Part shown: positions 1 to 64,000 of the stretch, piece after piece
Layout: each line of letters opens with the position of its first letter
Position numbering within the stretch: the first letter of the stretch is position 1
The notes under the pieces: generated by a model
The model's input: only the letters and a program-made list of their open reading frames with translations
Told to the model about the DNA's origin: nothing
Databases searched by the model: none
From: Sulfurospirillum diekertiae
GTDB lineage: Bacteria > Campylobacterota > Campylobacteria > Campylobacterales > Sulfurospirillaceae
Reading direction: 5' to 3'
Assembly (NCBI RefSeq): GCF_002309535.1
Contig: NZ_CP023275.1
Coordinates: 1,364,001-1,428,000, forward strand
DNA: 64,000 nt
Translations under genes and position numbers: made by a program

Positions 1-1
1 T

Positions 2-601
2 ATTACTGTTTCTAATCCATTGGATGCTATTACCTATGTTGCTATTAAAGCAGGCAATTACCCACGTGGGCGCGTTATCGGTATGGCAGGTATTTTAGAT
101 AGTTCTCGTATGGAAACATTTATTTCACGAAAACTTGGATTTGGTTACGGTCAAGTAACGGCAAGTGTTATGGGAGGCCATGGCGATGATATGGTTCCTT
201 TACCTCGTTACTCTTCCGTCAATGGTGTAGCCCTGACAGATTTACTCAGTGATCTTGAAATTGATGAGATTATTGATAAAACACGTCATGGTGGAGCAGA
301 AATTGTGGGTTATATGGGAACATCAGCTTATTATGCTCCCGCTAATTCAACGGTGAAGATGATTGAAGCTATTTTGAGTGACTCACGTGCTGTTTTCCCT
401 TGTGCTGTATTACTGGATGGTGAGTACGGCTATCATGATACCGTTAACGGTGTACCCGTTGTTTTGGGCTCAAATGGTGTCGAAGAAATTGTTGAATTAC
501 CTCTAAATTTAAATGAGCAACATCAATTTGCAAAAAGTGTGAATTCCGTTAATGTTTTATTAGAAACATTGCGTAAAAATGAGTTTTTTCCCGACAAATA
601 G
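2..601 (+). CDS. mdh: Malate dehydrogenase, C-terminal part (gene cut by window edge)
   Basis: NAD-dependent oxidation of malate to oxaloacetate in the TCA cycle. The reading frame is already open at base 2, so the N-terminal Rossmann fold lies outside the window. About 200 residues are visible. They start with the SNPLDAITY segment that follows the nucleotide-binding fold, then the [15 protein letters not shown] block holding the catalytic histidine, then the C-terminal helical part. Identity as malate rather than lactate dehydrogenase rests on overall resemblance and on the position just upstream of sucCD and oorDABC, the order I know from Campylobacter. The gene probably heads a TCA operon. 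Confidence 0.93.
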
Positions 602-724
602 AATTTCGTAACTTAAACGAGAGACAAAAAAAAGATATAGTTGAGTTTTTTATTGATTATGATGTTCAGATAACTATAGAGTCTTGGAATCGAAAGTTTA
701 ATTTAAGTCAAGCAGGGAGGTTTT

Positions 725-1894
725 ATGAATATTCATGAGTATCAGGCAAAAGAGATCTTTAAGAGATACAATGTTCCCACACCCAACGGCTATGTCGCCT
801 TTAACGTTGAAGAGGCTGTAGAAAACGCAAAGAAACTTGGTGGTTCTATTTGGGTGGTAAAAGCTCAAATTCACGCAGGTGGACGTGGTCTTGGTGGTGG
901 TGTAAAACTCGCCCGAAGCCTGAATGAAGTGAAAACACTCACAAATGAAATTCTTGGTATGACTTTGGTCACACATCAGACTGGACCTGCGGGCAAACTG
1001 GTTCAAAAAGTCTATATTGAAGAAGGTGCTGATATTGCTGATGAGCTTTATCTTGGCGTTGTCTTGGATCGTGCACGTGAAATGCCTGTCATTATGGCAT
1101 CACGCGAAGGTGGTATGGAGATTGAAAAAGTAGCAGCAGCGACTCCCGAAAAAATTATTAAAGTAGCCGTTGATCCCTTTATTGGTTTTCAAGCCTTTCA
1201 TGGCAGGGAACTTGCTTATGGTTTAGGCCTTGCAAAAGAAGAGATCAGCAATTTTATTAAGTTTGCAGCAGCACTCTATAAAGTGTATATGGAAAATGAT
1301 GCAGAGATGATCGAAATTAACCCTTTAGTGAAAACAAAAAGTGGTGCATTTATCGCATTGGATGGAAAAATGGGCTTTGATGACAACTCACTCTTCCGTC
1401 ATCCAGACATTGAAGCAATGCGTGATCCAAGTGAAGAAAATCCAATTGAACGTGAAGCTGCTGGTTATGGACTAAGTTACGTTAAACTCGATGGCAATGT
1501 TGGCTGTATGGTCAATGGTGCAGGTCTTGCGATGGGTACGATGGATACCATTAACTACGTAGGTGGAAATCCTGCCAACTTCTTAGACGTGGGCGGTGGA
1601 GCCAATGCTCAAACCGTTGCAAAAGGCTTTGAGATTATTCTTAAAGACCCCAATGTTAAATCAATTTTTGTTAATATTTTTGGTGGAATTGTACGCTGTG
1701 ATCGTATTGCCAATGGTATTTTGGAAGCAACAAAATTGGTGGATGTTCATGTTCCTGTCATTGTTCGTCTGGATGGCACCAATGCGAAAGAAGCCGCTCT
1801 AATTTTAAAAAATGCCAACATTAAAAATATTATTACTGCAAGTGATCTCAACGATGGTGCTGTTAAAGCCGTCGCTGCTGCTAAAGGAAACTAA
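725..1894 (+). CDS. sucC: Succinyl-CoA synthetase (ADP-forming) beta subunit
   Basis: Beta subunit of succinate-CoA ligase, which interconverts succinyl-CoA and succinate with ATP/ADP. It has 389 residues, the normal family length. An ATP-grasp domain fills about residues 1-210 ([15 protein letters not shown] start, [16 protein letters not shown] nucleotide-binding segment, EINPLV metal-site region). A CoA-ligase domain follows, with the conserved [14 protein letters not shown] segment. GGGAGG lies 5 bases ahead of the ATG. sucD starts 2 bases after the stop codon, so the two subunits are translationally linked. Confidence 0.97.
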
Positions 1895-1896
1895 TT

Positions 1897-2769
1897 ATGA
1901 GCATATTGATTGATAAAAATACAAAAGTAATTGTTCAAGGTTTTACGGGCAAAGAGGGAAGTTTTCATGCGGAGCAATGCCTCGCATACGGTACGAAAAT
2001 CGTTGGTGGTGTTACTCCAGGAAAAGGTGGCACAGAACATTTAGGTCAACCTGTATTTAATACGGTTCGTGAAGCAGTTGTGGCAACAGGCGCAACAGTC
2101 AGTATGGTTTTTGTTCCACCTGCCTTTGTGGGGGACGCTGTTTTAGAAGCAGCAGATGCAGGCATTGAACTGGCTGTTATCATTACAGAAGGCTCACCCG
2201 TACGCGATATGCAAAGAGCTAAAGCGTATGCTGTTAAAAAAGGGATGAAAACGATTGGACCAAATTGTCCAGGGATTATTACCGCAGAAGAGTGCAAAAT
2301 CGGCATTATGCCAGGCTCCATCTTCAAAAAAGGCAACATTGGCTTGATCAGTAAATCAGGTACATTAACCTATGAAGGCGCAAACCAAGTGTGTAATGAA
2401 GGCTTTGGTATTACCACAGCTGTGGGTATCGGAGGCGATCCTATTATAGGACTTTCCTATATTCAATTACTCCCTATGTTTGAAGCAGACCCTGAAACGG
2501 AAGCGATTGTGATGATCGGTGAAATTGGTGGAGATCTTGAAATTCAAGCAGCAAAATACATTAAAGAACACATTAAAAAACCTGTAGTTGCCTTTATCGC
2601 TGGACAAAGTGCCCCTAAGGGTAAACGTATGGGACATGCAGGTGCAATTGTAAGCGGTAGTGCTGGAACAGCAGCTGAAAAAATGGAAGCGCTTACAAAA
2701 GCTGGAGTACATGTTGTCAAATCACCTGCTGAGATAGGAAAAAAGATCGCAGAGGTTTTGAAAAAATAA
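1897..2769 (+). CDS. sucD: Succinyl-CoA synthetase alpha subunit
   Basis: Alpha subunit of succinate-CoA ligase. It has 290 residues: an N-terminal CoA-binding Rossmann domain ([17 protein letters not shown]) and a C-terminal ligase domain. The active-site histidine that carries the phosphoryl group is in the GHAGAIVSG motif (His about 247). GPNCPG near residue 122 is also typical. The gene lies between sucC and the oxoglutarate oxidoreductase operon, so the enzyme sits next to the genes that supply its succinyl-CoA. Confidence 0.97.
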
Positions 2770-2865
2770 TATATTAAGTCTGCTAGATGTTACACTATTG
2801 TACAATCTAGTAAAGCCTTTTACGAAGCATTTGATATTTAGAGTTAAGATAAAGGAGAATGAAGA

Positions 2866-3183
2866 ATGGGTTTAATTACTGCACCCAGTAATACACCAGT
2901 ATGGGTTAATGTCTCTAGGTGTAAAGCGTGTGATATTTGTGTCAGCATGTGTCCTGCAGGTGTTTTGGGAATGATTCAAGCACCAAACTCGACACTGGGA
3001 TCGATGATAGAGGTTGTAGCTCCAGATTCCTGTATTGGATGTAAAGATTGTGAATTACATTGTCCAGATTTTGCTATCTATGTAGCAGATAAAAGTGAAT
3101 TTAAGTTTGCAAAACTTTCAGAGGCTTCTAAAGAGAGAGCTGAAAAAGTGAAACAAAATAAATTTAGAAAACTTAGCGCATAA
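2866..3183 (+). CDS. oorD: 2-oxoglutarate:acceptor oxidoreductase, delta (ferredoxin-like) subunit
   Basis: Iron-sulfur subunit of the four-part oxidoreductase that decarboxylates 2-oxoglutarate to succinyl-CoA in place of the pyridine-nucleotide dehydrogenase complex. It has 105 residues and two 4Fe-4S motifs: CKACDICVSMCP (about residues 22-33) and CIGCKDCELHCP. AAAGGAG stands about 9 bases before the ATG. The next three genes encode the other subunits, and the order D-A-B-C matches the Campylobacter/Helicobacter oor operon. The electron acceptor is probably a ferredoxin or flavodoxin, which is known for the family and not visible here. Confidence 0.95.
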   Translation: MGLITAPSNTPVWVNVSRCKACDICVSMCPAGVLGMIQAPNSTLGSMIEVVAPDSCIGCKDCELHCPDFAIYVADKSEFKFAKLSEASKERAEKVKQNKFRKLSA

Positions 3184-3192
3184 GGATCATTG

Positions 3193-4326
3193 ATGGCAAG
3201 AGAAGTAATATCAAGCGGCAATGCCTTAGTAGCAAAAGCTGCAGTAGAATGTGGATGTAAATTTTTTGGAGGCTATCCAATTACGCCTTCGAGTGAAATT
3301 GCTGAGGATTTGAGTAAACTGCTTCCAAAATTTGGTGGAAAATTTATCCAAATGGAAGATGAGATAGCTGGTATCTGTGTAGCACTTGGTGCTTCAATGA
3401 GTGGAACCAAGTCAATGACTGCTTCATCAGGCCCAGGAATTTCCCTCAAATCAGAGCAAATTGGTTACAGTTTTATCACGGAAGTTCCTTTGGTAATCGT
3501 TAATGTTATGCGTGGTGGTCCTTCAACGGGTCTTCCAACGCGTGTTTCTCAAGCGGATATTGGTCAAGCAAAATACCCAACACATGGTGATTTTGCTTCT
3601 ATTTCACTTTGCCCTGGTAGTTTAGAGGAAGCCTATACTGAAACGATTAGAGCATTTAACATTGCTGAAAAATACATGACACCTGTTTTTGTTCTTTTGG
3701 ATGAAACGCTCGGACATATGCATGGAAAAGCAATTCTTCCTGATCTTGCAGAAATTGAGAAAAGTGTGGTTAAACGTGCCGAATTTACAGGTGATCCAAA
3801 AGATTATAAACCTTATGCAGCTGCTCCAACAGAGCCTGCGGTTTTAAATCCTTTCTTTAAAGGGTACCATTACCATGTTACAGGTTTACATCATGGGGAA
3901 ATGGGTTTTCCAACGGAAGATGGTACGATTTGTGAGTATAATATTGAGCGTTTAGTCAATAAAATCAAGACTAAAACAGATGATCTTGTTCATTATGAAG
4001 AGTTTATGCTTGAAGATGCGGATGTCTGTATTATTGCGTATGGTAGTATCTCTCGAGGGGCAAAAGAAGCGGTGATGAAACTTCGTCAAGATGGCATCAA
4101 AGCAGGTCTTTTTAGACCGATTACACTTTGGCCAAGCCCGGTTGCAAAACTACAAGAAATTGGTAAAAAATTCAAAAAAATTATGGTAACCGAACTCAAC
4201 ATGGGACAATATTTAGAAGAGATTGAGCGTGTTATGAAACGAGATGATTTTGCGACATTGCATAAAGCAAACGGTCGTCCAATCGCTCCCCTTGAAATGG
4301 TTGCTAAAGTTAAGGAGATGATGTAA
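3193..4326 (+). CDS. oorA: 2-oxoglutarate:acceptor oxidoreductase, alpha subunit
   Basis: Alpha subunit of 2-oxoglutarate:acceptor oxidoreductase. It has 377 residues from the ATG at 3193; the TTG codon just before is a less likely start, since AAGGATC stands 6-10 bases ahead of the ATG. The pyrimidine-binding fold of the thiamine-dependent ferredoxin oxidoreductases is visible (GCKFFGGYPITPSSEIAE, MEDEIAGICVALGASMSG, SSGPGISLKSE). A C-terminal transketolase-like domain follows. The stop codon overlaps the ATG of oorB by one base (TAATG). Confidence 0.95.
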   Translation: MAREVISSGNALVAKAAVECGCKFFGGYPITPSSEIAEDLSKLLPKFGGKFIQMEDEIAGICVALGASMSGTKSMTASSGPGISLKSEQIGYSFITEVPLVIVNVMRGGPSTGLPTRVSQADIGQAKYPTHGDFASISLCPGSLEEAYTETIRAFNIAEKYMTPVFVLLDETLGHMHGKAILPDLAEIEKSVVKRAEFTGDPKDYKPYAAAPTEPAVLNPFFKGYHYHVTGLHHGEMGFPTEDGTICEYNIERLVNKIKTKTDDLVHYEEFMLEDADVCIIAYGSISRGAKEAVMKLRQDGIKAGLFRPITLWPSPVAKLQEIGKKFKKIMVTELNMGQYLEEIERVMKRDDFATLHKANGRPIAPLEMVAKVKEMM

Positions 4327-5159
4327 TGGCATTTAATTACGATAAATATCTACGTGTAGATAAAATGCCAACCTTATGGTGTTGGGGTTGTGGTGATGGT
4401 GTTATTCTAAAATCTGTTATTCGTGCAATCGATACAATGGGTTGGGATATGAATGATGTCTGTATTGTTTCAGGTATTGGTTGTAGTGGACGTTTTAGTT
4501 CTTACATTGATTGTAATACCGTTCATACAACGCATGGTCGTGCCATTGCGTATGCAACGGGTATTAAACTTGCCAATCCTGAAAAACATGTCATTGTTGT
4601 TACGGGTGACGGCGATGGTCTCGCCATTGGTGGTAACCATACGATTCATGGCTGTCGAAGAAATATTGATCTTAACCATGTTTTAATTAACAACTTTATT
4701 TACGGTTTGACCAATTCTCAAACGAGTCCAACCACACCACAAGGTATGTGGACAGCCACAGCAAACTATGGTAATGTTGACCCAACGTTTGATGCAGCAC
4801 GCCTTGCCGATGCAGCAGGCGCTACATTTGTTGCTCGTGAATCCGTTCTTGATCCACAAAAATTGGAAAAAGTTTTGGTCGCAGGTTTTTCTCATAAAGG
4901 TTACTCTTTCTTTGATATATTCTCTAACTGTCACATCAACCTTGGACGTAAAAACAAAATGGGTGAAGCAGTCCAAAATCTTAAATGGATTGAAGGTCGC
5001 ATTGTGGGTAAGAAAAAGTTTGACCTTTTAAGCGATGAAGAGCGTGTGGATAAATTCCCAACAGGTATCCTCAAACAAGAAGAGGGCAAACTCGAATACT
5101 GTGCTGCATATGACAAAGTCATTTATGCAGCACAAAATAAAACCACAGTACAGCTATAA
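4326..5159 (+). CDS. oorB: 2-oxoglutarate:acceptor oxidoreductase, beta subunit
   Basis: Thiamine-diphosphate-binding beta subunit of the oxoglutarate oxidoreductase, 277 residues. The opening WCWGCGDGVILK carries conserved cysteines. The thiamine/Mg segment is GDGDGLAIGGNH followed by the NNFIYGLTNSQTSPTT motif characteristic of this group. It is coupled to oorA by a one-base overlap and followed 10 bases later by oorC. Confidence 0.95.
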   Translation: MAFNYDKYLRVDKMPTLWCWGCGDGVILKSVIRAIDTMGWDMNDVCIVSGIGCSGRFSSYIDCNTVHTTHGRAIAYATGIKLANPEKHVIVVTGDGDGLAIGGNHTIHGCRRNIDLNHVLINNFIYGLTNSQTSPTTPQGMWTATANYGNVDPTFDAARLADAAGATFVARESVLDPQKLEKVLVAGFSHKGYSFFDIFSNCHINLGRKNKMGEAVQNLKWIEGRIVGKKKFDLLSDEERVDKFPTGILKQEEGKLEYCAAYDKVIYAAQNKTTVQL

Positions 5160-5169
5160 GGAGCCCCTG

Positions 5170-5727
5170 ATGAGAAGACAATTACGTTTCGTTGGCGTTG
5201 GTGGTCAGGGTGTTATCTTGGCGGGTGAGATTTTAGCAGTTGCAAAGATTAAAGAGGGCGGTTATGGTGTCAAAGCATCAACGTATACCTCTCAAGTGCG
5301 TGGCGGACCAACAAAAGTTGATATCTTGCTTGACGAGAGTGAAATCCTTTTTCCGTATGCCAATGAGGGTGAGATTGAGTTTATGATCGCTACAGCGCAA
5401 GTCAGCTTCAATCACTTTAAAAGTGGTGTAAAACCAGGTGCTATTATCGTTGTAGAACCAAACTTGGTGACTGTCAATGAGGAAGATCGTAAAAAATGGA
5501 AGATCGTTGAAATTCCTATTATTACGATTGCAAAAGAAGAGGTTGGCAATGTTATCACCCAATCGGTTGTGGCACTTTCCATTACCGTTGAAATGACAAA
5601 AGTGTTAGCCCATGATTTAGTCCGTGATGTAATGCTTTCTAAAGTACCAGAAAAAGTACATGCAGACAATATTAAAGCCTATGAACTTGGTATTAAATAC
5701 GCTAAAGAAGCACTCGCTAAACTCTAA
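5170..5727 (+). CDS. oorC: 2-oxoglutarate:acceptor oxidoreductase, gamma subunit
   Basis: Gamma subunit (pyruvate/ketoisovalerate oxidoreductase gamma-domain fold), 185 residues from the ATG at 5170. AAGGAG (5157-5163 region, overlapping the end of oorB) supports this start; a longer upstream open frame overlaps oorB and is not needed. Typical motifs are FVGVGGQGVILAGEILA at the N terminus and YTSQVRGGPTKVD near residue 40. It is the last gene of the operon. A hairpin follows and the next gene is on the other strand. Confidence 0.95.
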   Translation: MRRQLRFVGVGGQGVILAGEILAVAKIKEGGYGVKASTYTSQVRGGPTKVDILLDESEILFPYANEGEIEFMIATAQVSFNHFKSGVKPGAIIVVEPNLVTVNEEDRKKWKIVEIPIITIAKEEVGNVITQSVVALSITVEMTKVLAHDLVRDVMLSKVPEKVHADNIKAYELGIKYAKEALAKL

Positions 5728-5734
5728 AATTTAA

Positions 5735-5760
5735 GCTCTTCGGGATAAATCCTGAAGAGC
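5735..5760. terminator. Hairpin between convergent oorC and the 99-residue membrane protein gene
   Basis: Two 12-base arms (GCTCTTCGGGAT and ATCCTGAAGAGC, one G-T pair) around a 2-base AA loop. On the minus-strand side the arm is followed by an A/T-rich stretch; on the plus side there is no clear T run. It sits between two convergent stop codons and 7 bases from a copy of the CTTTACATGTAAAG palindrome, so it probably ends transcription from one or both sides. Confidence 0.65.
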
Positions 5761-5767
5761 GAACTGC

Positions 5768-5779
5768 TTTACATGTAAA
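5768..5779. repeat. TTTACATGTAAA palindrome, exact (14-base form at 5767-5780)
   Basis: First copy of the window-wide repeat. It lies between the convergent ends of oorC and the 99-residue membrane protein gene, next to the oorC-side hairpin. Confidence 0.95.
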
Positions 5780-5786
5780 GATTTTT

Positions 5787-6086
5787 TTACAAAAACAACC
5801 ACACCAGTAAGACCACTCCAAAGCCAAGATTAAACCAACTGATGCCATCTTCAAAGAGGTAGATAAGCATTTTATAGTTGTAGCTCTCAAGTGTAGTAGG
5901 GTGCATCGCCAAACCATTCTGGGCAAAAAGAACAATGTCCGTTGCATAAAAATAAGCGATGATTTCAGGAGCGATAAAAAAGAAAATAATCCCTAAAGCA
6001 CTCCAAAGAGTCTTTTTAGGTTTCATATCGTTAAGGGCTTTTTGTGTGGCAGGATGACGCGCTATTTTTTGAAGTTTTTCTCTCAC
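5787..6086 (-). CDS. Small membrane protein of unknown function
   Basis: I do not recognise this 99-residue protein. It starts at a GTG (6086) with AAAGG just upstream. It has a basic N-terminal 25 residues, a first hydrophobic segment around residues 29-50 (TLWSALGIIFFFIAPEIIAYFY) and a second at the very C terminus (about 82-99), which would put both ends on the cytoplasmic side. It lies directly downstream of the tRNA-Gly gene on the same strand and may share its transcript. A small gene follows oorC in Campylobacter too, but I cannot say whether it is the same one. Confidence 0.75.
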   Translation of the reverse strand: MREKLQKIARHPATQKALNDMKPKKTLWSALGIIFFFIAPEIIAYFYATDIVLFAQNGLAMHPTTLESYNYKMLIYLFEDGISWFNLGFGVVLLVWLFL

Positions 6087-6112
6087 AAAAGACCTTTGGG
6101 AAGTTTTGAATG

Positions 6113-6187
6113 TGGAGCGGGTGACGGGAATCGGACCCGCTACTTTCAGCTTGGGAAGCTAACACTCTACCAATGAGTTACACCCGC
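6113..6187 (-). tRNA. tRNA-Gly, anticodon CCC
   Basis: A full cloverleaf reads on the minus strand. The acceptor stem GCGGGTG (6187-6181) pairs with CACCCGC, followed by discriminator T and an encoded CCA (6115-6113). The D arm contains TTGGTAGAG. The anticodon arm TTAGC-TTCCCAA-GCTGA gives anticodon CCC (plus-strand positions 6153-6155), which reads the GGG glycine codon. The T arm contains GTCCGATTC. The U discriminator fits glycine tRNAs. Confidence 0.95.
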
Positions 6188-6229
6188 ATTTTAGAGGTGA
6201 CATTATAGCATATCAAACTGATGTATACT

Positions 6230-6241
6230 TTTACATGTAAA
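6230..6241. repeat. TTTACATGTAAA palindrome, exact (TTTTACATGTAAAA)
   Basis: This copy lies between the tRNA-Gly gene and the promoter region of the ferritin-like/VIT1 gene, about 20 bases upstream of its -10 box. Confidence 0.95.
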
Positions 6242-6262
6242 AATTTTAGTTTGAAAGTGGAG

Positions 6263-6268
6263 TATAAT
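6263..6268 (+). promoter_or_regulatory. Likely sigma-70 -10 box (TATAAT) of the ferritin-like/VIT1 gene
   Basis: A perfect TATAAT lies 31 bases before the ATG at 6299, in an otherwise T-rich leader. A clear -35 box is not seen, as is usual in this group. GGAG follows about 6 bases before the start codon. Confidence 0.5.
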
Positions 6269-6298
6269 GTTTGAGTATAAAATGGCAAAGGAGCTAAA

Positions 6299-7171
6299 AT
6301 GACACACGGTATCAACGTCAAAAAGGCATTGAAACAGCAACAAAATGAACTTGATGATTTTACAATTTACAGTATGCTTTCCACGTCTGATAAGAATGGA
6401 GCCAATCAAATTATTTTTCGAAAAATTGCCGATGAAGAGAAAAGACATTACCTCTACCTTAAAATGTATACGCAAAAAGAACTGCAACCTCGCCCTCATG
6501 TTGTTTTTTTCTATCTTTTTTTATCTAAAATCGTAGGTATCTCTTTTACCCTCAAATTTTTAGAAAAACGTGAGGAGGGTGCTAAAGCATTTTACCAAGA
6601 GCTTATCGCCATTGATCCGAAAGCACAAGGTATTTTTGAGCAAGAGATGCACCATGAAATAGAGCTCATTGACATGTTACATGACAAGAAGCTCCTCTAT
6701 GCGGGTGCCATCGTTTTAGGAATGAACGATGCCTTAGTTGAGTTAACAGGGACACTCAGTGGTATTGCTTTGGCATTTGATCGAAGTATCGTTGTGGGCG
6801 TTACGGGGCTTATTATGGGTATTGCAGCAGCACTGTCGATGGCAGGTTCTGCCTATTTGGAATCCAAAGAAAATATAGGGGATGAAGTCAAACCCTTGAC
6901 GTATGCTCTTTATACAGGCATTTCGTATATTTTGACAACAGCACTGCTTGTTGCGCCTTTTTTTATCATAAATCAGATATCTGTAGCGATTATTTGGATG
7001 TTTATTGGAGCAATATTAACCATTTTTTTATACAATTTTTATATTTCGGTCGCAAAAGACTTGTCGTTTTGGCTACGTGTGCGTGAAATGTCTTATATTA
7101 CCTTTGGTGTTGCGCTGATCTCATTTGGTATTGGTTATGTGGTTAAACACTATTTTGGCATTGAAATATAA
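6299..7171 (+). CDS. Ferritin-like domain fused to VIT1/CCC1-type transporter (MbfA-like)
   Basis: A 290-residue fusion. The first ~135 residues form a four-helix rubrerythrin/ferritin-like domain with acidic and histidine ligands spread over the helices (NELDDFTIY, DEEKRHYLYL, EQEMHHEIELIDML). The rest is a VIT1/CCC1 membrane domain with several hydrophobic helices and the family-like stretch GMNDALVELTGTLSGIALA. Related MbfA proteins move iron or manganese across the inner membrane, exporting iron in alpha-proteobacteria. That role here is an inference from family knowledge. It is a single-gene unit with its own promoter, and the ligand set looks intact. Confidence 0.85.
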   Translation: MTHGINVKKALKQQQNELDDFTIYSMLSTSDKNGANQIIFRKIADEEKRHYLYLKMYTQKELQPRPHVVFFYLFLSKIVGISFTLKFLEKREEGAKAFYQELIAIDPKAQGIFEQEMHHEIELIDMLHDKKLLYAGAIVLGMNDALVELTGTLSGIALAFDRSIVVGVTGLIMGIAAALSMAGSAYLESKENIGDEVKPLTYALYTGISYILTTALLVAPFFIINQISVAIIWMFIGAILTIFLYNFYISVAKDLSFWLRVREMSYITFGVALISFGIGYVVKHYFGIEI

Positions 7172-7264
7172 GATGAATGATAGAATTTTGATGTAATTTT
7201 AAAAGAGAGATTTTTTTAAAACTTGCCTGTGCCATAATGACTCATATGAGATAAAGGAGTTACT

Positions 7265-8656
7265 ATGGATTATAGAATTGAAAAAGATACTATGGGTGAG
7301 ATCAAAGTTCCTAATGAGCGTTACTGGGGAGCTCAAACTGAGAGAAGTTTGGAAAATTTTAAAATAGGTACAGAAAAGATGCCAAAAGAGCTTATCCGAG
7401 CCTTTGCTCTTTTAAAACGCTCTTTAGCAACGGTTAATCAAAAACTGAAAAAACTGGATGGCACAAAAGCAGAGGCGATCGTTCAAGCGTGTGATGAAAT
7501 TCTTGCTGGCAAATTTGATGGTGAATTTCCTCTTGCCATCTGGCAAACAGGTAGTGGTACACAGACCAATATGAACCTAAACGAAGTTATCGCTAACCGT
7601 GCAACTGAGATTTTAGGAGGAGATTTCCGAAAAGAAAAACTCATCCATCCTAATGATCATGTCAATATGTCTCAAAGCTCAAACGATACGTTTCCAACAG
7701 CCATGCACATTGCCAGTGTTATTGAAATAGAAGAGCAACTGCTTCCTTCACTTGAAAAGCTCAAGGAAGCACTACAGGCGAAAGAAAATGAGTTTGCTGG
7801 CATCATTAAGATTGGTCGAACACATTTACAAGATGCAACACCCCTGACGCTTGGACAAGAGTTTAGCGGGTATCGAAGTATGTTAGAACACTCTTCTTCG
7901 CACATTTTACAAGCACTGGAATCTTTACGTGAACTTGCGATTGGAGGCACAGCTGTAGGAACAGGTATTAATGCGCACCCCAAACTCAGCGAATTTGTCA
8001 GTGAAGAGCTGAGCAAACTGACAGGGAAACATTTTGTCTCAGCTCCCAATAAATTTCATGCTTTAACATCCCATGATGCCCTTGTCTTTGCAAGTGGTGC
8101 CAATAAAGGCTTAGCAGCAAACTTGATGAAAATTGCCAATGACATTAGGTGGTTGGCTTCAGGTCCAAGATGTGGCATCGGTGAACTCTCTATTCCTGAA
8201 AATGAACCAGGAAGTTCCATTATGCCCGGTAAAGTCAATCCGACTCAAGCCGAAGCGGTAACGATGGTCGCCTGTCAAGTATTTGGTGCTGACACTGCTA
8301 TTGCCTTTGGTGCAAGTCAAGGAAACTTTGAACTCAATGTCTTTAAACCAGTTATTATCCTCAATTTTTTGCAACAAGTCAGGCTTTTGAGCGATGTGAT
8401 GGAGTCATTTAGAATACATTGTGTGGAAGGTATTGAAGCCAATAGCGAAAAGATTGCGTTCAATCTTCACAATTCATTAATGCTCGTCACGGCACTTAAT
8501 CCCTATATCGGCTACGAAAATGCAGCAAAAGTCGCCAAATTAGCGCATAAAGAGCATTCAAGTCTTAAAGAGGCATGTGTGAAACTTTCACTTTTGACAC
8601 CAGAAGAGTTTGATCGTTATGTCATTCCTTCTGAAATGATCCATCCTAAAGCGTAA
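7265..8656 (+). CDS. fumC: Fumarate hydratase, class II
   Basis: Reversible hydration of fumarate to malate by the iron-independent class II enzyme, a cytosolic homotetramer. The protein has 463 residues, the usual length. Conserved blocks are [21 protein letters not shown] (near residue 98), [27 protein letters not shown] and the superfamily signature [11 protein letters not shown] near residue 317. The segment with T/S/E and GSGTQ residues fits fumarase rather than aspartase. AAAGGAG lies 6 bases ahead of the ATG. The gene stands alone between the transporter gene and a terminator-like hairpin. Confidence 0.95.
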
Positions 8657-8665
8657 AAAATGTAG

Positions 8666-8695
8666 AGCGTAGTAACTTCTTTTTGCTACTACGCT
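8666..8695 (+). terminator. Hairpin after fumC
   Basis: Arms AGCGTAGTAAC and GCTACTACGCT pair with one mismatch around a T-rich loop of about 8 bases. It lies 10 bases after the fumC stop. A near-exact copy of the TTTACATGTAAA palindrome begins on its last base. Confidence 0.6.
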
Positions 8696-8706
8696 TTACA
8701 TGTAAT
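8695..8706. repeat. TTTACATGTAAT, one-mismatch copy of the palindrome
   Basis: This copy directly abuts the hairpin after fumC and precedes the promoter region of the peroxidase-like gene. Confidence 0.75.
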
Positions 8707-8765
8707 AGTTTTGTGACTACGGTATGCCTTTTGCATAAACTCCTTTAAATTTTTAAGGAGTGATT

Positions 8766-9263
8766 ATGGAAACAATCATCAAAGGTGTCAGCAAACCATT
8801 ATTGAAAAATGAGCGGAAAATAGGCTCAGAGGCTCCTGCAATCATTTTAGAAATGCTCAATGGTGAGATGAAAGTCATCGGTATGATGGCAACCAAAGTG
8901 CAAGTGATGATCACCTTACCTTTTCAAAATTCATTGAGTAAAGAGCTTTTAAATATCATTGAGAAATACCAAGAACAAGCATTTATTTATCTTATCTGTA
9001 GTACCAAATTAGAAGAAGAGGTCAATATAGAAAATTCATCTGTTGATTTTGTAGAATTTTCAAAGAAATTTGGGGTTTATATTGATGAAACACTCTGTGC
9101 AAAATCTCTTTTTATCATCAACAAAGATGGTCAATTTGTCTATAAAGAGATCACCAAGGATGTTGAAGATGCATTTGATCTTGAGATGTTTGAGACAAAG
9201 CTTGATGAAGCGATTCATTTCAAGAAAAAAGGGCACGTACATGAGACTTGGATGGGCGCATGA
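8766..9263 (+). CDS. Thiol-peroxidase-like protein lacking the catalytic cysteine
   Basis: A 165-residue thioredoxin-fold protein. The order of elements follows thiol peroxidase (Tpx). GSEAPAIILEMLNGEMKVIG matches the N-terminal strands, VQVMITLPFQNSLSKELL occupies the place of the Tpx active-site loop, FSKKFGVYID matches the late helix, and AKSLFIINKDGQFVYKEI matches the conserved C-terminal strands. The peroxidatic Cys position reads Asn/Ser, and I see no resolving Cys. The only cysteines are in YLICSTK and DETLCAKS. A peroxidase reaction is therefore unlikely. AAGGAG lies about 6 bases before ATG 8766. The stop overlaps the start of the ankyrin gene by 4 bases, so the two proteins are probably made together. 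Confidence 0.65.
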   Translation: METIIKGVSKPLLKNERKIGSEAPAIILEMLNGEMKVIGMMATKVQVMITLPFQNSLSKELLNIIEKYQEQAFIYLICSTKLEEEVNIENSSVDFVEFSKKFGVYIDETLCAKSLFIINKDGQFVYKEITKDVEDAFDLEMFETKLDEAIHFKKKGHVHETWMGA

Positions 9264-9700
9264 GTGAGCAAACTTTACTTTGGCTTTCAGCTAATGGCTA
9301 TGATGCCAATAATCTAAATTTCGTTGGTAAGTATGGTAACTCTGCGCTGATGAAAGCGGTACGGGAAGCCAATAGTTACGTTACCAAAGAGCTCATCGAG
9401 GCGGGAGTAGATTTGGAGCTTAAAAACATAGATGGCAATACCGCCATTTGGAATGCCTGTTTCGGTGGGGATTTTGCTTGTGTGAAGCTTTTAGTCAAAG
9501 CGGGCATCCAACTGGATAGTCAAAATGACAATGGCGTGACGGCGTTGATGTATTGTGCAAGTTCAGGGAAAGAGGAGATGACGAGGCTTTTATTGGCGTT
9601 TCATGCCGATACGTCCATCTCTAATTTAGATGGTTTTCAAGCGATTGATCTTGCCAGTACGCCAACGATTTACAAGATGCTTAAAGCGAGTATTCGCTAA
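9260..9700 (+). CDS. Ankyrin repeat protein
   Basis: A 146-residue protein made largely of ankyrin repeats. Recognisable repeat cores are NSALMKAVREANSYVTKELIEAGVD, NTAIWNACFGGDFACVKLLVKAGIQ and VTALMYCASSGKEEMTRLLLAFHAD, with one partial repeat at each end. No signal peptide is seen, so it is probably cytosolic. The ATG at 9260 overlaps the stop of the Tpx-like gene (ATGA), which indicates translational coupling and suggests a shared complex. Ankyrin proteins paired with catalases or peroxidases are known in other bacteria; a partner role here is inference. Confidence 0.9.
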   Translation: MSEQTLLWLSANGYDANNLNFVGKYGNSALMKAVREANSYVTKELIEAGVDLELKNIDGNTAIWNACFGGDFACVKLLVKAGIQLDSQNDNGVTALMYCASSGKEEMTRLLLAFHADTSISNLDGFQAIDLASTPTIYKMLKASIR

Positions 9701-9701
9701 A

Positions 9702-9727
9702 AACTATCTTTACATGTAAAGATAGTT
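9702..9727. terminator. 26-base perfect palindrome built on TTTACATGTAAA, between convergent genes
   Basis: The palindrome CTTTACATGTAAAG (9708-9721) is extended on both sides by AACTAT/ATAGTT to a perfect 26-base inverted repeat. It begins 2 bases after the ankyrin stop and ends 4 bases before the stop of the TolC-like gene on the other strand. Its position suggests a terminator for both directions. The fully self-complementary centre needs a small loop. Confidence 0.7.
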
Positions 9728-9730
9728 GGC

Positions 9731-11032
9731 TCACTTTTGAGAGAGGACTTTTTTCTCAAAAACGTTCCAGCCACACTCAAGCCAGAGGCGTGCACTTTGG
9801 TTAAATAGCTCACTTTGAAGGGTTGCTACTTTAGCTTTGGTTGTAGCCAAATTAGCAATCGCACGGCTGAGTTCATCGGCACTAATGAGTTGGTTATCAA
9901 AGCGTCCTTGCGTAAGGTTGGTATAGGATTCACTTGCTTTTTCTTCGAGTTTGGCGCTTTGAAGCTCGGCATCAAGTGTTTTAATCTCAAGCTCTGTATT
10001 TTCTACCTCAAGAGTGACTTGTTGTTTGTATTCTTCTAAGTTGAAAAAAGCAGACATCTTAGAAGCGCGTGCTGCATCAATCGTGTGCGCATCACTAAAT
10101 CCATTAAAAAGATTCCATGAAGCACTCAGTCCCACATAGCTTTTATCGGCATTAGTATATCCATCACCATTGAGCTCAAGTGAGTCACCTTGCCCTTTTA
10201 AAACACCTACCATCGCAATCGTGGGGTAATTTTTACTTTTTGCAAGTTCAACACTACTTTGCGCGACATCAATCGCTTTTGCCATTACATGTAAATCTTC
10301 ACGTTCATTTAATGCGATCTCTTTTGCTCCATTGCCACTTGGTATTTCAAGGATTTGAAGGGAGTTGGCTTGGAGTGTCTCTATTTTGGTATTAACGATC
10401 AGTGAGAGCTGGTTGAGAAGCTGTCTTTTTTGATTTTGATGGTGAAGGAGTTGTGCTTCAATGTCATATTTTTTGGCTTCGATTGCGTAAAGTTCGCTTT
10501 GAGCTAAAAGTCCATTGGTGTAAAATCCTTTGGCTTTTTGATACGCTTGATTGATGGCAAACTCTGAGCTTTTTAACGCATCAATGACCTTCTCTTCGGT
10601 AATGATAGCACTAAAGAGTTGGGTAACGTGCATGGCAAGATTGCGTTTAAGGTTGGTCAGTTTAAGCGTAGCTTGCTCATTTTCAAAGCGGGCTTTATCA
10701 ATGCTTGCAGAGATAGCAAACCCCGTAAAAAGGGGATAGCTTAAAATCAGTGCACCCTCAAGATGTCTACGTGTACCCACATCGGCTTTGGTTACAGGAA
10801 AAGAGGGCAGATGGAGCGTCATGTTGGGAATTTCATTAAACTCAATAGCGCTTAGTGTGGCATCCAAGGTTGGAAGGTTTTTGCCTAGTGCTGCTTGGTA
10901 AAGTGATTCGGAGGCACCTTCAAGCTCTTTAGCACTTTTATAGCTATTACTTTTCTCCAACAAATTTAAAAGTTCCGTGTATGTTTGTGCCCAAAGACAC
11001 AAAGGAAATAAAAGTAGCAGTAAACGTCGCAT
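9731..11032 (-). CDS. TolC-family outer membrane efflux protein
   Basis: Outer-membrane channel of a tripartite exporter, 433 residues. A short signal peptide (MRRLLLLLFPLCLWAQT) precedes two similar halves of outer membrane efflux protein repeats, rich in long amphipathic helices (for example ARFENEQATLKLTNLKR and ATTKAKVATLQSELF). It is divergent from the HlyD and ABC genes at 11163-16132, which lack an outer membrane component of their own, so it very probably completes that exporter. Confidence 0.88.
   Translation of the reverse strand: MRRLLLLLFPLCLWAQTYTELLNLLEKSNSYKSAKELEGASESLYQAALGKNLPTLDATLSAIEFNEIPNMTLHLPSFPVTKADVGTRRHLEGALILSYPLFTGFAISASIDKARFENEQATLKLTNLKRNLAMHVTQLFSAIITEEKVIDALKSSEFAINQAYQKAKGFYTNGLLAQSELYAIEAKKYDIEAQLLHHQNQKRQLLNQLSLIVNTKIETLQANSLQILEIPSGNGAKEIALNEREDLHVMAKAIDVAQSSVELAKSKNYPTIAMVGVLKGQGDSLELNGDGYTNADKSYVGLSASWNLFNGFSDAHTIDAARASKMSAFFNLEEYKQQVTLEVENTELEIKTLDAELQSAKLEEKASESYTNLTQGRFDNQLISADELSRAIANLATTKAKVATLQSELFNQSARLWLECGWNVFEKKVLSQK
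10284..10295. repeat. ATTACATGTAAA, one-mismatch copy of the palindrome
   Basis: Inside the TolC-like gene, read on the minus strand as part of EDLHVMAK. Confidence 0.7.
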
Positions 11033-11064
11033 GAACCGTCCTTGCGAAACATCATGATTATAGT

Positions 11065-11084
11065 GTTAATAGTATTGCTAATAG
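11065..11084. promoter_or_regulatory. Direct repeats in the divergent exporter promoter region
   Basis: GTTAATAG (11065-11072) and GCTAATAG (11077-11084) start 12 bases apart in the 130-base gap between the divergent TolC-like and HlyD-like genes. A spacing of about one helical turn suits a regulator binding site. No regulator gene is adjacent. A TATAAT box for the HlyD side lies at 11130-11135. Confidence 0.35.
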
Positions 11085-11129
11085 CGTTAAATTGCTCTTA
11101 ATTTAGGTAAAAATATACCAAAGAAGTTA

Positions 11130-11135
11130 TATAAT
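11130..11135 (+). promoter_or_regulatory. Likely -10 box (TATAAT) of the exporter operon
   Basis: TATAAT 27 bases before the ATG of the HlyD-like gene, downstream of the TAATAG direct repeats. An AAGGAG ribosome site follows it. Confidence 0.5.
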
Positions 11136-11162
11136 AGTTTACTCTTCAACCAAGGAGCGTGA

Positions 11163-12320
11163 ATGTTAGAAAAAATCAAACAGTATCGTCTAGGTGTGGC
11201 TATTTTAGCTTTGGTCTTAATCGCGTTAGGGCTGATTATTAATAAGCTCATTGCTCCAACGCTTGCAGCCAATTTAGTTCAAGGTTCTGGACGTATGGAT
11301 GGTGATTTGATTAATTTAAATGCCAAGTATGCAGGGCGAATTACCACTTTAAACATTCAAGAGGGACAAAAAATAGCACTCAATCAAACAGTTGCCGTGC
11401 TTTCAAGCGAAGAGTATGAAGCGCAAAAAGCACAAATTGAGGCGCAAATTGGTGCTAGGGTACAAGAGCTAAATGCCAAAGTTACAGAGCTTGAAATTGC
11501 TTCTAAAACCATTCCTGAAACACTTTCAAAAGCCAAAGACAATCTTGCTATTAAACAACATCAACGCGCGGAACTTGATAAAAATATTGCTTCACAAACC
11601 AGTATTTTAGCGCAAGATAAGCATGATTTTGAGCGTATGAAAAACTTGTTTGAACAAAATCTTATCGAAAAACGTCAAGTAGAAACCGCAGCGCTAAAAT
11701 TTCAAACCAGTGGGGATTTACTCGCAGGATTGCATCAAAAAAGAGAGCAACTCAGCCTTGCAATCAATGTTGCTAATAGCGAACTCATTGAGGCAACAGC
11801 ACATCAGAAAACATTGCAGGCAATGCAACAAGGTATCGAAGCGCTCAAATCATCCTTAAAAGCGTTAGAAGCGTCCAAAACGCAAATCGAAGCAGTCTTA
11901 AATGAGATGACATTGCGTTCTTCAGTGGATGGCGTTGTCGTGGAAAAAATTGCCAATCAAGGTGAAGTCGTTGGGGCTGGAAGCGTTGTTGCTACCTTGC
12001 TTGATCCAAACTCCCTTTATCTAAAAATCTTTGTCGATACCAAACAAAATGGAAACCTTCAAGTTGGCAATGATGCCGTCATCTTTCTAGATGGAAAACC
12101 CAATGAGCCCATTCCTGCAAAAGTCGTGCGCATCGAGCAAAAAGCAGAATTTACCCCCAAAGAGGTCAGCGTTCCGAGTGACCGAATTCAGAGGGTTTTT
12201 GCTTTACATGTAAAGCCACTTTCACCACAGCCGACCCTGAAACTGGGTATTCCTGCCGTTGGTGTTGTTTCCATGGATGGTAAGAATTTACCAAAAAGTT
12301 TAAACAACGTTCCTGAATGA
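11163..12320 (+). CDS. HlyD-family membrane fusion protein of an ABC exporter
   Basis: Periplasmic adaptor linking the inner membrane ABC transporter to the outer membrane channel, 385 residues. One N-terminal membrane anchor (about residues 12-33) is followed by the first half of a lipoyl-type hairpin (INLNAKYAGRITTLNIQEGQKI), a long coiled coil (about 90-255), the second lipoyl half (RSSVDGVVVEKIANQGEVVGAG) and a beta-barrel domain. Resemblance is to YhiI/YbhG-type adaptors. The ABC gene starts 7 bases after the stop. A copy of the TTTACATGTAAA palindrome lies in its 3' part, read as LHVK. Confidence 0.9.
   Translation: MLEKIKQYRLGVAILALVLIALGLIINKLIAPTLAANLVQGSGRMDGDLINLNAKYAGRITTLNIQEGQKIALNQTVAVLSSEEYEAQKAQIEAQIGARVQELNAKVTELEIASKTIPETLSKAKDNLAIKQHQRAELDKNIASQTSILAQDKHDFERMKNLFEQNLIEKRQVETAALKFQTSGDLLAGLHQKREQLSLAINVANSELIEATAHQKTLQAMQQGIEALKSSLKALEASKTQIEAVLNEMTLRSSVDGVVVEKIANQGEVVGAGSVVATLLDPNSLYLKIFVDTKQNGNLQVGNDAVIFLDGKPNEPIPAKVVRIEQKAEFTPKEVSVPSDRIQRVFALHVKPLSPQPTLKLGIPAVGVVSMDGKNLPKSLNNVPE
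12203..12214. repeat. TTTACATGTAAA palindrome, exact (GCTTTACATGTAAAGC)
   Basis: Inside the HlyD-like gene, in frame as ALHVKP. The perfect palindrome is 16 bases (12201-12216). Confidence 0.95.
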
Positions 12321-12327
12321 GTCTAAT

Positions 12328-13941
12328 ATGGAATTGAACGTTGATAATGTCAGTGTCCATCATAAAAAAAGTTTAGGCATTGCTGGAGCAAATTTATCGG
12401 CACACGAGGGTGAAATCATCGGTTTTATCGGTGCGGATGGTGCGGGTAAAAGCTCCCTCATTCATGCGATAGCGGGGGTTATTCCGTTTAAGGGAAATGT
12501 CACCTTTAATGGAGTGACATACCATTCACCTAAAGAGGCTGAACCGCTTAAAGCCTCCATTGGACTGATGCCACAGGGGATTGGGTTAGTATTGTATGAA
12601 CTCTTAACCATTGATGAGCATCTTCGTTTTTTTGCCAATATCCATAACATTCATCAAGACAGTGTCTTTGAATCATACAAGCTTCGCCTTTTAAAAATGG
12701 CAGGGCTGGATGCCTTTCAAGATCGCCAAGCAGGAAAACTAAGTGGTGGTATGATGCAAAAGCTCTCTCTTATCTGTACTCTTTTGCACCGTCCTAAACT
12801 ATTGCTTTTGGATGAACCGACCACGGGTGTCGATCCGCTCAGTCGTATTGAGTTATGGGAAATTTTGGATGAAATACGTAAAAGCGAAGGAACCATTTCC
12901 ATCATTAGTACGGCATACATGCAAGAAGCTGCCAAGATGGACAGAATCTTACTTTTCGATGAGCAAGAAATCATCGCGCAAGGTACTTCAAGCGAACTGA
13001 TAGACTCTGTTCGCTCTATGAGTTATGTTGAGGGTATCCAAACAGAAGAACCTTGCATTCACACCTTGCATGTAACGTATTGTCTTGGCGCGTTAGAGGA
13101 AAAACATATCGAACCAACCCTTGAAGCACTTTTTTTTGTCAATGCCCTTCAAAGAGGCAGAAAAATGCCCATCATTGAGATTACCAATAAAGAACAAACC
13201 ATTGATTTACCGGATATTGTTATGGAAGCCAAAGGATTAACCAAAGTTTTTGGCAATTTTATTGCCAATGAAGATGTCGATATGACACTCCATAAAGGTG
13301 AAATTTTAGGGCTTTTGGGTGCCAATGGTGCAGGAAAAACGACATTTATTAAAATGCTTTTAGGACTTTACCCGATTGATGGAGGCGAGTTAACACTTCT
13401 TGGAAAGTCTATTCAAACCCAAGTTGATCGCCAAGCACTCAAAGCGAGCATTGGCTATGTAAGTCAGCATTTTGCGCTTTATAATGACATGAGTGTGGAA
13501 GAAAATCTGCTCTATGCCGCTTCGATGCGGGGTATTGCAAACGATGTTGCTAAAAGTCGTATTGCACGTTATGCGTTAGAACTTGGGTTTGACGAATTTC
13601 TAAGCTCAATGCCACAAGAGCTGCCACTGGGCATTAATCAGCGTTTTTCAATTGCCTCTGCACTGTTGCATGAACCAGTGATTTTGTTTTTAGATGAGCC
13701 GACTTCGGGGGTTGATTCTATTGCGAGAGCGAAGTTTTGGGAGCTGTTAAAACTTCTCAAAGAGCGCTGGGAAATCGCCATTTTGATTACCACGCATTAC
13801 ATGAGTGAAGCGGAATTTTGTGATCGTGTGGTGTTGTTGCGTCAAGGTAAAAAGATTGCCGATCATACGATTGCAGAGTTTTATGCCAAGCACCCTAAAG
13901 CACAAAGTTTTGAAGAGATTTTCTTGGAGTATTACCGATGA
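12328..13941 (+). CDS. ABC exporter ATPase with two fused nucleotide-binding domains
   Basis: A 537-residue protein carrying both ATPase domains of an ABC-2 exporter. Domain 1 has Walker A GADGAGKS (35-42), signature LSGGMMQK and Walker B LLLLDEPTTGVDP. Domain 2 has Walker A GANGAGKT (331-338) and Walker B ILFLDEPTSGVDS, but its signature region reads LPLGINQRFS instead of LSGGQ. Similar double ATPases (YhiH/RbbA type) accompany YhiI and YhhJ homologues, which is also the gene order here. The substrate is unknown. The stop overlaps the next gene's ATG by 4 bases. Confidence 0.9.
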   Translation: MELNVDNVSVHHKKSLGIAGANLSAHEGEIIGFIGADGAGKSSLIHAIAGVIPFKGNVTFNGVTYHSPKEAEPLKASIGLMPQGIGLVLYELLTIDEHLRFFANIHNIHQDSVFESYKLRLLKMAGLDAFQDRQAGKLSGGMMQKLSLICTLLHRPKLLLLDEPTTGVDPLSRIELWEILDEIRKSEGTISIISTAYMQEAAKMDRILLFDEQEIIAQGTSSELIDSVRSMSYVEGIQTEEPCIHTLHVTYCLGALEEKHIEPTLEALFFVNALQRGRKMPIIEITNKEQTIDLPDIVMEAKGLTKVFGNFIANEDVDMTLHKGEILGLLGANGAGKTTFIKMLLGLYPIDGGELTLLGKSIQTQVDRQALKASIGYVSQHFALYNDMSVEENLLYAASMRGIANDVAKSRIARYALELGFDEFLSSMPQELPLGINQRFSIASALLHEPVILFLDEPTSGVDSIARAKFWELLKLLKERWEIAILITTHYMSEAEFCDRVVLLRQGKKIADHTIAEFYAKHPKAQSFEEIFLEYYR

Positions 13942-15056
13942 AACTGGGCGTCATCAAAGCGTATGTGCTTAAAGAACTCACGGAGATTGTACGATCACGC
14001 TTGATTATTATGGTCTATTTGATGCCAACGATGGTATTGGTACTTTTTGGGTATGGTATTCGCATGGAAGTTACAGGAGCACGCACACTCATTATTGATA
14101 ACGATCAGAGCCATTATTCTCAGCTTCTTGTGAGTAAGTTTGAACACTCAAAATACTTTGATGCAACCATTGAAAAACGAGGTGAAGCCAAGGCACTGGA
14201 TGAAATTCATAAAGCTAAAAGCGACATTTTGATCATCATTCCTGAGAGCTTTGAGAAGCGACTTTTACATGGTCAATCTACACAAATTGGTGTCTTTGTC
14301 GATGCCGCGTTTCCGATGCGAGGTTCAACAATGGAGAGTTATGTCAAAGGTGTTGTCCTCGATGCTGCCAGTCAGATGCTGGAGCGCTTAGGTGGCAATG
14401 CTCCAACGATTAACATCAACCAACGCACCCTTTTTAACCAAGCGATGCGTGATGAAGATGCCATCGTTCCTGGTCTGATTGGGCTTGTTTTGCTCATTGC
14501 TCCTGCTATTTTAGCTGCCCTTTTGATCGTTAAAGAGAAGGAGCGGGGGACAATTTTTAACTTTTATGCATCGCCACTGTCTAAAGGTGAGTTTATTGCC
14601 GCCAAACTTATTCCTGTTTTTTTACTGCACTCCATCAATATTTTCATTCTTTTTCTTTGGGCAACCTATCTGTTTGAAGTGCCATTTCGGGGCAGCTTCT
14701 TGCTCTATTGGCTCACGTCTGAGCTCTATTTGATGATTAGTCTCTCTATTGGAATGCTAATCTCTATTGTGACAAGCACTCAAATTGTCGCGGTGGTTTT
14801 GACGGTCATTGTGACCATTATACCTGGGTTTTTATATTCAGGGATTTTGATGCCGATCTCTTCAATGATCGGTGTTTCACGCTATGAAGCGCACATTTTT
14901 CCGGTAATGTACTATAACCATATTCTCTACGATGTCTTTTTAGTGGGGGAAGGGCTTGCTTCGTCCAAAACGGTAATGTACATTGTTATTTTGGCTTTTT
15001 ATGCTTTTTTTATGCTGACTCTTGGAAGTTTCTTACTGAAAAAGGAACTCAAATGA
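13938..15056 (+). CDS. ABC-2 type exporter permease (first of two)
   Basis: Inner membrane permease of the ABC-2 family, 372 residues. The order is one N-terminal membrane helix (about 22-42), a large extracytoplasmic domain to about residue 175, then five hydrophobic helices. The motif KEKERGTIFNFYASPLSKGEFIAAKL is the typical cytoplasmic loop of YhhJ/YbhS-type permeases. It overlaps the ATPase gene and the second permease gene by 4 bases each, so the subunits are translated as a set. Confidence 0.9.
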   Translation: MKLGVIKAYVLKELTEIVRSRLIIMVYLMPTMVLVLFGYGIRMEVTGARTLIIDNDQSHYSQLLVSKFEHSKYFDATIEKRGEAKALDEIHKAKSDILIIIPESFEKRLLHGQSTQIGVFVDAAFPMRGSTMESYVKGVVLDAASQMLERLGGNAPTININQRTLFNQAMRDEDAIVPGLIGLVLLIAPAILAALLIVKEKERGTIFNFYASPLSKGEFIAAKLIPVFLLHSINIFILFLWATYLFEVPFRGSFLLYWLTSELYLMISLSIGMLISIVTSTQIVAVVLTVIVTIIPGFLYSGILMPISSMIGVSRYEAHIFPVMYYNHILYDVFLVGEGLASSKTVMYIVILAFYAFFMLTLGSFLLKKELK

Positions 15057-16132
15057 AAATATTTTGGGCTGTTGTGGGCAAAGAGTTACTCAGTTTCATA
15101 CGTTCATGGCAGTTGGTTTTTGTTGTCCTTTATGCCTTTAGTTTTGAAGTCTATATTGCAGGCAGTGGTATTGAGCTTAAACCCCGCAATATTGCCGTTG
15201 GGTATGTAGATAGTAGTGGAGGAGGGCTGAGTCAGAAGTTCTTGAGTTACTTCCATGCACCAGAATTTTTAAAACCCATTTTCTTTGAGTCACAAGAAAA
15301 ACTCTCCCAAGCGGTGTTTGATAAAGAGATCATGGTAGGCTTAGTATTTGATGATACCTTTGAGCAAAATTTTCGTAAAAATCATGCGACTACTTTGCAT
15401 GTTTTACTCGATGCCACGGCAGCATCACAAGCCTTTACGGCTCTAAGTTATTTGCAAAATATTGCGATTAATTTCACAGCACGTTCTTTTCCTGTGGAAC
15501 TCGTGACACACAAACTCTTTAATGAAAACGCAGACAATCACACCTTTATGGCATTGACGGAATTGCTCTCGATCACAACCCTTTTATCGGTCATTTTAAC
15601 CGCGGTCGTGTTTGTGAAAGAGAAAGAGGAGGGGACATGGGACATTATGCTTTTGATGCCAGTGAATGCAAAGGTTATCATTTTAGCGAAGTCTTTTTCG
15701 CAGGTAATTATCGTCATGGTTGGTATTGTTATCTCGGTGGGCTTTGTGATTTTTGGAGTGTTCAATACACCCATTAATGGCTCATTTTTTGCCTTTTTAC
15801 TGCTAAGTTTTCTCTATGCTTTCACAGGAGCGGGCATTGGACTTTTCATTGCAGCGATTGCGAAAGATGTGATGCAAGTCGCCCAACTTTCCATCGTCAT
15901 CATGTTACCCCTTATTTTTCTCAGCGGCGCATGGACACCCATATATGCAATGCACCCACTGTTACAGAAGTTTTCATTGATCTCTCCACTGCGTTATTAC
16001 ATCGAAGGAACAGAGAGTATTTTCTTTAGAGGAACACCATTTTTAGAACTTTATCCGTATTTTTTAGGGGTAACTATCGTGGGAAGTGTACTTTATGTTA
16101 TTGGTTTTAGAAGAATTGGGCGGTTATTTTAA
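15053..16132 (+). CDS. ABC-2 type exporter permease (second of two)
   Basis: Second ABC-2 permease of the same exporter, 359 residues, with the same plan as its neighbour: N-terminal helix, external domain, then five or six helices. The loop motif is KEKEEGTWDIMLLMPVNAKVIILAKS. The two permeases probably form the heterodimeric membrane pore. It is the last gene of the exporter operon; a strong hairpin follows 9 bases after the stop. Confidence 0.9.
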   Translation: MKIFWAVVGKELLSFIRSWQLVFVVLYAFSFEVYIAGSGIELKPRNIAVGYVDSSGGGLSQKFLSYFHAPEFLKPIFFESQEKLSQAVFDKEIMVGLVFDDTFEQNFRKNHATTLHVLLDATAASQAFTALSYLQNIAINFTARSFPVELVTHKLFNENADNHTFMALTELLSITTLLSVILTAVVFVKEKEEGTWDIMLLMPVNAKVIILAKSFSQVIIVMVGIVISVGFVIFGVFNTPINGSFFAFLLLSFLYAFTGAGIGLFIAAIAKDVMQVAQLSIVIMLPLIFLSGAWTPIYAMHPLLQKFSLISPLRYYIEGTESIFFRGTPFLELYPYFLGVTIVGSVLYVIGFRRIGRLF

Positions 16133-16141
16133 TTTGATAAC

Positions 16142-16171
16142 GCCAAACAAGCAAAGGTTTGCTTGTTTGGC
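16142..16171. terminator. Perfect 14-bp hairpin after the exporter operon
   Basis: Arms GCCAAACAAGCAAA (16142-16155) and TTTGCTTGTTTGGC (16158-16171) match perfectly around a GG loop. No long T run follows, yet the position between convergent genes suggests termination. Confidence 0.75.
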
Positions 16172-16229
16172 TACGTTACACTCGGTTCTGAAGCTTTCCG
16201 ACTATCGTTAGCAGAATGATGTGATATGT

Positions 16230-16241
16230 TTTACATGTAAA
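16230..16241. repeat. TTTACATGTAAA palindrome, exact
   Basis: Between the convergent ends of the exporter operon and the MarC-like gene, ending 3 bases before the latter's stop codon. Confidence 0.95.
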
Positions 16242-16243
16242 GA

Positions 16244-16849
16244 TTAATGTAAGAAGTTTTTGATACCTGTGAAAATAAGTTGAGCTGAAAGTGCAGAAAG
16301 AACCAGTCCTGTGACTTTACTAAAGACAACAAGCCCCGTACGTCCAATGAGCTTTTCAATATGCCCTGAGAGATACAATAACAATCCAATGCTGAAGATT
16401 GCCACTAAAAGTGCACTTGAACCTAAAATAAGGTCTTCAAAGCCATCCATATCGGCTCCCATGACCATTAAAGCACCCACGGTTCCAGGTCCAACGGTAA
16501 CAGGAATTGCCAAAGGTACAACGGCATGTTTTAAGATATCAGCTTTACAGGTAGGTTCAGCGTTGATGTCTTTTTGTACTAGGTCAACAGCGGTTAAAAA
16601 GAGTAATGCACCTGCACCAATACGAAATGCATCAAGAGTAATGCCAAAAAGTTCAAAAATATATTTTCCGAAAAAAAGAATAATAAGACAGGTGATGGAA
16701 ATAGCCAAAGTCACTTTAATTGCAAGACGCTTTTTATCGCTCTCATCAATCCCTTTGGTCATCGACAAAAAGATAGTCGTGACAAAAAATGGTGTCATAA
16801 TGAAAAAGAATTTGACATAAATCGCAAAAAAAGTAGAGAGGTGAATCAT
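16244..16849 (-). CDS. MarC-family integral membrane protein
   Basis: A 201-residue protein with six hydrophobic helices. Family landmarks are the N-terminal TFFAIYVKFFFIMTPFFVTTIFLSMTKG, GALLFLTAVDLV, VPLAIPVTVGPGTVGALMVMG and the final VTGLVLSALSAQLIFTGIKNF. MarC/UPF0056 proteins are inner membrane proteins without an established substrate; early links to multiple antibiotic resistance were not upheld. It is divergent from the 201-residue gene at 16915. Confidence 0.88.
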   Translation of the reverse strand: MIHLSTFFAIYVKFFFIMTPFFVTTIFLSMTKGIDESDKKRLAIKVTLAISITCLIILFFGKYIFELFGITLDAFRIGAGALLFLTAVDLVQKDINAEPTCKADILKHAVVPLAIPVTVGPGTVGALMVMGADMDGFEDLILGSSALLVAIFSIGLLLYLSGHIEKLIGRTGLVVFSKVTGLVLSALSAQLIFTGIKNFLH

Positions 16850-16914
16850 GCATGCTCCTTAAAAAGAGTTGGCATTATAGCACTTTTTCAGTTCCTCTTT
16901 GGCAGAATAGGGTC

Positions 16915-17520
16915 ATGAAAAAAGAGATCCTTTACCTAACCGAATACTTAGCCAAAAGTGAAAATGAGCAAGAGCGAACTTTTTATGCACTCTTGATTCA
17001 AACCCTTGCCGACTTAGAGGTGTACTCGCCTACTAAATTTACACAAGCGCAGATTGGCTCTTTGATGTCACGACAGGGATTAAACATTCCTTCTAGTTGT
17101 AAAGAGGGCATTCAAGCACTTGATTCTCTGTTTGAATCCATCATACCAAAGCCACTTCAAGAGGCGAAAAAAACTCTTTTTATGACCCTTCTCAATGTTA
17201 ACTTTCCTAAAAAGAAAGGCTTTTTGAGTGTCTCTTTAGACCTTTTTCTCTCGCAACTTGAACCCGTTGAAAAAAGCATCTATGAGAATTTTTTAGCCTA
17301 TGTTTCTGGACTCAACCGTGCTCTTGCACTCTTTTTTATCTTAGGTAAAGAAGATACTCAAAACTTTACGCCTGAGCGTTTAGTCGCTTTTGGAGAGTCT
17401 TTACATGGTAAACTTTTAGAGTTTTTATTTAACGAAGAAGAGACGGCACTTTTAAGTCAAGGTCTTAAAGAATTACTGGGTGTTTACCTCAGTTTATATG
17501 GCAAATACCTTTACATGTAA
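16915..17520 (+). CDS. Conserved-looking protein of unknown function; its stop codon lies in the palindrome
   Basis: I do not recognise this 201-residue soluble protein. The ATG at 16915 is preferred; the open frame upstream has no good ribosome site. It is predicted mostly helical, has one Cys, and no signal peptide or membrane helix. The last four codons (CTT TAC ATG TAA) are part of the CTTTACATGTAAAG palindrome, so the repeat supplies both the final residues LYM and the stop. It is monocistronic, divergent from marC. Confidence 0.75.
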   Translation: MKKEILYLTEYLAKSENEQERTFYALLIQTLADLEVYSPTKFTQAQIGSLMSRQGLNIPSSCKEGIQALDSLFESIIPKPLQEAKKTLFMTLLNVNFPKKKGFLSVSLDLFLSQLEPVEKSIYENFLAYVSGLNRALALFFILGKEDTQNFTPERLVAFGESLHGKLLEFLFNEEETALLSQGLKELLGVYLSLYGKYLYM

Positions 17521-17521
17521 A
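17510..17521. repeat. TTTACATGTAAA palindrome, exact, overlapping a stop codon
   Basis: The 14-base form spans 17509-17522. Its TAA is the stop codon of the 201-residue gene. This is the only copy read in the stop-containing frame. Confidence 0.95.
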
Positions 17522-17589
17522 GCAAAACGGTCAATTTTAGTCTTTCGTTTACGTTATAATTGTCATTATAAATTATAAAGGTATAGAAA

Positions 17590-18249
17590 ATGAATGAAGA
17601 AAAAAAAGAGCTCAGTTGCGCTGAATGTGGAACATTGAATTGCCATAAACATGATAGCCGATATCCAAAGTTTTGTTTAACGACCAATGTTGATGAGCAG
17701 ATGCTGGAAGAATCTCTTGCCTGTTATAAAGAAGAAGAGGGAATGGATCGCAAAATTGCATTGGCGGCAGCAGATATTGAAGGCAAATACTATGGGCAAT
17801 TGACGCGTGTTGAAGAAATATTAGCTTTTGCAAGGCGTATTGATGCAAAGAAAATTGGTATTGCATCCTGTGTTGGCTTGGCAGCCGAGTCTAAAATCTT
17901 TGCTGAGATTCTTAAGGTGAATGGATTTGATGTTTTTATGGCAATTTGTAAAGTAGGTTCCCGCGATAAATGTGATATTGGACTTACTGAAGAACAAAAA
18001 ATTCGCCCCAATACGTTTGAGCCGATGTGCAATCCTGTTCTACAAGCCAAATATCTTAATAAAGCAAAGACAGATATTAATGTTATCATGGGGCTATGTG
18101 TAGGGCATGATTCATTGTTTATAAAATATGCAAAAGCTACCACAACGTATCTTGTAGTCAAAGATCGAGTTTTAGGGCACAACCCTATCGCTGCACTGCA
18201 TTTAACGCAGACGTATTATAAAAAACTTTTAACACCTAAAGTGTATTAA
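17590..18249 (+). CDS. DUF1847 cysteine-rich, probably metal-binding protein
   Basis: A 219-residue protein whose opening CAECGTLNCHKHDSRYPKFC has five of its cysteines, matching the DUF1847 family described as metal-binding. Later conserved parts are RIGIASC-like KIGIASCVGLAAESK, CKVGSRDKCDIGL, EPMCNPVLQA and GLCVGHDSLFIKYAKA, adding more cysteines. Function is unknown; a redox or metal site is inferred from the cysteines. An AAAGG ribosome site stands before the ATG. No partner is evident; the next gene starts 50 bases later. Confidence 0.85.
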   Translation: MNEEKKELSCAECGTLNCHKHDSRYPKFCLTTNVDEQMLEESLACYKEEEGMDRKIALAAADIEGKYYGQLTRVEEILAFARRIDAKKIGIASCVGLAAESKIFAEILKVNGFDVFMAICKVGSRDKCDIGLTEEQKIRPNTFEPMCNPVLQAKYLNKAKTDINVIMGLCVGHDSLFIKYAKATTTYLVVKDRVLGHNPIAALHLTQTYYKKLLTPKVY

Positions 18250-18299
18250 TTGGTTATACACTATTCATAGTGAGAGCATTGAAAGGCGGAAAATACAAA

Positions 18300-19676
18300 A
18301 TGTATTTTTGGATAATGATGATATTTTTCGTACCATTTTCTCTTTTAGGTGTTGAACTATCGTTGGATGAAAATAACTATCTTAAAAATTTAGGTACTGT
18401 TAATGTCTGTGTCGATCCCGATTGGGAACCCTTTGAGATGATAGATCAAAAAGGGAATTATACAGGTATTGGAGCTGATCTTTTGCATTTAGTTGCGCAA
18501 CGTGTTGGGCTTAAGATCACTATCGTACATACAAAAGATTGGGACGAGAGTATTGCTTATTCAAAAGCAGGTAAATGTCAAATGATTAGTTTTCTCAATC
18601 AAACGCCTTATCGAGATAGATGGCTTTTGTTTACAAAACCACATTTTAGTGATCCTAACGTGTTTATTACACGTGAAGAGCACGCTTTTATTGGTGATCC
18701 GCATGATTTGATCAATGAAAGTATTGTGTTCCCAACAGGCACAGCAATGGAAGAGCTTGTACGCACAGAGTATCCAAATCTCAACATTATCACCACACAC
18801 TCTGAGATGGAAGCTTTTCAACTGGTCTCCAACAAAAAAGCAGATATTGCAATGCGCTCACTCATTGTTGCGGCATATACACTGAAAAAAGAAGGAATGT
18901 TTAATCTGAAAATTGCAGGGCAATTACCTGATTATATCAATAAAATGCGTATGGGAGTCATACAAAGTGAACCGATGCTTCGGGACATTTTAGATAAAGG
19001 TATTGCAACAATTAGTGCTGAAGATCGAGCGAATATCGTCAATAAGTATGTTGCAATTCAAGCTCAAACCGTTTACGATTATAGTTTACTTTTCAAAATT
19101 ATTTTTGGGTTTATGGTATTAGGTCTATTGTTTTTATGGCGCTACTATGAGCTCAAAAAATATACTAAAGAGTTAGTGTACCTTTCAGAAACAGATATTC
19201 TTACCAAAATGTATAATCGTATGAAGATCGAAAAAGAGTTAGTTATGCATGTTGAACGTGCTAAAGCCATGAAGTATCCTTTTTCTATATTATTGATTGA
19301 TTTTGATTTTTTTAAGAGTATCAATGACACTTTTGGTCATCCTATTGGTGACAAGGTTTTGATCGAAATGGCAGACCTTATTAAGAAAAGTATTCGCTCT
19401 GATGATAAGATTGGACGCTGGGGCGGAGAAGAGTTTTTAGTGCTTTGTCCACAAAGTAACGAAGATGAAGCTTTAAATATTGCTAGACGTATTCAAATGG
19501 CAATTCATACAGGTATTTTTTCGACCCATGAACATCATACGGTCAGCGTCGGTATACGAACATTAACAGATAAAGATACGCCTTATTCGCTAATATCACA
19601 TGCTGATGATGCATTGTATGAAGCAAAAAATACAGGTCGTGATACGATTTGCTGTTCTTCTTCACCGTCTATTTAA
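18300..19676 (+). CDS. Diguanylate cyclase with periplasmic solute-binding sensor domain
   Basis: Membrane-bound c-di-GMP synthase, 458 residues from ATG 18300 (AAAGGCGG lies 9-16 bases upstream; a GTG 30 bases earlier is less likely). A signal/anchor (MYFWIMMIFFVPFSLLG) is followed by a type-3 solute-binding domain (about 25-255, NVCVDPDWEPFEMIDQKGNYTGIGADLL), one membrane helix (about 270-290) and a GGDEF domain. The active site reads GGEEF (375-379). The inhibitory site RSDD (366-369) is five residues upstream, so activity and product inhibition both look possible. The amino-acid-like ligand is unknown. Confidence 0.92.
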   Translation: MYFWIMMIFFVPFSLLGVELSLDENNYLKNLGTVNVCVDPDWEPFEMIDQKGNYTGIGADLLHLVAQRVGLKITIVHTKDWDESIAYSKAGKCQMISFLNQTPYRDRWLLFTKPHFSDPNVFITREEHAFIGDPHDLINESIVFPTGTAMEELVRTEYPNLNIITTHSEMEAFQLVSNKKADIAMRSLIVAAYTLKKEGMFNLKIAGQLPDYINKMRMGVIQSEPMLRDILDKGIATISAEDRANIVNKYVAIQAQTVYDYSLLFKIIFGFMVLGLLFLWRYYELKKYTKELVYLSETDILTKMYNRMKIEKELVMHVERAKAMKYPFSILLIDFDFFKSINDTFGHPIGDKVLIEMADLIKKSIRSDDKIGRWGGEEFLVLCPQSNEDEALNIARRIQMAIHTGIFSTHEHHTVSVGIRTLTDKDTPYSLISHADDALYEAKNTGRDTICCSSSPSI

Positions 19677-20346
19677 ATAAAATACTTCCTAAACGAATCA
19701 TGTTAGAACCGCAAGCAATCGCTAATTCAAAATCTCCACTCATACCCATTGAACAATATTTTGCACCATGATTTTGTAAAGATTCAAAGATTTTATGTGT
19801 GGTTTCAAAGCTCTTTTGAACAATAGAAGACTCTTCAGTATGTGCTCCAATACTCATGACACCTTTAAGCTGAAGGTGTTTACATGTAAGGCTTATTTGT
19901 TCATACACTTCGATTGCCTGTTCAGGTAGAACGCCCGCTTTTTGTTCTTCATACGCACTATTAATCTGAAGCAGAACGTTCATAGTTTTATTCTTTACAT
20001 GTAAACGTTTGTCGATCTCTTGAGCAAGTTCTAAAGAGCTTAACGAGTGCATTAATGAAGGCTCTAAATCGATGAGCTGATTGATCTTATTGGTTTGCAA
20101 ACGCCCGATAAAATGCCATTCAAGTGGGAGGTGTGCAAGTGCATGAACTTTGTCACTCATATCTTGAATTTTATTTTCACCAAAACAACGTTGACCTGCA
20201 TGGTACATCGCTTCAATCATGGAAGGATCAGCGCTTTTACTTGCTGCAACGATTTTGACAATCAGGTGTTGATCGACACTCAAACGCGCTTTTTCAACGC
20301 GTGTGAGAATATCATCCAAAGTATTTACAAAATTTTTAGTTTCCAT
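19669..20346 (-). CDS. YggS-family pyridoxal-phosphate homeostasis protein
   Basis: PLP-binding alanine-racemase-like barrel protein of the YggS/PROSC family, 225 residues. The cofactor lysine is in KIVAASKSADP near residue 34. Further family blocks are GENKIQD, EWHFIGRLQTNK, MSIGAHTEE and YCSMGMSGDFELAIACGSNMIRLGSILF. Family members keep free PLP levels in balance; they are not racemases. It is the last gene of the murJ block. The start overlaps the end of the rseP-like gene by 11 bases, and its end overlaps the convergent GGDEF gene by 8 bases. Confidence 0.9.
   Translation of the reverse strand: METKNFVNTLDDILTRVEKARLSVDQHLIVKIVAASKSADPSMIEAMYHAGQRCFGENKIQDMSDKVHALAHLPLEWHFIGRLQTNKINQLIDLEPSLMHSLSSLELAQEIDKRLHVKNKTMNVLLQINSAYEEQKAGVLPEQAIEVYEQISLTCKHLQLKGVMSIGAHTEESSIVQKSFETTHKIFESLQNHGAKYCSMGMSGDFELAIACGSNMIRLGSILFK
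19879..19890. repeat. TTTACATGTAAG, one-mismatch copy of the palindrome
   Basis: Inside the YggS-like gene, read on the minus strand as LTCK. Confidence 0.7.
19994..20005. repeat. TTTACATGTAAA palindrome, exact
   Basis: Inside the YggS-like gene, read on the minus strand as RLHVKN; only about 100 bases from a near-exact copy in the same gene. Confidence 0.93.
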
Positions 20347-21394
20347 TGGTTAGCCTGTAAATATCATTAAAAATACTGAGAGCCATAAGACTAAGTAAAA
20401 AGACCCATCCCATGGATGTCATTGCGGTTAACACACGTTCGCTCGGTGCTTTTTTGGTCAGCATTTCGTAGGCATTAAACATAATATGTCCACCATCAAG
20501 AGCAGGAATCGGTAAGAGGTTAAGAACACCAAGGTTCACAGAAATAAGTGCTGTTAAAGCAAAAAGTGCCACAAGACCAGCAGCGCTCGCTTCGGAGGTA
20601 ACTTGAACAATAGAAATAATCCCACCTAATTCTTTAGGCGAAACAACTCCTTCCACAAGTTTTTGAAGACTGGTTAAAATGAGTGTGGTTGCCTTCATAG
20701 TTTGTTCATAAGCAAATCCTGGAAGTTCACTGGCACTATAAACCATTTCAATGGTCTTGCCACTTGGAAGAACACCAATCATTTTCTTCTGTTTTGTCTC
20801 ACCAAACATATTTTTATATTCACTAATTTTAGGCGTCAAAATAATTGTTTGTACACTGCCTGCTCGCTCAACTTTCATGTGCATAGAACCACTATTTTTC
20901 TGAATGAGCATACTCACTTCATCCCATGTTTCAATAAGTTCATTATTAATCATGACAATGCGGTCATTTTCTTGGAGACCTGCCTCTAAAGCAGGGGAGT
21001 TTGGGCTAATCTTACCAATAATCGGGGCAAATTTTGTCACTCCCATCGTACCTACTGCAATAAAAAGTAAAAAAGCAAGTAAGAAGTTCGCAAATGGACC
21101 TGCAAAAAGGATAATAATGCGTTTCCATGGTGATTTGGTCGTATAACTATCGGTATCATAACTGACTTTTGTTGGATCACGATCGTCTTGCCCCTTCATC
21201 TGTACATAGCCACCCAGAGGAATAAGGCTCAGACAATACTCAGTATTACCGACAATTTTTGAAAAGATTTTTTTCCCAAAACCGATGCTAAAAACTTCAA
21301 CGTGAACACCAAAAAAACGTGCAGCAAGAAAATGCCCTAATTCATGAAAAAAAATAAGAAATGAGAGAACCAATATGGAGGTTAGTGTACCCAT
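20336..21394 (-). CDS. rseP: RseP-type site-2 zinc metalloprotease
   Basis: Membrane-embedded protease of the RseP/MmpA family, 352 residues. The zinc motif HELGH is at residues 17-21 in the first helix. The third metal ligand region NLLPIPALDGGHI is in a late helix. A PDZ domain lies between (about 105-190, PNSPALEAGLQENDRIVMINNE). The family cuts membrane-anchored regulators or signal-peptide remnants; the target here is unknown. The ATG at 21394 shares one base with the pgsA stop (TGATG). Confidence 0.93.
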   Translation of the reverse strand: MGTLTSILVLSFLIFFHELGHFLAARFFGVHVEVFSIGFGKKIFSKIVGNTEYCLSLIPLGGYVQMKGQDDRDPTKVSYDTDSYTTKSPWKRIIILFAGPFANFLLAFLLFIAVGTMGVTKFAPIIGKISPNSPALEAGLQENDRIVMINNELIETWDEVSMLIQKNSGSMHMKVERAGSVQTIILTPKISEYKNMFGETKQKKMIGVLPSGKTIEMVYSASELPGFAYEQTMKATTLILTSLQKLVEGVVSPKELGGIISIVQVTSEASAAGLVALFALTALISVNLGVLNLLPIPALDGGHIMFNAYEMLTKKAPSERVLTAMTSMGWVFLLSLMALSIFNDIYRLTNGN

Positions 21395-21936
21395 CAATGA
21401 CTCTCTTTTTTAGTATAACCGATGATATATTCATATCCAGAGTACAACGTAAGTCCAACAGCAACCCACAAAAGTAACTCTGCGTAAGGCCAATTCATCA
21501 TTAAAAAACCGATAGCAATCATCTGAAAAACAGTTTTGACTTTACCAGCCATACTCGCAGCAATATTTTTACCTTCACCCATTGCCGCAACACGAAGTCC
21601 TGTAATAAAAAATTCACGTGTTAGGATGAGAAAAATTGCCCAAGGATTAGCACGGTCAATCATCATAAGCCCTAAAAATGCCGCTAATGTAAGCATTTTA
21701 TCGGCGAGGGGATCCAGAATAGCACCCAGTTGAGTTTTTTGATTCCAGTTGCGTGCAATGTAGCCATCAAAAAAATCCGTTGCACTTGCAATAACGAAAA
21801 TAAGTGCGGCAAAATAATCCAACCAACTTACATGTAAACCTCTAAACAAGGGTAAATCACGATTGACTAAAAGGATAAACATCAGTGGTGCTAAGCCAAT
21901 ACGCATAGAGGCTAGAAGGTTTGGAAGATTCATCAT
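21394..21936 (-). CDS. pgsA: CDP-diacylglycerol-glycerol-3-phosphate 3-phosphatidyltransferase
   Basis: Phospholipid synthesis enzyme that makes phosphatidylglycerol phosphate; 180 residues, integral membrane. The CDP-alcohol phosphotransferase signature is intact: ATDFFDGYIARNWNQKTQLGAILDPLADK, matching D-G-x2-A-R-x8-G-x3-D-x3-D. NLLASMRIGLAPLM at the N terminus is also typical. Two adjacent ATGs (21936 and 21933) are possible starts. It lies between the SDR gene and rseP with overlapping ends. Confidence 0.93.
   Translation of the reverse strand: MMNLPNLLASMRIGLAPLMFILLVNRDLPLFRGLHVSWLDYFAALIFVIASATDFFDGYIARNWNQKTQLGAILDPLADKMLTLAAFLGLMMIDRANPWAIFLILTREFFITGLRVAAMGEGKNIAASMAGKVKTVFQMIAIGFLMMNWPYAELLLWVAVGLTLYSGYEYIIGYTKKESH
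21827..21838. repeat. CTTACATGTAAA, one-mismatch copy of the palindrome
   Basis: Inside pgsA, read on the minus strand as GLHVSW. Confidence 0.7.
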
Positions 21937-22700
21937 TTAAACGTTGTACCACCATCAATCAGCATTGTATGCCCTGTAATCCACGATGCTTTATCTGAAC
22001 AAAGAAATAAACATGCTCCAGCTAAGTCTTGTGGTTGCCCCATACGACCTAAAGGTGAAAGTTTAGCGGTGATATCACGAACCTCTTCATAGTTTGTAAA
22101 AGCTCTTAGGGCATCGGTTTCAATAGGCCCACCACTCACGGCATTGACGCGAATACCTTTACAACCAAGTTCTGCTGCGGCATAACGAACCATCGTTTCA
22201 ACAGCCGCTTTTGCCGTGCCATGACCTGCATAGTTTTCAATATAAACCAAGTTACCCGTAGAAGAAAGAGAAATAATACTTCCTCCTCCTACTTTTTCCA
22301 TACGTTTAGCTGATTCTTGAGCACCCACGACAAAAGCATTGACGGTTGCCGTAAAGATATTGTTGATACCACGAGGTTTAAGTTTCATAAACTTGGTGTA
22401 TCCACCAACCACTGGACGGCCAGAGATGATCGCGTTAGAGATAAAAAAATCTACACGATCAAAATCTTTGTCGATCTCTAAAAAAAGATCTTTGTAGGTC
22501 TCTGGTTCTAAAATATTGAGAGGATATGCTTTGGCTTTAATACCAAATTTTTCTTCTAAGTCTTTCACTTGTTCTTGTGCTAACGCTTCATTTGAATTGT
22601 ACGTAAATGCAATATTCACACCTGCTTGGGCAAATTCATGAACAATGGCTTGACCGATACCTCTGGTACCGCCGCTAATGACAAGTGTTTTTCCCTTCAT
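21933..22700 (-). CDS. Short-chain dehydrogenase, FabL-like enoyl-ACP reductase candidate
   Basis: NAD(P)-dependent short-chain dehydrogenase, 255 residues. The cofactor site is SGGTRGIGQAIV near residue 9. The catalytic Tyr and Lys are spaced Y-x6-K (YAGHGTAK), the spacing of enoyl-ACP reductases rather than the Y-x3-K of ordinary members. The C-terminal half (VNAVSGGPIETDALRAF) strongly recalls Bacillus FabL and its Helicobacter counterpart. Fatty acid elongation is thus the likely role, in line with its place beside pgsA. An alternative is a general reductase. It shares one base with dapA (TAATG). Confidence 0.82.
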   Translation of the reverse strand: MKGKTLVISGGTRGIGQAIVHEFAQAGVNIAFTYNSNEALAQEQVKDLEEKFGIKAKAYPLNILEPETYKDLFLEIDKDFDRVDFFISNAIISGRPVVGGYTKFMKLKPRGINNIFTATVNAFVVGAQESAKRMEKVGGGSIISLSSTGNLVYIENYAGHGTAKAAVETMVRYAAAELGCKGIRVNAVSGGPIETDALRAFTNYEEVRDITAKLSPLGRMGQPQDLAGACLFLCSDKASWITGHTMLIDGGTTFK

Positions 22701-23593
22701 TAAAATCCTTTAATCGTATATTTTTTAAGTGTATTTTCAATGCGTTTCATATTGTCATTACTTGGGGCACACAGTGGTAAACGATATTCCAGTGTTTCAA
22801 GTAAACCAGCAATATACATTGCCGCTTTGATAGGAATTGGATTACTTTCACAGAAAAGTGTTTTATTAATTTCATACAGTGAGTCATTAATGGCTTTAGC
22901 CCCATGAAAATCACCTTTGAGTGCTAAGTGTGTAAGCTCTGCAATTTGGTCAGGTAAAATATTTGATGTGACGGAAATGACACCTGAACCTCCATTGGAA
23001 AGGATAGGGTAGTTAATAGCATCTTCACCACTAAAGACAGAGAGTTTTGGCTGATGTGCAAGCAAATCTACACAGCGATCAATCGAACCGGTTGCTTCTT
23101 TAACGCCAAAGATATTTGGGCATGCTTCGAAGAGTCTAAAGATAGTATCGGGGAGCAAGTCACAGCCTGTACGTCCTGGAACATTATACAAAAGCACAGG
23201 AATATCAACAGAACCTGCAATTGCTTTATAGTGTTGAAAAAGACCCTCTTGCGTTGGTTTGTTATAGTAGGGAGTAACAGAAAGAATGGCATGCGCTCCA
23301 TGTGCTTGTGCAAATTTCGCTAAACCAATCGCTTCATGGGTTGCATTACTTCCAGCACCTGCAAGGACTTTAACATCGCTATTTGCACAGACGTCAACGG
23401 CAATTTCAATACAACGTCGGTGTTCATCATGATCCAGTGTTGCACTTTCACCTGTTGTTCCAACCGGTACAACAACATCTATACCATTTTTAATCTGTCT
23501 TTCTATCAGTTTTGCATATTGAACTTCATCGAGTTTTCCATTTTTAAAGGGTGTGATAAGAGCGGTCATCGCTCCTTGTAACGCCTGTTGCAT
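22700..23593 (-). CDS. dapA: 4-hydroxy-tetrahydrodipicolinate synthase
   Basis: First committed step of lysine and meso-diaminopimelate synthesis: condensation of pyruvate with aspartate semialdehyde. The protein is a 297-residue TIM barrel. Motifs are [14 protein letters not shown] at the N terminus, [18 protein letters not shown], the active-site YNVPGRTG and the Schiff-base lysine in GVKEATGS near residue 162. Diaminopimelate feeds peptidoglycan, consistent with the cell-envelope theme of the block. The M16 protease gene ends 2 bases upstream. Confidence 0.96.
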
Positions 23594-23594
23594 T

Positions 23595-24896
23595 TTAATA
23601 ATCCTTTCTTAATATAACTGTGGTAGATGATTGTGGAACTAAATATTTATTGACAACTTTAATTATATCTTCTTTTTTGAGCTTGTTAATCCCCTCTTCA
23701 TAGTTCAAAAGAGGTGTAATGTCACCTTTTGCAAAATAGGAACCAAAAAGGGTTGCAAGATCGCTAGAACTTTCTAAATTATGAATAAAATCAGCTTTTG
23801 TATTGATCTTAATCTTTTCAATATCTTTATCACTGACATCGTCTTTTTTAAGGCTATCAATAATTTTGAGTATTTCAGTTTCAACACTTTCTGCTTTTAC
23901 ACCTGGATTACAGACCGCTAAAAATAAAAAGACAGAGGGATCTTTTGCTTCCATTGCATAGCCATAGATTTGATTGACCAGTTTCTTTTCATCTACTAAA
24001 ATACGGTGTAGCTTGCTACTTTTTCCACTGCTTAAAAGCTCACTTAAAGCAGAAAGTGCCACTTGGTCTTCGTGTAGAAAATTTGGAATTTTATAGGCAA
24101 TAGCCACCATTTCAACTTCACTCTCTTTTTTAATAAAAAGACGTTTTGCACCATCTTGTTGTGGTTCAACTTGATGATGTACCTTTGGAAGAGGCGTAGA
24201 ATTTTTAATGTCACCAAAATATTTTGTAACATTTTTGAAAACATCTTCGGGTTCAATGTCACCCGCAACCACAACAATGGCATTTGAAGGTTGATAGTAT
24301 TTTGAGTGAAAACTACGAATATCTTCAATGCTCCAATTTTTTATATCATCTATAAAACCAATGGGTGTCCAATGGTATGGATGGTAGGTAAAGGCATTAT
24401 TGAAAAGTCTAAAGTAGAGATAACCAATGGGTGAATTATCCGTTCTCCATAGCCTCTCTTCTAGAACAACATTACGTTCTGGTTGAAATTCTTCATCAGT
24501 GAGTTTAAGATTTTGCATCAGTTCTGCAAAAAGCTCCAATGATTTTGGTAAATTTTTGGATGAACTTTTGATGAAGTAATGCGTGTAATCAAAACCTGTT
24601 GATGCGTTATTCACGCCACCAAAGCCTTTAACAATTTCATCAAATTCACCGGTCTTAAGGTTCTTAGTCGATTTAAAATTAAGGTGTTCAAGCATGTGGG
24701 CTATACCACTTTTACCCATAATCTCATTGCCGCTACCGACTTTATAAAAAATATCTGTCGTAATAACATCGCTTTTATTATGCATGGGAATGACAACAAT
24801 TTGAAGTCCATTCTCCAATGTTTTAGTAAAGTGCTCAGGTAGAGAGTTAGCCATTAATGCTCCTAAAAATAGTAAAAATAGTAGTATCTGTTTCAT
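23595..24896 (-). CDS. M16-family zinc protease
   Basis: A 433-residue secreted or periplasmic metallopeptidase of the pitrilysin (M16) family. A signal peptide ([18 protein letters not shown]) precedes the inverted zinc motif HMLEH near residue 66, with the third ligand in NVVLEERLW about 75 residues later. The C-terminal M16 domain follows. The same gene type occupies this place between pyrD and dapA in Campylobacter. Substrate unknown. The start lies 7 bases after the pyrD stop. Confidence 0.93.
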
Positions 24897-24902
24897 TGTT
24901 TA

Positions 24903-25967
24903 TCATCTCCTATCGCTTCCTATAACTTCACTAATATGATTAAATCCATCTTTTTCCATGCGCTCCAAAATACCAAGATTGATTGCACGGTTAAGAGAAG
25001 GTCCTTTAAAAATGAATGCCGAATAAATTTGAATCAAACTTGCTCCCGCTTTCAGTCTTCGGTAGGCTTCATCCGCTGAATCAATACCCCCAACTGAAAT
25101 GAGTGTCGTTTTGCCAAAAAACTCTTTCGCGAGAGCTTCAAACATGACAAAACTTTTTTCTGTTAGCACTTTGCCGCTCAGACCACCAAAGTCTCTTGCA
25201 TTGGGAATCAAAGAATAGTCAACGGTTGTGTTGGTTGCTACGATTCCCGCAGCTCCATTTTCAAGGGCCGTTGAGCTTACATGTAAAGCATCATTGATCT
25301 CAAGATCGGGTGCAATTTTAAGAAGTACCGGTTTTAAGGTTAACTCTTTTGCCATCACAAAAAGATCTTTAATAAATTGCTCATTCTGCAAATCTCGAAG
25401 ACCTGGAGTATTCGGAGAAGAGATATTGATGACCAAATAATCGCTTAAATCTTTAAAGCGTTTAATTAACTTTTCGTAGTCTTTGAGTGCATTTTCAACC
25501 GTAGTCGTTTTGTTTTTTCCTATATTGGCACCTAAAGGTGTTGCAAAGGGGTAAAGTGACTCTAAGCGCGTGCCGACTTTATACATACCTTCATTATTAA
25601 AACCCATTGCATTTTGAATAGATTCTTGTTCTACATAGCGAAAAAGTCTTGGTTTGGCATTACCACTTTGAGGCTCAGGTGTAATCGTACCATACTCAAT
25701 ATGACCAAATCCAAGGGCTGTGAGCATTTGAATCATCGTTGCATTTTTATCAAAACCTGCACCAAGACCCAAAGGATTTAAAAATGTTTTACCAAAAATA
25801 GTTTGTTCCAAACGTTTATCATGAATAAAAAAATGCTCAGCCAATGGTGAAAGAATAAAAGGAGCATAGTTAGCACCATTCTTAAAGAAAAATTCTGCAA
25901 TGTGGTGAGCATTCTCTGGAGAGAAGTTAAACATGAATTTTTTCATCAGACCATAATAATCAAACAT
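24903..25967 (-). CDS. pyrD: Dihydroorotate dehydrogenase, class 2 (quinone)
   Basis: Membrane-associated flavoenzyme oxidising dihydroorotate to orotate with quinone as acceptor, 354 residues. The N-terminal helical extension (about 1-45), typical of class 2, is present. FMN and substrate motifs are PLGLGAGFDKN, NISSPNTPGLRDLQ with the catalytic Ser, VATNTTVDY, GGLSGKVL and SVGGIDSADEAYRRLKAGASLIQIYS. Pyrimidine synthesis. A 74-base gap separates it from the msbA-like gene. Confidence 0.96.
   Translation of the reverse strand: MFDYYGLMKKFMFNFSPENAHHIAEFFFKNGANYAPFILSPLAEHFFIHDKRLEQTIFGKTFLNPLGLGAGFDKNATMIQMLTALGFGHIEYGTITPEPQSGNAKPRLFRYVEQESIQNAMGFNNEGMYKVGTRLESLYPFATPLGANIGKNKTTTVENALKDYEKLIKRFKDLSDYLVINISSPNTPGLRDLQNEQFIKDLFVMAKELTLKPVLLKIAPDLEINDALHVSSTALENGAAGIVATNTTVDYSLIPNARDFGGLSGKVLTEKSFVMFEALAKEFFGKTTLISVGGIDSADEAYRRLKAGASLIQIYSAFIFKGPSLNRAINLGILERMEKDGFNHISEVIGSDRR
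25276..25287. repeat. CTTACATGTAAA, one-mismatch copy of the palindrome
   Basis: Inside pyrD, read on the minus strand as ALHVSS. Confidence 0.7.
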
Positions 25968-26041
25968 CTTTTATTTCCTTCAATATAAAGTACGCGATTA
26001 TACTCCACTAAAGATAAAAGATGGTTGATTTTAGCCCTTTT

Positions 26042-27756
26042 TTAGTGCTGCAAACCTTTGAGTTTAAGATACTCTTTGGAGTTAGCCAACAGCTCTTCAT
26101 CGCTTCCAATGGCGCAAATTTTACCATGTTTAAGAAGCGCAATCTTATCTGCTTTTTTGATGGTACTGAGGCGATGGGCAATGACAAAAGTGATTTTATC
26201 TTTGATAAGATTTTCAATCGCCTCAGTAATTTTTTGCTCACTTTGAGAATCAAGTGCCGAGGTTGCTTCATCTAAAATAAGCACTTGTGGATTGGTATAA
26301 ATCGCACGCGCAATGGCAATACGTTGTCTCTGTCCTCCTGAAAGGTTCGTTCCAAACTCATCTAAATGGGTATGAATACCTTCTGGAAGATTTTGAATAA
26401 ATTCGTAGGCATTTGCTTTTTTCAACGCGTCAATAACATTATTTTCATTGATTTCTTTACCATAAGCAACATTGGCAGCAACACTATCATGAAAAATATA
26501 AACACGCTGTGTTACCATCGCAATATTGTGACGTAAATCGTGAAGATCAAAAGATTTCAGATTAGTACCATTGATACAAACATCACCCGTTGTAGGATCA
26601 TAAAAACGCATCAGTATATTCATTAAAGAGCTTTTTCCTCCACCACTATCGCCAATGAGGGCTATCATTTCACCTGCTTTTGCTTCAAGACTCACATCTT
26701 GTAAAGCTTCTTTTTCGCCATAAAAGAGAGAAACGTGATTAAAAGAAATCGTATCAATTTTAGAAGGTAACATTTCTGTTCCAACGGGGATAGATGAACG
26801 TTGATCCAGCAAAAAGAAAATGCGCTCACTGGCAACCAATGCGTCTTGCATTTTATTATAAAGTCCTGAAATTCTTTTAATAGGCGTATAAAGCATAAAA
26901 AGAGCTGTTAAAAAAGAGAAAAATGCACCAACACTCATACCCCCTTCAATCACCTCTTTACCACCGACTAAAATCACTACGGCAACACCAATAGAACCTA
27001 ATGTTTCCATAACAGGACTGACAAGTTCATTGACTTTAACCGATTTCATTGTCAGTTTGAAGTAACGCTCATTATCTTTTTTGAAAAGTTCGTGCTCGTA
27101 TGTTTGTGCATTATTGGCTTGAATAATCTCAATATTGTTGAAAATTTCACTGAGTTTTGCCGTAATATCCGAAACTTTTTCTTGCGATTGTCGTGAGACT
27201 TTTTTCATTTTTTTGGAAAGTACACTCAAAGGATAGATCGCTAAAGGCATAATAATGAGCGAATAAAAAGCAAGTTCAGGGCTTTGATAGATGACAACCC
27301 CCACTAAGCCAAAAATAGTCAGTGTTTGGCTTAGAAATTCAGGAATGAGATTGGAGACAACGGTTCTAACGCGCTCTACATCATTCGTATTACGGCTGAT
27401 AAGTTCACCCGTTCGGTACTCATGAAAAAAAGAGAGGTCGAGTTTTAAAAGATTTTCCAAAATTATGTCACGAAAGCGTTTGATAATATCTTGCCCAATA
27501 TAGGCGGTGTAGTATGCTTGTGTATAACGTCCTGCTTCTTTAAGTGCGTAAACAGCAATAATCGCATAGGGTAAAAGTTCAAGCATCTCTTTATCTTTGG
27601 CGATAAAAATTTCATCCAAAAGAGGCTTGACAAGATACGCTGAATAGGCAGTCCCCCACTTGAGAGAAGCATTCCAAAAATCGCTAAGAGAAAATAGGGA
27701 ATATAGTCCTTAAAAAAAGGAGAAAAACGGGCTAATACGCCTTTAATACCGAGCAT
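26042..27756 (-). CDS. msbA: MsbA-type lipid A/lipid flippase ABC transporter, apparently frameshifted
   Basis: Half-size ABC exporter with an N-terminal six-helix domain and a C-terminal ATPase domain (Walker A GDSGGGKSS, signature LSGGQRQR, Walker B VLILDEATSALD). MsbA is the likely role from similarity and from its Campylobacter position between cysS and pyrD. The first ~33 codons (27756 down to about 27658) and the remainder (entered about residue 34) are in different frames. Adding one base to the G5 run on the coding strand (27653-27657) joins them into the expected SSGGTAYSAYLVKPLLDEIF. As written, the main frame can only start inside the gene. Sequencing error or phase-variable tract are the two explanations. 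Confidence 0.85.
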
Positions 27757-29154
27757 CTAGTTCACCTTTTCCCACTGTGTACCCGTTGTGGTATCCATAA
27801 GTTGTATCTGCTTGGTTTCGAGGAGGGTGCGAATTTCATCGGCTCTCATAAAATCTTTGGCTTTTTTGGCAACGGTGCGCTCTTCAATCAATGTTTCAAT
27901 TTCCGCTTTTTCAGCATCACCGACACCAATTTGAAAGTATGTATAAGGATTATAAAGCCCAATACCTAATAGTAATTCAATCCATTGTAAATTGGCATGC
28001 GTTGTGGCTTTGAGTGCTTTATCTTTCGGGTTAAGATCGAGCATTTCATTGGCTGAAGTGATCATCTCATCCAAACTTGCAAGGGCTTTAGAGATATTGA
28101 GATCATCACTTAGTGCTTCCAGCATAGCCTCTTTAAACGGAACGGAGACTTCACTGACTGTATTTTCAAAAACTCTTTTTTTCAAACGATAAAGTTTATC
28201 AAGACGTTTTTTAGTGGTTACAAGGTCTTCTTCTGAAAAATTGAAATTTGCACGATAATGCGTTGCTAAAAGGTAAAAACGAAGTACTTCTCCACTATAA
28301 ATCGCAAGCGCATCTTTTAAGAAAAAGCTATTTCCGAGTGACTTACTCATTTTCTCACCGCTAATAGTGACAAAACCATTGTGCATCCAGTATTTAGCAA
28401 GCTCTTGATCGCTTTTGCATCTGGTTTGCGCCGCTTCATTTTCATGGTGTGGAAAAAGAAGATCTGCACCTCCCGCATGAATGTCGATCTGAAAATCGCC
28501 ACTGCTCGCAAGATGTTTTTCAATCATTGCCGAACACTCAATGTGCCAACCCGGTCGCCCCACACCAAAAGGGGCCGGATAGCTTGGCTCATTGGCTTTT
28601 GAGAATTTCCATAATGCAAAATCTTTTTGATCTTTTTTCTCTTCTTTTTGCTCAACGCGTGATTGACTCGCATCTTCTTCAATGATACGGTGACTTAAAG
28701 AGAGGTATTTGCTATCTTTAGCCGTATCAAAATAGATACCGTCGCTGGTCGCATAAGCGACTTTTTTGCGAAGCATCTCATCCACAAACGAAATGATTTC
28801 CGACACCGTCTCTGTCGCCTTTGGTTCAATGTCAGCATCGTTTACATGTAAAGCGTGCATTTCATTTTTGTAGCGTTCAATGTAAAACGAAGTGATCTGC
28901 TCAAGTGACTTTCCACTTTCTCTCATTTTATTAATAATTTTATCATCAATATCTGTAAAATTTTTCACAAAGGTGACATGATAACCAAGGGCAATAAATA
29001 CGCGACGTAAAAGATCAAAAGCAATGGCACTTCTGGCGTGTCCTAAATGAGCATCATCGTATACGGTTGGACCGCAAACATAAATTTTAACTTCATTCTT
29101 TTGAATAGGAATAAACGGTACTTTTTTCTTCTGTACCGAATCATAAATAAACAT
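27757..29154 (-). CDS. cysS: Cysteinyl-tRNA synthetase
   Basis: Class I aminoacyl-tRNA synthetase charging tRNA-Cys, 465 residues. The zinc cysteine and HIGH-type motif are in YVCGPTVYDDAHLGHARSA (near residues 27-45). Further zinc ligands are in WHIECSAM and HHENEAAQ. The KMSKS motif is GEKMSKSLGN near residue 269. DALR-type C-terminal domain. Its stop codon TAG directly precedes the ATG of the msbA-like gene, and its start overlaps the end of murJ by 14 bases. Confidence 0.96.
   Translation of the reverse strand: MFIYDSVQKKKVPFIPIQKNEVKIYVCGPTVYDDAHLGHARSAIAFDLLRRVFIALGYHVTFVKNFTDIDDKIINKMRESGKSLEQITSFYIERYKNEMHALHVNDADIEPKATETVSEIISFVDEMLRKKVAYATSDGIYFDTAKDSKYLSLSHRIIEEDASQSRVEQKEEKKDQKDFALWKFSKANEPSYPAPFGVGRPGWHIECSAMIEKHLASSGDFQIDIHAGGADLLFPHHENEAAQTRCKSDQELAKYWMHNGFVTISGEKMSKSLGNSFFLKDALAIYSGEVLRFYLLATHYRANFNFSEEDLVTTKKRLDKLYRLKKRVFENTVSEVSVPFKEAMLEALSDDLNISKALASLDEMITSANEMLDLNPKDKALKATTHANLQWIELLLGIGLYNPYTYFQIGVGDAEKAEIETLIEERTVAKKAKDFMRADEIRTLLETKQIQLMDTTTGTQWEKVN
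28841..28852. repeat. TTTACATGTAAA palindrome, exact
   Basis: Inside cysS, read on the minus strand as ALHVND. Confidence 0.93.
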
Positions 29155-30550
29155 GCATAAGTTCCTTTACATAGTGTAATACACCCCATTCCACAATAAG
29201 GAGTATGACTAAAATGATTGATTTTTTACTATATAGTATAGCAAAAAACTTTCCTAGCCCAAATGAGCGAAGGGTAAAAAAGAGCAAAACAAACGCCGAA
29301 AGGGATCCTGCAAGGGCAAGGCCTGCTGCGCCCATAGGTTTGATAAGACTAAAGGAGAAGATAAGGTTAGCAATGAGCGAATACATAGCAATAATGGCAG
29401 CTTCTTTTTGTCTCATCCCTGCATAAAGCCAAAGGGAGAAAAGTTTTGCTAAACCAAAAGGGATCAGACCTATCATATACATTGCTAAGACAAAACCTGT
29501 GTTGGCTGTATCTTGAGTCGAAAAAGAACCATGTTGAAACAGCAATTTGACAATTTCTTCACTAAGGATAAAACCACCCAGTGTTGATGTTGTGAGTAAA
29601 AATGCTAAAATCCAAAAGCCTTGAGAGAGTAAATTCGAAGCTTCTTCTTCTTTATTGGCTTTGATGAGTCGACTAATTTTTGGAAAAATTCCTGTGGTAA
29701 GTGCTATGGCAAAAAGAGCCAGTGGAAGTTGAAAAATACGGTTTCCATAGTAGAGATAACTAATACTACCCGTCACTAAAAAGCTTGCCAGTGTTGTATC
29801 AACAAAAGAGACGATTTGCGGTGTTGAATTTCCAATAACAGAGTGCCAAAAAGAGCGATTAAAGTTTTTATTGCTCTCTTCAAGCGCCGCATCTCTCTTG
29901 TGACGATACTTAAAACCCAGTGCTAAAAATTTAAAAAAACGCTCTTTCTTAAGCGCAAAAAGATGGGCAATCACTTGCAATACTCCACCGACCAAAACAC
30001 CATAGCTTAAAGCATAAACAATCGTTTTACGATCATAGCCTTGAAATAAAAGCAGAGCCCCTATCATACCAATATTCAAAAGTGCTGTTGAAAAAGCGGA
30101 AACAGCAAAATGGTGTTTGTACTGGAGAAGGGAGCCAAAAAGGGTGACACAAAAGATGAGAGGTAAATAGTAAAAATTAATAGCAACAAAAGGCGCAGAG
30201 AGTGCCACCGTTTCATCATCAAAGCCAAAAGCAATTATTTTGGCAAAAGATTCGCTAAAAAGCGTAACAATCAATGAAAAAATAATAAGAAAAAGTAAAA
30301 AGCGTGAGAAAATGGTATAGGTAAAAAGTGCCTTACGCGATGTTTTAATGAAACTTGGAATAAAGCTCTGTGTAAAAGCGCCCTCCGCAAAAATACGGCG
30401 GAAAAGATTAGGAAATTTAAACGCCACGAAGAAGATATCGCTATAGATATTTGCGCCTAAAATTGAAGCACTCAGTATATCGCGAATAAAGCCAAATATA
30501 CGTGAGACAAGGGTTCCAATACTGTTTGTAAAAAATGATTTAATAAGCAT
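29141..30550 (-). CDS. murJ: MurJ/MviN lipid II flippase
   Basis: Polytopic membrane protein of the MOP exporter superfamily that moves lipid II to the periplasmic side for peptidoglycan synthesis. It has about 469 residues and roughly 13-14 helices. Family marks are TLVSRIFGFIRDILSASILG at the N terminus, DIFFVAFKFPNLFRRIFAEGAFTQSFIPSF and LPLALFAIALTTGIFPKISR. ATG 30550 is chosen over a TTG 15 bases upstream because of the better codon and the family start. It is the first gene of the ten-gene minus-strand block. Confidence 0.95.
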   Translation of the reverse strand: MLIKSFFTNSIGTLVSRIFGFIRDILSASILGANIYSDIFFVAFKFPNLFRRIFAEGAFTQSFIPSFIKTSRKALFTYTIFSRFLLFLIIFSLIVTLFSESFAKIIAFGFDDETVALSAPFVAINFYYLPLIFCVTLFGSLLQYKHHFAVSAFSTALLNIGMIGALLLFQGYDRKTIVYALSYGVLVGGVLQVIAHLFALKKERFFKFLALGFKYRHKRDAALEESNKNFNRSFWHSVIGNSTPQIVSFVDTTLASFLVTGSISYLYYGNRIFQLPLALFAIALTTGIFPKISRLIKANKEEEASNLLSQGFWILAFLLTTSTLGGFILSEEIVKLLFQHGSFSTQDTANTGFVLAMYMIGLIPFGLAKLFSLWLYAGMRQKEAAIIAMYSLIANLIFSFSLIKPMGAAGLALAGSLSAFVLLFFTLRSFGLGKFFAILYSKKSIILVILLIVEWGVLHYVKELMHVYL

Positions 30551-30681
30551 TGCGTATCTTATCAAAAAATGGTTTAAACAATATTTTTATCTATTTTTCG
30601 CTAAGATTTCCTAATATTATATGCAACATTTGTCGATATTAAAGCAAAATTGAGAGTTTATTCAAAAAACAGAGGTGCACA

Positions 30682-32613
30682 TTGGGGCTATTTGATAAGA
30701 TTAAAGGTCATAATACAGATGCGGGTACGCAAAGTGATGGTGATGTATCTGAATTTAAATCTATCGTTATAGACACTATCAATGTCATCAAAGAACTTAA
30801 AAATGTTGCTATTGCAAGTCATGTGAAGCCTACTGAGCTCTCTTTTAAACTTCTACGTACAACAACGTATTACAGCGATGAAAAGAGTGAAAATAATGAG
30901 ATGAATGAAGAAGAGTTAAAACTTTTATTGGATGATAGCTTTTTACTCAACCCCAATCTCAAATTGACACAACATTATCGTGTTGAAATATATAAAATTG
31001 CCGATCAAGAAGAAGATCATACGATTCTTCCTGATATAACACTCAGTGGTAATAAAACTTTAACTAAGATTATTGCAATGGTTGCGAAAAGCCATGATGT
31101 CAAATATACCTCAAAACTTGAAGAGAAAATAATTGAAGATATTCAAATCAAAAAGATTAAAGCAGGCATCTTGGTAGGTATTCGTGATCAAAATATGTAT
31201 AAAGAAGTTAAAAAAATTGTAGCTAATATTCGCGTGAATGGAATTATCGATCAAAATCAGACCTTTGTTGTCTGTCAAGGTGTGGATGAAGTACCTTCCA
31301 TCAATGATGATCTTATCTATCACTATAAGAAAAAAATCAATGCTAAAAGCACCGATGGCAAAATTGATTATTCTAAACGAGGATACGTACTCGCTGTTGA
31401 TAAAGATGAATGTATTATTGAATATATTAAACCGCAACTTGGAACTCCTGGACGTAACTGTAGAGGAGCATTTTTACCTGTAAAAGAACCTCGTAAGTCG
31501 AATGATACACCTATTGCTATTACGGCCAATCTCGCTAAAAAAGAGAGCGATACGAGTATCAAATATATTGCAAATCGCGGTGGCTATGTAAACTTTGACA
31601 AAGGCACTTATGATATCCAAGATCAGATGGAAATTAACGAAATAAGCTTCAGATCGACAGGTTCTATTGATGCAAGTTTGGGTTCAAACATTAAAATTAA
31701 TATCAAAGAAAGTGATATTTTAAAAGATGCCATAGGCGCTGGTATGAGTGTTGAGACTTCCGAAGTACATGTTCAAGGTAACATTGGAAGTGGTGCTAAA
31801 ATTAAAGCAAAGATTGCTGAAATTGGCGGACAAACACATCAGAGTGCTTATATTGAGGCAGATAAAATCATTATTTCAGTCCATCGTGGTGAAGCGAATG
31901 GTCAAGACATTGAAATTGATCGTCTGGAAGGTGGAAAAGTCATTGGGAATACCGTCCATGTTAAACAGATGATTGGTGGCGAAATTATTGCCAATAGCGT
32001 TAAAATAGACAATCTTCTTTCCAATGCAAAAATAACAGCGTGCGATCTTATCGAAATAACCGAACTTAAAGGCAACAACAATAAACTTATTATTGATCCA
32101 AGTGTCACAAAAGAGTTCAATGAAATGATTGATACAATTAATATTAAGATCGAAAAGCTTGAAGAAGAGCTCAAAGCATATCCTAGACAACTCAGTTCAA
32201 AAAAAGAGTTTATCGATAAAAATAAACCCATGGCTGAGATGGTTAAAGATAAGATTATGGAGCTTAAGCGTAATGGTGTCGAACCGCCTATGACACTTTT
32301 TGCAAAGATTAAAGATTTTCAAGAAAAAGTGATTGATTATAATACGTTTTTGCAGACCTTTAAAGATAAAAAAGAGGAGTTGCAAGAATATCGTAAAGAG
32401 CTCAATCAAGTCCAAAATAAAGTGTTCTCAGCAAAAATTATTAACCATTCTGCTTGGAAAGAGTTTAATGAAATACGATTTAGACTTATTTCTCCACCTA
32501 AAGATATAACCTACAATCCAAAAGAGCATGAAATTGTACGTGAAATTACGCTCAAAGATATGGGCAATGGCGAACATAGAGTAATGCGTTCCGCGGAGTA
32601 TAGCAGCAAATGA
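30682..32613 (+). CDS. FapA-family (DUF342) protein
   Basis: A 643-residue cytosolic protein with the FapA/DUF342 plan: an N-terminal mixed domain, a central right-handed beta-helix made of short repeats (about residues 270-480: DASLGSNIKINIKES, VHVQGNIGSGAKIKAKIAEIGG, GGKVIGNTVHVKQMIGGEIIA), and a C-terminal coiled coil (about 485-590). Related proteins are linked to flagellar or polar assembly (Vibrio FapA binds EIIAGlc); the role here is not known. The start is a TTG with AGAGGTG 5 bases upstream. ruvA overlaps the end by 4 bases. Confidence 0.85.
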   Translation: MGLFDKIKGHNTDAGTQSDGDVSEFKSIVIDTINVIKELKNVAIASHVKPTELSFKLLRTTTYYSDEKSENNEMNEEELKLLLDDSFLLNPNLKLTQHYRVEIYKIADQEEDHTILPDITLSGNKTLTKIIAMVAKSHDVKYTSKLEEKIIEDIQIKKIKAGILVGIRDQNMYKEVKKIVANIRVNGIIDQNQTFVVCQGVDEVPSINDDLIYHYKKKINAKSTDGKIDYSKRGYVLAVDKDECIIEYIKPQLGTPGRNCRGAFLPVKEPRKSNDTPIAITANLAKKESDTSIKYIANRGGYVNFDKGTYDIQDQMEINEISFRSTGSIDASLGSNIKINIKESDILKDAIGAGMSVETSEVHVQGNIGSGAKIKAKIAEIGGQTHQSAYIEADKIIISVHRGEANGQDIEIDRLEGGKVIGNTVHVKQMIGGEIIANSVKIDNLLSNAKITACDLIEITELKGNNNKLIIDPSVTKEFNEMIDTINIKIEKLEEELKAYPRQLSSKKEFIDKNKPMAEMVKDKIMELKRNGVEPPMTLFAKIKDFQEKVIDYNTFLQTFKDKKEELQEYRKELNQVQNKVFSAKIINHSAWKEFNEIRFRLISPPKDITYNPKEHEIVREITLKDMGNGEHRVMRSAEYSSK

Positions 32614-33167
32614 TAGTTGGTATTGAAGGAAAAGTTGTTAAAAAAGAGGTGACGTTTGTCCATATTAAAACAACTGCTGGTCTGACGTATAAAGTGTTTG
32701 TTTCATTATCGTGTCTTGGAAAAATTAGCAGTGAAATAATCTCTTTACATGTAAGCCAAATTATCAGAGAAGATCAGCACAGTTTGTATGGTTTTATCGA
32801 CGAAAATGAGAAAAAAGTATTTGACACGCTTATTAAACTCAATGGCATTGGTCCTTCAACGGCTTTAGCGGTTTGTTCAACGCTCAGTCCCGATGATTTT
32901 GCACAAGCTTTAGTGAGTCAAAATGTTCAAGCTTTTCAAAAAGTTCCTGGTATTGGACCCAAGAGTGCCAAACGTATTTTAGTGGAACTGAGTGATTTTT
33001 CATTGCAACTTAGTGCTGATGAGCATAGCTCTAACAGTATGATAGAAGCCTCTTTGGCCCTTGAAAGTCTTGGATTTAAAAAAGAAATGATTAAAAAAGT
33101 ATTGAGTACCTGTCAAGGCGTAGATACTCAAACACTCATTAAAGAAGCTCTTAGAAAGCTTAGTTAA
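32610..33167 (+). CDS. ruvA: Holliday junction helicase subunit RuvA
   Basis: DNA-binding subunit of the RuvAB branch migration complex, 185 residues. It has an N-terminal OB domain (MIVGIEGKVVKKEVTFVHIKT), then two helix-hairpin-helix motifs (LNGIGPSTALAVCSTL and VPGIGPKSAKRILVEL), and a C-terminal three-helix domain that contacts RuvB. Overlaps the FapA-like gene (ATGA). A near copy of the palindrome is read here as SLHVSQ. Confidence 0.96.
   Translation: MIVGIEGKVVKKEVTFVHIKTTAGLTYKVFVSLSCLGKISSEIISLHVSQIIREDQHSLYGFIDENEKKVFDTLIKLNGIGPSTALAVCSTLSPDDFAQALVSQNVQAFQKVPGIGPKSAKRILVELSDFSLQLSADEHSSNSMIEASLALESLGFKKEMIKKVLSTCQGVDTQTLIKEALRKLS
32754..32765. repeat. TTTACATGTAAG, one-mismatch copy of the palindrome
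   Basis: Inside ruvA, in frame as LHVS. Confidence 0.7.
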
Positions 33168-33180
33168 ATAAAGGATGAAA

Positions 33181-34215
33181 ATGACTGTAGCCGTTTTGTT
33201 TGGCGCCCAAAGTTTTGAACATGAGATTAGCGTGGTGAGTGCCATTGCTCTTAAAAAAGTGCTGAAAAGTGACATTGTTTATATTTTTTGTGATTATTAC
33301 CGTAATTTTTACTTGATTCCTACCGATAAAATTACGTCAAAACGTTTTAGCAGTGGAGAATATAAAAAAGATAAACCACTCTATCTTAAGCAAGGTGGTT
33401 TTTACGCTAAAAAAATGTTGGGTGAAGAAAAAGTGACGTTTGATGTCATGATTAACCTTGTGCATGGTATGGATGGGGAAGATGGAAAGCTCAGTTCTAT
33501 GCTTGATTTTTTTAGTGTACCTTACATTGGACCACGGATTGAAGGTAGTTGCATCAGCTATAACAAACTTTTTACAAAGCTTTACGCCAAGGAAGTGGGC
33601 GTTAATGTTTTAGACTACCAAGTGCTTCGTAAAGGAAGTAACGAACCGATTAAAATTGCTTATCCCTTTATCGTAAAGCCTTTACGCCTAGGAAGTTCCA
33701 TTGGCATAGGGATTGTTAAAGAAGAAAAAGAGCTTGCATACGCACTTGATGTTGCTTTTGAATTTGATGATAGTATCCTCATAGAGCCATTCATCAGTGG
33801 TGTAAAAGAATACAATCTTGCAGGTTGTAAGACTGATATGTTTCACTTTTCTATTATCGAAGAACCACAAAAAGAAGAGTTTTTAGATTTCGATAAAAAA
33901 TATTTAGATTTTTCGCGTACAAAGAGAGTGAATGAGGCTACGCTAGATATCAAAGCAGAAGAGGGAATTCGTGACGCATTTATGAAACTTTACGATCCAC
34001 TTTTCCTAGGGGCACTCATTCGTTGTGATTTTTTTGTAATTGATGGCATAACATATCTTAATGAAATCAACCCCATCCCTGGTAGCATGGCAAATTATCT
34101 TTTTGATGATTTTGATAAAATGATTAAGAATCTCTCAAAATGGTTGCCAAAAAGTATCACGATTCCAAAAGAGTACCGCTATATCAACTCCATTCAAGCA
34201 GCTAAAGGTAAGTAA
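33181..34215 (+). CDS. ddl: D-alanine-D-alanine ligase
   Basis: ATP-grasp enzyme making the D-Ala-D-Ala dipeptide for peptidoglycan, about 344 residues. N-terminal VLFGAQSFEHEISVVSA is the family opening. VHGMDGEDGKLSSMLDFFSVPYIGP, FIVKPLRLGSSIGIG and NEINPIPGSMANYLF give the nucleotide, substrate and Mg sites. ATG 33175 touches the AAGG ribosome site, so ATG 33181, six bases further, is more plausible. It lies upstream of murF, whose substrate it makes. Confidence 0.94.
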   Translation: MTVAVLFGAQSFEHEISVVSAIALKKVLKSDIVYIFCDYYRNFYLIPTDKITSKRFSSGEYKKDKPLYLKQGGFYAKKMLGEEKVTFDVMINLVHGMDGEDGKLSSMLDFFSVPYIGPRIEGSCISYNKLFTKLYAKEVGVNVLDYQVLRKGSNEPIKIAYPFIVKPLRLGSSIGIGIVKEEKELAYALDVAFEFDDSILIEPFISGVKEYNLAGCKTDMFHFSIIEEPQKEEFLDFDKKYLDFSRTKRVNEATLDIKAEEGIRDAFMKLYDPLFLGALIRCDFFVIDGITYLNEINPIPGSMANYLFDDFDKMIKNLSKWLPKSITIPKEYRYINSIQAAKGK

Positions 34216-34268
34216 AAGTCTTGTTTATGTAGGATATTACATAAAATTTTGCACAAAGGCTCTAATGG

Positions 34269-34493
34269 ATGACCTATGCTAAAAACGAGATAATGACTGC
34301 AACAGACATGGTGCGCAACTTTAGTTCTGTGTTGGGTAGTATTACCAAAGGTAAAAGTAAACGTGTTGTCATCGTGAAAAATAACCGCTTTGAAGCGGTT
34401 ATGATCACGGTAGATGAATACGAAAAAATGAGTGAAGCCGTTAATATTTTAGAAAAAATCTACGCCAACACGAAAAAGAAGAGTGATGGCTAA
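34269..34493 (+). CDS. Phd/YefM-like small protein without an adjacent toxin
   Basis: A 74-residue protein resembling the Phd/YefM antitoxin fold: ATDMVRNFSSVLGSITKGKSKRVVIVKNNRFEAVMITVDEYEKM. The helix, the two strands and the motif leading to a YEK(M/L)-like end are all there. The expected C-terminal toxin-binding tail is short and basic (YANTKKKSDG). No RelE/Doc-type toxin gene follows; the next gene, overlapping by 8 bases, is an alpha/beta hydrolase. It may be a stand-alone DNA-binding regulator of this operon. The family call is from pattern similarity. Confidence 0.75.
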   Translation: MTYAKNEIMTATDMVRNFSSVLGSITKGKSKRVVIVKNNRFEAVMITVDEYEKMSEAVNILEKIYANTKKKSDG

Positions 34494-35205
34494 GAAAGAG
34501 ATCGTATTTCAAAATACTTCTTACGAATTATCGTATGAGTTGCTCAATCAAAACCAACCTCAAACTATTCTCTTTTTGCATGGTTGGGGCAGTAATAAAG
34601 AGATTATGAAGCAAGCGTTTGGAAAGACGTTTCCTCAGTACCAGCATCTTTATCTTGATCTTCCTGGTTTTGGACACTCTTCAATTAATGATGTTATTGA
34701 TACGGGAGCTTATTCCGACATTGTGCATGTCTTTTTGAAAGCTTTACATGTAAAGCCTCTCATCATCTTTGGGCACTCCTATGGCGGTAAAGTGGCAACC
34801 TTGCTGCACCCAGAAGTTTTGGTTTTACTCTCAAGTGCCGGCATTGTTATACCAAAATCGTTAAAGGTAAAGATAAAAATAGCCCTTTTTAAAATGCTTA
34901 AACCCTTTGCTCCACACTCTTTTTACCGTTTTTTTGCAACCAAAGATGTGGAAGGTATGAGCCCAACCATGTATGAAATTTTGAAAAAGGTCGTTAATGA
35001 AGATTTTAGTGAGCAGTTTCTTACATGTAAAGCAAAAGCATTTCTATTTTGGGGCAAAACGGATAGCGCAACACCGATTGCAAGTGGAGAAAAAATGCAC
35101 GCTTTAATTCAAGGAAGTCACTTTTATCCACTTGAAGGAGACCATTTCTTTTTTTTAAAACAGTCAAAAATAATTGAAAAAACGCTTTTGGAGTTTGGAT
35201 TTTGA
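34486..35205 (+). CDS. Alpha/beta hydrolase
   Basis: A 239-residue alpha/beta-hydrolase fold protein. The oxyanion segment is FLHGWGSNKE, the nucleophile elbow is GHSYGGK (Ser near residue 100), the acid is in WGKTDSATP, and the catalytic histidine is in LEGDHFFF near the end. No signal peptide. It contains one exact and one near copy of the TTTACATGTAAA repeat. Substrate unknown; its place between ddl and murF suggests an envelope or lipid substrate, but only by association. Confidence 0.9.
   Translation: MAKKEIVFQNTSYELSYELLNQNQPQTILFLHGWGSNKEIMKQAFGKTFPQYQHLYLDLPGFGHSSINDVIDTGAYSDIVHVFLKALHVKPLIIFGHSYGGKVATLLHPEVLVLLSSAGIVIPKSLKVKIKIALFKMLKPFAPHSFYRFFATKDVEGMSPTMYEILKKVVNEDFSEQFLTCKAKAFLFWGKTDSATPIASGEKMHALIQGSHFYPLEGDHFFFLKQSKIIEKTLLEFGF
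34743..34754. repeat. TTTACATGTAAA palindrome, exact (GCTTTACATGTAAAGC)
   Basis: Inside the hydrolase gene, in frame as ALHVKP, the same six residues as the copy in the HlyD-like gene. The perfect palindrome is 16 bases. Confidence 0.95.
35030..35041. repeat. CTTACATGTAAA, one-mismatch copy of the palindrome
   Basis: Second copy in the hydrolase gene, in frame as FLTCKA. Confidence 0.7.
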
Positions 35206-35471
35206 GTACTTATAGATTGATTGTAACAGGACGCGTACAAGGTGTTAATTTTCGCCGATTTGTTGTTGATATAGCACAAGCATTGAATTATGTAGGATAT
35301 GTCAAAAATAGTGCCGATGGTAGTGTTGAAGTTGTGATTAACTCTACTTATGAGGAAGATTTGGAATTTTTTATTAGTAAACTCTATGATGGTTCAATGT
35401 TTTCAGATGTTCAAGATGTTACCTGCCAAAAGATCGAAAATATGATCTTTGATGATTTTGAAAAGAGATAA
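35202..35471 (+). CDS. acyP: Acylphosphatase
   Basis: Small enzyme hydrolysing acyl phosphates, 89 residues, the normal size. The phosphate loop and catalytic arginine are in VTGRVQGVNFRRF (Arg 18). The catalytic asparagine is in GYVKNSADGSVEV (Asn 36). The start is TTG overlapping the hydrolase stop by 4 bases, and the stop overlaps the murF ATG by one base. An acylphosphatase in an operon leading to pta and ackA is noteworthy because acetyl phosphate is a possible substrate. Confidence 0.93.
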   Translation: MSTYRLIVTGRVQGVNFRRFVVDIAQALNYVGYVKNSADGSVEVVINSTYEEDLEFFISKLYDGSMFSDVQDVTCQKIENMIFDDFEKR

Positions 35472-36916
35472 TGAGCATGGAAACAATGGTTACAAGCATC
35501 ACTCACCTCTGTTTTATATTAGGGCTTAGCTACTATTTTATAACGGCAATGCAGTGGTACAGTTATAGATTAGAGCGCATTTTATTTCACTACAATCGTT
35601 ATGATTGGCACGTGTTCTATTTTTTGGTTCCTTTAGCAGGGTACTACCTTCTAGATGGTTTTGTTCTTTCTTTTTTTGTTGCACTTTTTTTACTCTCTCT
35701 TTTTATATGGCAGAAGAAAATGGACAAAAAACTTGTTTGGACAGCACGAGTCAAGCGATTTTTCCTCTTTTTAGTCTTAGCCACTCTTTTTCAAGATCTT
35801 CTATGTATGGTATTGGTGACATCATGCTTGAAGCTAGGTGTCATTATTCTTTTAATGGCGGCTCAAATAGCAAGTATGTTGTATGAAAAGATGCTTTTTC
35901 TTAGCTTTAAAAAAGAGGCTCAGAAAAAATTGATGGCAAACAGTGCATTAAAAGTAGTTGCTATTACAGCGAGTTATGGTAAAACCAGTATTAAAAACTT
36001 TTTAGCGCAAATTCTCTCTACAAAACTCAATGTCTACAAAACCCCCAGAAGTGTCAATACCATAGGTGGTATTATCAAAGATATTAATGAATCGTTACCT
36101 GAACAATGTGATGTTTATATTGTTGAAGCGGGTGCTCGAGCTCGTGGAGATATTGATGAAATCGCACAACTTGTCAATCCCCACATTGCGGTGGTTGGTT
36201 GTATTGGCGAGCAACATATTGAGTACTTTAAAACATTGGAAAATATCCGCAATACCAAAATGGAACTGCTTCACTCTTTGCGACTTGAAAAAGCTTTTGT
36301 TCATGAAAGTGCTACGATTAAAGGAACAGAAACAATCATCTCTTTTGGAAGTGAACTGAGTGATATTGAAGCAAATTTAAATGGACTCTCTTTTTCTATG
36401 ATGCTAGATGGAGTCAAAGAACATTTTACATGTAAACTTTTGGGTGCTTTTAATGCCATCAATATTGCAGCGGCGATTCATGTTGCACGTACACTGGGGC
36501 TCTCTATTGAAGAGATTAGGTCAGCCGTATCTCATTTAGAAGGGGTTGAACATCGTCTTCAAAAAATTGAAGCGGGTGGAAAGCTCATTATTGATGATAG
36601 TTTTAATGGTAATTTAGAAGGCATGCTAAGTTCCTATGATTTGGTTGCACAGCATCAGGGGCGTAAAGTGATTATTACTCCAGGTATTGTGGAAAGTACC
36701 GAAGAAGCCAATAAGACACTTGCCAAAAAAATTGATGATATATTTGATCTTGTCATCATTACAGGTAAAATAAACGTTACTATTTTACACGATAACATTC
36801 AGAAAGCTCAAAAAATTATCATTTCCGATAAAACGAAACTTCAAGAAACATTATCAGAACAAACATTTGCAGGAGATGTGATACTTTTCTCCAATGATGC
36901 ACCAACTTTTCTCTAA
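35471..36916 (+). CDS. murF: MurF-type Mur ligase with N-terminal membrane segment
   Basis: Adds D-Ala-D-Ala to the UDP-MurNAc-tripeptide. It has 481 residues. Unlike soluble MurF of enteric bacteria, the first ~150 residues contain several hydrophobic helices (for example FYFLVPLAGYYLLDGFVLSFFVALFLLSLFIW), a form also seen in Campylobacter. The ATP-binding loop ITASYGKTSIKNF is near residue 167. Other Mur ligase blocks are EAGARARGDIDEIAQLVNP, GAFNAINIAAAIHVA, HRLQKIEAGGKLIIDDSFNGN. It follows ddl in the same operon. Confidence 0.9.
   Translation: MSMETMVTSITHLCFILGLSYYFITAMQWYSYRLERILFHYNRYDWHVFYFLVPLAGYYLLDGFVLSFFVALFLLSLFIWQKKMDKKLVWTARVKRFFLFLVLATLFQDLLCMVLVTSCLKLGVIILLMAAQIASMLYEKMLFLSFKKEAQKKLMANSALKVVAITASYGKTSIKNFLAQILSTKLNVYKTPRSVNTIGGIIKDINESLPEQCDVYIVEAGARARGDIDEIAQLVNPHIAVVGCIGEQHIEYFKTLENIRNTKMELLHSLRLEKAFVHESATIKGTETIISFGSELSDIEANLNGLSFSMMLDGVKEHFTCKLLGAFNAINIAAAIHVARTLGLSIEEIRSAVSHLEGVEHRLQKIEAGGKLIIDDSFNGNLEGMLSSYDLVAQHQGRKVIITPGIVESTEEANKTLAKKIDDIFDLVIITGKINVTILHDNIQKAQKIIISDKTKLQETLSEQTFAGDVILFSNDAPTFL
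36425..36436. repeat. TTTACATGTAAA palindrome, exact
   Basis: Inside murF, in frame as HFTCKL; the alternative FTCK reading frame. Confidence 0.93.
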
Positions 36917-36987
36917 TAATCGTATCCTTTTTATATTCCTATTATCTGTTGTAAAGTATGATGGGCAATCAATTTAAAAGGAGTGAG

Positions 36988-39096
36988 ATGAAAAGTAAGA
37001 GTTTGTATATCTCATCGCTTGCACCTGCTGCAGGCAGCTTGATCGTAGCGATGGGCATTATGGAACTATTAAAAGGGCGTCTTGGTAAGGTTGCTTTTTT
37101 TAGACCGGTTATTTTAGATGCGAATGAAGTTGATAAAGACATTGATTTCATGCTGGAATATTATGCCCTTAAAATGGACTATAACGCTACTTATGGTTAC
37201 ACTGTTCATGAAGTTGAAAGTTTAATTGCTGAAAATAAATACAATGAAGTTTTGGAAAATCTTATTGATAAATTCAAAATTTTAGAGAGCCAGTATGACT
37301 TTGTACTCATTGAAGGACTTAACCAAGCGAATTTTTCACAAACTCTTGATTTTGATATTAATCTTTCAATCGCTAAAAACTTGAGTAGCCCTTTTATCAG
37401 TGTTCTTAAAGGGAAGCAAAAAAGTGTTAAAGAGGTGTTAGATGAAATATCTATTGAGGCAGAAGCTATTAAAGGTGCTGGATGTCAGCATTTTGCGACC
37501 TTTGTCAATCGTTTAGGTGAACAAGAGGTTCAAGAGCTTAAAGAGCTCAATCGTGCCAAACCAATTCAAAATGTTCCTGTCTATTTTTTACCTGAGGTGC
37601 CAGAGCTTGACACTCCGACTGTTGCTGAGATAAAAAATAAGCTAGGTTGTTCCCATATCTATGGTGAAGAAAAAGATTTACGTAGAGTTGTCAAGCAGAG
37701 TAAAATCGCTGCAATGAAACTTGATAATTTTTTAGAATATATTGAAGATGGTGACTTGGTCATAACTTCAGGCGATAGATCCGATATTATCGTAGGATGT
37801 CTTAGTACCGTATCTTCTAATAATTATCCAAACATATCTGGCATTTTGCTGACTGCAGGGATGATGCCTCATAAATCCATTAACAAGCTTATCGCTGGAT
37901 TTAAAGACCTTTCCATTCCTATTTTAAGTGTCGACAATGGTACCTTTGATACGGCTGTCAATGTCTCCAATGTTCCAGCGACCATTACACCACAAAGTGT
38001 ACGAAAAATTGCATTGGCAATGGGACTTTTCTCTTCAAATGTCAATATTGAAGAAATCGAAAAAAGTATTGATACTGAATCTGCTACGAGTTCTATTACT
38101 CCGATTATGTTTGAATACGCTCTTTTTGAACGCGCAAGGAGAAATCGCAAAAAAATTCTTCTTCCTGAGAGCAATGATGAACGTATTCTTCGTGCAACGG
38201 AGATTTTACTTCGTCGTGATGTAGCTGATATTATTCTTTTAGGCGTTGAAGAAGAAGTACGTCGTAAGAGCGCAACGCTTGGACTTGATATTAGCAAAGC
38301 GACGATCATCGATCCTTTAACATCACCTCTAATGGAAGAGTTTGTCACTTCTTTCTATGAAATGCGCAAAGCAAAAGGCTTGAGCTTAGATGTTGCTCGC
38401 GATAGTATGATGATGAAAAATTATTTTGGAACGATGATGGTTTACCTAGGTTATGCTGATGGTATGGTTTCTGGTGCAATTCATACAACCCAAGAGACAA
38501 TTCGTCCAGCACTGCAAATCATTAAAACCAAACCAGGCATTTCGATTGTTTCGAGTCTTTTCTTTATGTGCTTAGATACAAGAGTCTTAGTTTACGGTGA
38601 TTGTGCCGTCAATCAAGATCCAAATGCTGAAGAGTTGGCACAAATTGCCATTTCTTCTGCCGATACGGCTAAGATATTTGGCATATCTCCAAAAATTGCA
38701 ATGCTCTCGTATTCTACAGGTGATTCAGGTAAAGGTGAAGAGGTCGAAAAAGTGCGTTTAGCCACTAAAATTGTTAAAGAAACACGACCTGATCTTTTGG
38801 TAGAAGGGCCAATTCAATATGACGCTGCAATTGATCCTATTGTTGCTAAAACAAAATTACCAAATAGTAAAGTCGCTGGTGAAGCCACCATCTTTATTTT
38901 TCCAGACCTAAATACAGGTAACAACACCTATAAAGCCGTTCAAAGAAGTTCAGGTGCCGTTGCCATTGGTCCTGTGCTACAAGGACTTCGAAAGCCCGTT
39001 AATGATCTCAGTCGAGGTTGTTTAGTTCCCGATATTGTCAATACCGTTGCCATTACAGCTATTCAAGCACAAACCAATGATGGAGCCAATAAGTGA
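36988..39096 (+). CDS. pta: Phosphate acetyltransferase, long form
   Basis: Interconverts acetyl-CoA and acetyl phosphate. It has 702 residues from ATG 36988, supported by AAAAGGAG upstream; an in-frame ATG 30 bases earlier lacks one. The long form has a BioD-like N-terminal domain (about 1-200), a DRTGG-type regulatory domain (about 210-320) and the catalytic domain (about 370-700: RKKILLPESNDERILRATEIL, SMMMKNYFGTMMVYLGYADGMVSGA, GKGEEVEKVRLAT). ackA overlaps the end, and flgH is near as in Campylobacter. Confidence 0.95.
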   Translation: MKSKSLYISSLAPAAGSLIVAMGIMELLKGRLGKVAFFRPVILDANEVDKDIDFMLEYYALKMDYNATYGYTVHEVESLIAENKYNEVLENLIDKFKILESQYDFVLIEGLNQANFSQTLDFDINLSIAKNLSSPFISVLKGKQKSVKEVLDEISIEAEAIKGAGCQHFATFVNRLGEQEVQELKELNRAKPIQNVPVYFLPEVPELDTPTVAEIKNKLGCSHIYGEEKDLRRVVKQSKIAAMKLDNFLEYIEDGDLVITSGDRSDIIVGCLSTVSSNNYPNISGILLTAGMMPHKSINKLIAGFKDLSIPILSVDNGTFDTAVNVSNVPATITPQSVRKIALAMGLFSSNVNIEEIEKSIDTESATSSITPIMFEYALFERARRNRKKILLPESNDERILRATEILLRRDVADIILLGVEEEVRRKSATLGLDISKATIIDPLTSPLMEEFVTSFYEMRKAKGLSLDVARDSMMMKNYFGTMMVYLGYADGMVSGAIHTTQETIRPALQIIKTKPGISIVSSLFFMCLDTRVLVYGDCAVNQDPNAEELAQIAISSADTAKIFGISPKIAMLSYSTGDSGKGEEVEKVRLATKIVKETRPDLLVEGPIQYDAAIDPIVAKTKLPNSKVAGEATIFIFPDLNTGNNTYKAVQRSSGAVAIGPVLQGLRKPVNDLSRGCLVPDIVNTVAITAIQAQTNDGANK

Positions 39097-40304
39097 AAAT
39101 TTTAGTCTTAAATGCGGGTAGTTCTTCTGTTAAATATCAACTTTTCAATATGGCCAATAATGAGGTTTTGGCCAGTGGCGTGATTGAACAAATTGGTGAA
39201 AAAGAGTCAATGGCTAAAATAAAATATAAAAAATCAGCCGGAGATGAGCAAAAAAGAGAAGAAAAATGCTCTATCCATGACCATGATGCAGCCTTAACAT
39301 GGATGAGTGAGGCATTGATTCAATCAGGCGTTATTCACAACCTTAATGACCTTGATGGCATTGGTCATCGCGTTGTTCAAGGTGGCTCTTCATTTCAAGA
39401 GCCAGCGATGGTTGATGACTATGTGATGTCAGAAATTGAGCGTTTAATTCCACTTGGGCCATTGCATAATCCTGGGCATCTTGCGGGTATGAAGGTTTCG
39501 GTACATCAAAGCCCTAATGTTCCTCAAGTGGCTGTTTTTGACACGGCATTTCATTCAACATTACCTAATTATGCTTACATGTATGCTATTCCTTACAAAT
39601 ACTATGAGGAGTTACGCATTAGACGTTATGGTTTCCATGGAACTTCACACTATTACGTTACTAAAGTAGCTGCGAAGTATTTGAAACAAGATATTAATAC
39701 GCTTAACGCTATTACGCTTCATCTTGGTAATGGTGCAAGTGTTGCTGCGATTGAAAACGGTCAAAGTGTTGATACATCGATGGGCTTAACACCATTAGAA
39801 GGTCTCATTATGGGAACACGAAGTGGTGACCTTGATCCGGCTATTCTTTTCTATTTAGCGCGTAAACGTGGACTTACTCTCGATGAACTGGATAAGATGC
39901 TCAACAAAGAGAGTGGATTAAAAGGTATTTGTGGGAGCAACGATATGCGTGAGATTACGCGTATGGCAGAGGAGGGTGATGAAAGAGCACAGCTTGCCTG
40001 TGACATGTTCAATTATCGCCTTAAAAAATACATTGGTTCTTATTCCGCTGTTCTTGGACGGGTAGACTGTATTATTTTTACAGGAGGTATTGGCGAAAAT
40101 GCAAATGATGTTCGCCTCAAGTCTTGTGAAAAATTAGAGAATTTTGGTATTAAAATCGATCCAATCCTCAATAGCGTTCGATCAAGTGAAATTAGAACGA
40201 TTAGTGCAGATGATAGCAAAGTAAAAGTTTTGGTTATCCCAACCAATGAAGAGCTTGAAATTGCAATAGAAACTTTGGAAATGATCCAAAAGCATCACTC
40301 GTAG
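39093..40304 (+). CDS. ackA: Acetate kinase
   Basis: Interconverts acetyl phosphate plus ADP with acetate plus ATP, 403 residues. Signatures are VLNAGSSSVKYQLF at the N terminus, RRYGFHGTSHYYV, LHLGNGASVAAI, TSMGLTPLEGLIMGTRSGDLDP and the GGIGENA segment near the C terminus. The GTG start overlaps the pta stop by 4 bases. Two copies of the TTTACATGTAAA palindrome follow the stop as an inverted pair. Confidence 0.97.
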   Translation: MKILVLNAGSSSVKYQLFNMANNEVLASGVIEQIGEKESMAKIKYKKSAGDEQKREEKCSIHDHDAALTWMSEALIQSGVIHNLNDLDGIGHRVVQGGSSFQEPAMVDDYVMSEIERLIPLGPLHNPGHLAGMKVSVHQSPNVPQVAVFDTAFHSTLPNYAYMYAIPYKYYEELRIRRYGFHGTSHYYVTKVAAKYLKQDINTLNAITLHLGNGASVAAIENGQSVDTSMGLTPLEGLIMGTRSGDLDPAILFYLARKRGLTLDELDKMLNKESGLKGICGSNDMREITRMAEEGDERAQLACDMFNYRLKKYIGSYSAVLGRVDCIIFTGGIGENANDVRLKSCEKLENFGIKIDPILNSVRSSEIRTISADDSKVKVLVIPTNEELEIAIETLEMIQKHHS

Positions 40305-40311
40305 AATATGT

Positions 40312-40344
40312 GTTTACATGTAAAGATTTTCTTTACATGTAAAC
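40312..40344. terminator. Inverted pair of TTTACATGTAAA palindromes between convergent ackA and the YqeY gene
   Basis: GTTTACATGTAAAG (40312-40325) and CTTTACATGTAAAC (40331-40344) are exact reverse complements separated by 5 bases, giving a 14-bp stem. A T-rich stretch follows on the plus side. It begins 8 bases after the ackA stop and ends 7 bases before the stop of the convergent gene. It contains two exact copies of the repeat, at 40313-40324 and 40332-40343. Confidence 0.85.
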
Positions 40345-40351
40345 CTCTTTT

Positions 40352-40798
40352 TTAGCTCAAAAGTTCTTTCGCAATTGTATTAATACGTTTACCATCAGCG
40401 ACACCTTCGCATTCAGCAAGAACTCCAGACATAATCTTACCAATTTCTTTTAAACTCGTTGCCCCCGTTGCAAGAATATGCTTTTGAATGATAGCTTTAA
40501 GATTCTCATCACTGAGTTGTTGTGGTAAATAACTTTTTAAAATGGTTGCTTCTGCCAACTCTTTTTCATAAAGATCAACTCTTCCTGCATCTTTAAAAGC
40601 AGATAAGGCATCTTCACGTTGCTTGAGTGATTTTTGGATAATCTTTACAATATCAGAATCACTCAGTTCTTTACGTTCATCGACTTCAATTTGTTTAAGC
40701 GCACTCATCAAAAAACGGATGACATCACGTTTAAAAGTATCTTTGGTTTTCATCGCATCTTTTAGATCATCTTGAAGTTTTGATTTGAGTTCTGACAT
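40352..40798 (-). CDS. GatB/YqeY domain protein
   Basis: A 148-residue YqeY-family protein, related to the tRNA-binding tail of the GatB amidotransferase subunit. Family features are SELKSKLQDDLKDAMKTKDTFKRDVIRFLMSALKQIE, QREDALSAFKDAGRVDLYEKELAEATILKSYLPQQL and EIGKIMSGVLAECEGVADGKRINTIAKELL. Function of the stand-alone form is unproven; a link to tRNA amidation is family-based guesswork. It is divergent from flgH. Confidence 0.92.
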   Translation of the reverse strand: MSELKSKLQDDLKDAMKTKDTFKRDVIRFLMSALKQIEVDERKELSDSDIVKIIQKSLKQREDALSAFKDAGRVDLYEKELAEATILKSYLPQQLSDENLKAIIQKHILATGATSLKEIGKIMSGVLAECEGVADGKRINTIAKELLS

Positions 40799-40879
40799 CT
40801 TTTTTCCTTAGAATATAATTTACTTTAGAGGCGAGTATTTTATAGTATAATAGTAAAAAATAGAATAAAATGGAGCCGT

Positions 40880-41587
40880 ATGAGAGTTTTTACATGTAGC
40901 TTTGTAGCCGCTCTTTTTTTGGCAGGCTGCTCTGTACATCCAGCTGATCCAAAAATTAGTATGAAAGCACCTGTATACGTTGATGAAACGCCTTCCAAAG
41001 TGAACGAAGCAATGCCTTCTAATCAAGGTAGCCTTTTTGGACAAGGTGACAACCCTTTATTTGCCGATCTTAAAGCAATGCATGTGAATGATGTTGTCAC
41101 TGTTACTATTACAGAAAAAACAGCACAAACATCTACTGGGAAAAAGGCTTTAACAAAACAGAGCAGTGATTCTCTTGGAGCGGGCATTACCACTGCTGCA
41201 GGTGGTGGTGTTTTAGGTACGGTATCCAAAAATTTAAATGATGTTGGTAATATTGGCTTTACAACAGGATCCAATAACTCTTTTACAGGCAATGGAAGTA
41301 ATACGCGTAATGAAACCTTTAGCACGACTATTTCGGCCCGTGTCATTAAGATTTTAAATAATGGACATTACTTTATTGAGGGTAGTCGCGAATTATTGAT
41401 TAATGGTGAAAAGCAAATTATTCAAGTGAGTGGTGTCATTCGACCTTATGATATTGATAAAAACAACAACATTGATTCAAAATATATTGCAGATGCAAAA
41501 ATTCTTTACAAAACAGAAGGTGATATAGATCAAACAACGACCAAGCCATGGGGTGCTAAATTTATGGAAACCATTTGGCCATTTTAA
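40880..41587 (+). CDS. flgH: Flagellar L-ring protein FlgH
   Basis: Lipoprotein subunit of the outer membrane L-ring of the flagellum, 235 residues. A lipoprotein signal ends in LFLAGC (Cys about 18). The FlgH core follows: GSLFGQGDNPLFADLKAMHVNDVVTVTITEKT, NGHYFIEGSRELLINGEKQIIQVSGVIRP and SKYIADAKILYKTEG. A sigma-70-like TATAGTATAAT precedes it (40841-40851 region) rather than the sigma-54 or sigma-28 site common for flagellar genes. The pta-ackA neighbours agree with the Campylobacter arrangement. Confidence 0.95.
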   Translation: MRVFTCSFVAALFLAGCSVHPADPKISMKAPVYVDETPSKVNEAMPSNQGSLFGQGDNPLFADLKAMHVNDVVTVTITEKTAQTSTGKKALTKQSSDSLGAGITTAAGGGVLGTVSKNLNDVGNIGFTTGSNNSFTGNGSNTRNETFSTTISARVIKILNNGHYFIEGSRELLINGEKQIIQVSGVIRPYDIDKNNNIDSKYIADAKILYKTEGDIDQTTTKPWGAKFMETIWPF

Positions 41588-41611
41588 TGCAATTATACTA
41601 AAGGATATTTT

Positions 41612-42055
41612 TTGGAAAACAGTAACCCACCTAAGTTTATTGAAAGAGACAAAATTTTTAAGGCAAAAGATATTATTGTTGCGCTTAAATATTTTGGTGT
41701 CAGTTTTGATAAGCTTAAAACAAATACACCTAATCGTGCTCGTGCTATCGTTTTAGGGTATAAAGCATGGCGATTAGGATTGAATGAAACACAATTACGT
41801 TCTGTTATTGAACGTAAAATTGATGATAAAGAAATTATTGACATTCTTGAATATAAAGAAAAAAAGAGTATTCGTAGTTGGAGTATTTTTACAAAAATTA
41901 AAGAAGATGACTATAAAATTAAAGTTGAACGTTTGTGGTGTAAAAAGCTAGGGGCACTTTGTTTAATTGCAAAATTGGGGCAAAAAGAGCTCATTGCCTT
42001 AGCATCTGAAAAATTCCAAGATCAATTAGATTGCACCATTCCTAAAGAATTTTAA
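41612..42055 (+). CDS. Protein of unknown function downstream of flgH
   Basis: I do not recognise this 147-residue protein. It starts at TTG 41612 with AAAGGA about 7 bases upstream, 24 bases after the flgH stop, so it is probably co-transcribed. It is basic and mostly helical: IERDKIFKAKDIIVALKYFGVSFDK, then VLGYKAWRLGLNETQLRSVIERK, then VERLWCKKLGALCLIAKLGQKELIALASEKF. No signal peptide or membrane helix. A 28-base palindrome containing the repeat follows its stop. Confidence 0.75.
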   Translation: MENSNPPKFIERDKIFKAKDIIVALKYFGVSFDKLKTNTPNRARAIVLGYKAWRLGLNETQLRSVIERKIDDKEIIDILEYKEKKSIRSWSIFTKIKEDDYKIKVERLWCKKLGALCLIAKLGQKELIALASEKFQDQLDCTIPKEF

Positions 42056-42059
42056 TCAT

Positions 42060-42087
42060 ACTTTGCCTTTACATGTAAAGGCAAAGT
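42060..42087. terminator. 28-base perfect palindrome built on TTTACATGTAAA, between convergent genes
   Basis: The repeat core (exact copy at 42068-42079) is extended by ACTTTGC/GCAAAGT arms to 28 self-complementary bases. It starts 5 bases after one stop codon and ends 8 bases before the opposing one, with T-rich sequence on the right. This is the same design as at 9702-9727 with different outer arms. Confidence 0.8.
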
Positions 42088-42095
42088 TATATTTT

Positions 42096-43337
42096 TTATG
42101 ATTTCACGGCTTTTGCCATATCCCACATAGGCATAAAAATACCTAGAGCCATCAAAAGTACCATTGCAGCAATAAAGCCTAGGAGAATAGGCTCAATATA
42201 ACTAGCGATATTATCAATAATTTGACTAAAACGTGATTTAAAATAGAGCGTTACTTTTTCAAGCATTTTATCGAGCGTTCCACTTTGTTCGCCTGCTTGA
42301 ATCATTTGGATAAGCATCCCTTCAAAAAGCCCTGTATCACGGAATGATTCCGTTAATGAAATACCTCTTTGTACGGAAATTTTAACACTGGAAAGTTTCT
42401 TTTTTAGATGGGTGTTTTCTAGCGTTAATAAAGCTGTATCGAGTGCATCAGCAATAGGAATACCCGCACGAATAAGTTCTGTAAAAACTAGACAAAAACG
42501 GCTCAGTGTTGCATAAAAAATAATATCACCGATGAGATAAACTTTAAGAATATAGATATCAAATTTCTTTTTGAACTCTTCATTATTTTTAAGCAGATAT
42601 TGAAATAATATTATAGTACCTACAATACCTATTAAAAGGTAAAGACCATAATGATTGATAAGGTTTTCCATAAAAAGAAGGATTTTTGTTGGTAAAGGGA
42701 GTTCCGCTTTAAGTTGGGCAAAAATTTCTTTAAATTTTGGAACAACGTAAATCATGAGTATTGAAAAAGCAATCGCAATCGCAATAACCACAGTAATAGG
42801 ATAACGCATCGCTTTTTTAAACTTTTGTCTATTTTCTTCAATTTCTTCAAGGATTTCTGAAAGTTTTTCTAAAGATTCTGCCATATTTCCTGTGCTCTCT
42901 CCCAACTCAACCATAGCAAGAGTCACATCGCCTACTTCATTGCGATATGTCATCAATGATTGAGTAAGGCTAAGTCCAGAGTTTAGATCATCATTGACGC
43001 TGTTAAATATTTCCTTCAGTGTCTTGTCCACGGTTGCATTAGCAACTTCTTTAACACTATCATGAATAGAAATACCTGCATTGGTCATAACACTCAATTG
43101 TCTCATCGCTGCAATAAGGTTTGGCATTTTGATTTTTTTACGAAAAAGAGCATTCACCATTTGATTTTTGAGTTCGCCTAACTGGTCTTCAAGGGGTGCA
43201 GAAGTTTCTTTAATATTTAAGATGACTCCTGGAATTTTTAATTTTGCAATGGCTATTGCATCATTTCGTGTGGGTGATTTGACAACAGTTTTAGTCTTTT
43301 GCCCTTTAAATAGGTAGTTTACTTCAAAGTATTTCAT
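42096..43337 (-). CDS. ctsF: Type II secretion/type IV pilus inner membrane platform protein (CtsF/GspF-like)
   Basis: Polytopic platform protein of the GspF/PilC family, 413 residues, with two copies of the T2SSF domain (about 70-190 and 270-395). Membrane helices are near 165-195 (RYPITVVIAIAIAFSILMIYV), 225-250 and 385-408. Characteristic parts are MRQLSVMTNAGISIHDSV, ALAMVELGESTGNMAESLEKLSE and MIQAGEQSGTLDKMLEKV. It overlaps the ATPase gene by 4 bases. The order F-E-X-P-D-R follows the Campylobacter cts competence genes as I recall them; MshG would be an equally good structural parallel. Confidence 0.88.
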   Translation of the reverse strand: MKYFEVNYLFKGQKTKTVVKSPTRNDAIAIAKLKIPGVILNIKETSAPLEDQLGELKNQMVNALFRKKIKMPNLIAAMRQLSVMTNAGISIHDSVKEVANATVDKTLKEIFNSVNDDLNSGLSLTQSLMTYRNEVGDVTLAMVELGESTGNMAESLEKLSEILEEIEENRQKFKKAMRYPITVVIAIAIAFSILMIYVVPKFKEIFAQLKAELPLPTKILLFMENLINHYGLYLLIGIVGTIILFQYLLKNNEEFKKKFDIYILKVYLIGDIIFYATLSRFCLVFTELIRAGIPIADALDTALLTLENTHLKKKLSSVKISVQRGISLTESFRDTGLFEGMLIQMIQAGEQSGTLDKMLEKVTLYFKSRFSQIIDNIASYIEPILLGFIAAMVLLMALGIFMPMWDMAKAVKS

Positions 43338-45085
43338 TCTTTTGCCACCCTTATGATTTCATCTAGCGTTGTAATGCCATGTGCAGCTCTCGTAATACCA
43401 TCTTGGAACATATCAACAAAACCTTCTTTGATTGCTTGCTCTTTAATATCACTTTTACTTCCACCTTGGGCAATGATACTTGAAATTTTTTCACTGATTG
43501 GAAGGATTTCTGAGATCATTTCACGACCTAAATAGCCTGTTTGTGAACATTTTTCACAACCATTGTTTTTATAAAACTGAAAATTTTCAGGAAGCATATT
43601 TTGGATTTCATCGTGGGCAGTTTTGGGTAATGTATATTTTGTTTTACAATAAGGACATAATTTACGGACTAATCTTTGTGCTTCAATCGCAATTAATGAC
43701 CCACTAATAAGATAAGGTTCAATTCCCATGTCTACAACTCTTGTTACGGCACTTATAGAATCATTTGTATGGAGTGTTGAAAAGACTAAGTGACCTGTGA
43801 GTGCTGCTTGTACAGCAATACGGAGAGTTTCAGTGTCACGAATCTCACCAATCATAATAATATCTGGATCTTGTCTTAAGATAGATCGCAATGCTGTAGC
43901 AAATGTAAGATTGGCCTTTTCATTCACTTGTACCTGTTGCGTTAAATTGAGTTGGTACTCTACTGGGTCTTCAACAGTAATAATTTTACTTTGTACACTT
44001 TTAATAGCATTTAAAGCAGCATAAAGCGTTGTTGTTTTACCACTTCCTGTAGGCCCTGTCACTAAGATAATACCATAAGGAGATTTCATTGATTGAGCAA
44101 ACTTACTATAGTTATTTGGATGCATACCAAGGTCTTCAATTTTAATCATGACTTTTGATTTATCTAAAATACGAATCACAATGGATTCACCATTGATTGT
44201 AGGTAGCGCAGAAATCCTAAAGTCATACTCACGACCTAAAATAGTAGCTGAAAAACGGCCATCTTGGGGTTTTCTTTTTTCAGCAATATCCATGTTGGAA
44301 AGTAACTTCATTCGTGAACCTAGAGGAGGGTATATATCTTTGTCAAAAATAAATGTTTCAGTAAGCATGCCATCAATACGGCTTCGAACAATACAATTAT
44401 TTTCTGTTGGTTCAATGTGAATATCACTTGCCCGCGCAAGAATAGACGTTTTAAGAATAATCTCAATAAGTTTTAAAATTCCAGAAGATTCTTGCGGATT
44501 TTCAGCAGCACTAGAAGTAATCTCTTTGCGAATTTCGCCAATGAGTCCTTTAATACTTTCACCTAACTCCATTTTAATTAGGTATTTATCAATTTGTGTA
44601 GGCTCTGCAATAATAACTTTGAGTAGTTTTCGTGGAAAAATTCTTTGAACGCCCTCTTGAGCATTGATGTCTAATGGATCTTGTAATGCAACAAAAATAT
44701 TAATCTCATCTTCCTTAATAGGAAGCGCTTTAAATTTTTTAAGTTGAGCAAAAGGAAGTTTTGATGCAAGGCGATAATCAATGTCTATTGAATCAAGATC
44801 AAGGTACTCATAATTAAGATTTTTAGCCAAAGATTGTAAAAATTTTTCACTGTCAATTGCAAAATTAGCGTTAACATCTTCTAAGTTTAAGTACCCTTTT
44901 TTGAAAAATTCAATGACTAAAATAAGAAGGTCTTCTTTTGTAAAAAAATTATTTTCTAAGAGAATTTCGCCTAATACTTTATGATTATTTTGTTGTGTTT
45001 CTTCTCTTATTTTAGCAGCACTATGTTCATCAATTATACGATTGTGAATAAGATATGTTAAAAGTGTTGTTGTAATATCATTCAT
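43334..45085 (-). CDS. ctsE: Type II secretion/type IV pilus assembly ATPase (CtsE/GspE-like)
   Basis: Hexameric assembly ATPase, 583 residues. An N-terminal MshEN/GspE-N-type domain (about 1-170) is followed by the ATPase domain: Walker A GPTGSGKTT (near 344), the Asp box ITVEDPVEYQL, Walker B IIMIGEIRDTET and the His box HTNDS. A four-cysteine zinc motif (CPYCKTKY ... CEKCSQTGY) lies near 490-530, typical of assembly rather than retraction ATPases. No second PilT-like ATPase is in the window. Confidence 0.92.
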   Translation of the reverse strand: MNDITTTLLTYLIHNRIIDEHSAAKIREETQQNNHKVLGEILLENNFFTKEDLLILVIEFFKKGYLNLEDVNANFAIDSEKFLQSLAKNLNYEYLDLDSIDIDYRLASKLPFAQLKKFKALPIKEDEINIFVALQDPLDINAQEGVQRIFPRKLLKVIIAEPTQIDKYLIKMELGESIKGLIGEIRKEITSSAAENPQESSGILKLIEIILKTSILARASDIHIEPTENNCIVRSRIDGMLTETFIFDKDIYPPLGSRMKLLSNMDIAEKRKPQDGRFSATILGREYDFRISALPTINGESIVIRILDKSKVMIKIEDLGMHPNNYSKFAQSMKSPYGIILVTGPTGSGKTTTLYAALNAIKSVQSKIITVEDPVEYQLNLTQQVQVNEKANLTFATALRSILRQDPDIIMIGEIRDTETLRIAVQAALTGHLVFSTLHTNDSISAVTRVVDMGIEPYLISGSLIAIEAQRLVRKLCPYCKTKYTLPKTAHDEIQNMLPENFQFYKNNGCEKCSQTGYLGREMISEILPISEKISSIIAQGGSKSDIKEQAIKEGFVDMFQDGITRAAHGITTLDEIIRVAKE

Positions 45086-45148
45086 TTTTTACCACTATTT
45101 ATAAATTTTTCTATTGTACCATTTATTAAAAGAAGAAAACAAATTCAT

Positions 45149-46030
45149 TTAGTCAATGACTTCACCTACACTAATTTGATTTAGTAGGCTTTGGGCTGCT
45201 TTGGATTTATTACTTTTTAAGTAGGCTTGAAGTGCAAGGACTGCATCTTCTTTATGACCAAGTTTAACTTTAGATTTAGCAAACCAGATCCAACTTTTTT
45301 CACTATCTGGATCTACATTGTTAGCCATAAGAGCCCATTTATTACATTCAGTATAGTTTTTCATTGCATAATATTCTTCTGCGAGCATTAATGCAAAAGT
45401 AATGTTGTGTGTTTTCTCAAATTTATCTTTAAGATATTGTACAGAATTTACCTCATGCGTCTCAATTTTTATAAGACCCTTTGGTTTTGGTTCATCTAGT
45501 AGAGGAGGGGGCAAAAGAGCTGTGTCAACTTTGTCCTCTTTATTGCGATAAAAATTTTCATCATCAATAGTTGGCATTTTACGCATTAAAACTTTATTGT
45601 CAAGTTCTTCTTCTTGAATACCAAAATTTGTTTTTTTCTCAGGAGTTTCTGGTATATAAGAGGACTTTTTTTCTGCTTTATTTCTATTAATAGTTGGAAG
45701 TTGGAGAAAAAGTGTTTGATTTTCTTGTTCATTCATCACAATAGGTGGAGTATATTTCTTCACACCAATATTCACATCAGGAACATTTAAGGGCTGTTCT
45801 TGAATACTAGTACTGTTAGTATCAAGAGGTTTTATTGTTTCTGCTGTTGTTTGAACATCAGATAATGACGTATTGGTATCTGTCCCATGAATAATCGTAG
45901 GATAAGAGTAAATGGCAATAGCCCCTATTAGTAAAATAATGACACTAATAATGATGTAATGTATTCTTTGTTTAAGTCTATATTTGAAGACTCTTTTTTC
46001 GAGCTCCATAATTTCTACAGCACTAAGCAT
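45149..46030 (-). CDS. Membrane-anchored protein with C-terminal TPR-like region (CtsX/MshN position)
   Basis: A 293-residue bitopic protein. A cytoplasmic segment of about 20 residues precedes one membrane helix (about 22-45, IHYIIISVIILLIGAIAIYSY). A low-complexity periplasmic stretch rich in Thr, Asn and Pro runs to about 200, and a TPR-like helical end follows (FALMLAEEYYAMKNYTECNKWALMANNVDPDSEKSWIWFAKSKVKLGHKEDAVLALQ). The place between the CtsE and CtsP homologues corresponds to CtsX of Campylobacter; the TPR end rather recalls MshN. Its job in the machine is unknown. Confidence 0.75.
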   Translation of the reverse strand: MLSAVEIMELEKRVFKYRLKQRIHYIIISVIILLIGAIAIYSYPTIIHGTDTNTSLSDVQTTAETIKPLDTNSTSIQEQPLNVPDVNIGVKKYTPPIVMNEQENQTLFLQLPTINRNKAEKKSSYIPETPEKKTNFGIQEEELDNKVLMRKMPTIDDENFYRNKEDKVDTALLPPPLLDEPKPKGLIKIETHEVNSVQYLKDKFEKTHNITFALMLAEEYYAMKNYTECNKWALMANNVDPDSEKSWIWFAKSKVKLGHKEDAVLALQAYLKSNKSKAAQSLLNQISVGEVID

Positions 46031-46832
46031 GGATCATTCCTAGACTTATACCTGCCATTTCAATATATTTTACATGTAAAGCATTTGTTTTGATAAGGGA
46101 GGGTTGATGCATATCGTAATATTCCAAAATTTCAAAAAGTTTGTACATTAGTTTATTAATAGTTCTCAAATTTCCATCCGTAACTTTTAAAATAAGTTTA
46201 TAGTGCTTATCTCTAAAAAGGTTGAGATATTCAAAGCGATTATGGAAGAGGAGTTTTTTTTCAATATATGTTTTAATTTCATTCTTTGAAGCATTGTCAA
46301 TTTCAATTGTTTCCCAAATACGTGTCTGAAAATAGTCTTTAGCTAAAACATCTTCTTTTTCTGTTTTATGAACCGTAAATAAAAATTTAAATAAACGCGA
46401 ATCTGCCATCAGACGAATTTTTTCAATCAAATCTGTTGGATAAAGCTGTGCTTCATCAATTAATACGGTAATAGATTGATCTGTAGATGTAATATGCTTG
46501 CTTAAGAGTGCTAAAAATTCATTGTAATTTGAAAATCCAGGAGATTTCTTTGCAAAAATATGCTCAAACAATGCATCAATAAAAACTTTTTCTTCAAAAA
46601 AAGGTCTTGGAAAAAAAATAATCCGTTTTTTTGTTCTTAAATCATTAAAAATTTTTTGGAGTAAAAAAGTTTTACCCGTTCCTGGCTTGCCATAAAAAAG
46701 GATTAACTTTAGAGGTTTATCTAAAGTCTGTACCAACTTATCATACGTTGTTGCAGACTTATCAAGATTGACATAATCAAAAACTTCACCATCAACAAAG
46801 ATAGTTTTAAGATCACTGTAATGGCTATTCAT
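46023..46832 (-). CDS. ctsP: AAA ATPase of the secretion cluster (CtsP/MshM/ExeA-like)
   Basis: A 269-residue AAA-type ATPase. Walker A is GKPGTGKT (48-55), Walker B is ITVLIDEAQ (121-128), and FLFTVHK is a sensor-like segment. The C-terminal helical part is KVTDGNLRTINKLMYKLFEIL. Proteins of this class (ExeA, MshM, CtsP) help assemble or position the machine at the membrane; no membrane helix is seen. It overlaps both neighbours by 8 bases. An exact palindrome copy is read as ALHVKY near its C terminus. Confidence 0.85.
   Translation of the reverse strand: MNSHYSDLKTIFVDGEVFDYVNLDKSATTYDKLVQTLDKPLKLILFYGKPGTGKTFLLQKIFNDLRTKKRIIFFPRPFFEEKVFIDALFEHIFAKKSPGFSNYNEFLALLSKHITSTDQSITVLIDEAQLYPTDLIEKIRLMADSRLFKFLFTVHKTEKEDVLAKDYFQTRIWETIEIDNASKNEIKTYIEKKLLFHNRFEYLNLFRDKHYKLILKVTDGNLRTINKLMYKLFEILEYYDMHQPSLIKTNALHVKYIEMAGISLGMIHA
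46069..46080. repeat. TTTACATGTAAA palindrome, exact
   Basis: Inside the CtsP-like gene, minus-strand reading LHVK; the only exact copy within the secretion cluster. Confidence 0.93.
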
Positions 46833-48369
46833 TTATCTTTTGACTGTACCCAAGATCTTTAAGTGTTGCTTTATCTGTGCCTTTTGCTCCGATAATACGT
46901 GGTGTGATTACAAAAACAAGTTCATTGCTAGACAATGTATCAGCCGAATGTTTAAAGGCTTCTCCCAGCAGAGGAATACTACTGAGTAGCGGTACACTCG
47001 TATCTTGTTTAGATTTATTATTTGTTATAAGACCACCTAAAATAATCGTTGAGCCATCTTTAACTTTTACAACTGTTGAGAGTTTTTTCTCAGAAGTATC
47101 TGGTGCAATAACTCTAGGGTCAGTCGTTTTAACATCATCTGCTGTGTATTTAAACGTACTAACAGATGGATTTATCCTAAGAATAATTTCATTGTCTTCA
47201 GAAATTTCAGGAGTAATATTCAAAAGAACACCAATAAAAATAGAATAATTAGTATAGGTTGTTGCCAATGTAGCGGTTCCAGTTGTGCTAGCTGCATTGG
47301 TTGTTTCAGGAACACGGTAATTAACATTATCACCAATAGTAATGAGTGCTTGTTGATTATTCATTGTTAAGACTTTTGGACTAGATACAACTTTTGTTTC
47401 ACCACTTGAACCTAGAAAATCAATCAGTCCTGCAATAGAAAAAGATACGTCATTGACAACTGTTAAATTATTGAGATTGCTTGATGCATTTGCAGTACCA
47501 GTACTGGCTGAATTATATAAAGTATTTGGATTGCTAGCAGATAATGTTCCTTGATTGCTGTTGTTAAAAATAGAGTTACTACCAATATTTAAAGAAAATT
47601 TACTCCAATCAACACCTGATGTATTACTATTATTTAATAATACTGAGACAATTGAAACATCAATTAACACTTGCCTATGAAGTCTCTCTTTAAGTACATC
47701 TATATATTCACTGACACGGTCTAATTGCCTTTTTGTAGCTGTAACAGTAATCATACCTGCATTGATATTGATAATAGGTGATTGTGCTTTATACGTTTCA
47801 CCTCCCGTATTTAAAACGGAGGTAAGTTCTGTTGCAATAGTTTTCCAAAAATCAAAAGATTCATTTGAAGAAATTGTATTTTGACCTTGTGTTGCTGTAT
47901 TTTTTGTGCCACTGGTACTTGTTTCAGTCGGTGTAGCATCGACTGAAGCATTGATAACCGCTTTACCTTCTCGAATTGATGAAATGTAATCTACTTTAAA
48001 AGATTTTGTTGATAAAGCTGAAATCTTTAAATAGTTCTTATCATAAGTATAAAAAAGATCATTATCTTGAATAATTATTTGAAAAACTTCATCCAAAGAG
48101 AGATTTTTGATATTAACCCCATTAAGATTTTTAGCAAGCACCTTTTCTGCTTCAGTATCTTTGACAACAATACTAAAATCACAAACTTCTGCAAGCTCGC
48201 CTAAAAGTTCTAACCCTGTTGCTTTGTTATTTGTTTTAATGTTAAATGTACGATACTCACATGATGAACGATTATTTTTTTCTGCTGCATGTAAAGGCAA
48301 AAGAGCAATCGTGAAAACTGCAACCAATGCAATAATTTTACTTGGAAAATATTTTAATATTGCTATCAT
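46825..48369 (-). CDS. ctsD: Outer membrane secretin (CtsD/MshL/GspD-like)
   Basis: Ring-forming outer membrane channel of a type II secretion/type IV pilus system, 514 residues. A signal peptide (ends near LLPLHA) is followed by an STN-like domain (about 35-110, NLNGVNIKNLSLDEVFQIIIQDNDLFYTYD), a serine/threonine-rich linker, secretin N domains, and the secretin barrel domain (about 310-505). The barrel carries VVSSPKVLTMNNQQALITIGD, the GGLI segment and the closing SVPLLSSIPLLGEAFKH and LVFVITPRII. It overlaps the upstream small gene. Confidence 0.92.
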   Translation of the reverse strand: MIAILKYFPSKIIALVAVFTIALLPLHAAEKNNRSSCEYRTFNIKTNNKATGLELLGELAEVCDFSIVVKDTEAEKVLAKNLNGVNIKNLSLDEVFQIIIQDNDLFYTYDKNYLKISALSTKSFKVDYISSIREGKAVINASVDATPTETSTSGTKNTATQGQNTISSNESFDFWKTIATELTSVLNTGGETYKAQSPIININAGMITVTATKRQLDRVSEYIDVLKERLHRQVLIDVSIVSVLLNNSNTSGVDWSKFSLNIGSNSIFNNSNQGTLSASNPNTLYNSASTGTANASSNLNNLTVVNDVSFSIAGLIDFLGSSGETKVVSSPKVLTMNNQQALITIGDNVNYRVPETTNAASTTGTATLATTYTNYSIFIGVLLNITPEISEDNEIILRINPSVSTFKYTADDVKTTDPRVIAPDTSEKKLSTVVKVKDGSTIILGGLITNNKSKQDTSVPLLSSIPLLGEAFKHSADTLSSNELVFVITPRIIGAKGTDKATLKDLGYSQKINE

Positions 48370-48754
48370 CTTTTGTCCTTATTACAAGTTCTTTTTTTTC
48401 AATTTCATTCTGAAGAATAACACTATTGCGTGTAATTTTTATTAGCATATAAGATCCTATAAGATCATTTTTTTTGTACCAATTACCATTTATTTTTGCT
48501 TTTTGATCAAAAGTAGCTTCTAAAACATAAGTAGATGCTTGTGCGGTTGCATTGTTTTCACTCTCATTTTGTTCTGAAGAAAGAATAATAAAAGGATTTT
48601 CGAGCTTATCAATCATAATCGAATCAGCACCTGATCTTCTTTCCGCAATTTTTTCAAAAATTTTATCATACTCTTTGACTTCACTGCTCGCAGGCAATTT
48701 ATCTTGTGCTTCTATAACAGTAAACATAAGCAATAATCCTAAAATAGGCTTCAT
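48338..48754 (-). CDS. Small exported protein of the secretion cluster (CtsR/MshK/PilP position)
   Basis: A 138-residue protein with a signal peptide (MKPILGLLLMFTVIEAQ). ATG 48754 is preferred over a TTG 27 bases upstream that would overlap the previous gene. The C-terminal half is a small beta domain (YVLEATFDQKAKINGNWYKKNDLIGSYMLIKITRNSVILQN) resembling the PilP/GspC-HR/MshK fold that contacts the secretin. By position it corresponds to CtsR. Similarity is in pattern, not detailed sequence. Confidence 0.7.
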   Translation of the reverse strand: MKPILGLLLMFTVIEAQDKLPASSEVKEYDKIFEKIAERRSGADSIMIDKLENPFIILSSEQNESENNATAQASTYVLEATFDQKAKINGNWYKKNDLIGSYMLIKITRNSVILQNEIEKKELVIRTKDDSNIKIFSK

Positions 48755-48762
48755 TAAAGTTT

Positions 48763-49410
48763 TCAATATTTCATCCCCCAAACAGCAATATTGAATTGAC
48801 CCTCAATATCTTTTTGACCTGTACAGTTGAGCTCATAAATATCAACAACCAATTCACTTTCTTCGATAGCATTCATATACTTCATTGTATTGGCGAAAGA
48901 ACCATTAAAAGAAACTTTTAGAGTTAAAATTTGCTCTATTTTTTGAATACTTGGCTCGTTGATTTTATTTTCAATAACTTTAATACGAACAGAATATTTT
49001 TGTGCCAATTGGCTAATTGTATTAAGAAATTTTGCCCAATTTTCATCATTGAATAACAGATAGGAGAGATCTTTGAGTTTATTATCTACGTAATCATTCA
49101 TATAAATTGTTTTTTCTAAAAGGAGTTTAGAATTTTCAATATCTGACTTAACTTTTTTAATTAAAAAAGTTGCATCTCCATCTCTCGATACAGAAGTCAA
49201 GTAAGCTTGTTCATCATGAAGCTTCTTTTCAATGTCTTTTGCACTTCGCATTGACTGATTCAATATTTTTTCTGTTACAGGATAAAGATAGCTGTAGAAA
49301 ATAAATCCAATGACGACAAAGGCCATCGCAAAAATTAAGTAAATTTCGTTATTTTTTTTATCTTTAAAAAAAAGATCAATTTTATCTAAAAGTGAATCAA
49401 TACTATTCAT
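48763..49410 (-). CDS. PilO/MshJ-like inner membrane assembly protein
   Basis: A 215-residue bitopic protein: a short cytoplasmic N terminus, one membrane helix (about 24-45, IYLIFAMAFVVIGFIFYSYLYPV), a coiled coil to about 120, and a ferredoxin-like beta-alpha domain (VRIKVIENKINEPSIQKIEQILTLKVSFNGSFANTMKYMNAIEESELVVDIYELN). This plan is that of PilO/GspM/MshJ. It overlaps the upstream gene by 8 bases. I do not recall a counterpart in the published Campylobacter cts set. Confidence 0.78.
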   Translation of the reverse strand: MNSIDSLLDKIDLFFKDKKNNEIYLIFAMAFVVIGFIFYSYLYPVTEKILNQSMRSAKDIEKKLHDEQAYLTSVSRDGDATFLIKKVKSDIENSKLLLEKTIYMNDYVDNKLKDLSYLLFNDENWAKFLNTISQLAQKYSVRIKVIENKINEPSIQKIEQILTLKVSFNGSFANTMKYMNAIEESELVVDIYELNCTGQKDIEGQFNIAVWGMKY

Positions 49411-50929
49411 TGCTCAATCCTATAGAGATTTTACTGGTATAGAGTTTAATCTTGTCATCCTGTATAATCTTTTCCGTATTGACTTTATATTTTTTTAGAG
49501 CTGTTAAATCTTTAATAAATTCTGTAATCTTTTTTTCATTTTTATTTCGAACAAAAAAATCAAGTTGCTGGTTTTTGAACTCAATTGCCTCGACTTTACA
49601 ACCATTTTGATTTGAAAGCTGAAATATTTCTAGTAGCATTAGTGCTTTCATAGGATATGATATTTTTTTATTATAAATTTCACTTAAAAGCTTTTTTCTA
49701 AATTCAAACTTCGTTGTTTCATTCTTAACCAAACCATCAACTTTTTCTTTCTCAGTTTTTAAAAGAGATAGTTGTTGCCTGATATCAGATGTCTGTTTGT
49801 ATAACTCATTATACTCACTTGTCTGTTTTACAATTATCAAACTTAAAAAAGTATGGTATGCAAATTGATAAGCAGGATATGCGAGACTAATAATAACACT
49901 TGCTGCCATAATGCCAAGAAATTTTCCTGAAGCTCTGTATTTAAGAGGAGGGGGTCTTTTATAAATGGAAAAATTAAGATTATCATCTGGATTTTCAATA
50001 TAAAGTTGTGCACTAAGCATCATCAAAATATGAATTTGATCAATATACCACTCTTTGGAATTAATCGCTATACTAAAATTAAATTCATATGACTCTAATC
50101 CGAGATAGCTTTTCCCATATTCTTCAATACCCGAAAAAGTACCAATCTCTGATCCTAAATAGATTTTATCAATAAAATCTATATTGTAAGAACGTTTTGT
50201 AAAAACTAATACATCATTAATATAAAGGAATATCTCACCAAAAAGCTGCATTAAGCTTTGTTGATATTGGCTATTGGTAGCTCTTAATCCCTCATTAGTA
50301 AGAAGTTTATAGAAATCTTCTTCATCAATACGCTCGCCGATCAGTTCACAAAATTTTTCATTAATCTCTTTTAATGAATAATGAAGTGATTTAGAATAAA
50401 CATATTCCCCATTTTTGTAAATTGCTAAAAAAGCATCTGTCTTTTGGAAATAAACAAAACAGTGTGTTCCATCTGCTTCAATAAAATTTTTGCGATATAA
50501 AGCTTTAATGAGAAAAGGTGCAGAGGTTACATAATCAATATAACGTGTTTTCTCTTTAATGGGTGTCAGTTTTGTATAAATAAGTGTTGCATCAATAATA
50601 AAAACATTAAAAGAGCGATTTTTAGAATCTTTTGATTCTGTTTCAATATAACTTATAGAGTATTCGATGGCAGAATCAAGGGCTAATTCATCATATACTT
50701 TTATTTCAATAGCATCTTTAAGATCGCTATCAGGAATATTCCGACTTACATCAATAGTAGCACTAATAACATCACGTGTTTGAAGATATGAGGTATAAAA
50801 CGCATTCTTATCACTTTTTTCTAGTTTGTTAAGTTTGATTTCATTTTTTGAATAGGTATAAGAGACAAGTGATAAAGGGTCTATTGATACAATTTCTGAG
50901 CTAAAACGTCTATCCTCAGTTACGGCCAT
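49403..50929 (-). CDS. PilM/PilN-like (MshI-type) assembly protein, both parts in one chain
   Basis: A 508-residue protein. The first ~330 residues look like a divergent actin-fold PilM/GspL cytoplasmic domain (VVIDATLIYTKL-like segment, FCVYFQKTDAFLAIYKNGEYVYSKS, DKIYLGSEIGTFSGIEEY). A single membrane helix follows (about 335-360, FLGIMAASVIISLAYPAYQF), then a PilN-like periplasmic coiled coil and small domain. Systems that split these into PilM and PilN would need two genes. It is the first gene of the secretion cluster, 58 bases after the era stop. Confidence 0.75.
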   Translation of the reverse strand: MAVTEDRRFSSEIVSIDPLSLVSYTYSKNEIKLNKLEKSDKNAFYTSYLQTRDVISATIDVSRNIPDSDLKDAIEIKVYDELALDSAIEYSISYIETESKDSKNRSFNVFIIDATLIYTKLTPIKEKTRYIDYVTSAPFLIKALYRKNFIEADGTHCFVYFQKTDAFLAIYKNGEYVYSKSLHYSLKEINEKFCELIGERIDEEDFYKLLTNEGLRATNSQYQQSLMQLFGEIFLYINDVLVFTKRSYNIDFIDKIYLGSEIGTFSGIEEYGKSYLGLESYEFNFSIAINSKEWYIDQIHILMMLSAQLYIENPDDNLNFSIYKRPPPLKYRASGKFLGIMAASVIISLAYPAYQFAYHTFLSLIIVKQTSEYNELYKQTSDIRQQLSLLKTEKEKVDGLVKNETTKFEFRKKLLSEIYNKKISYPMKALMLLEIFQLSNQNGCKVEAIEFKNQQLDFFVRNKNEKKITEFIKDLTALKKYKVNTEKIIQDDKIKLYTSKISIGLSNE

Positions 50930-50987
50930 TTTAAAAACCCCTTTTTAAATAATTATATCTCTAGATAACGATGATATTACAGTAACT

Positions 50988-51878
50988 TTATTCTACTATA
51001 TAACCAATTTTCTTCAACATTTCTTTATCTTGACTCCAACCCTGCTTCACGACAACAACAAGTTTCAGAAAGACACGTTTTTGTGACAAGGATTCAATGA
51101 GCAAACGAGCGCTAGAACCGATTCTTTTAATCGTTTGACCTTCTTTGCCAATCACAATACCTTTTTGACTTTTTTTATCAACAATAATAGTAGCATAAAT
51201 ATTATCGATTGTCTCTTTTTCATCTACCTTATCAATGATTACATCCGCAAAATAGGGGATTTCATCACTCGTATTTTCAAAAATAGCCTCTCGAATCAAC
51301 TCTTTATAAATATCACGTGAACGCTCTGTTGTAAGAATTTCAGGGTCATAAAGATAAGGATGTTCTGGCATGTATTTAGAGATTGCTTCTAAAAGATAGG
51401 ATTGTGAGATTCCTTTTTTAACTGAAACAGGAATGAGTGCTACAAATTTATCTTGATAGGCTTGATATTCTGTAATCTTATCAAAAAGTGCTGTTTGAGA
51501 AACACTGTCTGTTTTTGTAAGGAGAACCATGTGTGGAATATTGTTTTTATTGAGGGATAAAAAATCTACATAGTGCTGAAGCGCATCGCTTGCTGGAGCT
51601 AAAAAGAGAATAAGATCACAATCACCCATCGCTTTCATTGCTTCTTCAAGCATAAATTGGTTTAACAAACGTTCTTGTTCATGAATACCTGGCGTGTCAA
51701 TAAAAATAATTTGTGTATTTTCATGCATTGCAATGATGTTTAAACGTTTTCGTGTTGCATTGGCTTTGTGTGAAACCATCGCCAGTTTTTCACCTACAAG
51801 CCAGTTTAATAGGGAACTTTTCCCTGCATTAGGTCTGCCAATAACGGCAACGTACCCTGCTTTTGTTTTTTCGCTCAT
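50988..51878 (-). CDS. era: GTPase Era
   Basis: Ribosome-assembly GTPase that binds 16S rRNA, 296 residues. G1 is GRPNAGKSS (near 14-22), G3 is DTPGIHE, G4 is reading LLTKTD in place of NKXD. The C-terminal KH domain is at about 205-290 (VDKKSQKGIVIGKEGQTIKRIGSSARLLIESL). It lies between hslU and the secretion cluster on the same strand. Confidence 0.96.
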   Translation of the reverse strand: MSEKTKAGYVAVIGRPNAGKSSLLNWLVGEKLAMVSHKANATRKRLNIIAMHENTQIIFIDTPGIHEQERLLNQFMLEEAMKAMGDCDLILFLAPASDALQHYVDFLSLNKNNIPHMVLLTKTDSVSQTALFDKITEYQAYQDKFVALIPVSVKKGISQSYLLEAISKYMPEHPYLYDPEILTTERSRDIYKELIREAIFENTSDEIPYFADVIIDKVDEKETIDNIYATIIVDKKSQKGIVIGKEGQTIKRIGSSARLLIESLSQKRVFLKLVVVVKQGWSQDKEMLKKIGYIVE

Positions 51879-51895
51879 TTCTCTTCTTTGGTTAT

Positions 51896-53221
51896 TTATA
51901 AAATATAGCGACTACTATCTTCGCTTTCTACGATGGCATCAAGTTTTGCATGGACAAGTTCTTTGGTTACATGTAATGTCTCACCTTCGTGCTCATCGGC
52001 TGTATAACTGATATCTTCTAATACTTTTTCTATAATGGTATGCAATCTTCTTGCTCCAATATCTTCTGTTTTTTCATTGGTAATTTGTGCAATTTTTGCA
52101 ATGGAAGCAATAGCATCATCATCAAAAACAAGGTCAACACCTTCAGTTTTTAGAAGGGCTTGGTATTGGCGCAAAAGCGAGTTTTTGGGTTGTGTTAAAA
52201 TTTGGTAGAGAACTTCTTCTGTCAATGAACTGAGCTCAACGCGCAGTGGAAAACGTCCTTGAAGCTCAGGAATGAGATCACTGGGTTTACTCAAATGAAA
52301 AGCACCTGCTGAAATAAAGAGAATATGGTCGGTTTTAATGCTACCGTATTTGGTATTGACATCACTGCCTTCAACAATAGGCAAAAGATCGCGTTGAACA
52401 CCCTCTTTGCTTGGATCGCTTCGGTGAGATTGTGAAGAGCTTACCGCGATTTTATCAATCTCATCAATAAAAATAATACCACCATTTTGAGCACGCTCTC
52501 TGGCTTCACTTTTGACAGCTTCCATGTCCAGAAGTTTTTCGCTTGCTTCAATTTTAAGTGCCTCTTTGGCATCTTTGACTTTCATCTCTTTTTTAATATT
52601 ACCCTGACCCGCACCCAAGATTTTAATAAAAGACTCTTGCACTTTAATCATTTCAGGTGGTAAGGATGAATCCCCTAAATCATTATTGTTTTGAGAAATC
52701 TCCACTTCAATTTTCAGATCATCGAGTTCGCCATCACGAAGTCTTTGTCGCATCTTTTCATAACTTTTTTCATAGTCAGCTTTTTTTTCTTCACTTACGC
52801 CTTTTGGAAGTGGTGGAAGCAGTTTTTCAATGATAGCTTTTTCTACATGTAAAGCAATATCATCTTGATTTTTCTCTTTGTGCTCTGCTTTGACAAGGTT
52901 AATGGACGCCATCATAAGATCACGTACCATTGACTCAACATCACGTCCCACAAAACCTACTTCGGTGTATTTGCTGGCTTCTACTTTGACAAAAGGAAGC
53001 GAGAGCATTTTTGCCATACGACGTGCTATTTCTGTTTTTCCTACACCTGTTGAGCCAATCATTAAAATATTTTTTGGCATTACTTCTTCTGCCATTTCAC
53101 CTTCAAGCTTCAATCTACGATATCGATTTCGAAGGGCAATAGCAATAGATTTTTTTGCATTAAATTGTCCGATGATATACTCATCTAAGTAAGCAACGGT
53201 TTGTTTGGGTGTTAAATTCAT
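51896..53221 (-). CDS. hslU: ATP-dependent protease ATPase subunit HslU
   Basis: AAA+ unfoldase of the HslUV (ClpYQ) protease, 441 residues. N-terminal [17 protein letters not shown], Walker [14 protein letters not shown] (near 57), [12 protein letters not shown], Walker [13 protein letters not shown], sensor region [10 protein letters not shown] and the C-terminal SRYIL tail that docks into HslV are all present. Its start overlaps the hslV stop by 4 bases. Near copies of the repeat read as ALHVEK and TLHVTK. Confidence 0.97.
52842..52853. repeat. TCTACATGTAAA, one-mismatch copy of the palindrome
   Basis: Inside hslU, minus-strand reading LHVE. Confidence 0.65.
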
Positions 53222-53763
53222 GCTTCTTTACTCTCTAAAACATATGTTTTGATGTTGTCATTAGTATAAATACAAAGTTCACTGGCAATTTTCAAACTTT
53301 CTTTCACGATCGTTTCTTCATCAAGATTGGTATGGCGATCCAGTGCACGTGCAGCTGATATGGCGTAGTTTCCACCACTGCCAATCGCTGCAATTTTACC
53401 ATCTTCTGGTTCAACCACATCTCCGTTACCACTTAAAATAAAAATATGCTCACAATCTAAAACAATCATCATCGCTTCTAAACGACGCAACATTTTATCT
53501 TTACGCCACTCTTTTGAAAACTCAATCACTGATTTGTACAAATCACCTTTTTTTTGTTCCAAAATACCTTCGAACATATCAAAAAGGTTAAACGCATCCG
53601 CTGTGCTTCCTGCAAATCCTGCTAGGATTTTGCCACTATAGAGTTTACGAATTTTTGTGGCATTGTTTTTAAGCACGGTATTGCCAAAAGTGACCTGCCC
53701 ATCACCGCCAATAACTGCTTTCTTATCACCGCGACACGCAAGGATAGTAGTTGCTTCAAACAT
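53218..53763 (-). CDS. hslV: ATP-dependent protease peptidase subunit HslV
   Basis: Proteasome-like threonine peptidase, 181 residues. The N-terminal [27 protein letters not shown] shows that the nucleophile Thr is preceded by four residues to be removed, as in Campylobacter, rather than by Met alone. [34 protein letters not shown] and [16 protein letters not shown] are conserved. Paired with hslU. Confidence 0.97.
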
Positions 53764-53768
53764 AGAAT

Positions 53769-54215
53769 TTATTCTCCAAGAATAATAAGTGTTAAGGTAG
53801 CGTGAATACCGTGCCCTAACTTAATACTCACATTAAAATTGCCCGTTGTTTTGATCGCTTGCTCAAGTTCAACAGTTTTTTTATCAATTTCAATTTTATA
53901 CTGCTCTTTAAGTTCGTGCGCAATTTCATCTTTGGTAACGGCGCCAAAAAGACTTCCGTTTGCACCCAATTTACGTTTAACCGTAAGTTTAAGTTCACTA
54001 AGTTTTTTTTCAATGGATTTAAGATTTGCAATTTCTTCAGCTTCTGCCGCTGCTTTTTTACGTTGATCTGATTCATATTTTCGCATGACTTCGTTGGTCG
54101 CTAAAAGCGCAAACCCTTTACCAATGAGGAAGTTTTGGCCATAACCGTCTTTTACCTCTTTGATTTCGCCTTTTTTACCTAAATCTTTGACATCTTTAAT
54201 CAATAATACTTTCAT
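53769..54215 (-). CDS. rplI: 50S ribosomal protein L9
   Basis: Ribosomal protein bL9, 148 residues from the ATG at 54215; the frame is open further upstream, but [30 protein letters not shown] is the standard N terminus. A long central helix links to the C-terminal domain ([25 protein letters not shown]). It lies directly upstream of hslV (5-base gap), an order known in Campylobacter with argG nearby. Confidence 0.97.
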
Positions 54216-54228
54216 TTTTTTCCTTTTA

Positions 54229-54651
54229 TCATGATCGAATATTTTTGGGAAATGGGGCATTTTTCAGTTTTTCACCGTGAAAGGCATCAATGCCGCCACT
54301 GAGATGGGCAATATTTGAAAAGCCCATTCTTCGTAAAATAAATATCATTTGTGCTGTGCGCCCACCGGTATGGCAGTAAAAAATCAAAAGCTTACTCGCA
54401 AGTTTTTTAAGTTCATCCATGTGTTGATGAATGGTTGAAGTCGGTAATAGCATGTCTGTACCTTTGATACAAGACAATGAGAACTCATACATCTCTCGAA
54501 TATCGACCAGCACAAAATCAAGTTTTTTTTGTGCTCTTAAATTCAGCATTACATGTAACTCTTCACCACTGACTTCACAGCTTCTCGTTACTGTTTTAAC
54601 TAAATTTATCATGGCTTCTTCACTCCATTCATCATTGTTTGGCTTATCCAC
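54229..54651 (-). CDS. Rhodanese-like domain protein
   Basis: A single rhodanese domain, 140 residues, probably a cytosolic sulfurtransferase. [27 protein letters not shown] and the active-site loop [12 protein letters not shown] (Cys near residue 93) are intact, ending with [10 protein letters not shown] 35-residue N-terminal stretch precedes the domain. The gene sits between argG and rplI, 6 bases after the argG stop. Substrate unknown. A two-mismatch copy of the repeat is read as ELHVML. Confidence 0.9.
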
Positions 54652-54657
54652 TTTGGT

Positions 54658-55887
54658 TTAAGCTTTGCCTTGATTTCTTCTGTTTTTACCACTAATGATA
54701 AAGCGTAGCGCGTTTAGCTTAATAAAGCCTGCAGCGTCTTTTTGGTTATACACTTCATCCTCTTCAAAGGTGCAGAATGCTTCACTGAAGAGATTATTGG
54801 TTTTAGAATCTCTACCGATGACTGAAACATTTCCTTTGTAGAGTTTAAGTTTAACCGTGCCATTGACGGTCTCTTGCGATTTATCAATCGCTGCTTGCAT
54901 CATCTCTCGCTCTGGTGAAAACCAAAATCCGTTGTAAATGGTTTTGGCATACGTTGGCATAATCTCATCTTTAAAGTGAGCCGCTTCACGATCTAGTGTA
55001 ATGCTTTCAATGGCACGGTGTGCACGAAGCATAATTGTACCACCCGGTGTTTCGTAACACCCTCTACTTTTCATACCGACAAAACGGTTTTCAACGATGT
55101 CAATACGACCAATGCCGTGTTTGCAACCCAGTTCATTCAGTTTTGCCAGCATCGTTGCGGGACTGAGTTTAACACCATTGAGTGCGACTGGATCACCTTT
55201 TTCATAGGTAATTTCAATGACTTCAGATTGATCAGGTGCTTTTTCAGGGCTTACTGTCCAGCGCCACATATCTTCTTCTGGCTCTGCCGCTGGATTTTCC
55301 AATACAAGTCCCTCATAAGAAATGTGAAGAAGGTTCGCATCCATAGAGTAGGGAGATTTACCTGGTTTTTTCTCAATCACGATGCCGTTTTTCTCTGCAT
55401 AGGCAAGGAGTTTTTCACGAGAGTTCAAATCCCATTCTCTCCACGGTGCAATAATAACAAGGTCTGAGTTCATACTCAAATATCCCATCTCAAAACGGAC
55501 TTGATCATTTCCTTTACCCGTAGCACCATGACTGACACCATCAGCTCCCACCATCGCAGCAATCTCTGCTTGACGTTTAGCAATTAAAGGTCTCGCAATA
55601 GAGGTGCCTAAAAGGTATTCGCCCTCGTAAATGGCATTCGCTCTAAACATAGGGAATACATAATCTTTTACAAACTCCTCTTTTAAATCTTCAATAAAAA
55701 TATTTTCTGGTTTAATGCCCAAAGAGATAGCTTTCTTACGCGCTGGCTCTAACTCTTCGCCTTGACCGATGTCGGCTGTAAAAGTGACAACTTCACATTT
55801 ATACTCATCTTGGAGCCATTTTAAAATAATACTGGTATCCAGTCCACCTGAATAGGCTAAAACTACTTTTTTGACACTTTTTTTCAT
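54658..55887 (-). CDS. argG: Argininosuccinate synthase
   Basis: Joins citrulline and aspartate in arginine synthesis, 409 residues from ATG 55887; five earlier in-frame codons are not needed. The PP-loop ATP site is [17 protein letters not shown] near residue 8. Substrate segments are [24 protein letters not shown] and [12 protein letters not shown]. It heads the long minus-strand block that runs through era to the secretion cluster. Confidence 0.97.
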
Positions 55888-55969
55888 AATACGAATCCTC
55901 ACAGAATTTATAGAATTGCGTGATGGTAGCGCAACTTTGTAAAAACTTTGCTTATGCTTTAGGGGAGAC

Positions 55970-55981
55970 TTTACATGTAAA
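55970..55981. repeat. TTTACATGTAAA palindrome, exact (CTTTACATGTAAAG)
   Basis: In the 156-base gap between divergent argG and the S4-domain gene, so near both promoters. Confidence 0.95.
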
Positions 55982-56043
55982 GATAAAAAAGCAAGTTTAA
56001 ATATTCTTTTGATAGAATGGGGATTAAATCCTAAGGATGGGGT

Positions 56044-56289
56044 ATGCGAGTCGATAAATTTTTAAACAGTGTCAATATTACGAAACGTCGCGCAATATCG
56101 GAAGATATGTGCAAAAATGGCGTTGTCTGCATCAACGGTGTGGTTGTCAAGCCTGCAAAAGATGTCAAAGTCGGTGATATTATTACGATTAATTATCTTG
56201 AAAAAACAGTCAAATACGAGGTTTTGCAAATTCCTGAAGCCAAAACCATTCCAAAAACGAAACAAAACGAATACGTAAGGGAAGTGTGA
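56044..56289 (+). CDS. S4-domain RNA-binding protein (RqcP/Hsp15-like)
   Basis: An 81-residue protein that is almost entirely an S4 domain: [49 protein letters not shown]. It resembles RqcP, a ribosome quality control factor, and the heat-shock protein Hsp15. Either would act on 50S-nascent chain complexes; the specific role is inferred. TAAGGATGGGGT precedes the ATG. trpD begins at its last base (TGATG). Confidence 0.85.
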
Positions 56290-57272
56290 TGAATTACCAA
56301 GAGGCCTATCAACAGTTTAATGCGCTTTTTGAAAATGAGCTGAGCCCAGAAGCAGCAGCACAATTTTTAGTGGAGCTTTACGAGCGAGGTGAGAGTTTTG
56401 AGGAGATCGCCGCAGCTGCAAATGTTATGCGCGAGCACAGTGTTAAACTGGACATTCCAGAGCATTTGAAAAGAGAACTCATCGATATTGTTGGAACGGG
56501 TGGCGATAAAAGTGGTACGTTTAACATCTCCACAACAACGTCCATTGTTTTAGCCGCTCTTGGTTGTAAAGTTGCCAAACACGGCAGTGGTTCTGCCACT
56601 TCACTTTCTGGCAGTGCCGATGTCCTTAAAGCCTTAGGACTCAACCTTAGTTTAGCACCCGAAAAACAGATTAAAATGCTCGAAGAGTGTGGTTTTGTCT
56701 TTATGTTTGCGATGAATCACCATCCATGCATGAAGCATATTATGCCCATTCGTAGAAGTCTCTCACATCGAACCATTTTCAATATGTTAGGGCCCCTTGC
56801 CAATCCTGCAAGTGCTCAAAAACAGATGGTGGGAGTGTTCCATGTGGATTACATTGATCGTTTTAGTCAAGCATTAAGGGAGCTAGGTACAACAAAGAGC
56901 ATGGTGGTAAGTTCTCTGGATGGTTTGGATGAAGTGAGTATTACGGCACCAACACGTTACACGATGATTGAAAACAAAATCATCACAGAAGGTGAAATCA
57001 ATCCAGAAGCGTTTGGTTTTACCTTTGCTCCACTTGAGGCAATTAAAGGTGGTGATAGCATTCAAAATGCTGAAATTACGCGTGCCATTTTACGAGGCGA
57101 TGAAAAGGGTGCAAAACTCGATGTTGTCCTTTTAAATGGGGCATGCGCTTTGATGATCGATGGAAAAGCCAGAGATATGCAAGAAGGCATAGCGCTCATG
57201 AACGAAGCCATTGAAAGCAAAAAAGCATGGGATAAACTGGGCGAAATTATTAAGCTCTCTTATCTTCTATGA
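56289..57272 (+). CDS. trpD: Anthranilate phosphoribosyltransferase
   Basis: Transfers phosphoribose to anthranilate in tryptophan synthesis, 327 residues. Signature segments are DIVGTGGDKSGTFNISTTTS, KHGSGSATSLSGSADVLKALG, MNHHPCMKHIMPIRRSL and GPLANPA. It stands apart from other trp genes, between an S4-domain gene and tsaE. The stop overlaps the tsaE start by 4 bases. Confidence 0.95.
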   Translation: MNYQEAYQQFNALFENELSPEAAAQFLVELYERGESFEEIAAAANVMREHSVKLDIPEHLKRELIDIVGTGGDKSGTFNISTTTSIVLAALGCKVAKHGSGSATSLSGSADVLKALGLNLSLAPEKQIKMLEECGFVFMFAMNHHPCMKHIMPIRRSLSHRTIFNMLGPLANPASAQKQMVGVFHVDYIDRFSQALRELGTTKSMVVSSLDGLDEVSITAPTRYTMIENKIITEGEINPEAFGFTFAPLEAIKGGDSIQNAEITRAILRGDEKGAKLDVVLLNGACALMIDGKARDMQEGIALMNEAIESKKAWDKLGEIIKLSYLL

Positions 57273-57700
57273 GTCAATGTTATGAAAAAGTGTGCGATTT
57301 AGCACACTTAACTGCTTTTGCCGACGAGATAAAAAGTAAACTTGGAGATTCAGGCGTACTCTTATTACGAGGGAATCTCGCTAGTGGAAAGACCGCTTTT
57401 GTTAAAGCGTTTGCTAAAATATTAGGTATAGAAGAAGCGATCTCATCGCCAACCTTTTCGATTTTACATGAGTATGATGAAAAACTATTTCACTACGATA
57501 TTTACCAATGCGGAAGCAATGGTTTTTTACAAAGTGGATTGATCGAAAAATTAGATGCTGAAGGTTACCATCTCATTGAATGGGGTGATGCTGAATTTGA
57601 AAAATTACTACACCATTTTGGTGTTGAGTATAGTACAATAGATATTGAGACAATGGATTTAAAACGCAATTATAAGGTTCACATTAATGCATACGCTTAA
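57269..57700 (+). CDS. tsaE: tRNA threonylcarbamoyladenosine biosynthesis ATPase TsaE
   Basis: P-loop protein needed for t6A modification of ANN-decoding tRNAs, 143 residues. Walker A is RGNLASGKTAFVKAF (near 35), slightly off the usual GDLGAGKT. ISSPTFSILHEYD is the conserved switch segment and HLIEWGD the late motif. Overlaps trpD by 4 bases and lptB by 14 bases. Confidence 0.94.
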   Translation: MSQCYEKVCDLAHLTAFADEIKSKLGDSGVLLLRGNLASGKTAFVKAFAKILGIEEAISSPTFSILHEYDEKLFHYDIYQCGSNGFLQSGLIEKLDAEGYHLIEWGDAEFEKLLHHFGVEYSTIDIETMDLKRNYKVHINAYA

Positions 57701-58409
57701 AGTTCAAGAATTACAAAAAGTGATTAAAAAAACGGAAATTATTAAAGGAGTTTCCCTTGATGTTCAAAGTGGTGAAGTTGTAGGTCTTTTAGGACCCAAT
57801 GGTGCAGGTAAAACAACAATGTTTTATATGATTTGTGGTCTTATTCCTCCAAGCTCTGGTGTTGTTTTTTTAGATAATCAAGATGTCACTCAAATACCTT
57901 TACATGTAAGAGCAAAACTCGGTATTGGTTACCTTCCTCAAGAATCAAGTATTTTTAAAGATTTGAGTGTGGAAGAAAACATTATGCTTGCTGCTGAAAT
58001 TGTTTATCCCAATAAAGAAAATGCAATGAAGCGCGTGGAAGAGCTTTTAAATTTGCTCAATATTGAACCGATTCGTAAACGTAATGGCGTCAGTCTGAGC
58101 GGTGGTGAAAGACGTCGTTGTGAAATTGCACGTTCCTTGGTCTTAAAACCCAAATTTCTTCTTCTTGATGAACCTTTTGCAGGTGTCGATCCTATCGCTG
58201 TGTCAGACATTCAAGGTATTGTACAAGAGCTTGCAAAATTGGATATTGGTGTTTTGATTACGGACCATAATGTACGCGAGACCCTCGCCATTTGTGATAG
58301 GGCTTATGTACTTAAAGATGGAGCTCTTTTGGCGAGCGGTAGCAGTGAAGAAGTTGCTCAAAACAAACTGGTGAAGACCTATTATCTTGGTGAAGATTTC
58401 AGGTTTTAA
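57687..58409 (+). CDS. lptB: Lipopolysaccharide export ATPase LptB
   Basis: ABC ATPase that powers LPS transport to the outer membrane together with LptF/G, 240 residues. Walker A GPNGAGKTT (near 37), Q-loop LPQESSIFKDLSVEENI, signature LSGGERRR, Walker B FLLLDEPFAGVDPIAV, H-loop ITDHNVRETL. The EPFAGVDPIAV stretch is distinctive for LptB. Immediately upstream of rpoN, as in many proteobacteria. Confidence 0.96.
   Translation: MHTLKVQELQKVIKKTEIIKGVSLDVQSGEVVGLLGPNGAGKTTMFYMICGLIPPSSGVVFLDNQDVTQIPLHVRAKLGIGYLPQESSIFKDLSVEENIMLAAEIVYPNKENAMKRVEELLNLLNIEPIRKRNGVSLSGGERRRCEIARSLVLKPKFLLLDEPFAGVDPIAVSDIQGIVQELAKLDIGVLITDHNVRETLAICDRAYVLKDGALLASGSSEEVAQNKLVKTYYLGEDFRF
57899..57910. repeat. TTTACATGTAAG, one-mismatch copy of the palindrome
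   Basis: Inside lptB, in frame as PLHVRA. Confidence 0.7.
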
Positions 58410-58427
58410 CCCACAAGGAGATTGGTT

Positions 58428-59699
58428 TTGAAACTTAGGGTTTCTAGCACACAAACAACCAAACAAAAGTTCTCCTCAACTCTTAGAGGTTGGCTTCCTA
58501 TACTTCAAGCCAATTTAGATAGTTTGGTGGAAACACTGGAACCCTTTGTGCAAGAAAATCCTTTCATCAGTGTTAAATCAGGTTCAGAAACACCCGATAA
58601 ACGTTTTGAAAAGAAAAGCTTTTTCTCCGAAGTTGCAAAAACATCGGTTTCTGATACCATTGAAGCACTGACTTTAGATAAAAAATCGCTCTATCAAGTC
58701 CTTAATGAGCAGGTAAATCCACCCCTTTTCCCTACTGAAAAATCACAACGAATTGCGTATGAAATTATTGAAAATATTAATTCAGAAGGATATTTTGAAG
58801 TTCAAGCATTGAGTGAGATTGCAAAAAAGTTGGATGTTAAAATCGAAGACGTGGAAAAGATAAGACAACGCTTTGCCTACCTTGAGCCTTTGGGCATTGG
58901 GGCACTTGATTTAAAAGAGACCTTTTTATTTCAACTCCAAGACCTTTCTTTAGAGAATGAACTCTATGACATGGTTGAAATGCTGATTATCAACTTTGAT
59001 ACTATCGAATCGTTCGGCAAAGAACCCCTGTTTCATGATGCCCTCGCTATTATTAAGCGGTTTCACAATCCACCCGCAATCGATTTTATGGAAGATGAGA
59101 AAGAGGTTATCCCTGATATTTTTATCTATAATCTTGAAGGTGCGATTGAAGTGAGACTCAATGATGCTTATTATCCTGAAGTGATACTTGATACGGAAGG
59201 GCTGGATGTTGATCATAGTTTTGTTTCTCAAAAAATTAAAGATGCTAAAGATCTTATTGATGCTCTTGAGATGCGTAAAGCAACGCTTTATAAAATCGGA
59301 TTGATGATCGTAGAATATCAGTATGATTTTTTCTTTGGCAAAGCGATAAAACCGATGAAACTTAAAGACTTAGCCGATGATCTAGGGCGAAATCCTTCGA
59401 CTATTTCACGTGCCATTGCGGGAAAATACCTTTCCTGTAGCCGTGGTGTGATTCCTTTAAAACAGTTTTTCGCAACGGCATTGGAAGAAGATATTTCCAA
59501 TAGCGCTATTAAAGAATATATGATTGAACTTGTTAAAAATGAGAGTAAAATAAAACCTCTGAGTGATATTAAACTTTTAGAACTGATAGAAGGAAAATTT
59601 AACATCAAAATGGTGCGAAGAACCATTACCAAATACCGACAACAGTTTAATATCGCAAGCTCATCCGAGCGTAAAAAACTCTACACTCTTCAATTTTAA
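58428..59699 (+). CDS. rpoN: RNA polymerase sigma-54 factor
   Basis: Alternative sigma factor used with enhancer-binding activators, controlling middle flagellar genes in this group; about 423 residues. TTG 58428 is preferred to TTG 58422 because AAGGAG ends 7 bases before it. Region I at the N terminus is short (RGWLPILQANLDSLVETLEPFVQENPFI). The core-binding region is at about 90-260. The HTH is LADDLGRNPSTISRAIAGKYLSC, and the RpoN box at the C terminus reads VRRTITKYRQQFNI. Confidence 0.95.
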   Translation: MKLRVSSTQTTKQKFSSTLRGWLPILQANLDSLVETLEPFVQENPFISVKSGSETPDKRFEKKSFFSEVAKTSVSDTIEALTLDKKSLYQVLNEQVNPPLFPTEKSQRIAYEIIENINSEGYFEVQALSEIAKKLDVKIEDVEKIRQRFAYLEPLGIGALDLKETFLFQLQDLSLENELYDMVEMLIINFDTIESFGKEPLFHDALAIIKRFHNPPAIDFMEDEKEVIPDIFIYNLEGAIEVRLNDAYYPEVILDTEGLDVDHSFVSQKIKDAKDLIDALEMRKATLYKIGLMIVEYQYDFFFGKAIKPMKLKDLADDLGRNPSTISRAIAGKYLSCSRGVIPLKQFFATALEEDISNSAIKEYMIELVKNESKIKPLSDIKLLELIEGKFNIKMVRRTITKYRQQFNIASSSERKKLYTLQF

Positions 59700-60526
59700 G
59701 CACTTTTTGCATCGGCATGTCTGAAGTGCATTTTAAGCATTTCATAGGCATTTTGAACCTCTTGAAACTTCGCAACATACTTTACATGTAAATCGCCATC
59801 GTAAAGCCCACAACTATCCGGATGATATTTTTTAACCAGTGTAAGATAATTGCTACGAATCATATCAAAGGAGTCTTCCATCTTACATCCAAGAACACCA
59901 AAATACTCTTCAAGTAAAGAGAAGAGGGCATTATGTCGGCTTCGTTTAGCACGTTTGGATACAAAACTCTTTTTATAGGCTAAAAAATCGTCCATAGAAT
60001 AAGAAAACTCTACAAAACACCCAAAAAGCTCCTTTTGTGCCAAGAGTTTCTCTAAAAGACATACCGTAATCTCTGAGTTTGGATAGAGCGTAATGGTGCC
60101 ATTCTTGGGGCGAATTCTGACTAAATGGTCTTTAAAATAGCTTTTCAGGTAGGACGCAAAAAGCGTGTTATGTGAACCCATATAAAAGACAACTGCATAA
60201 TTGTCTTCAATGCAGAGTTGAATGTTCATTTTTTGAAGGACTTGATTGGATTTTAGAAGCGAAATCTTGATACTTTTATCGATTGTATTTTCGATGATAC
60301 GTGCTTGTTCCACATTACCCGTTTTTCGTAGATAAATTTTACTGATCAATTTTAAAAAGTAACGGCGTTGCACTAACTCATCTTGCTCTTTAAAAATAAT
60401 CATCTTATCTTTGCGTCCAATCTTCTTTTGAAAGTTTTTATCGGCAATATTTTGTAAAAAATAAAAGGTTTTTGAATCTTCTTCTATCGTAAGAGCTAGC
60501 ATATCATGAGAGAGAGAAAGGTGCAT
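59696..60526 (-). CDS. Protein with C-terminal J domain
   Basis: A 276-residue cytosolic protein. The first ~200 residues are unrecognised and mixed alpha-beta. The last ~65 form a DnaJ domain with the HPD tripeptide intact (LTLVKKYHPDSCG), followed by FQEVQNAYEMLKMHF. The J domain suggests recruitment of DnaK to a special client. The gene overlaps the rpoN stop by 4 bases in convergent orientation. An exact palindrome copy is read inside the J domain as DLHVKY. Confidence 0.88.
   Translation of the reverse strand: MHLSLSHDMLALTIEEDSKTFYFLQNIADKNFQKKIGRKDKMIIFKEQDELVQRRYFLKLISKIYLRKTGNVEQARIIENTIDKSIKISLLKSNQVLQKMNIQLCIEDNYAVVFYMGSHNTLFASYLKSYFKDHLVRIRPKNGTITLYPNSEITVCLLEKLLAQKELFGCFVEFSYSMDDFLAYKKSFVSKRAKRSRHNALFSLLEEYFGVLGCKMEDSFDMIRSNYLTLVKKYHPDSCGLYDGDLHVKYVAKFQEVQNAYEMLKMHFRHADAKSA
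59781..59792. repeat. TTTACATGTAAA palindrome, exact
   Basis: Inside the J-domain gene, minus-strand reading LHVK, between the HPD loop and the last helix. Confidence 0.93.
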
Positions 60527-60589
60527 CTATCCATCCTTTTGTATCAAGTTATTTACCTTGAAGCAAAAAGAATTCCAAGTTTTAAAACG

Positions 60590-61315
60590 TTATATCCAAA
60601 TGGCATCTTCATCTAAATTTGGATTGCCTTGAAGCGTCTGATAAGGGGCATAGGATGCTTTATATTTAAGGCTTTGACACTCTTTGACGTAATAACCAAG
60701 ATAGATCCATTCAAGATCATACTCTTTTGCCAAAATAATCTGCTCGTAGATGGAAAGTCGGCCTAAAGAGAGTTTTTCAAAATCGGGATCGTAGTAAAAA
60801 TAGATTGAAGAGATACCATCATCTAAGAAGTCAATGAGATCAACACCAATAAGCTTTTCACCCTGAAAATAAAGCACCTCTTTGCCAAAATTATGTGCGC
60901 CACTTACATAGAGTTCGTGGTAACTTTGTGGCTTCAGGTTGTAGTATTGCCAGCCTCGTTTTTGTTCCATATGCCGATGATATTTGTCATAAAGTTCAAG
61001 ATGTTCCGTGCTAATTGTTGGTGCTTGAATGACATAACGAATACCTTCTGCTTTTTTGAAAACACGCTTAGCCGAACGTGAAAAATTGTAATTTTTAACA
61101 TCAATACGAAGGCTTAAACATAATTTACACTTTTGACATTGTGGTCTTGAGTAGTAGTTTCCAAAACGTCTCCAACCGCGTTCAATCAGTTCTTGATTGA
61201 GCTCCATTGTTGCATTTTCAATGTACTTATATTCCATACGTGTTTTACAGTCATCAAGGTATGAACATTTCGTTTCTAATGTTGAAAATTCAATAATGCG
61301 TGAAAATGATCTCAT
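60590..61315 (-). CDS. bpt: Aspartate/glutamate leucyltransferase (Bpt) / arginyltransferase-type protein
   Basis: N-end rule aminoacyl-tRNA-protein transferase, 241 residues. N-terminal cysteines and the ATE-N block (CSYLDDCKTRMEYKYI, YYSRPQCQKCKLCLSLRIDV) and the C-terminal ATE-C block (SIYFYYDPDFEKLSLGRLSIYEQI, WIYLGYYVKECQSLKYKASYAPYQ) are both present. Bacterial members transfer leucine to N-terminal Asp or Glu to mark proteins for ClpS/ClpAP. Whether it uses Leu or Arg cannot be read from sequence. A 56-residue gene ends 3 bases upstream. Confidence 0.92.
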   Translation of the reverse strand: MRSFSRIIEFSTLETKCSYLDDCKTRMEYKYIENATMELNQELIERGWRRFGNYYSRPQCQKCKLCLSLRIDVKNYNFSRSAKRVFKKAEGIRYVIQAPTISTEHLELYDKYHRHMEQKRGWQYYNLKPQSYHELYVSGAHNFGKEVLYFQGEKLIGVDLIDFLDDGISSIYFYYDPDFEKLSLGRLSIYEQIILAKEYDLEWIYLGYYVKECQSLKYKASYAPYQTLQGNPNLDEDAIWI

Positions 61316-61318
61316 TGA

Positions 61319-61489
61319 TTAGTCTAGTTTTCTAACTCCAGAGTTTTGCATAAACTTTTCAAATTGGTCATGAAGTTTTTTTTCTTTTTCTTGCTTTTGT
61401 TCTATAATAAGTTTTTCTTGAACATTTTTTTCTTCTTGACTTATTTTCTCTTTGAGTAATTTAAGATCATCAAATAAAATTCCTTGCAT
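61319..61489 (-). CDS. 56-residue charged helical protein upstream of bpt
   Basis: A small open frame, ATG at 61489 to TAA at 61319, ending 3 bases before the ATG of bpt. The product starts MQGILFDDLKLLKEKISQEE, continues as a Lys/Glu/Gln-rich helix likely to form a coiled coil, and ends FMQNSGVRKLD. No Cys, no membrane segment. A TAAAGG about 9 bases upstream of the ATG, partly inside the TTTACATGTAAA repeat at 61500, can serve as ribosome site. Tight spacing to bpt supports it as a real gene. Function unknown. Confidence 0.7.
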   Translation of the reverse strand: MQGILFDDLKLLKEKISQEEKNVQEKLIIEQKQEKEKKLHDQFEKFMQNSGVRKLD

Positions 61490-61499
61490 TGCATATGCC

Positions 61500-61511
61500 T
61501 TTACATGTAAA
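61500..61511. repeat. TTTACATGTAAA palindrome, exact
   Basis: Directly upstream of the 56-residue gene, supplying part of its ribosome site. It is the last copy; none occurs in the following 2.5 kb of accessory DNA. Confidence 0.95.
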
Positions 61512-61583
61512 AATAAACAAGGTTAGATTATAGCAAAATTTCGTGTGAAGAAGTTGCAATACATCTTAACAATGTTTAATTGA

Positions 61584-62177
61584 TTGACAAGCGAAGCACA
61601 GAGATCGCTAGTTATTACATTGAGACGTATCGTTGATGTCTTTAGTGAAGAAAAGCGCAAATTGCTTATTGAACATTCAAGTGGGCAACTTCATAACCTG
61701 ATTCAGTTTGTTTTTTACAGCGGACTGAGAGCAGGGGAGATAATAGGCCTTAAGTGGGACAATATAGACTTTGACAAAAACAAGATTGATGTCTATATGA
61801 GAGTCCGAAAAGGTACTGTTGATCTGCCAAAAGGCGATAAAATCCGTTTGATTGATCTGTTACCGCAAGCGAAGCAAGCGCTTCTTGTACAAAGACAGCT
61901 AACAGGTCTTTCGACCTTTGTGTTTCATTCAAGAGAAGGTAAACCCTATTTTAGTGAAACAAGTATTACGCAATCTATTCAAGAGTTGTGTAAAAAGCTA
62001 GGGATTGAAAGTGGTGGTGGATTACAAAAGATGAGGCGAACGCATAACACAATGCTTAAGCAATGTGGTTTACCTCTTGATTGGATTCTTCATCAAATGG
62101 GTCATGAAACGGATGAAGTTAATCGAAATCATTATACGGGAACTATTACGGTAGATGTAAGTAAAATTATTGCGTAA
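61584..62177 (+). pseudogene. Tyrosine recombinase (integrase) remnant, N-terminal domain missing
   Basis: About 197 residues corresponding to the catalytic half of a phage-type integrase. The first catalytic Arg is in YSGLRAGEIIGLKWDNIDF, Lys in the following beta hairpin, then the box II region GLQKMRRTHNTML, where the usual His three residues before Arg reads Gln. Box II continues as MGHETDEVNRNHYTG with His and the nucleophile Tyr. A stop codon sits just ahead of the frame and no core-binding domain is encoded upstream, so it is probably a broken copy. It marks the start of an accessory, AT-rich end. Confidence 0.75.
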
Positions 62178-62205
62178 CTGACATTTACTGACACTCGTAC
62201 TGACA
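62177..62205 (+). repeat. Three ACTGACA direct repeats at the integrase stop
   Basis: ACTGACA at 62177-62183, 62187-62193 and 62199-62205, starting on the last base of the integrase stop codon. Spacing of 10 and 12 bases. They may be remains of an attachment site or recombinase arm sites; nothing proves it. Confidence 0.45.
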
Positions 62206-62871
62206 CCGTGTATATTGTAGGTTGGGAATATCGTATTTTAGGGATTTAGGGTGGTACTGAGGCCGGACTAAAATATATGCTTCAACTACAGTAATATCAG
62301 TCTTTAATTATTTTAATGTGGACAAGTACTGTCAAAAGTACTGTTATTTTAAAGTGTTTCAACTATCAGCTTATGCGTGATCTAGTTTTTAGGATGGGAA
62401 CATAATTGTTATATTATTTTAATAGTAAAATACAAAAATCACTTCATTCAGTTAAAACAATATAATCTGCGATTCGTTTTATAACCCCAAATTAAATACT
62501 TTTTCTGAACCAATACTCATTTAACTATAAAATATTTTAATTAATAAAAAAAATTGAAGTATTTAAAACTTATCTACAATTTCCCTACAACTTAAATGTA
62601 TATTTACCATGAAAATATATAAATTTAGATTAATAATGATGAAAAATAGTTAGAAGGAGGATTATATAAGTTCGGTTAGTTATTGTTTTGTTGACTTACT
62701 GTTTGTAGTTTGCTCTCTTTAATTTTAGTGTTTTACTATTGATTAAGAGTATTGGTGACGTCTTTTTGTTTTGCTGTATGTTACCAATTGTTAAAAAACG
62801 AACAAGTAACTTTTTTTATGGATCTGTGGTAGTTACAATTATCATAGGTCTTCATGTTAGCGTTAATAAAT
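62178..62871. other. 694-base AT-rich stretch without a recognisable gene
   Basis: No convincing open frame on either strand. It holds the ACTGACA repeats at its left end, a direct repeat AAGTACTGT (62324-62332 and 62336-62344), and an isolated GGAGG near 62657 with no start codon behind it. Base composition is visibly more AT-rich than the core genes. Its right end is the IS insertion point. Likely decayed mobile DNA. Confidence 0.6.
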
Positions 62872-62887
62872 AGACATCTTGCAAAAC

Positions 62888-63352
62888 TCATTTGTATTCC
62901 ACAGCAAAACCACGGTCAAAGTTGATTAATCCACATATCAAATTAAAGCGTAGATTGAATCGTTTTCTTCTGTTTCTGTATTTTTGGGTGAGTATCTGAA
63001 ATGTTTTGATTTTAGCATTCACATGTTCAACACATATTCTAGCACTTGCTTTTTGTCTGTTTTCCTCTTTTTGCTCCTCACTCAAAGGATGAAGTTTGGA
63101 GGCTTTATGGGGAATTTGACAATGGCTATGTTCTTTGGCAATACCCAGATATCCCAAATCAACATAAACACAGGTCTTGGGCATCAAGGGGAGATTAGAT
63201 TCTTGAAACAGTCTAAAATCATGTGTCGTACCTTTAGCGGTATGCACACACATAATCCTCTCCTCTTTATCAATCACAATCTGTCCTTTAAGGGTATGAC
63301 GCTTTTGCTTACCTGAGTAGTACTCTCTTTGCTTTTTTTGGGTCTTTGACAA
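62888..63352 (-). CDS. IS5-like transposase, second frame (orfB)
   Basis: C-terminal catalytic part, probably made only as a fusion by -1 frameshifting. It has the YSGKKK-type box, the second Asp in CVYVDLGYLG, and the catalytic Glu in ARICVEHVNAKIKTFQIL, ending 2 bases inside the inner edge of the left inverted repeat. The overlap with orfA is about 80 bases. Confidence 0.88.
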   Translation of the reverse strand: MSKTQKKQREYYSGKQKRHTLKGQIVIDKEERIMCVHTAKGTTHDFRLFQESNLPLMPKTCVYVDLGYLGIAKEHSHCQIPHKASKLHPLSEEQKEENRQKASARICVEHVNAKIKTFQILTQKYRNRRKRFNLRFNLICGLINFDRGFAVEYK

Positions 63353-63735
63353 GGCGTTTCTGTCGCATCAATGACAACAAAAGAGAGGGCAACATCACTT
63401 TTATAGAGTTCTCTCTTGCTTGGCAATGAAAATCTACCAGACTTAATCAACACTTCTTCTACTTCACATACAATCCTTGAAGCCGTTGATTCACTCACAC
63501 CATAATCAAATCCAATATGTTCAAGGGTGCGATACTCACGATAATAGCCAAGCATCAAAAGTACTTTATTTTCTGGTGAAAGAGATCTCCTCCCTCCTAC
63601 ACCTAATCCTTTTTTACGATTCTCATCGTATTGCCTAAACACCTCTATCATTGCGTTAAATGTCTCTTCATTAACGCCAATATGGCGCTTAAAATCTTTG
63701 GGTTTATGCTTTTGCATTTGTTCATATTTTTTCAT
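63274..63735 (-). CDS. IS5-like transposase, first frame (orfA)
   Basis: N-terminal part of the transposase from ATG 63735 (a TTG 12 bases upstream is possible). It carries a helix-turn-helix for end binding (MLGYYREYRTLEHIGFDYGVSESTASRIVCEVEEVL) and the first catalytic Asp in FVVIDATETP. The frame then passes a run of seven A on the coding strand (plus-strand T7 at 63333-63339), where a -1 slip joins it to orfB and restores the family sequence RPKKKQREYYSGKQKRHTLK. Confidence 0.88.
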   Translation of the reverse strand: MKKYEQMQKHKPKDFKRHIGVNEETFNAMIEVFRQYDENRKKGLGVGGRRSLSPENKVLLMLGYYREYRTLEHIGFDYGVSESTASRIVCEVEEVLIKSGRFSLPSKRELYKSDVALSFVVIDATETPCQRPKKSKESTTQVSKSVIPLKDRL

Positions 63736-63943
63736 GCCTCTTGCCAAGCATTTTTAGTGCCTTTTATTTGAGTTTTGCAAGATGTCTAATATTTATTAGC
63801 AAATAAATACAAAAATCAAGGTGCTAGCCCTATTACTTTCAGATATATATCAAAGTAAAGGTTAATTTAAGATTCAAATGAGATTTTAATTAGAATATGT
63901 TTTTATACTAGTTGAAACAAAACTATTTTTAGGAGGAGTTTAT

Positions 63944-64000
63944 ATGAAATTAGCAAAGTTAAGTTTGGCGACATTGATCGCTATGAGTTCAGTTGTGTAT
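63944..64000 (+). CDS. Start of an exported protein, probably an outer membrane porin (cut by window edge)
   Basis: Only 19 codons are visible: MKLAKLSLATLIAMSSVVY, a typical signal peptide. AGGAGG lies 8 bases before the ATG. Sulfurospirillum and relatives have OprD-like porins that begin very similarly (MKLAKLSLA), which is the basis for the call. The mature protein lies outside the window. Confidence 0.6.
   Translation, partial: MKLAKLSLATLIAMSSVVY

Follow-up and report, generated by a model that had tools for sequence, protein, structure and literature searches.

Two copies of a palindrome that recurs throughout the chromosome lie as an inverted pair in the short gap between the convergent genes ackA and yqeY of Sulfurospirillum diekertiae, and the question raised by this locus is whether the pair ends transcription there and why such a repeat should be found in that position. 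The locus belongs to a stretch of 64,000 nucleotides, referred to here as the window (1,364,001–1,428,000 on a contig of 2,814,086 bases), and all coordinates below are those of the window.

The ackA–yqeY junction element

The features of the junction are as follows.

36958–39096: pta, preceding ackA
39093–40304, + strand: ackA, acetate kinase (PF00871), the upstream gene
40312–40325, + strand: left arm, GTTTACATGTAAAG, containing the 12-mer copy 40313–40324
40326–40330, + strand: loop, ATTTT (AAAAT, that is, inverted, in the relative G308)
40331–40344, + strand: right arm, CTTTACATGTAAAC, containing the 12-mer copy 40332–40343
40348–40353, + strand: T6 run after the stem in the ackA direction, overlapping the yqeY stop codon
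40352–40798, − strand: yqeY, the convergent gene (PF09424)

Read directly, the 33-base element at 40312–40344 has the form GTTTACATGTAAAG-ATTTT-CTTTACATGTAAAC with 14 perfect pairs; direct reading and folding thus confirmed the original prediction of an inverted pair of exact copies with a 14-bp stem and a 5-base loop, and its placement between the end of ackA (40304) and the opposing yqeY stop (40352) was likewise correct. The stem starts about 7–8 bases past the ackA stop, yqeY ends 7 bases beyond the stem on the other strand, and the stop codons of the two genes are 47 bases apart. Each arm holds one TTTACATGTAAA, the exact unit shared by the arms; this 12-mer is itself palindromic, so any two adjacent copies make an inverted repeat, and the order of the arms is set solely by the flanking G and C letters.

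The predicted fold adds one A-U pair, giving a stem of 15 bp and a loop of 3. The hairpin of the + strand has a predicted energy of −17.5 kcal/mol, compared with a shuffle mean of −4.04 (z −6.8; 0 of 200 shuffles as stable), and that of the − strand −18.1 kcal/mol, so that stability is equal on both strands. The stem is A+T-rich, with 4 G-C pairs. The sequence following it in the ackA direction is CTCTTTTTTA, and a terminator scan detects the site; reading of the junction sequence gave no T run past the stem in the yqeY direction. A search for known RNA families returned no match at the hairpin and, in the window, only a tRNA elsewhere.

We consider that the 33-base element acts as a factor-independent terminator of the pta-ackA transcript, chiefly of ackA, and perhaps as a weaker barrier to yqeY transcripts, and assign this reading a probability of about 0.75. 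The pta-ackA RNA would fold into the 14–15 bp stem, the U run past the stem would weaken the RNA-DNA hybrid, and the polymerase would be released. The arms of the hairpin would be two copies of a chromosome-wide palindrome that owes its preservation to something else, probably to being a site of DNA recognition, and an abundant self-complementary palindrome could readily supply the arms or the tip of gene-end hairpins.

A palindrome dispersed through the genus

The 10-mer TTACATGTAA is present in 1,211 copies in the genome, compared with 7 for the reversed control, and the 12-mer TTTACATGTAAA in 774 copies, compared with 0. In a sample of 264 kb out of 2,814 kb, consisting of the preselected 64-kb window and ten 20-kb stretches picked by coordinate before their content was seen, TTACATGTAA was the most over-represented 10-mer, with 108 sites; its two-strand count of 216 compares with 0.73 predicted by an order-3 Markov model. 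It also ranks top among over-represented 10-mers in samples of the congeners G208, G247 and G123, and is nearly absent from G146 (3 sites per 200-kb sample). Copies of the 10-mer across 24 genomes of the genus range from 49 (G146) to 1,496 (G247), and a survey of 298 genomes from the class showed high counts, with few exceptions, solely in the genus and some of its family, the remaining genomes having 0 to 3 copies. Raised counts of TTTACATGTAAA were also observed outside the family of the genus, in another family of the order (G129, 86; G116, 21; G186, 14; G163, 8).

Exact copies outnumber all one-mismatch variants combined (0.000413 vs 0.000153 per position in 1.1 Mb pooled), and the extended consensus on both sides, TTACATGTAA-A-G-[AC]-TTTTT, is the same for intragenic copies. 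The palindrome is perfect and without orientation, and equal counts on the two strands follow by construction. The G and C at the outer edges of the copies, pointed out in the original prediction, are present at this junction, but they proved to be extensions that adjoin the unit in about half of all flanks, G reaching 0.56 two places past the 10-mer. A variant “dialect”, TACATGTAGA, was considered as the dispersed repeat of the relatives and rejected, since it is not over-represented (0 to 5 counts per sample). No prior paper on the motif was found in the open-access literature, which was covered for the 10-mer and the 12-mer themselves, for uptake sequences and palindromes of Sulfurospirillum and for uptake signals of Campylobacter.

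The persistence of individual copies was followed by aligning the window with its counterparts in six relatives (27 sites, those lacking full alignment being left out). Intragenic copies were identical at 15/17 sites in G308, 16/17 in G056, 14/15 in G234, 13/15 in G264, 13/15 in G123 and 0/17 in G146, and the identical fractions of intragenic control 10-mers of equal G+C were 0.54, 0.71, 0.23, 0.13, 0.13 and 0.18, respectively. At 77% identity, 13 of 15 intragenic copies persist compared with 13% of controls. Binomial tests give p = 2e-10 to 4e-10 for retention in G264 and G123, and p = 0.035 for the disappearance of copies from G146. When more sites were compared, with G056 as the only partner, 76 of 79 had been retained, the figure for flanking 10-mers being 0.74. 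Because intragenic copies are preserved beyond the controls, the dispersed copies must be held by something besides protein coding or termination, and the palindrome is a strongly preserved DNA signal and a putative recognition site; this site preservation is strong enough to justify a functional search. In its behaviour the palindrome resembles uptake sequences or elements of the HIP type, and any such function is putative.

The congener G146 (L083–L092, L257–L260), at approximately 81% nucleotide identity, has lost all 22 aligned window copies and holds 49 in its genome, and the loss of copies there appears no slower than that of control words.

Copies and gene ends

The location of copies relative to genes was determined in the 264-kb sample using home-made, uncurated gene calls (a codon score over open reading frames), whose errors are inherited by the junction classes. 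Within genes lie 68 of the 108 copies; per kb, the numbers are 5.70 for convergent junctions, 1.49 for codirectional junctions, 0.66 for divergent junctions and 0.30 for genes, so that convergent junctions are 19 times as dense as genes, and their difference from divergent junctions has p = 1e-5. A copy is present at 14 of 22 convergent junctions. The samples of G247 and G123 show the same pattern, and G208, with copies at 0 of 14 convergent junctions, counts against a general rule; the four motif-bearing samples pooled give 3.38 copies per kb at convergent and 1.11 at divergent junctions (p = 4e-5).

The T frequency just after copies is 0.38–0.46 at gene ends (94 gene-end relations in four genomes) and 0.31–0.40 within genes. 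The T-tail was rejected as proof of a terminator, because this excess is weak and is confounded by the T-rich stretch of the extended motif.

Conservation of the junction hairpin

The gene yqeY adjoins ackA in 24 genomes of the genus, 23 of which were aligned across the junction (22 distinct rows); G109 (L023), omitted for an insertion after the hairpin that lengthens the junction, keeps both palindrome copies there. The stem is retained in all 23 aligned members, with 92.2% of cells paired. Both sides have changed at 8 of the 14 pairs, in 21 cells compared with 6.0 in shuffles, and the covariation score of the stem is 0.226 against 0.109 (sd 0.015) in shuffles; none of 500 shuffles reaches it, a figure that is not a probability, as the shuffles ignore relatedness. 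Every slid register gives less covariation than the true one. The dominant stem forms are TACATGTAAAG..CTTTACATGTA and TACATGTAGAG..CTCTACATGTA, which differ by the exchange of an A-U for a G-C pair, each arm having changed (7 of 22 distinct rows).

Pairing also survives the breakdown of the motif itself. In G316 the CATG core is gone from both arms (ATATGTAGAGA..TCTCTACATAT; ATATGT..ACATAT), and in G317 the motif is broken at another position (CCATGT..ACATGG), with pairing intact in both; indeed, most relatives are without two exact sites at ackA–yqeY (TTACATGTAG / CTACATGTAA). T-tails at the junction are not conserved: several relatives lack them or have them on the opposite side. Unrelated hairpins occupy the same junction in G307 and G195, outgroup genera of the family. 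Since an ACATGTA-like stem is found in all genus members read and the outgroup hairpins are unrelated to it, the motif-like stem probably originated close to the root of the genus, to be altered afterwards by paired substitutions.

Template switching, rather than selection, can also keep the arms of an inverted repeat alike, and this caveat applies to the paired changes. The 5-base loop is ATTTT in this genome (L016) and in G056, and AAAAT in G308 (L017), an exact inverse, as if it had been flipped, which suggests that template-switching events may happen here. As a separate observation, in G109, G247 and G234 (L023, L024 and L025) a stretch of approximately 60–120 bases containing extra inverted repeats separates the hairpin from the yqeY stop.

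Hairpins at other convergent junctions

Two further convergent junctions of the window carry hairpins that include a single copy of the palindrome.

42060–42087, no strand assigned: second convergent-junction hairpin, ACTTTGCCTTTACATGTAAAGGCAAAGT, with a CATG loop (junction 42055/42096)
9702–9727, no strand assigned: third convergent-junction hairpin, AACTATCTTTACATGTAAAGATAGTT

At the junction 42055/42096 the hairpin is kept in relatives with varying tips, and G146 keeps it without the motif. Among the 20 convergent junctions of this genome that measure 220 bp or less, 12 have a strong hairpin, and 7 of these contain the motif, where length would predict 3.7; a further 4 junctions have the motif without a strong hairpin; copies at junctions are mostly single and lie within a longer hairpin. 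G146 has strong hairpins at 15 of 19 convergent junctions and the motif in 1. The constant feature of convergent gene ends in the genus is therefore the hairpin, and the motif is the variable part. Where the motif is plentiful, the palindrome would come to form part of gene-end hairpins by virtue of its abundance and self-complementarity.

These observations bear on the original claim that the repeat had been recruited for termination. The terminator-like hairpin past ackA, the other pairs in the genome and the covariation in the genus support its terminator part; convergent pairs, which number 16 where copy density gives 14.6, do not show that pairing itself was selected. The claim is better put in the form that convergent-junction hairpins are kept with or without the motif. 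Taken as a whole, the earlier interpretation is partly supported, and its reading of the ackA–yqeY hairpin as a terminator is largely supported.

Close pairs and alternative explanations

A search of the genome for other paired copies, suggested together with the original prediction, found 47 pairs within 30 nt, compared with 16 expected for uniform copies. The 33 pairs with a spacer of up to 14 nt, whose classes were counted by hand after removal of duplicates, comprise 16 convergent, 13 codirectional, 4 intragenic and 0 divergent pairs, where local density predicts 14.6, 4.5, 3.2 and 0.4, respectively; the sole class in excess is thus that of codirectional pairs. The intragenic share is 4/33 for close pairs and 68/108 for all copies (p = 2e-7). 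Convergent pairs were accordingly rejected as proof of selection for pairing, density alone giving nearly the number observed.

The spacing of pairs is uneven. A spacer of 12 nt, or 22 bp centre to centre, is found in 12 of 34 pairs of this genome (p = 3e-7), in 33 of 109 typed pairs of three genomes and in 172 of the 674 pairs with spacers of 0–16 nt in 24 genomes, where a flat distribution would give 1 in 17; over the 24 genomes, such pairs exceed flat expectation more than 4-fold, and their inner bases are free to vary. With 12-nt spacers the stem is lengthened by AG..CT and the 8 inner bases are mostly unpaired; 10- and 11-nt spacers are often fully complementary (GGATTTTTCC), which makes a longer stem. 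For USS pairs, Kingsford et al. account for spikes in spacing through overlapping extended motifs (PMC1852404). The preferred spacing observed here could reflect such overlap or a protein reading two sites two turns apart.

The strongest alternative to termination is that the element consists of two adjoining sites for a putative protein, such as an uptake receptor or a nucleoid protein, the hairpin being a by-product that ends no transcript. The motif is palindromic, as dimer sites often are; intragenic copies, where a terminator would be unwanted, are nearly all kept (13/15 in G123 and G264, controls 13%); pair spacing peaks at 12 nt with an inner 8 bases that are mostly non-complementary; and convergent pairs match copy density. 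We nevertheless regard this alternative as unlikely for ackA–yqeY, because most relatives lack two exact sites there and all keep the stem, hairpins persist in motif-poor G146, and divergent junctions carry copies at a far lower density than convergent ones; moreover, extended-motif overlap would also yield preferred spacings, as PMC1852404 argues for USS.

A distinctly less probable alternative is that the hairpin acts after transcription, marking the 3′-end of the ackA or yqeY mRNA or protecting it from exonucleases, with termination taking place elsewhere or through Rho. Paired changes conserve the stem, the T run is not conserved, and the hairpins are equally stable on both strands, all of which would fit such a role; against it, the T6 run directly follows the stem in this genome, and with only 47 bases between the stop codons the transcript ends must be near on both strands. 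Chance or low-complexity coincidence, to which the A+T-richness of the region might lend itself, is already refuted by the shuffles (0/200 fold as well), the 1,211 copies against 7 of the reversed control and the conservation in the genus.

Factor-independent termination of pta-ackA thus remains the preferred reading for the junction, and a broader proposal may be attached to it for the dispersed copies, one that we hold tentatively and at somewhat less than even odds. Sulfurospirillum would possess a genus-wide palindromic signal, TTACATGTAA with AG[AC]TTTTT on both sides, that has a putative trans-acting reader and is selected at nearly all sites, including those in genes; G146 would have lost the reader and then the copies, its gene-end hairpins staying in place, and pairs spaced 22 bp apart, a distance of two helical turns, may represent a further functional form. 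If this is true, Campylobacterota would have their first element akin to uptake sequences or HIPs. The genomes of the genus, with 49 to 1,496 copies, offer a natural experiment, since the reader could be identified through a gene whose distribution follows copy number.

Comparison with known systems

The hairpin resembles ordinary intrinsic terminators in its stem, short loop and T run, and differs from them in that the stem is low in G+C and is made from a dispersed repeat.

Palindromes that are highly iterated in the majority of a clade's members but almost missing from others are also known from cyanobacteria, namely HIP1 and the alternate HIPs, which PMC4390886 describes as GC-rich and as linked with methyltransferases that match them. 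The palindrome of Sulfurospirillum is, in contrast, A+T-rich, and CATG outside it is not over-represented by eye. A Dam-like methyltransferase (PF02086) was rejected as a HIP-type partner, since its occurrence does not track copy number: it is present in G146 and absent in G239 (934 copies). The repeat is not classified as a HIP, because no partner methyltransferase was found, PF02086 being the sole family tried.

The closest parallel is with the DUS of Neisseria and the USS of Pasteurellaceae, the two groups with DNA uptake sequences for which repeat-built terminators are documented (PMC1852404, PMC2397512). Those repeats, as presented there, are likewise short and number about a thousand; hairpins arise from close pairs and lie mostly between convergent genes, hardly ever within genes, and at preferred spacings; and a weak extended motif has an A/T stretch that can act as a tail. 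The original comparison with inverted uptake sequences serving as terminators in Neisseria points to a real parallel, which extends to the Pasteurellaceae. The differences are that the unit in this member of the Campylobacterota is an A+T-rich, perfect palindrome without orientation, whereas the DUS and USS sequences quoted in PMC1852404 are non-palindromic and occur in two orientations; that its junction copies are mostly single and lie inside a longer hairpin; and that its convergent pairs follow density, whereas those of N. meningitidis are enriched beyond it according to Kingsford et al. (PMC1852404). The repeat is not classified as a DNA uptake sequence, because the known ones are oriented and this one is not, and a role in uptake is putative.

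Two observations touch on uptake genes. ComEC (PF03772) is found in 23 of the 24 genomes of the genus, including G146, and a competence gene was accordingly rejected as the explanation of motif loss. Next to yqeY, an operon on the − strand (42096–50929) encodes T2SSF, T2SSE with an MshEN domain, an AAA protein and a secretin, a type II secretion or pilus-like set with a possible role in DNA uptake; it is intact in G146, without stops, as far as covered, and L123 of G308, the homologue of 48763–49410, gave a partial tblastn match with one stop, possibly a broken gene of the secretin operon.

As regards mode of action, the DUS and USS terminators offer a good parallel. The Sulfurospirillum palindrome would add a third, unrelated case of a repeat-built terminator, with a palindromic unit, and it raises the question of whether use in hairpins follows from any abundant self-complementary signal.
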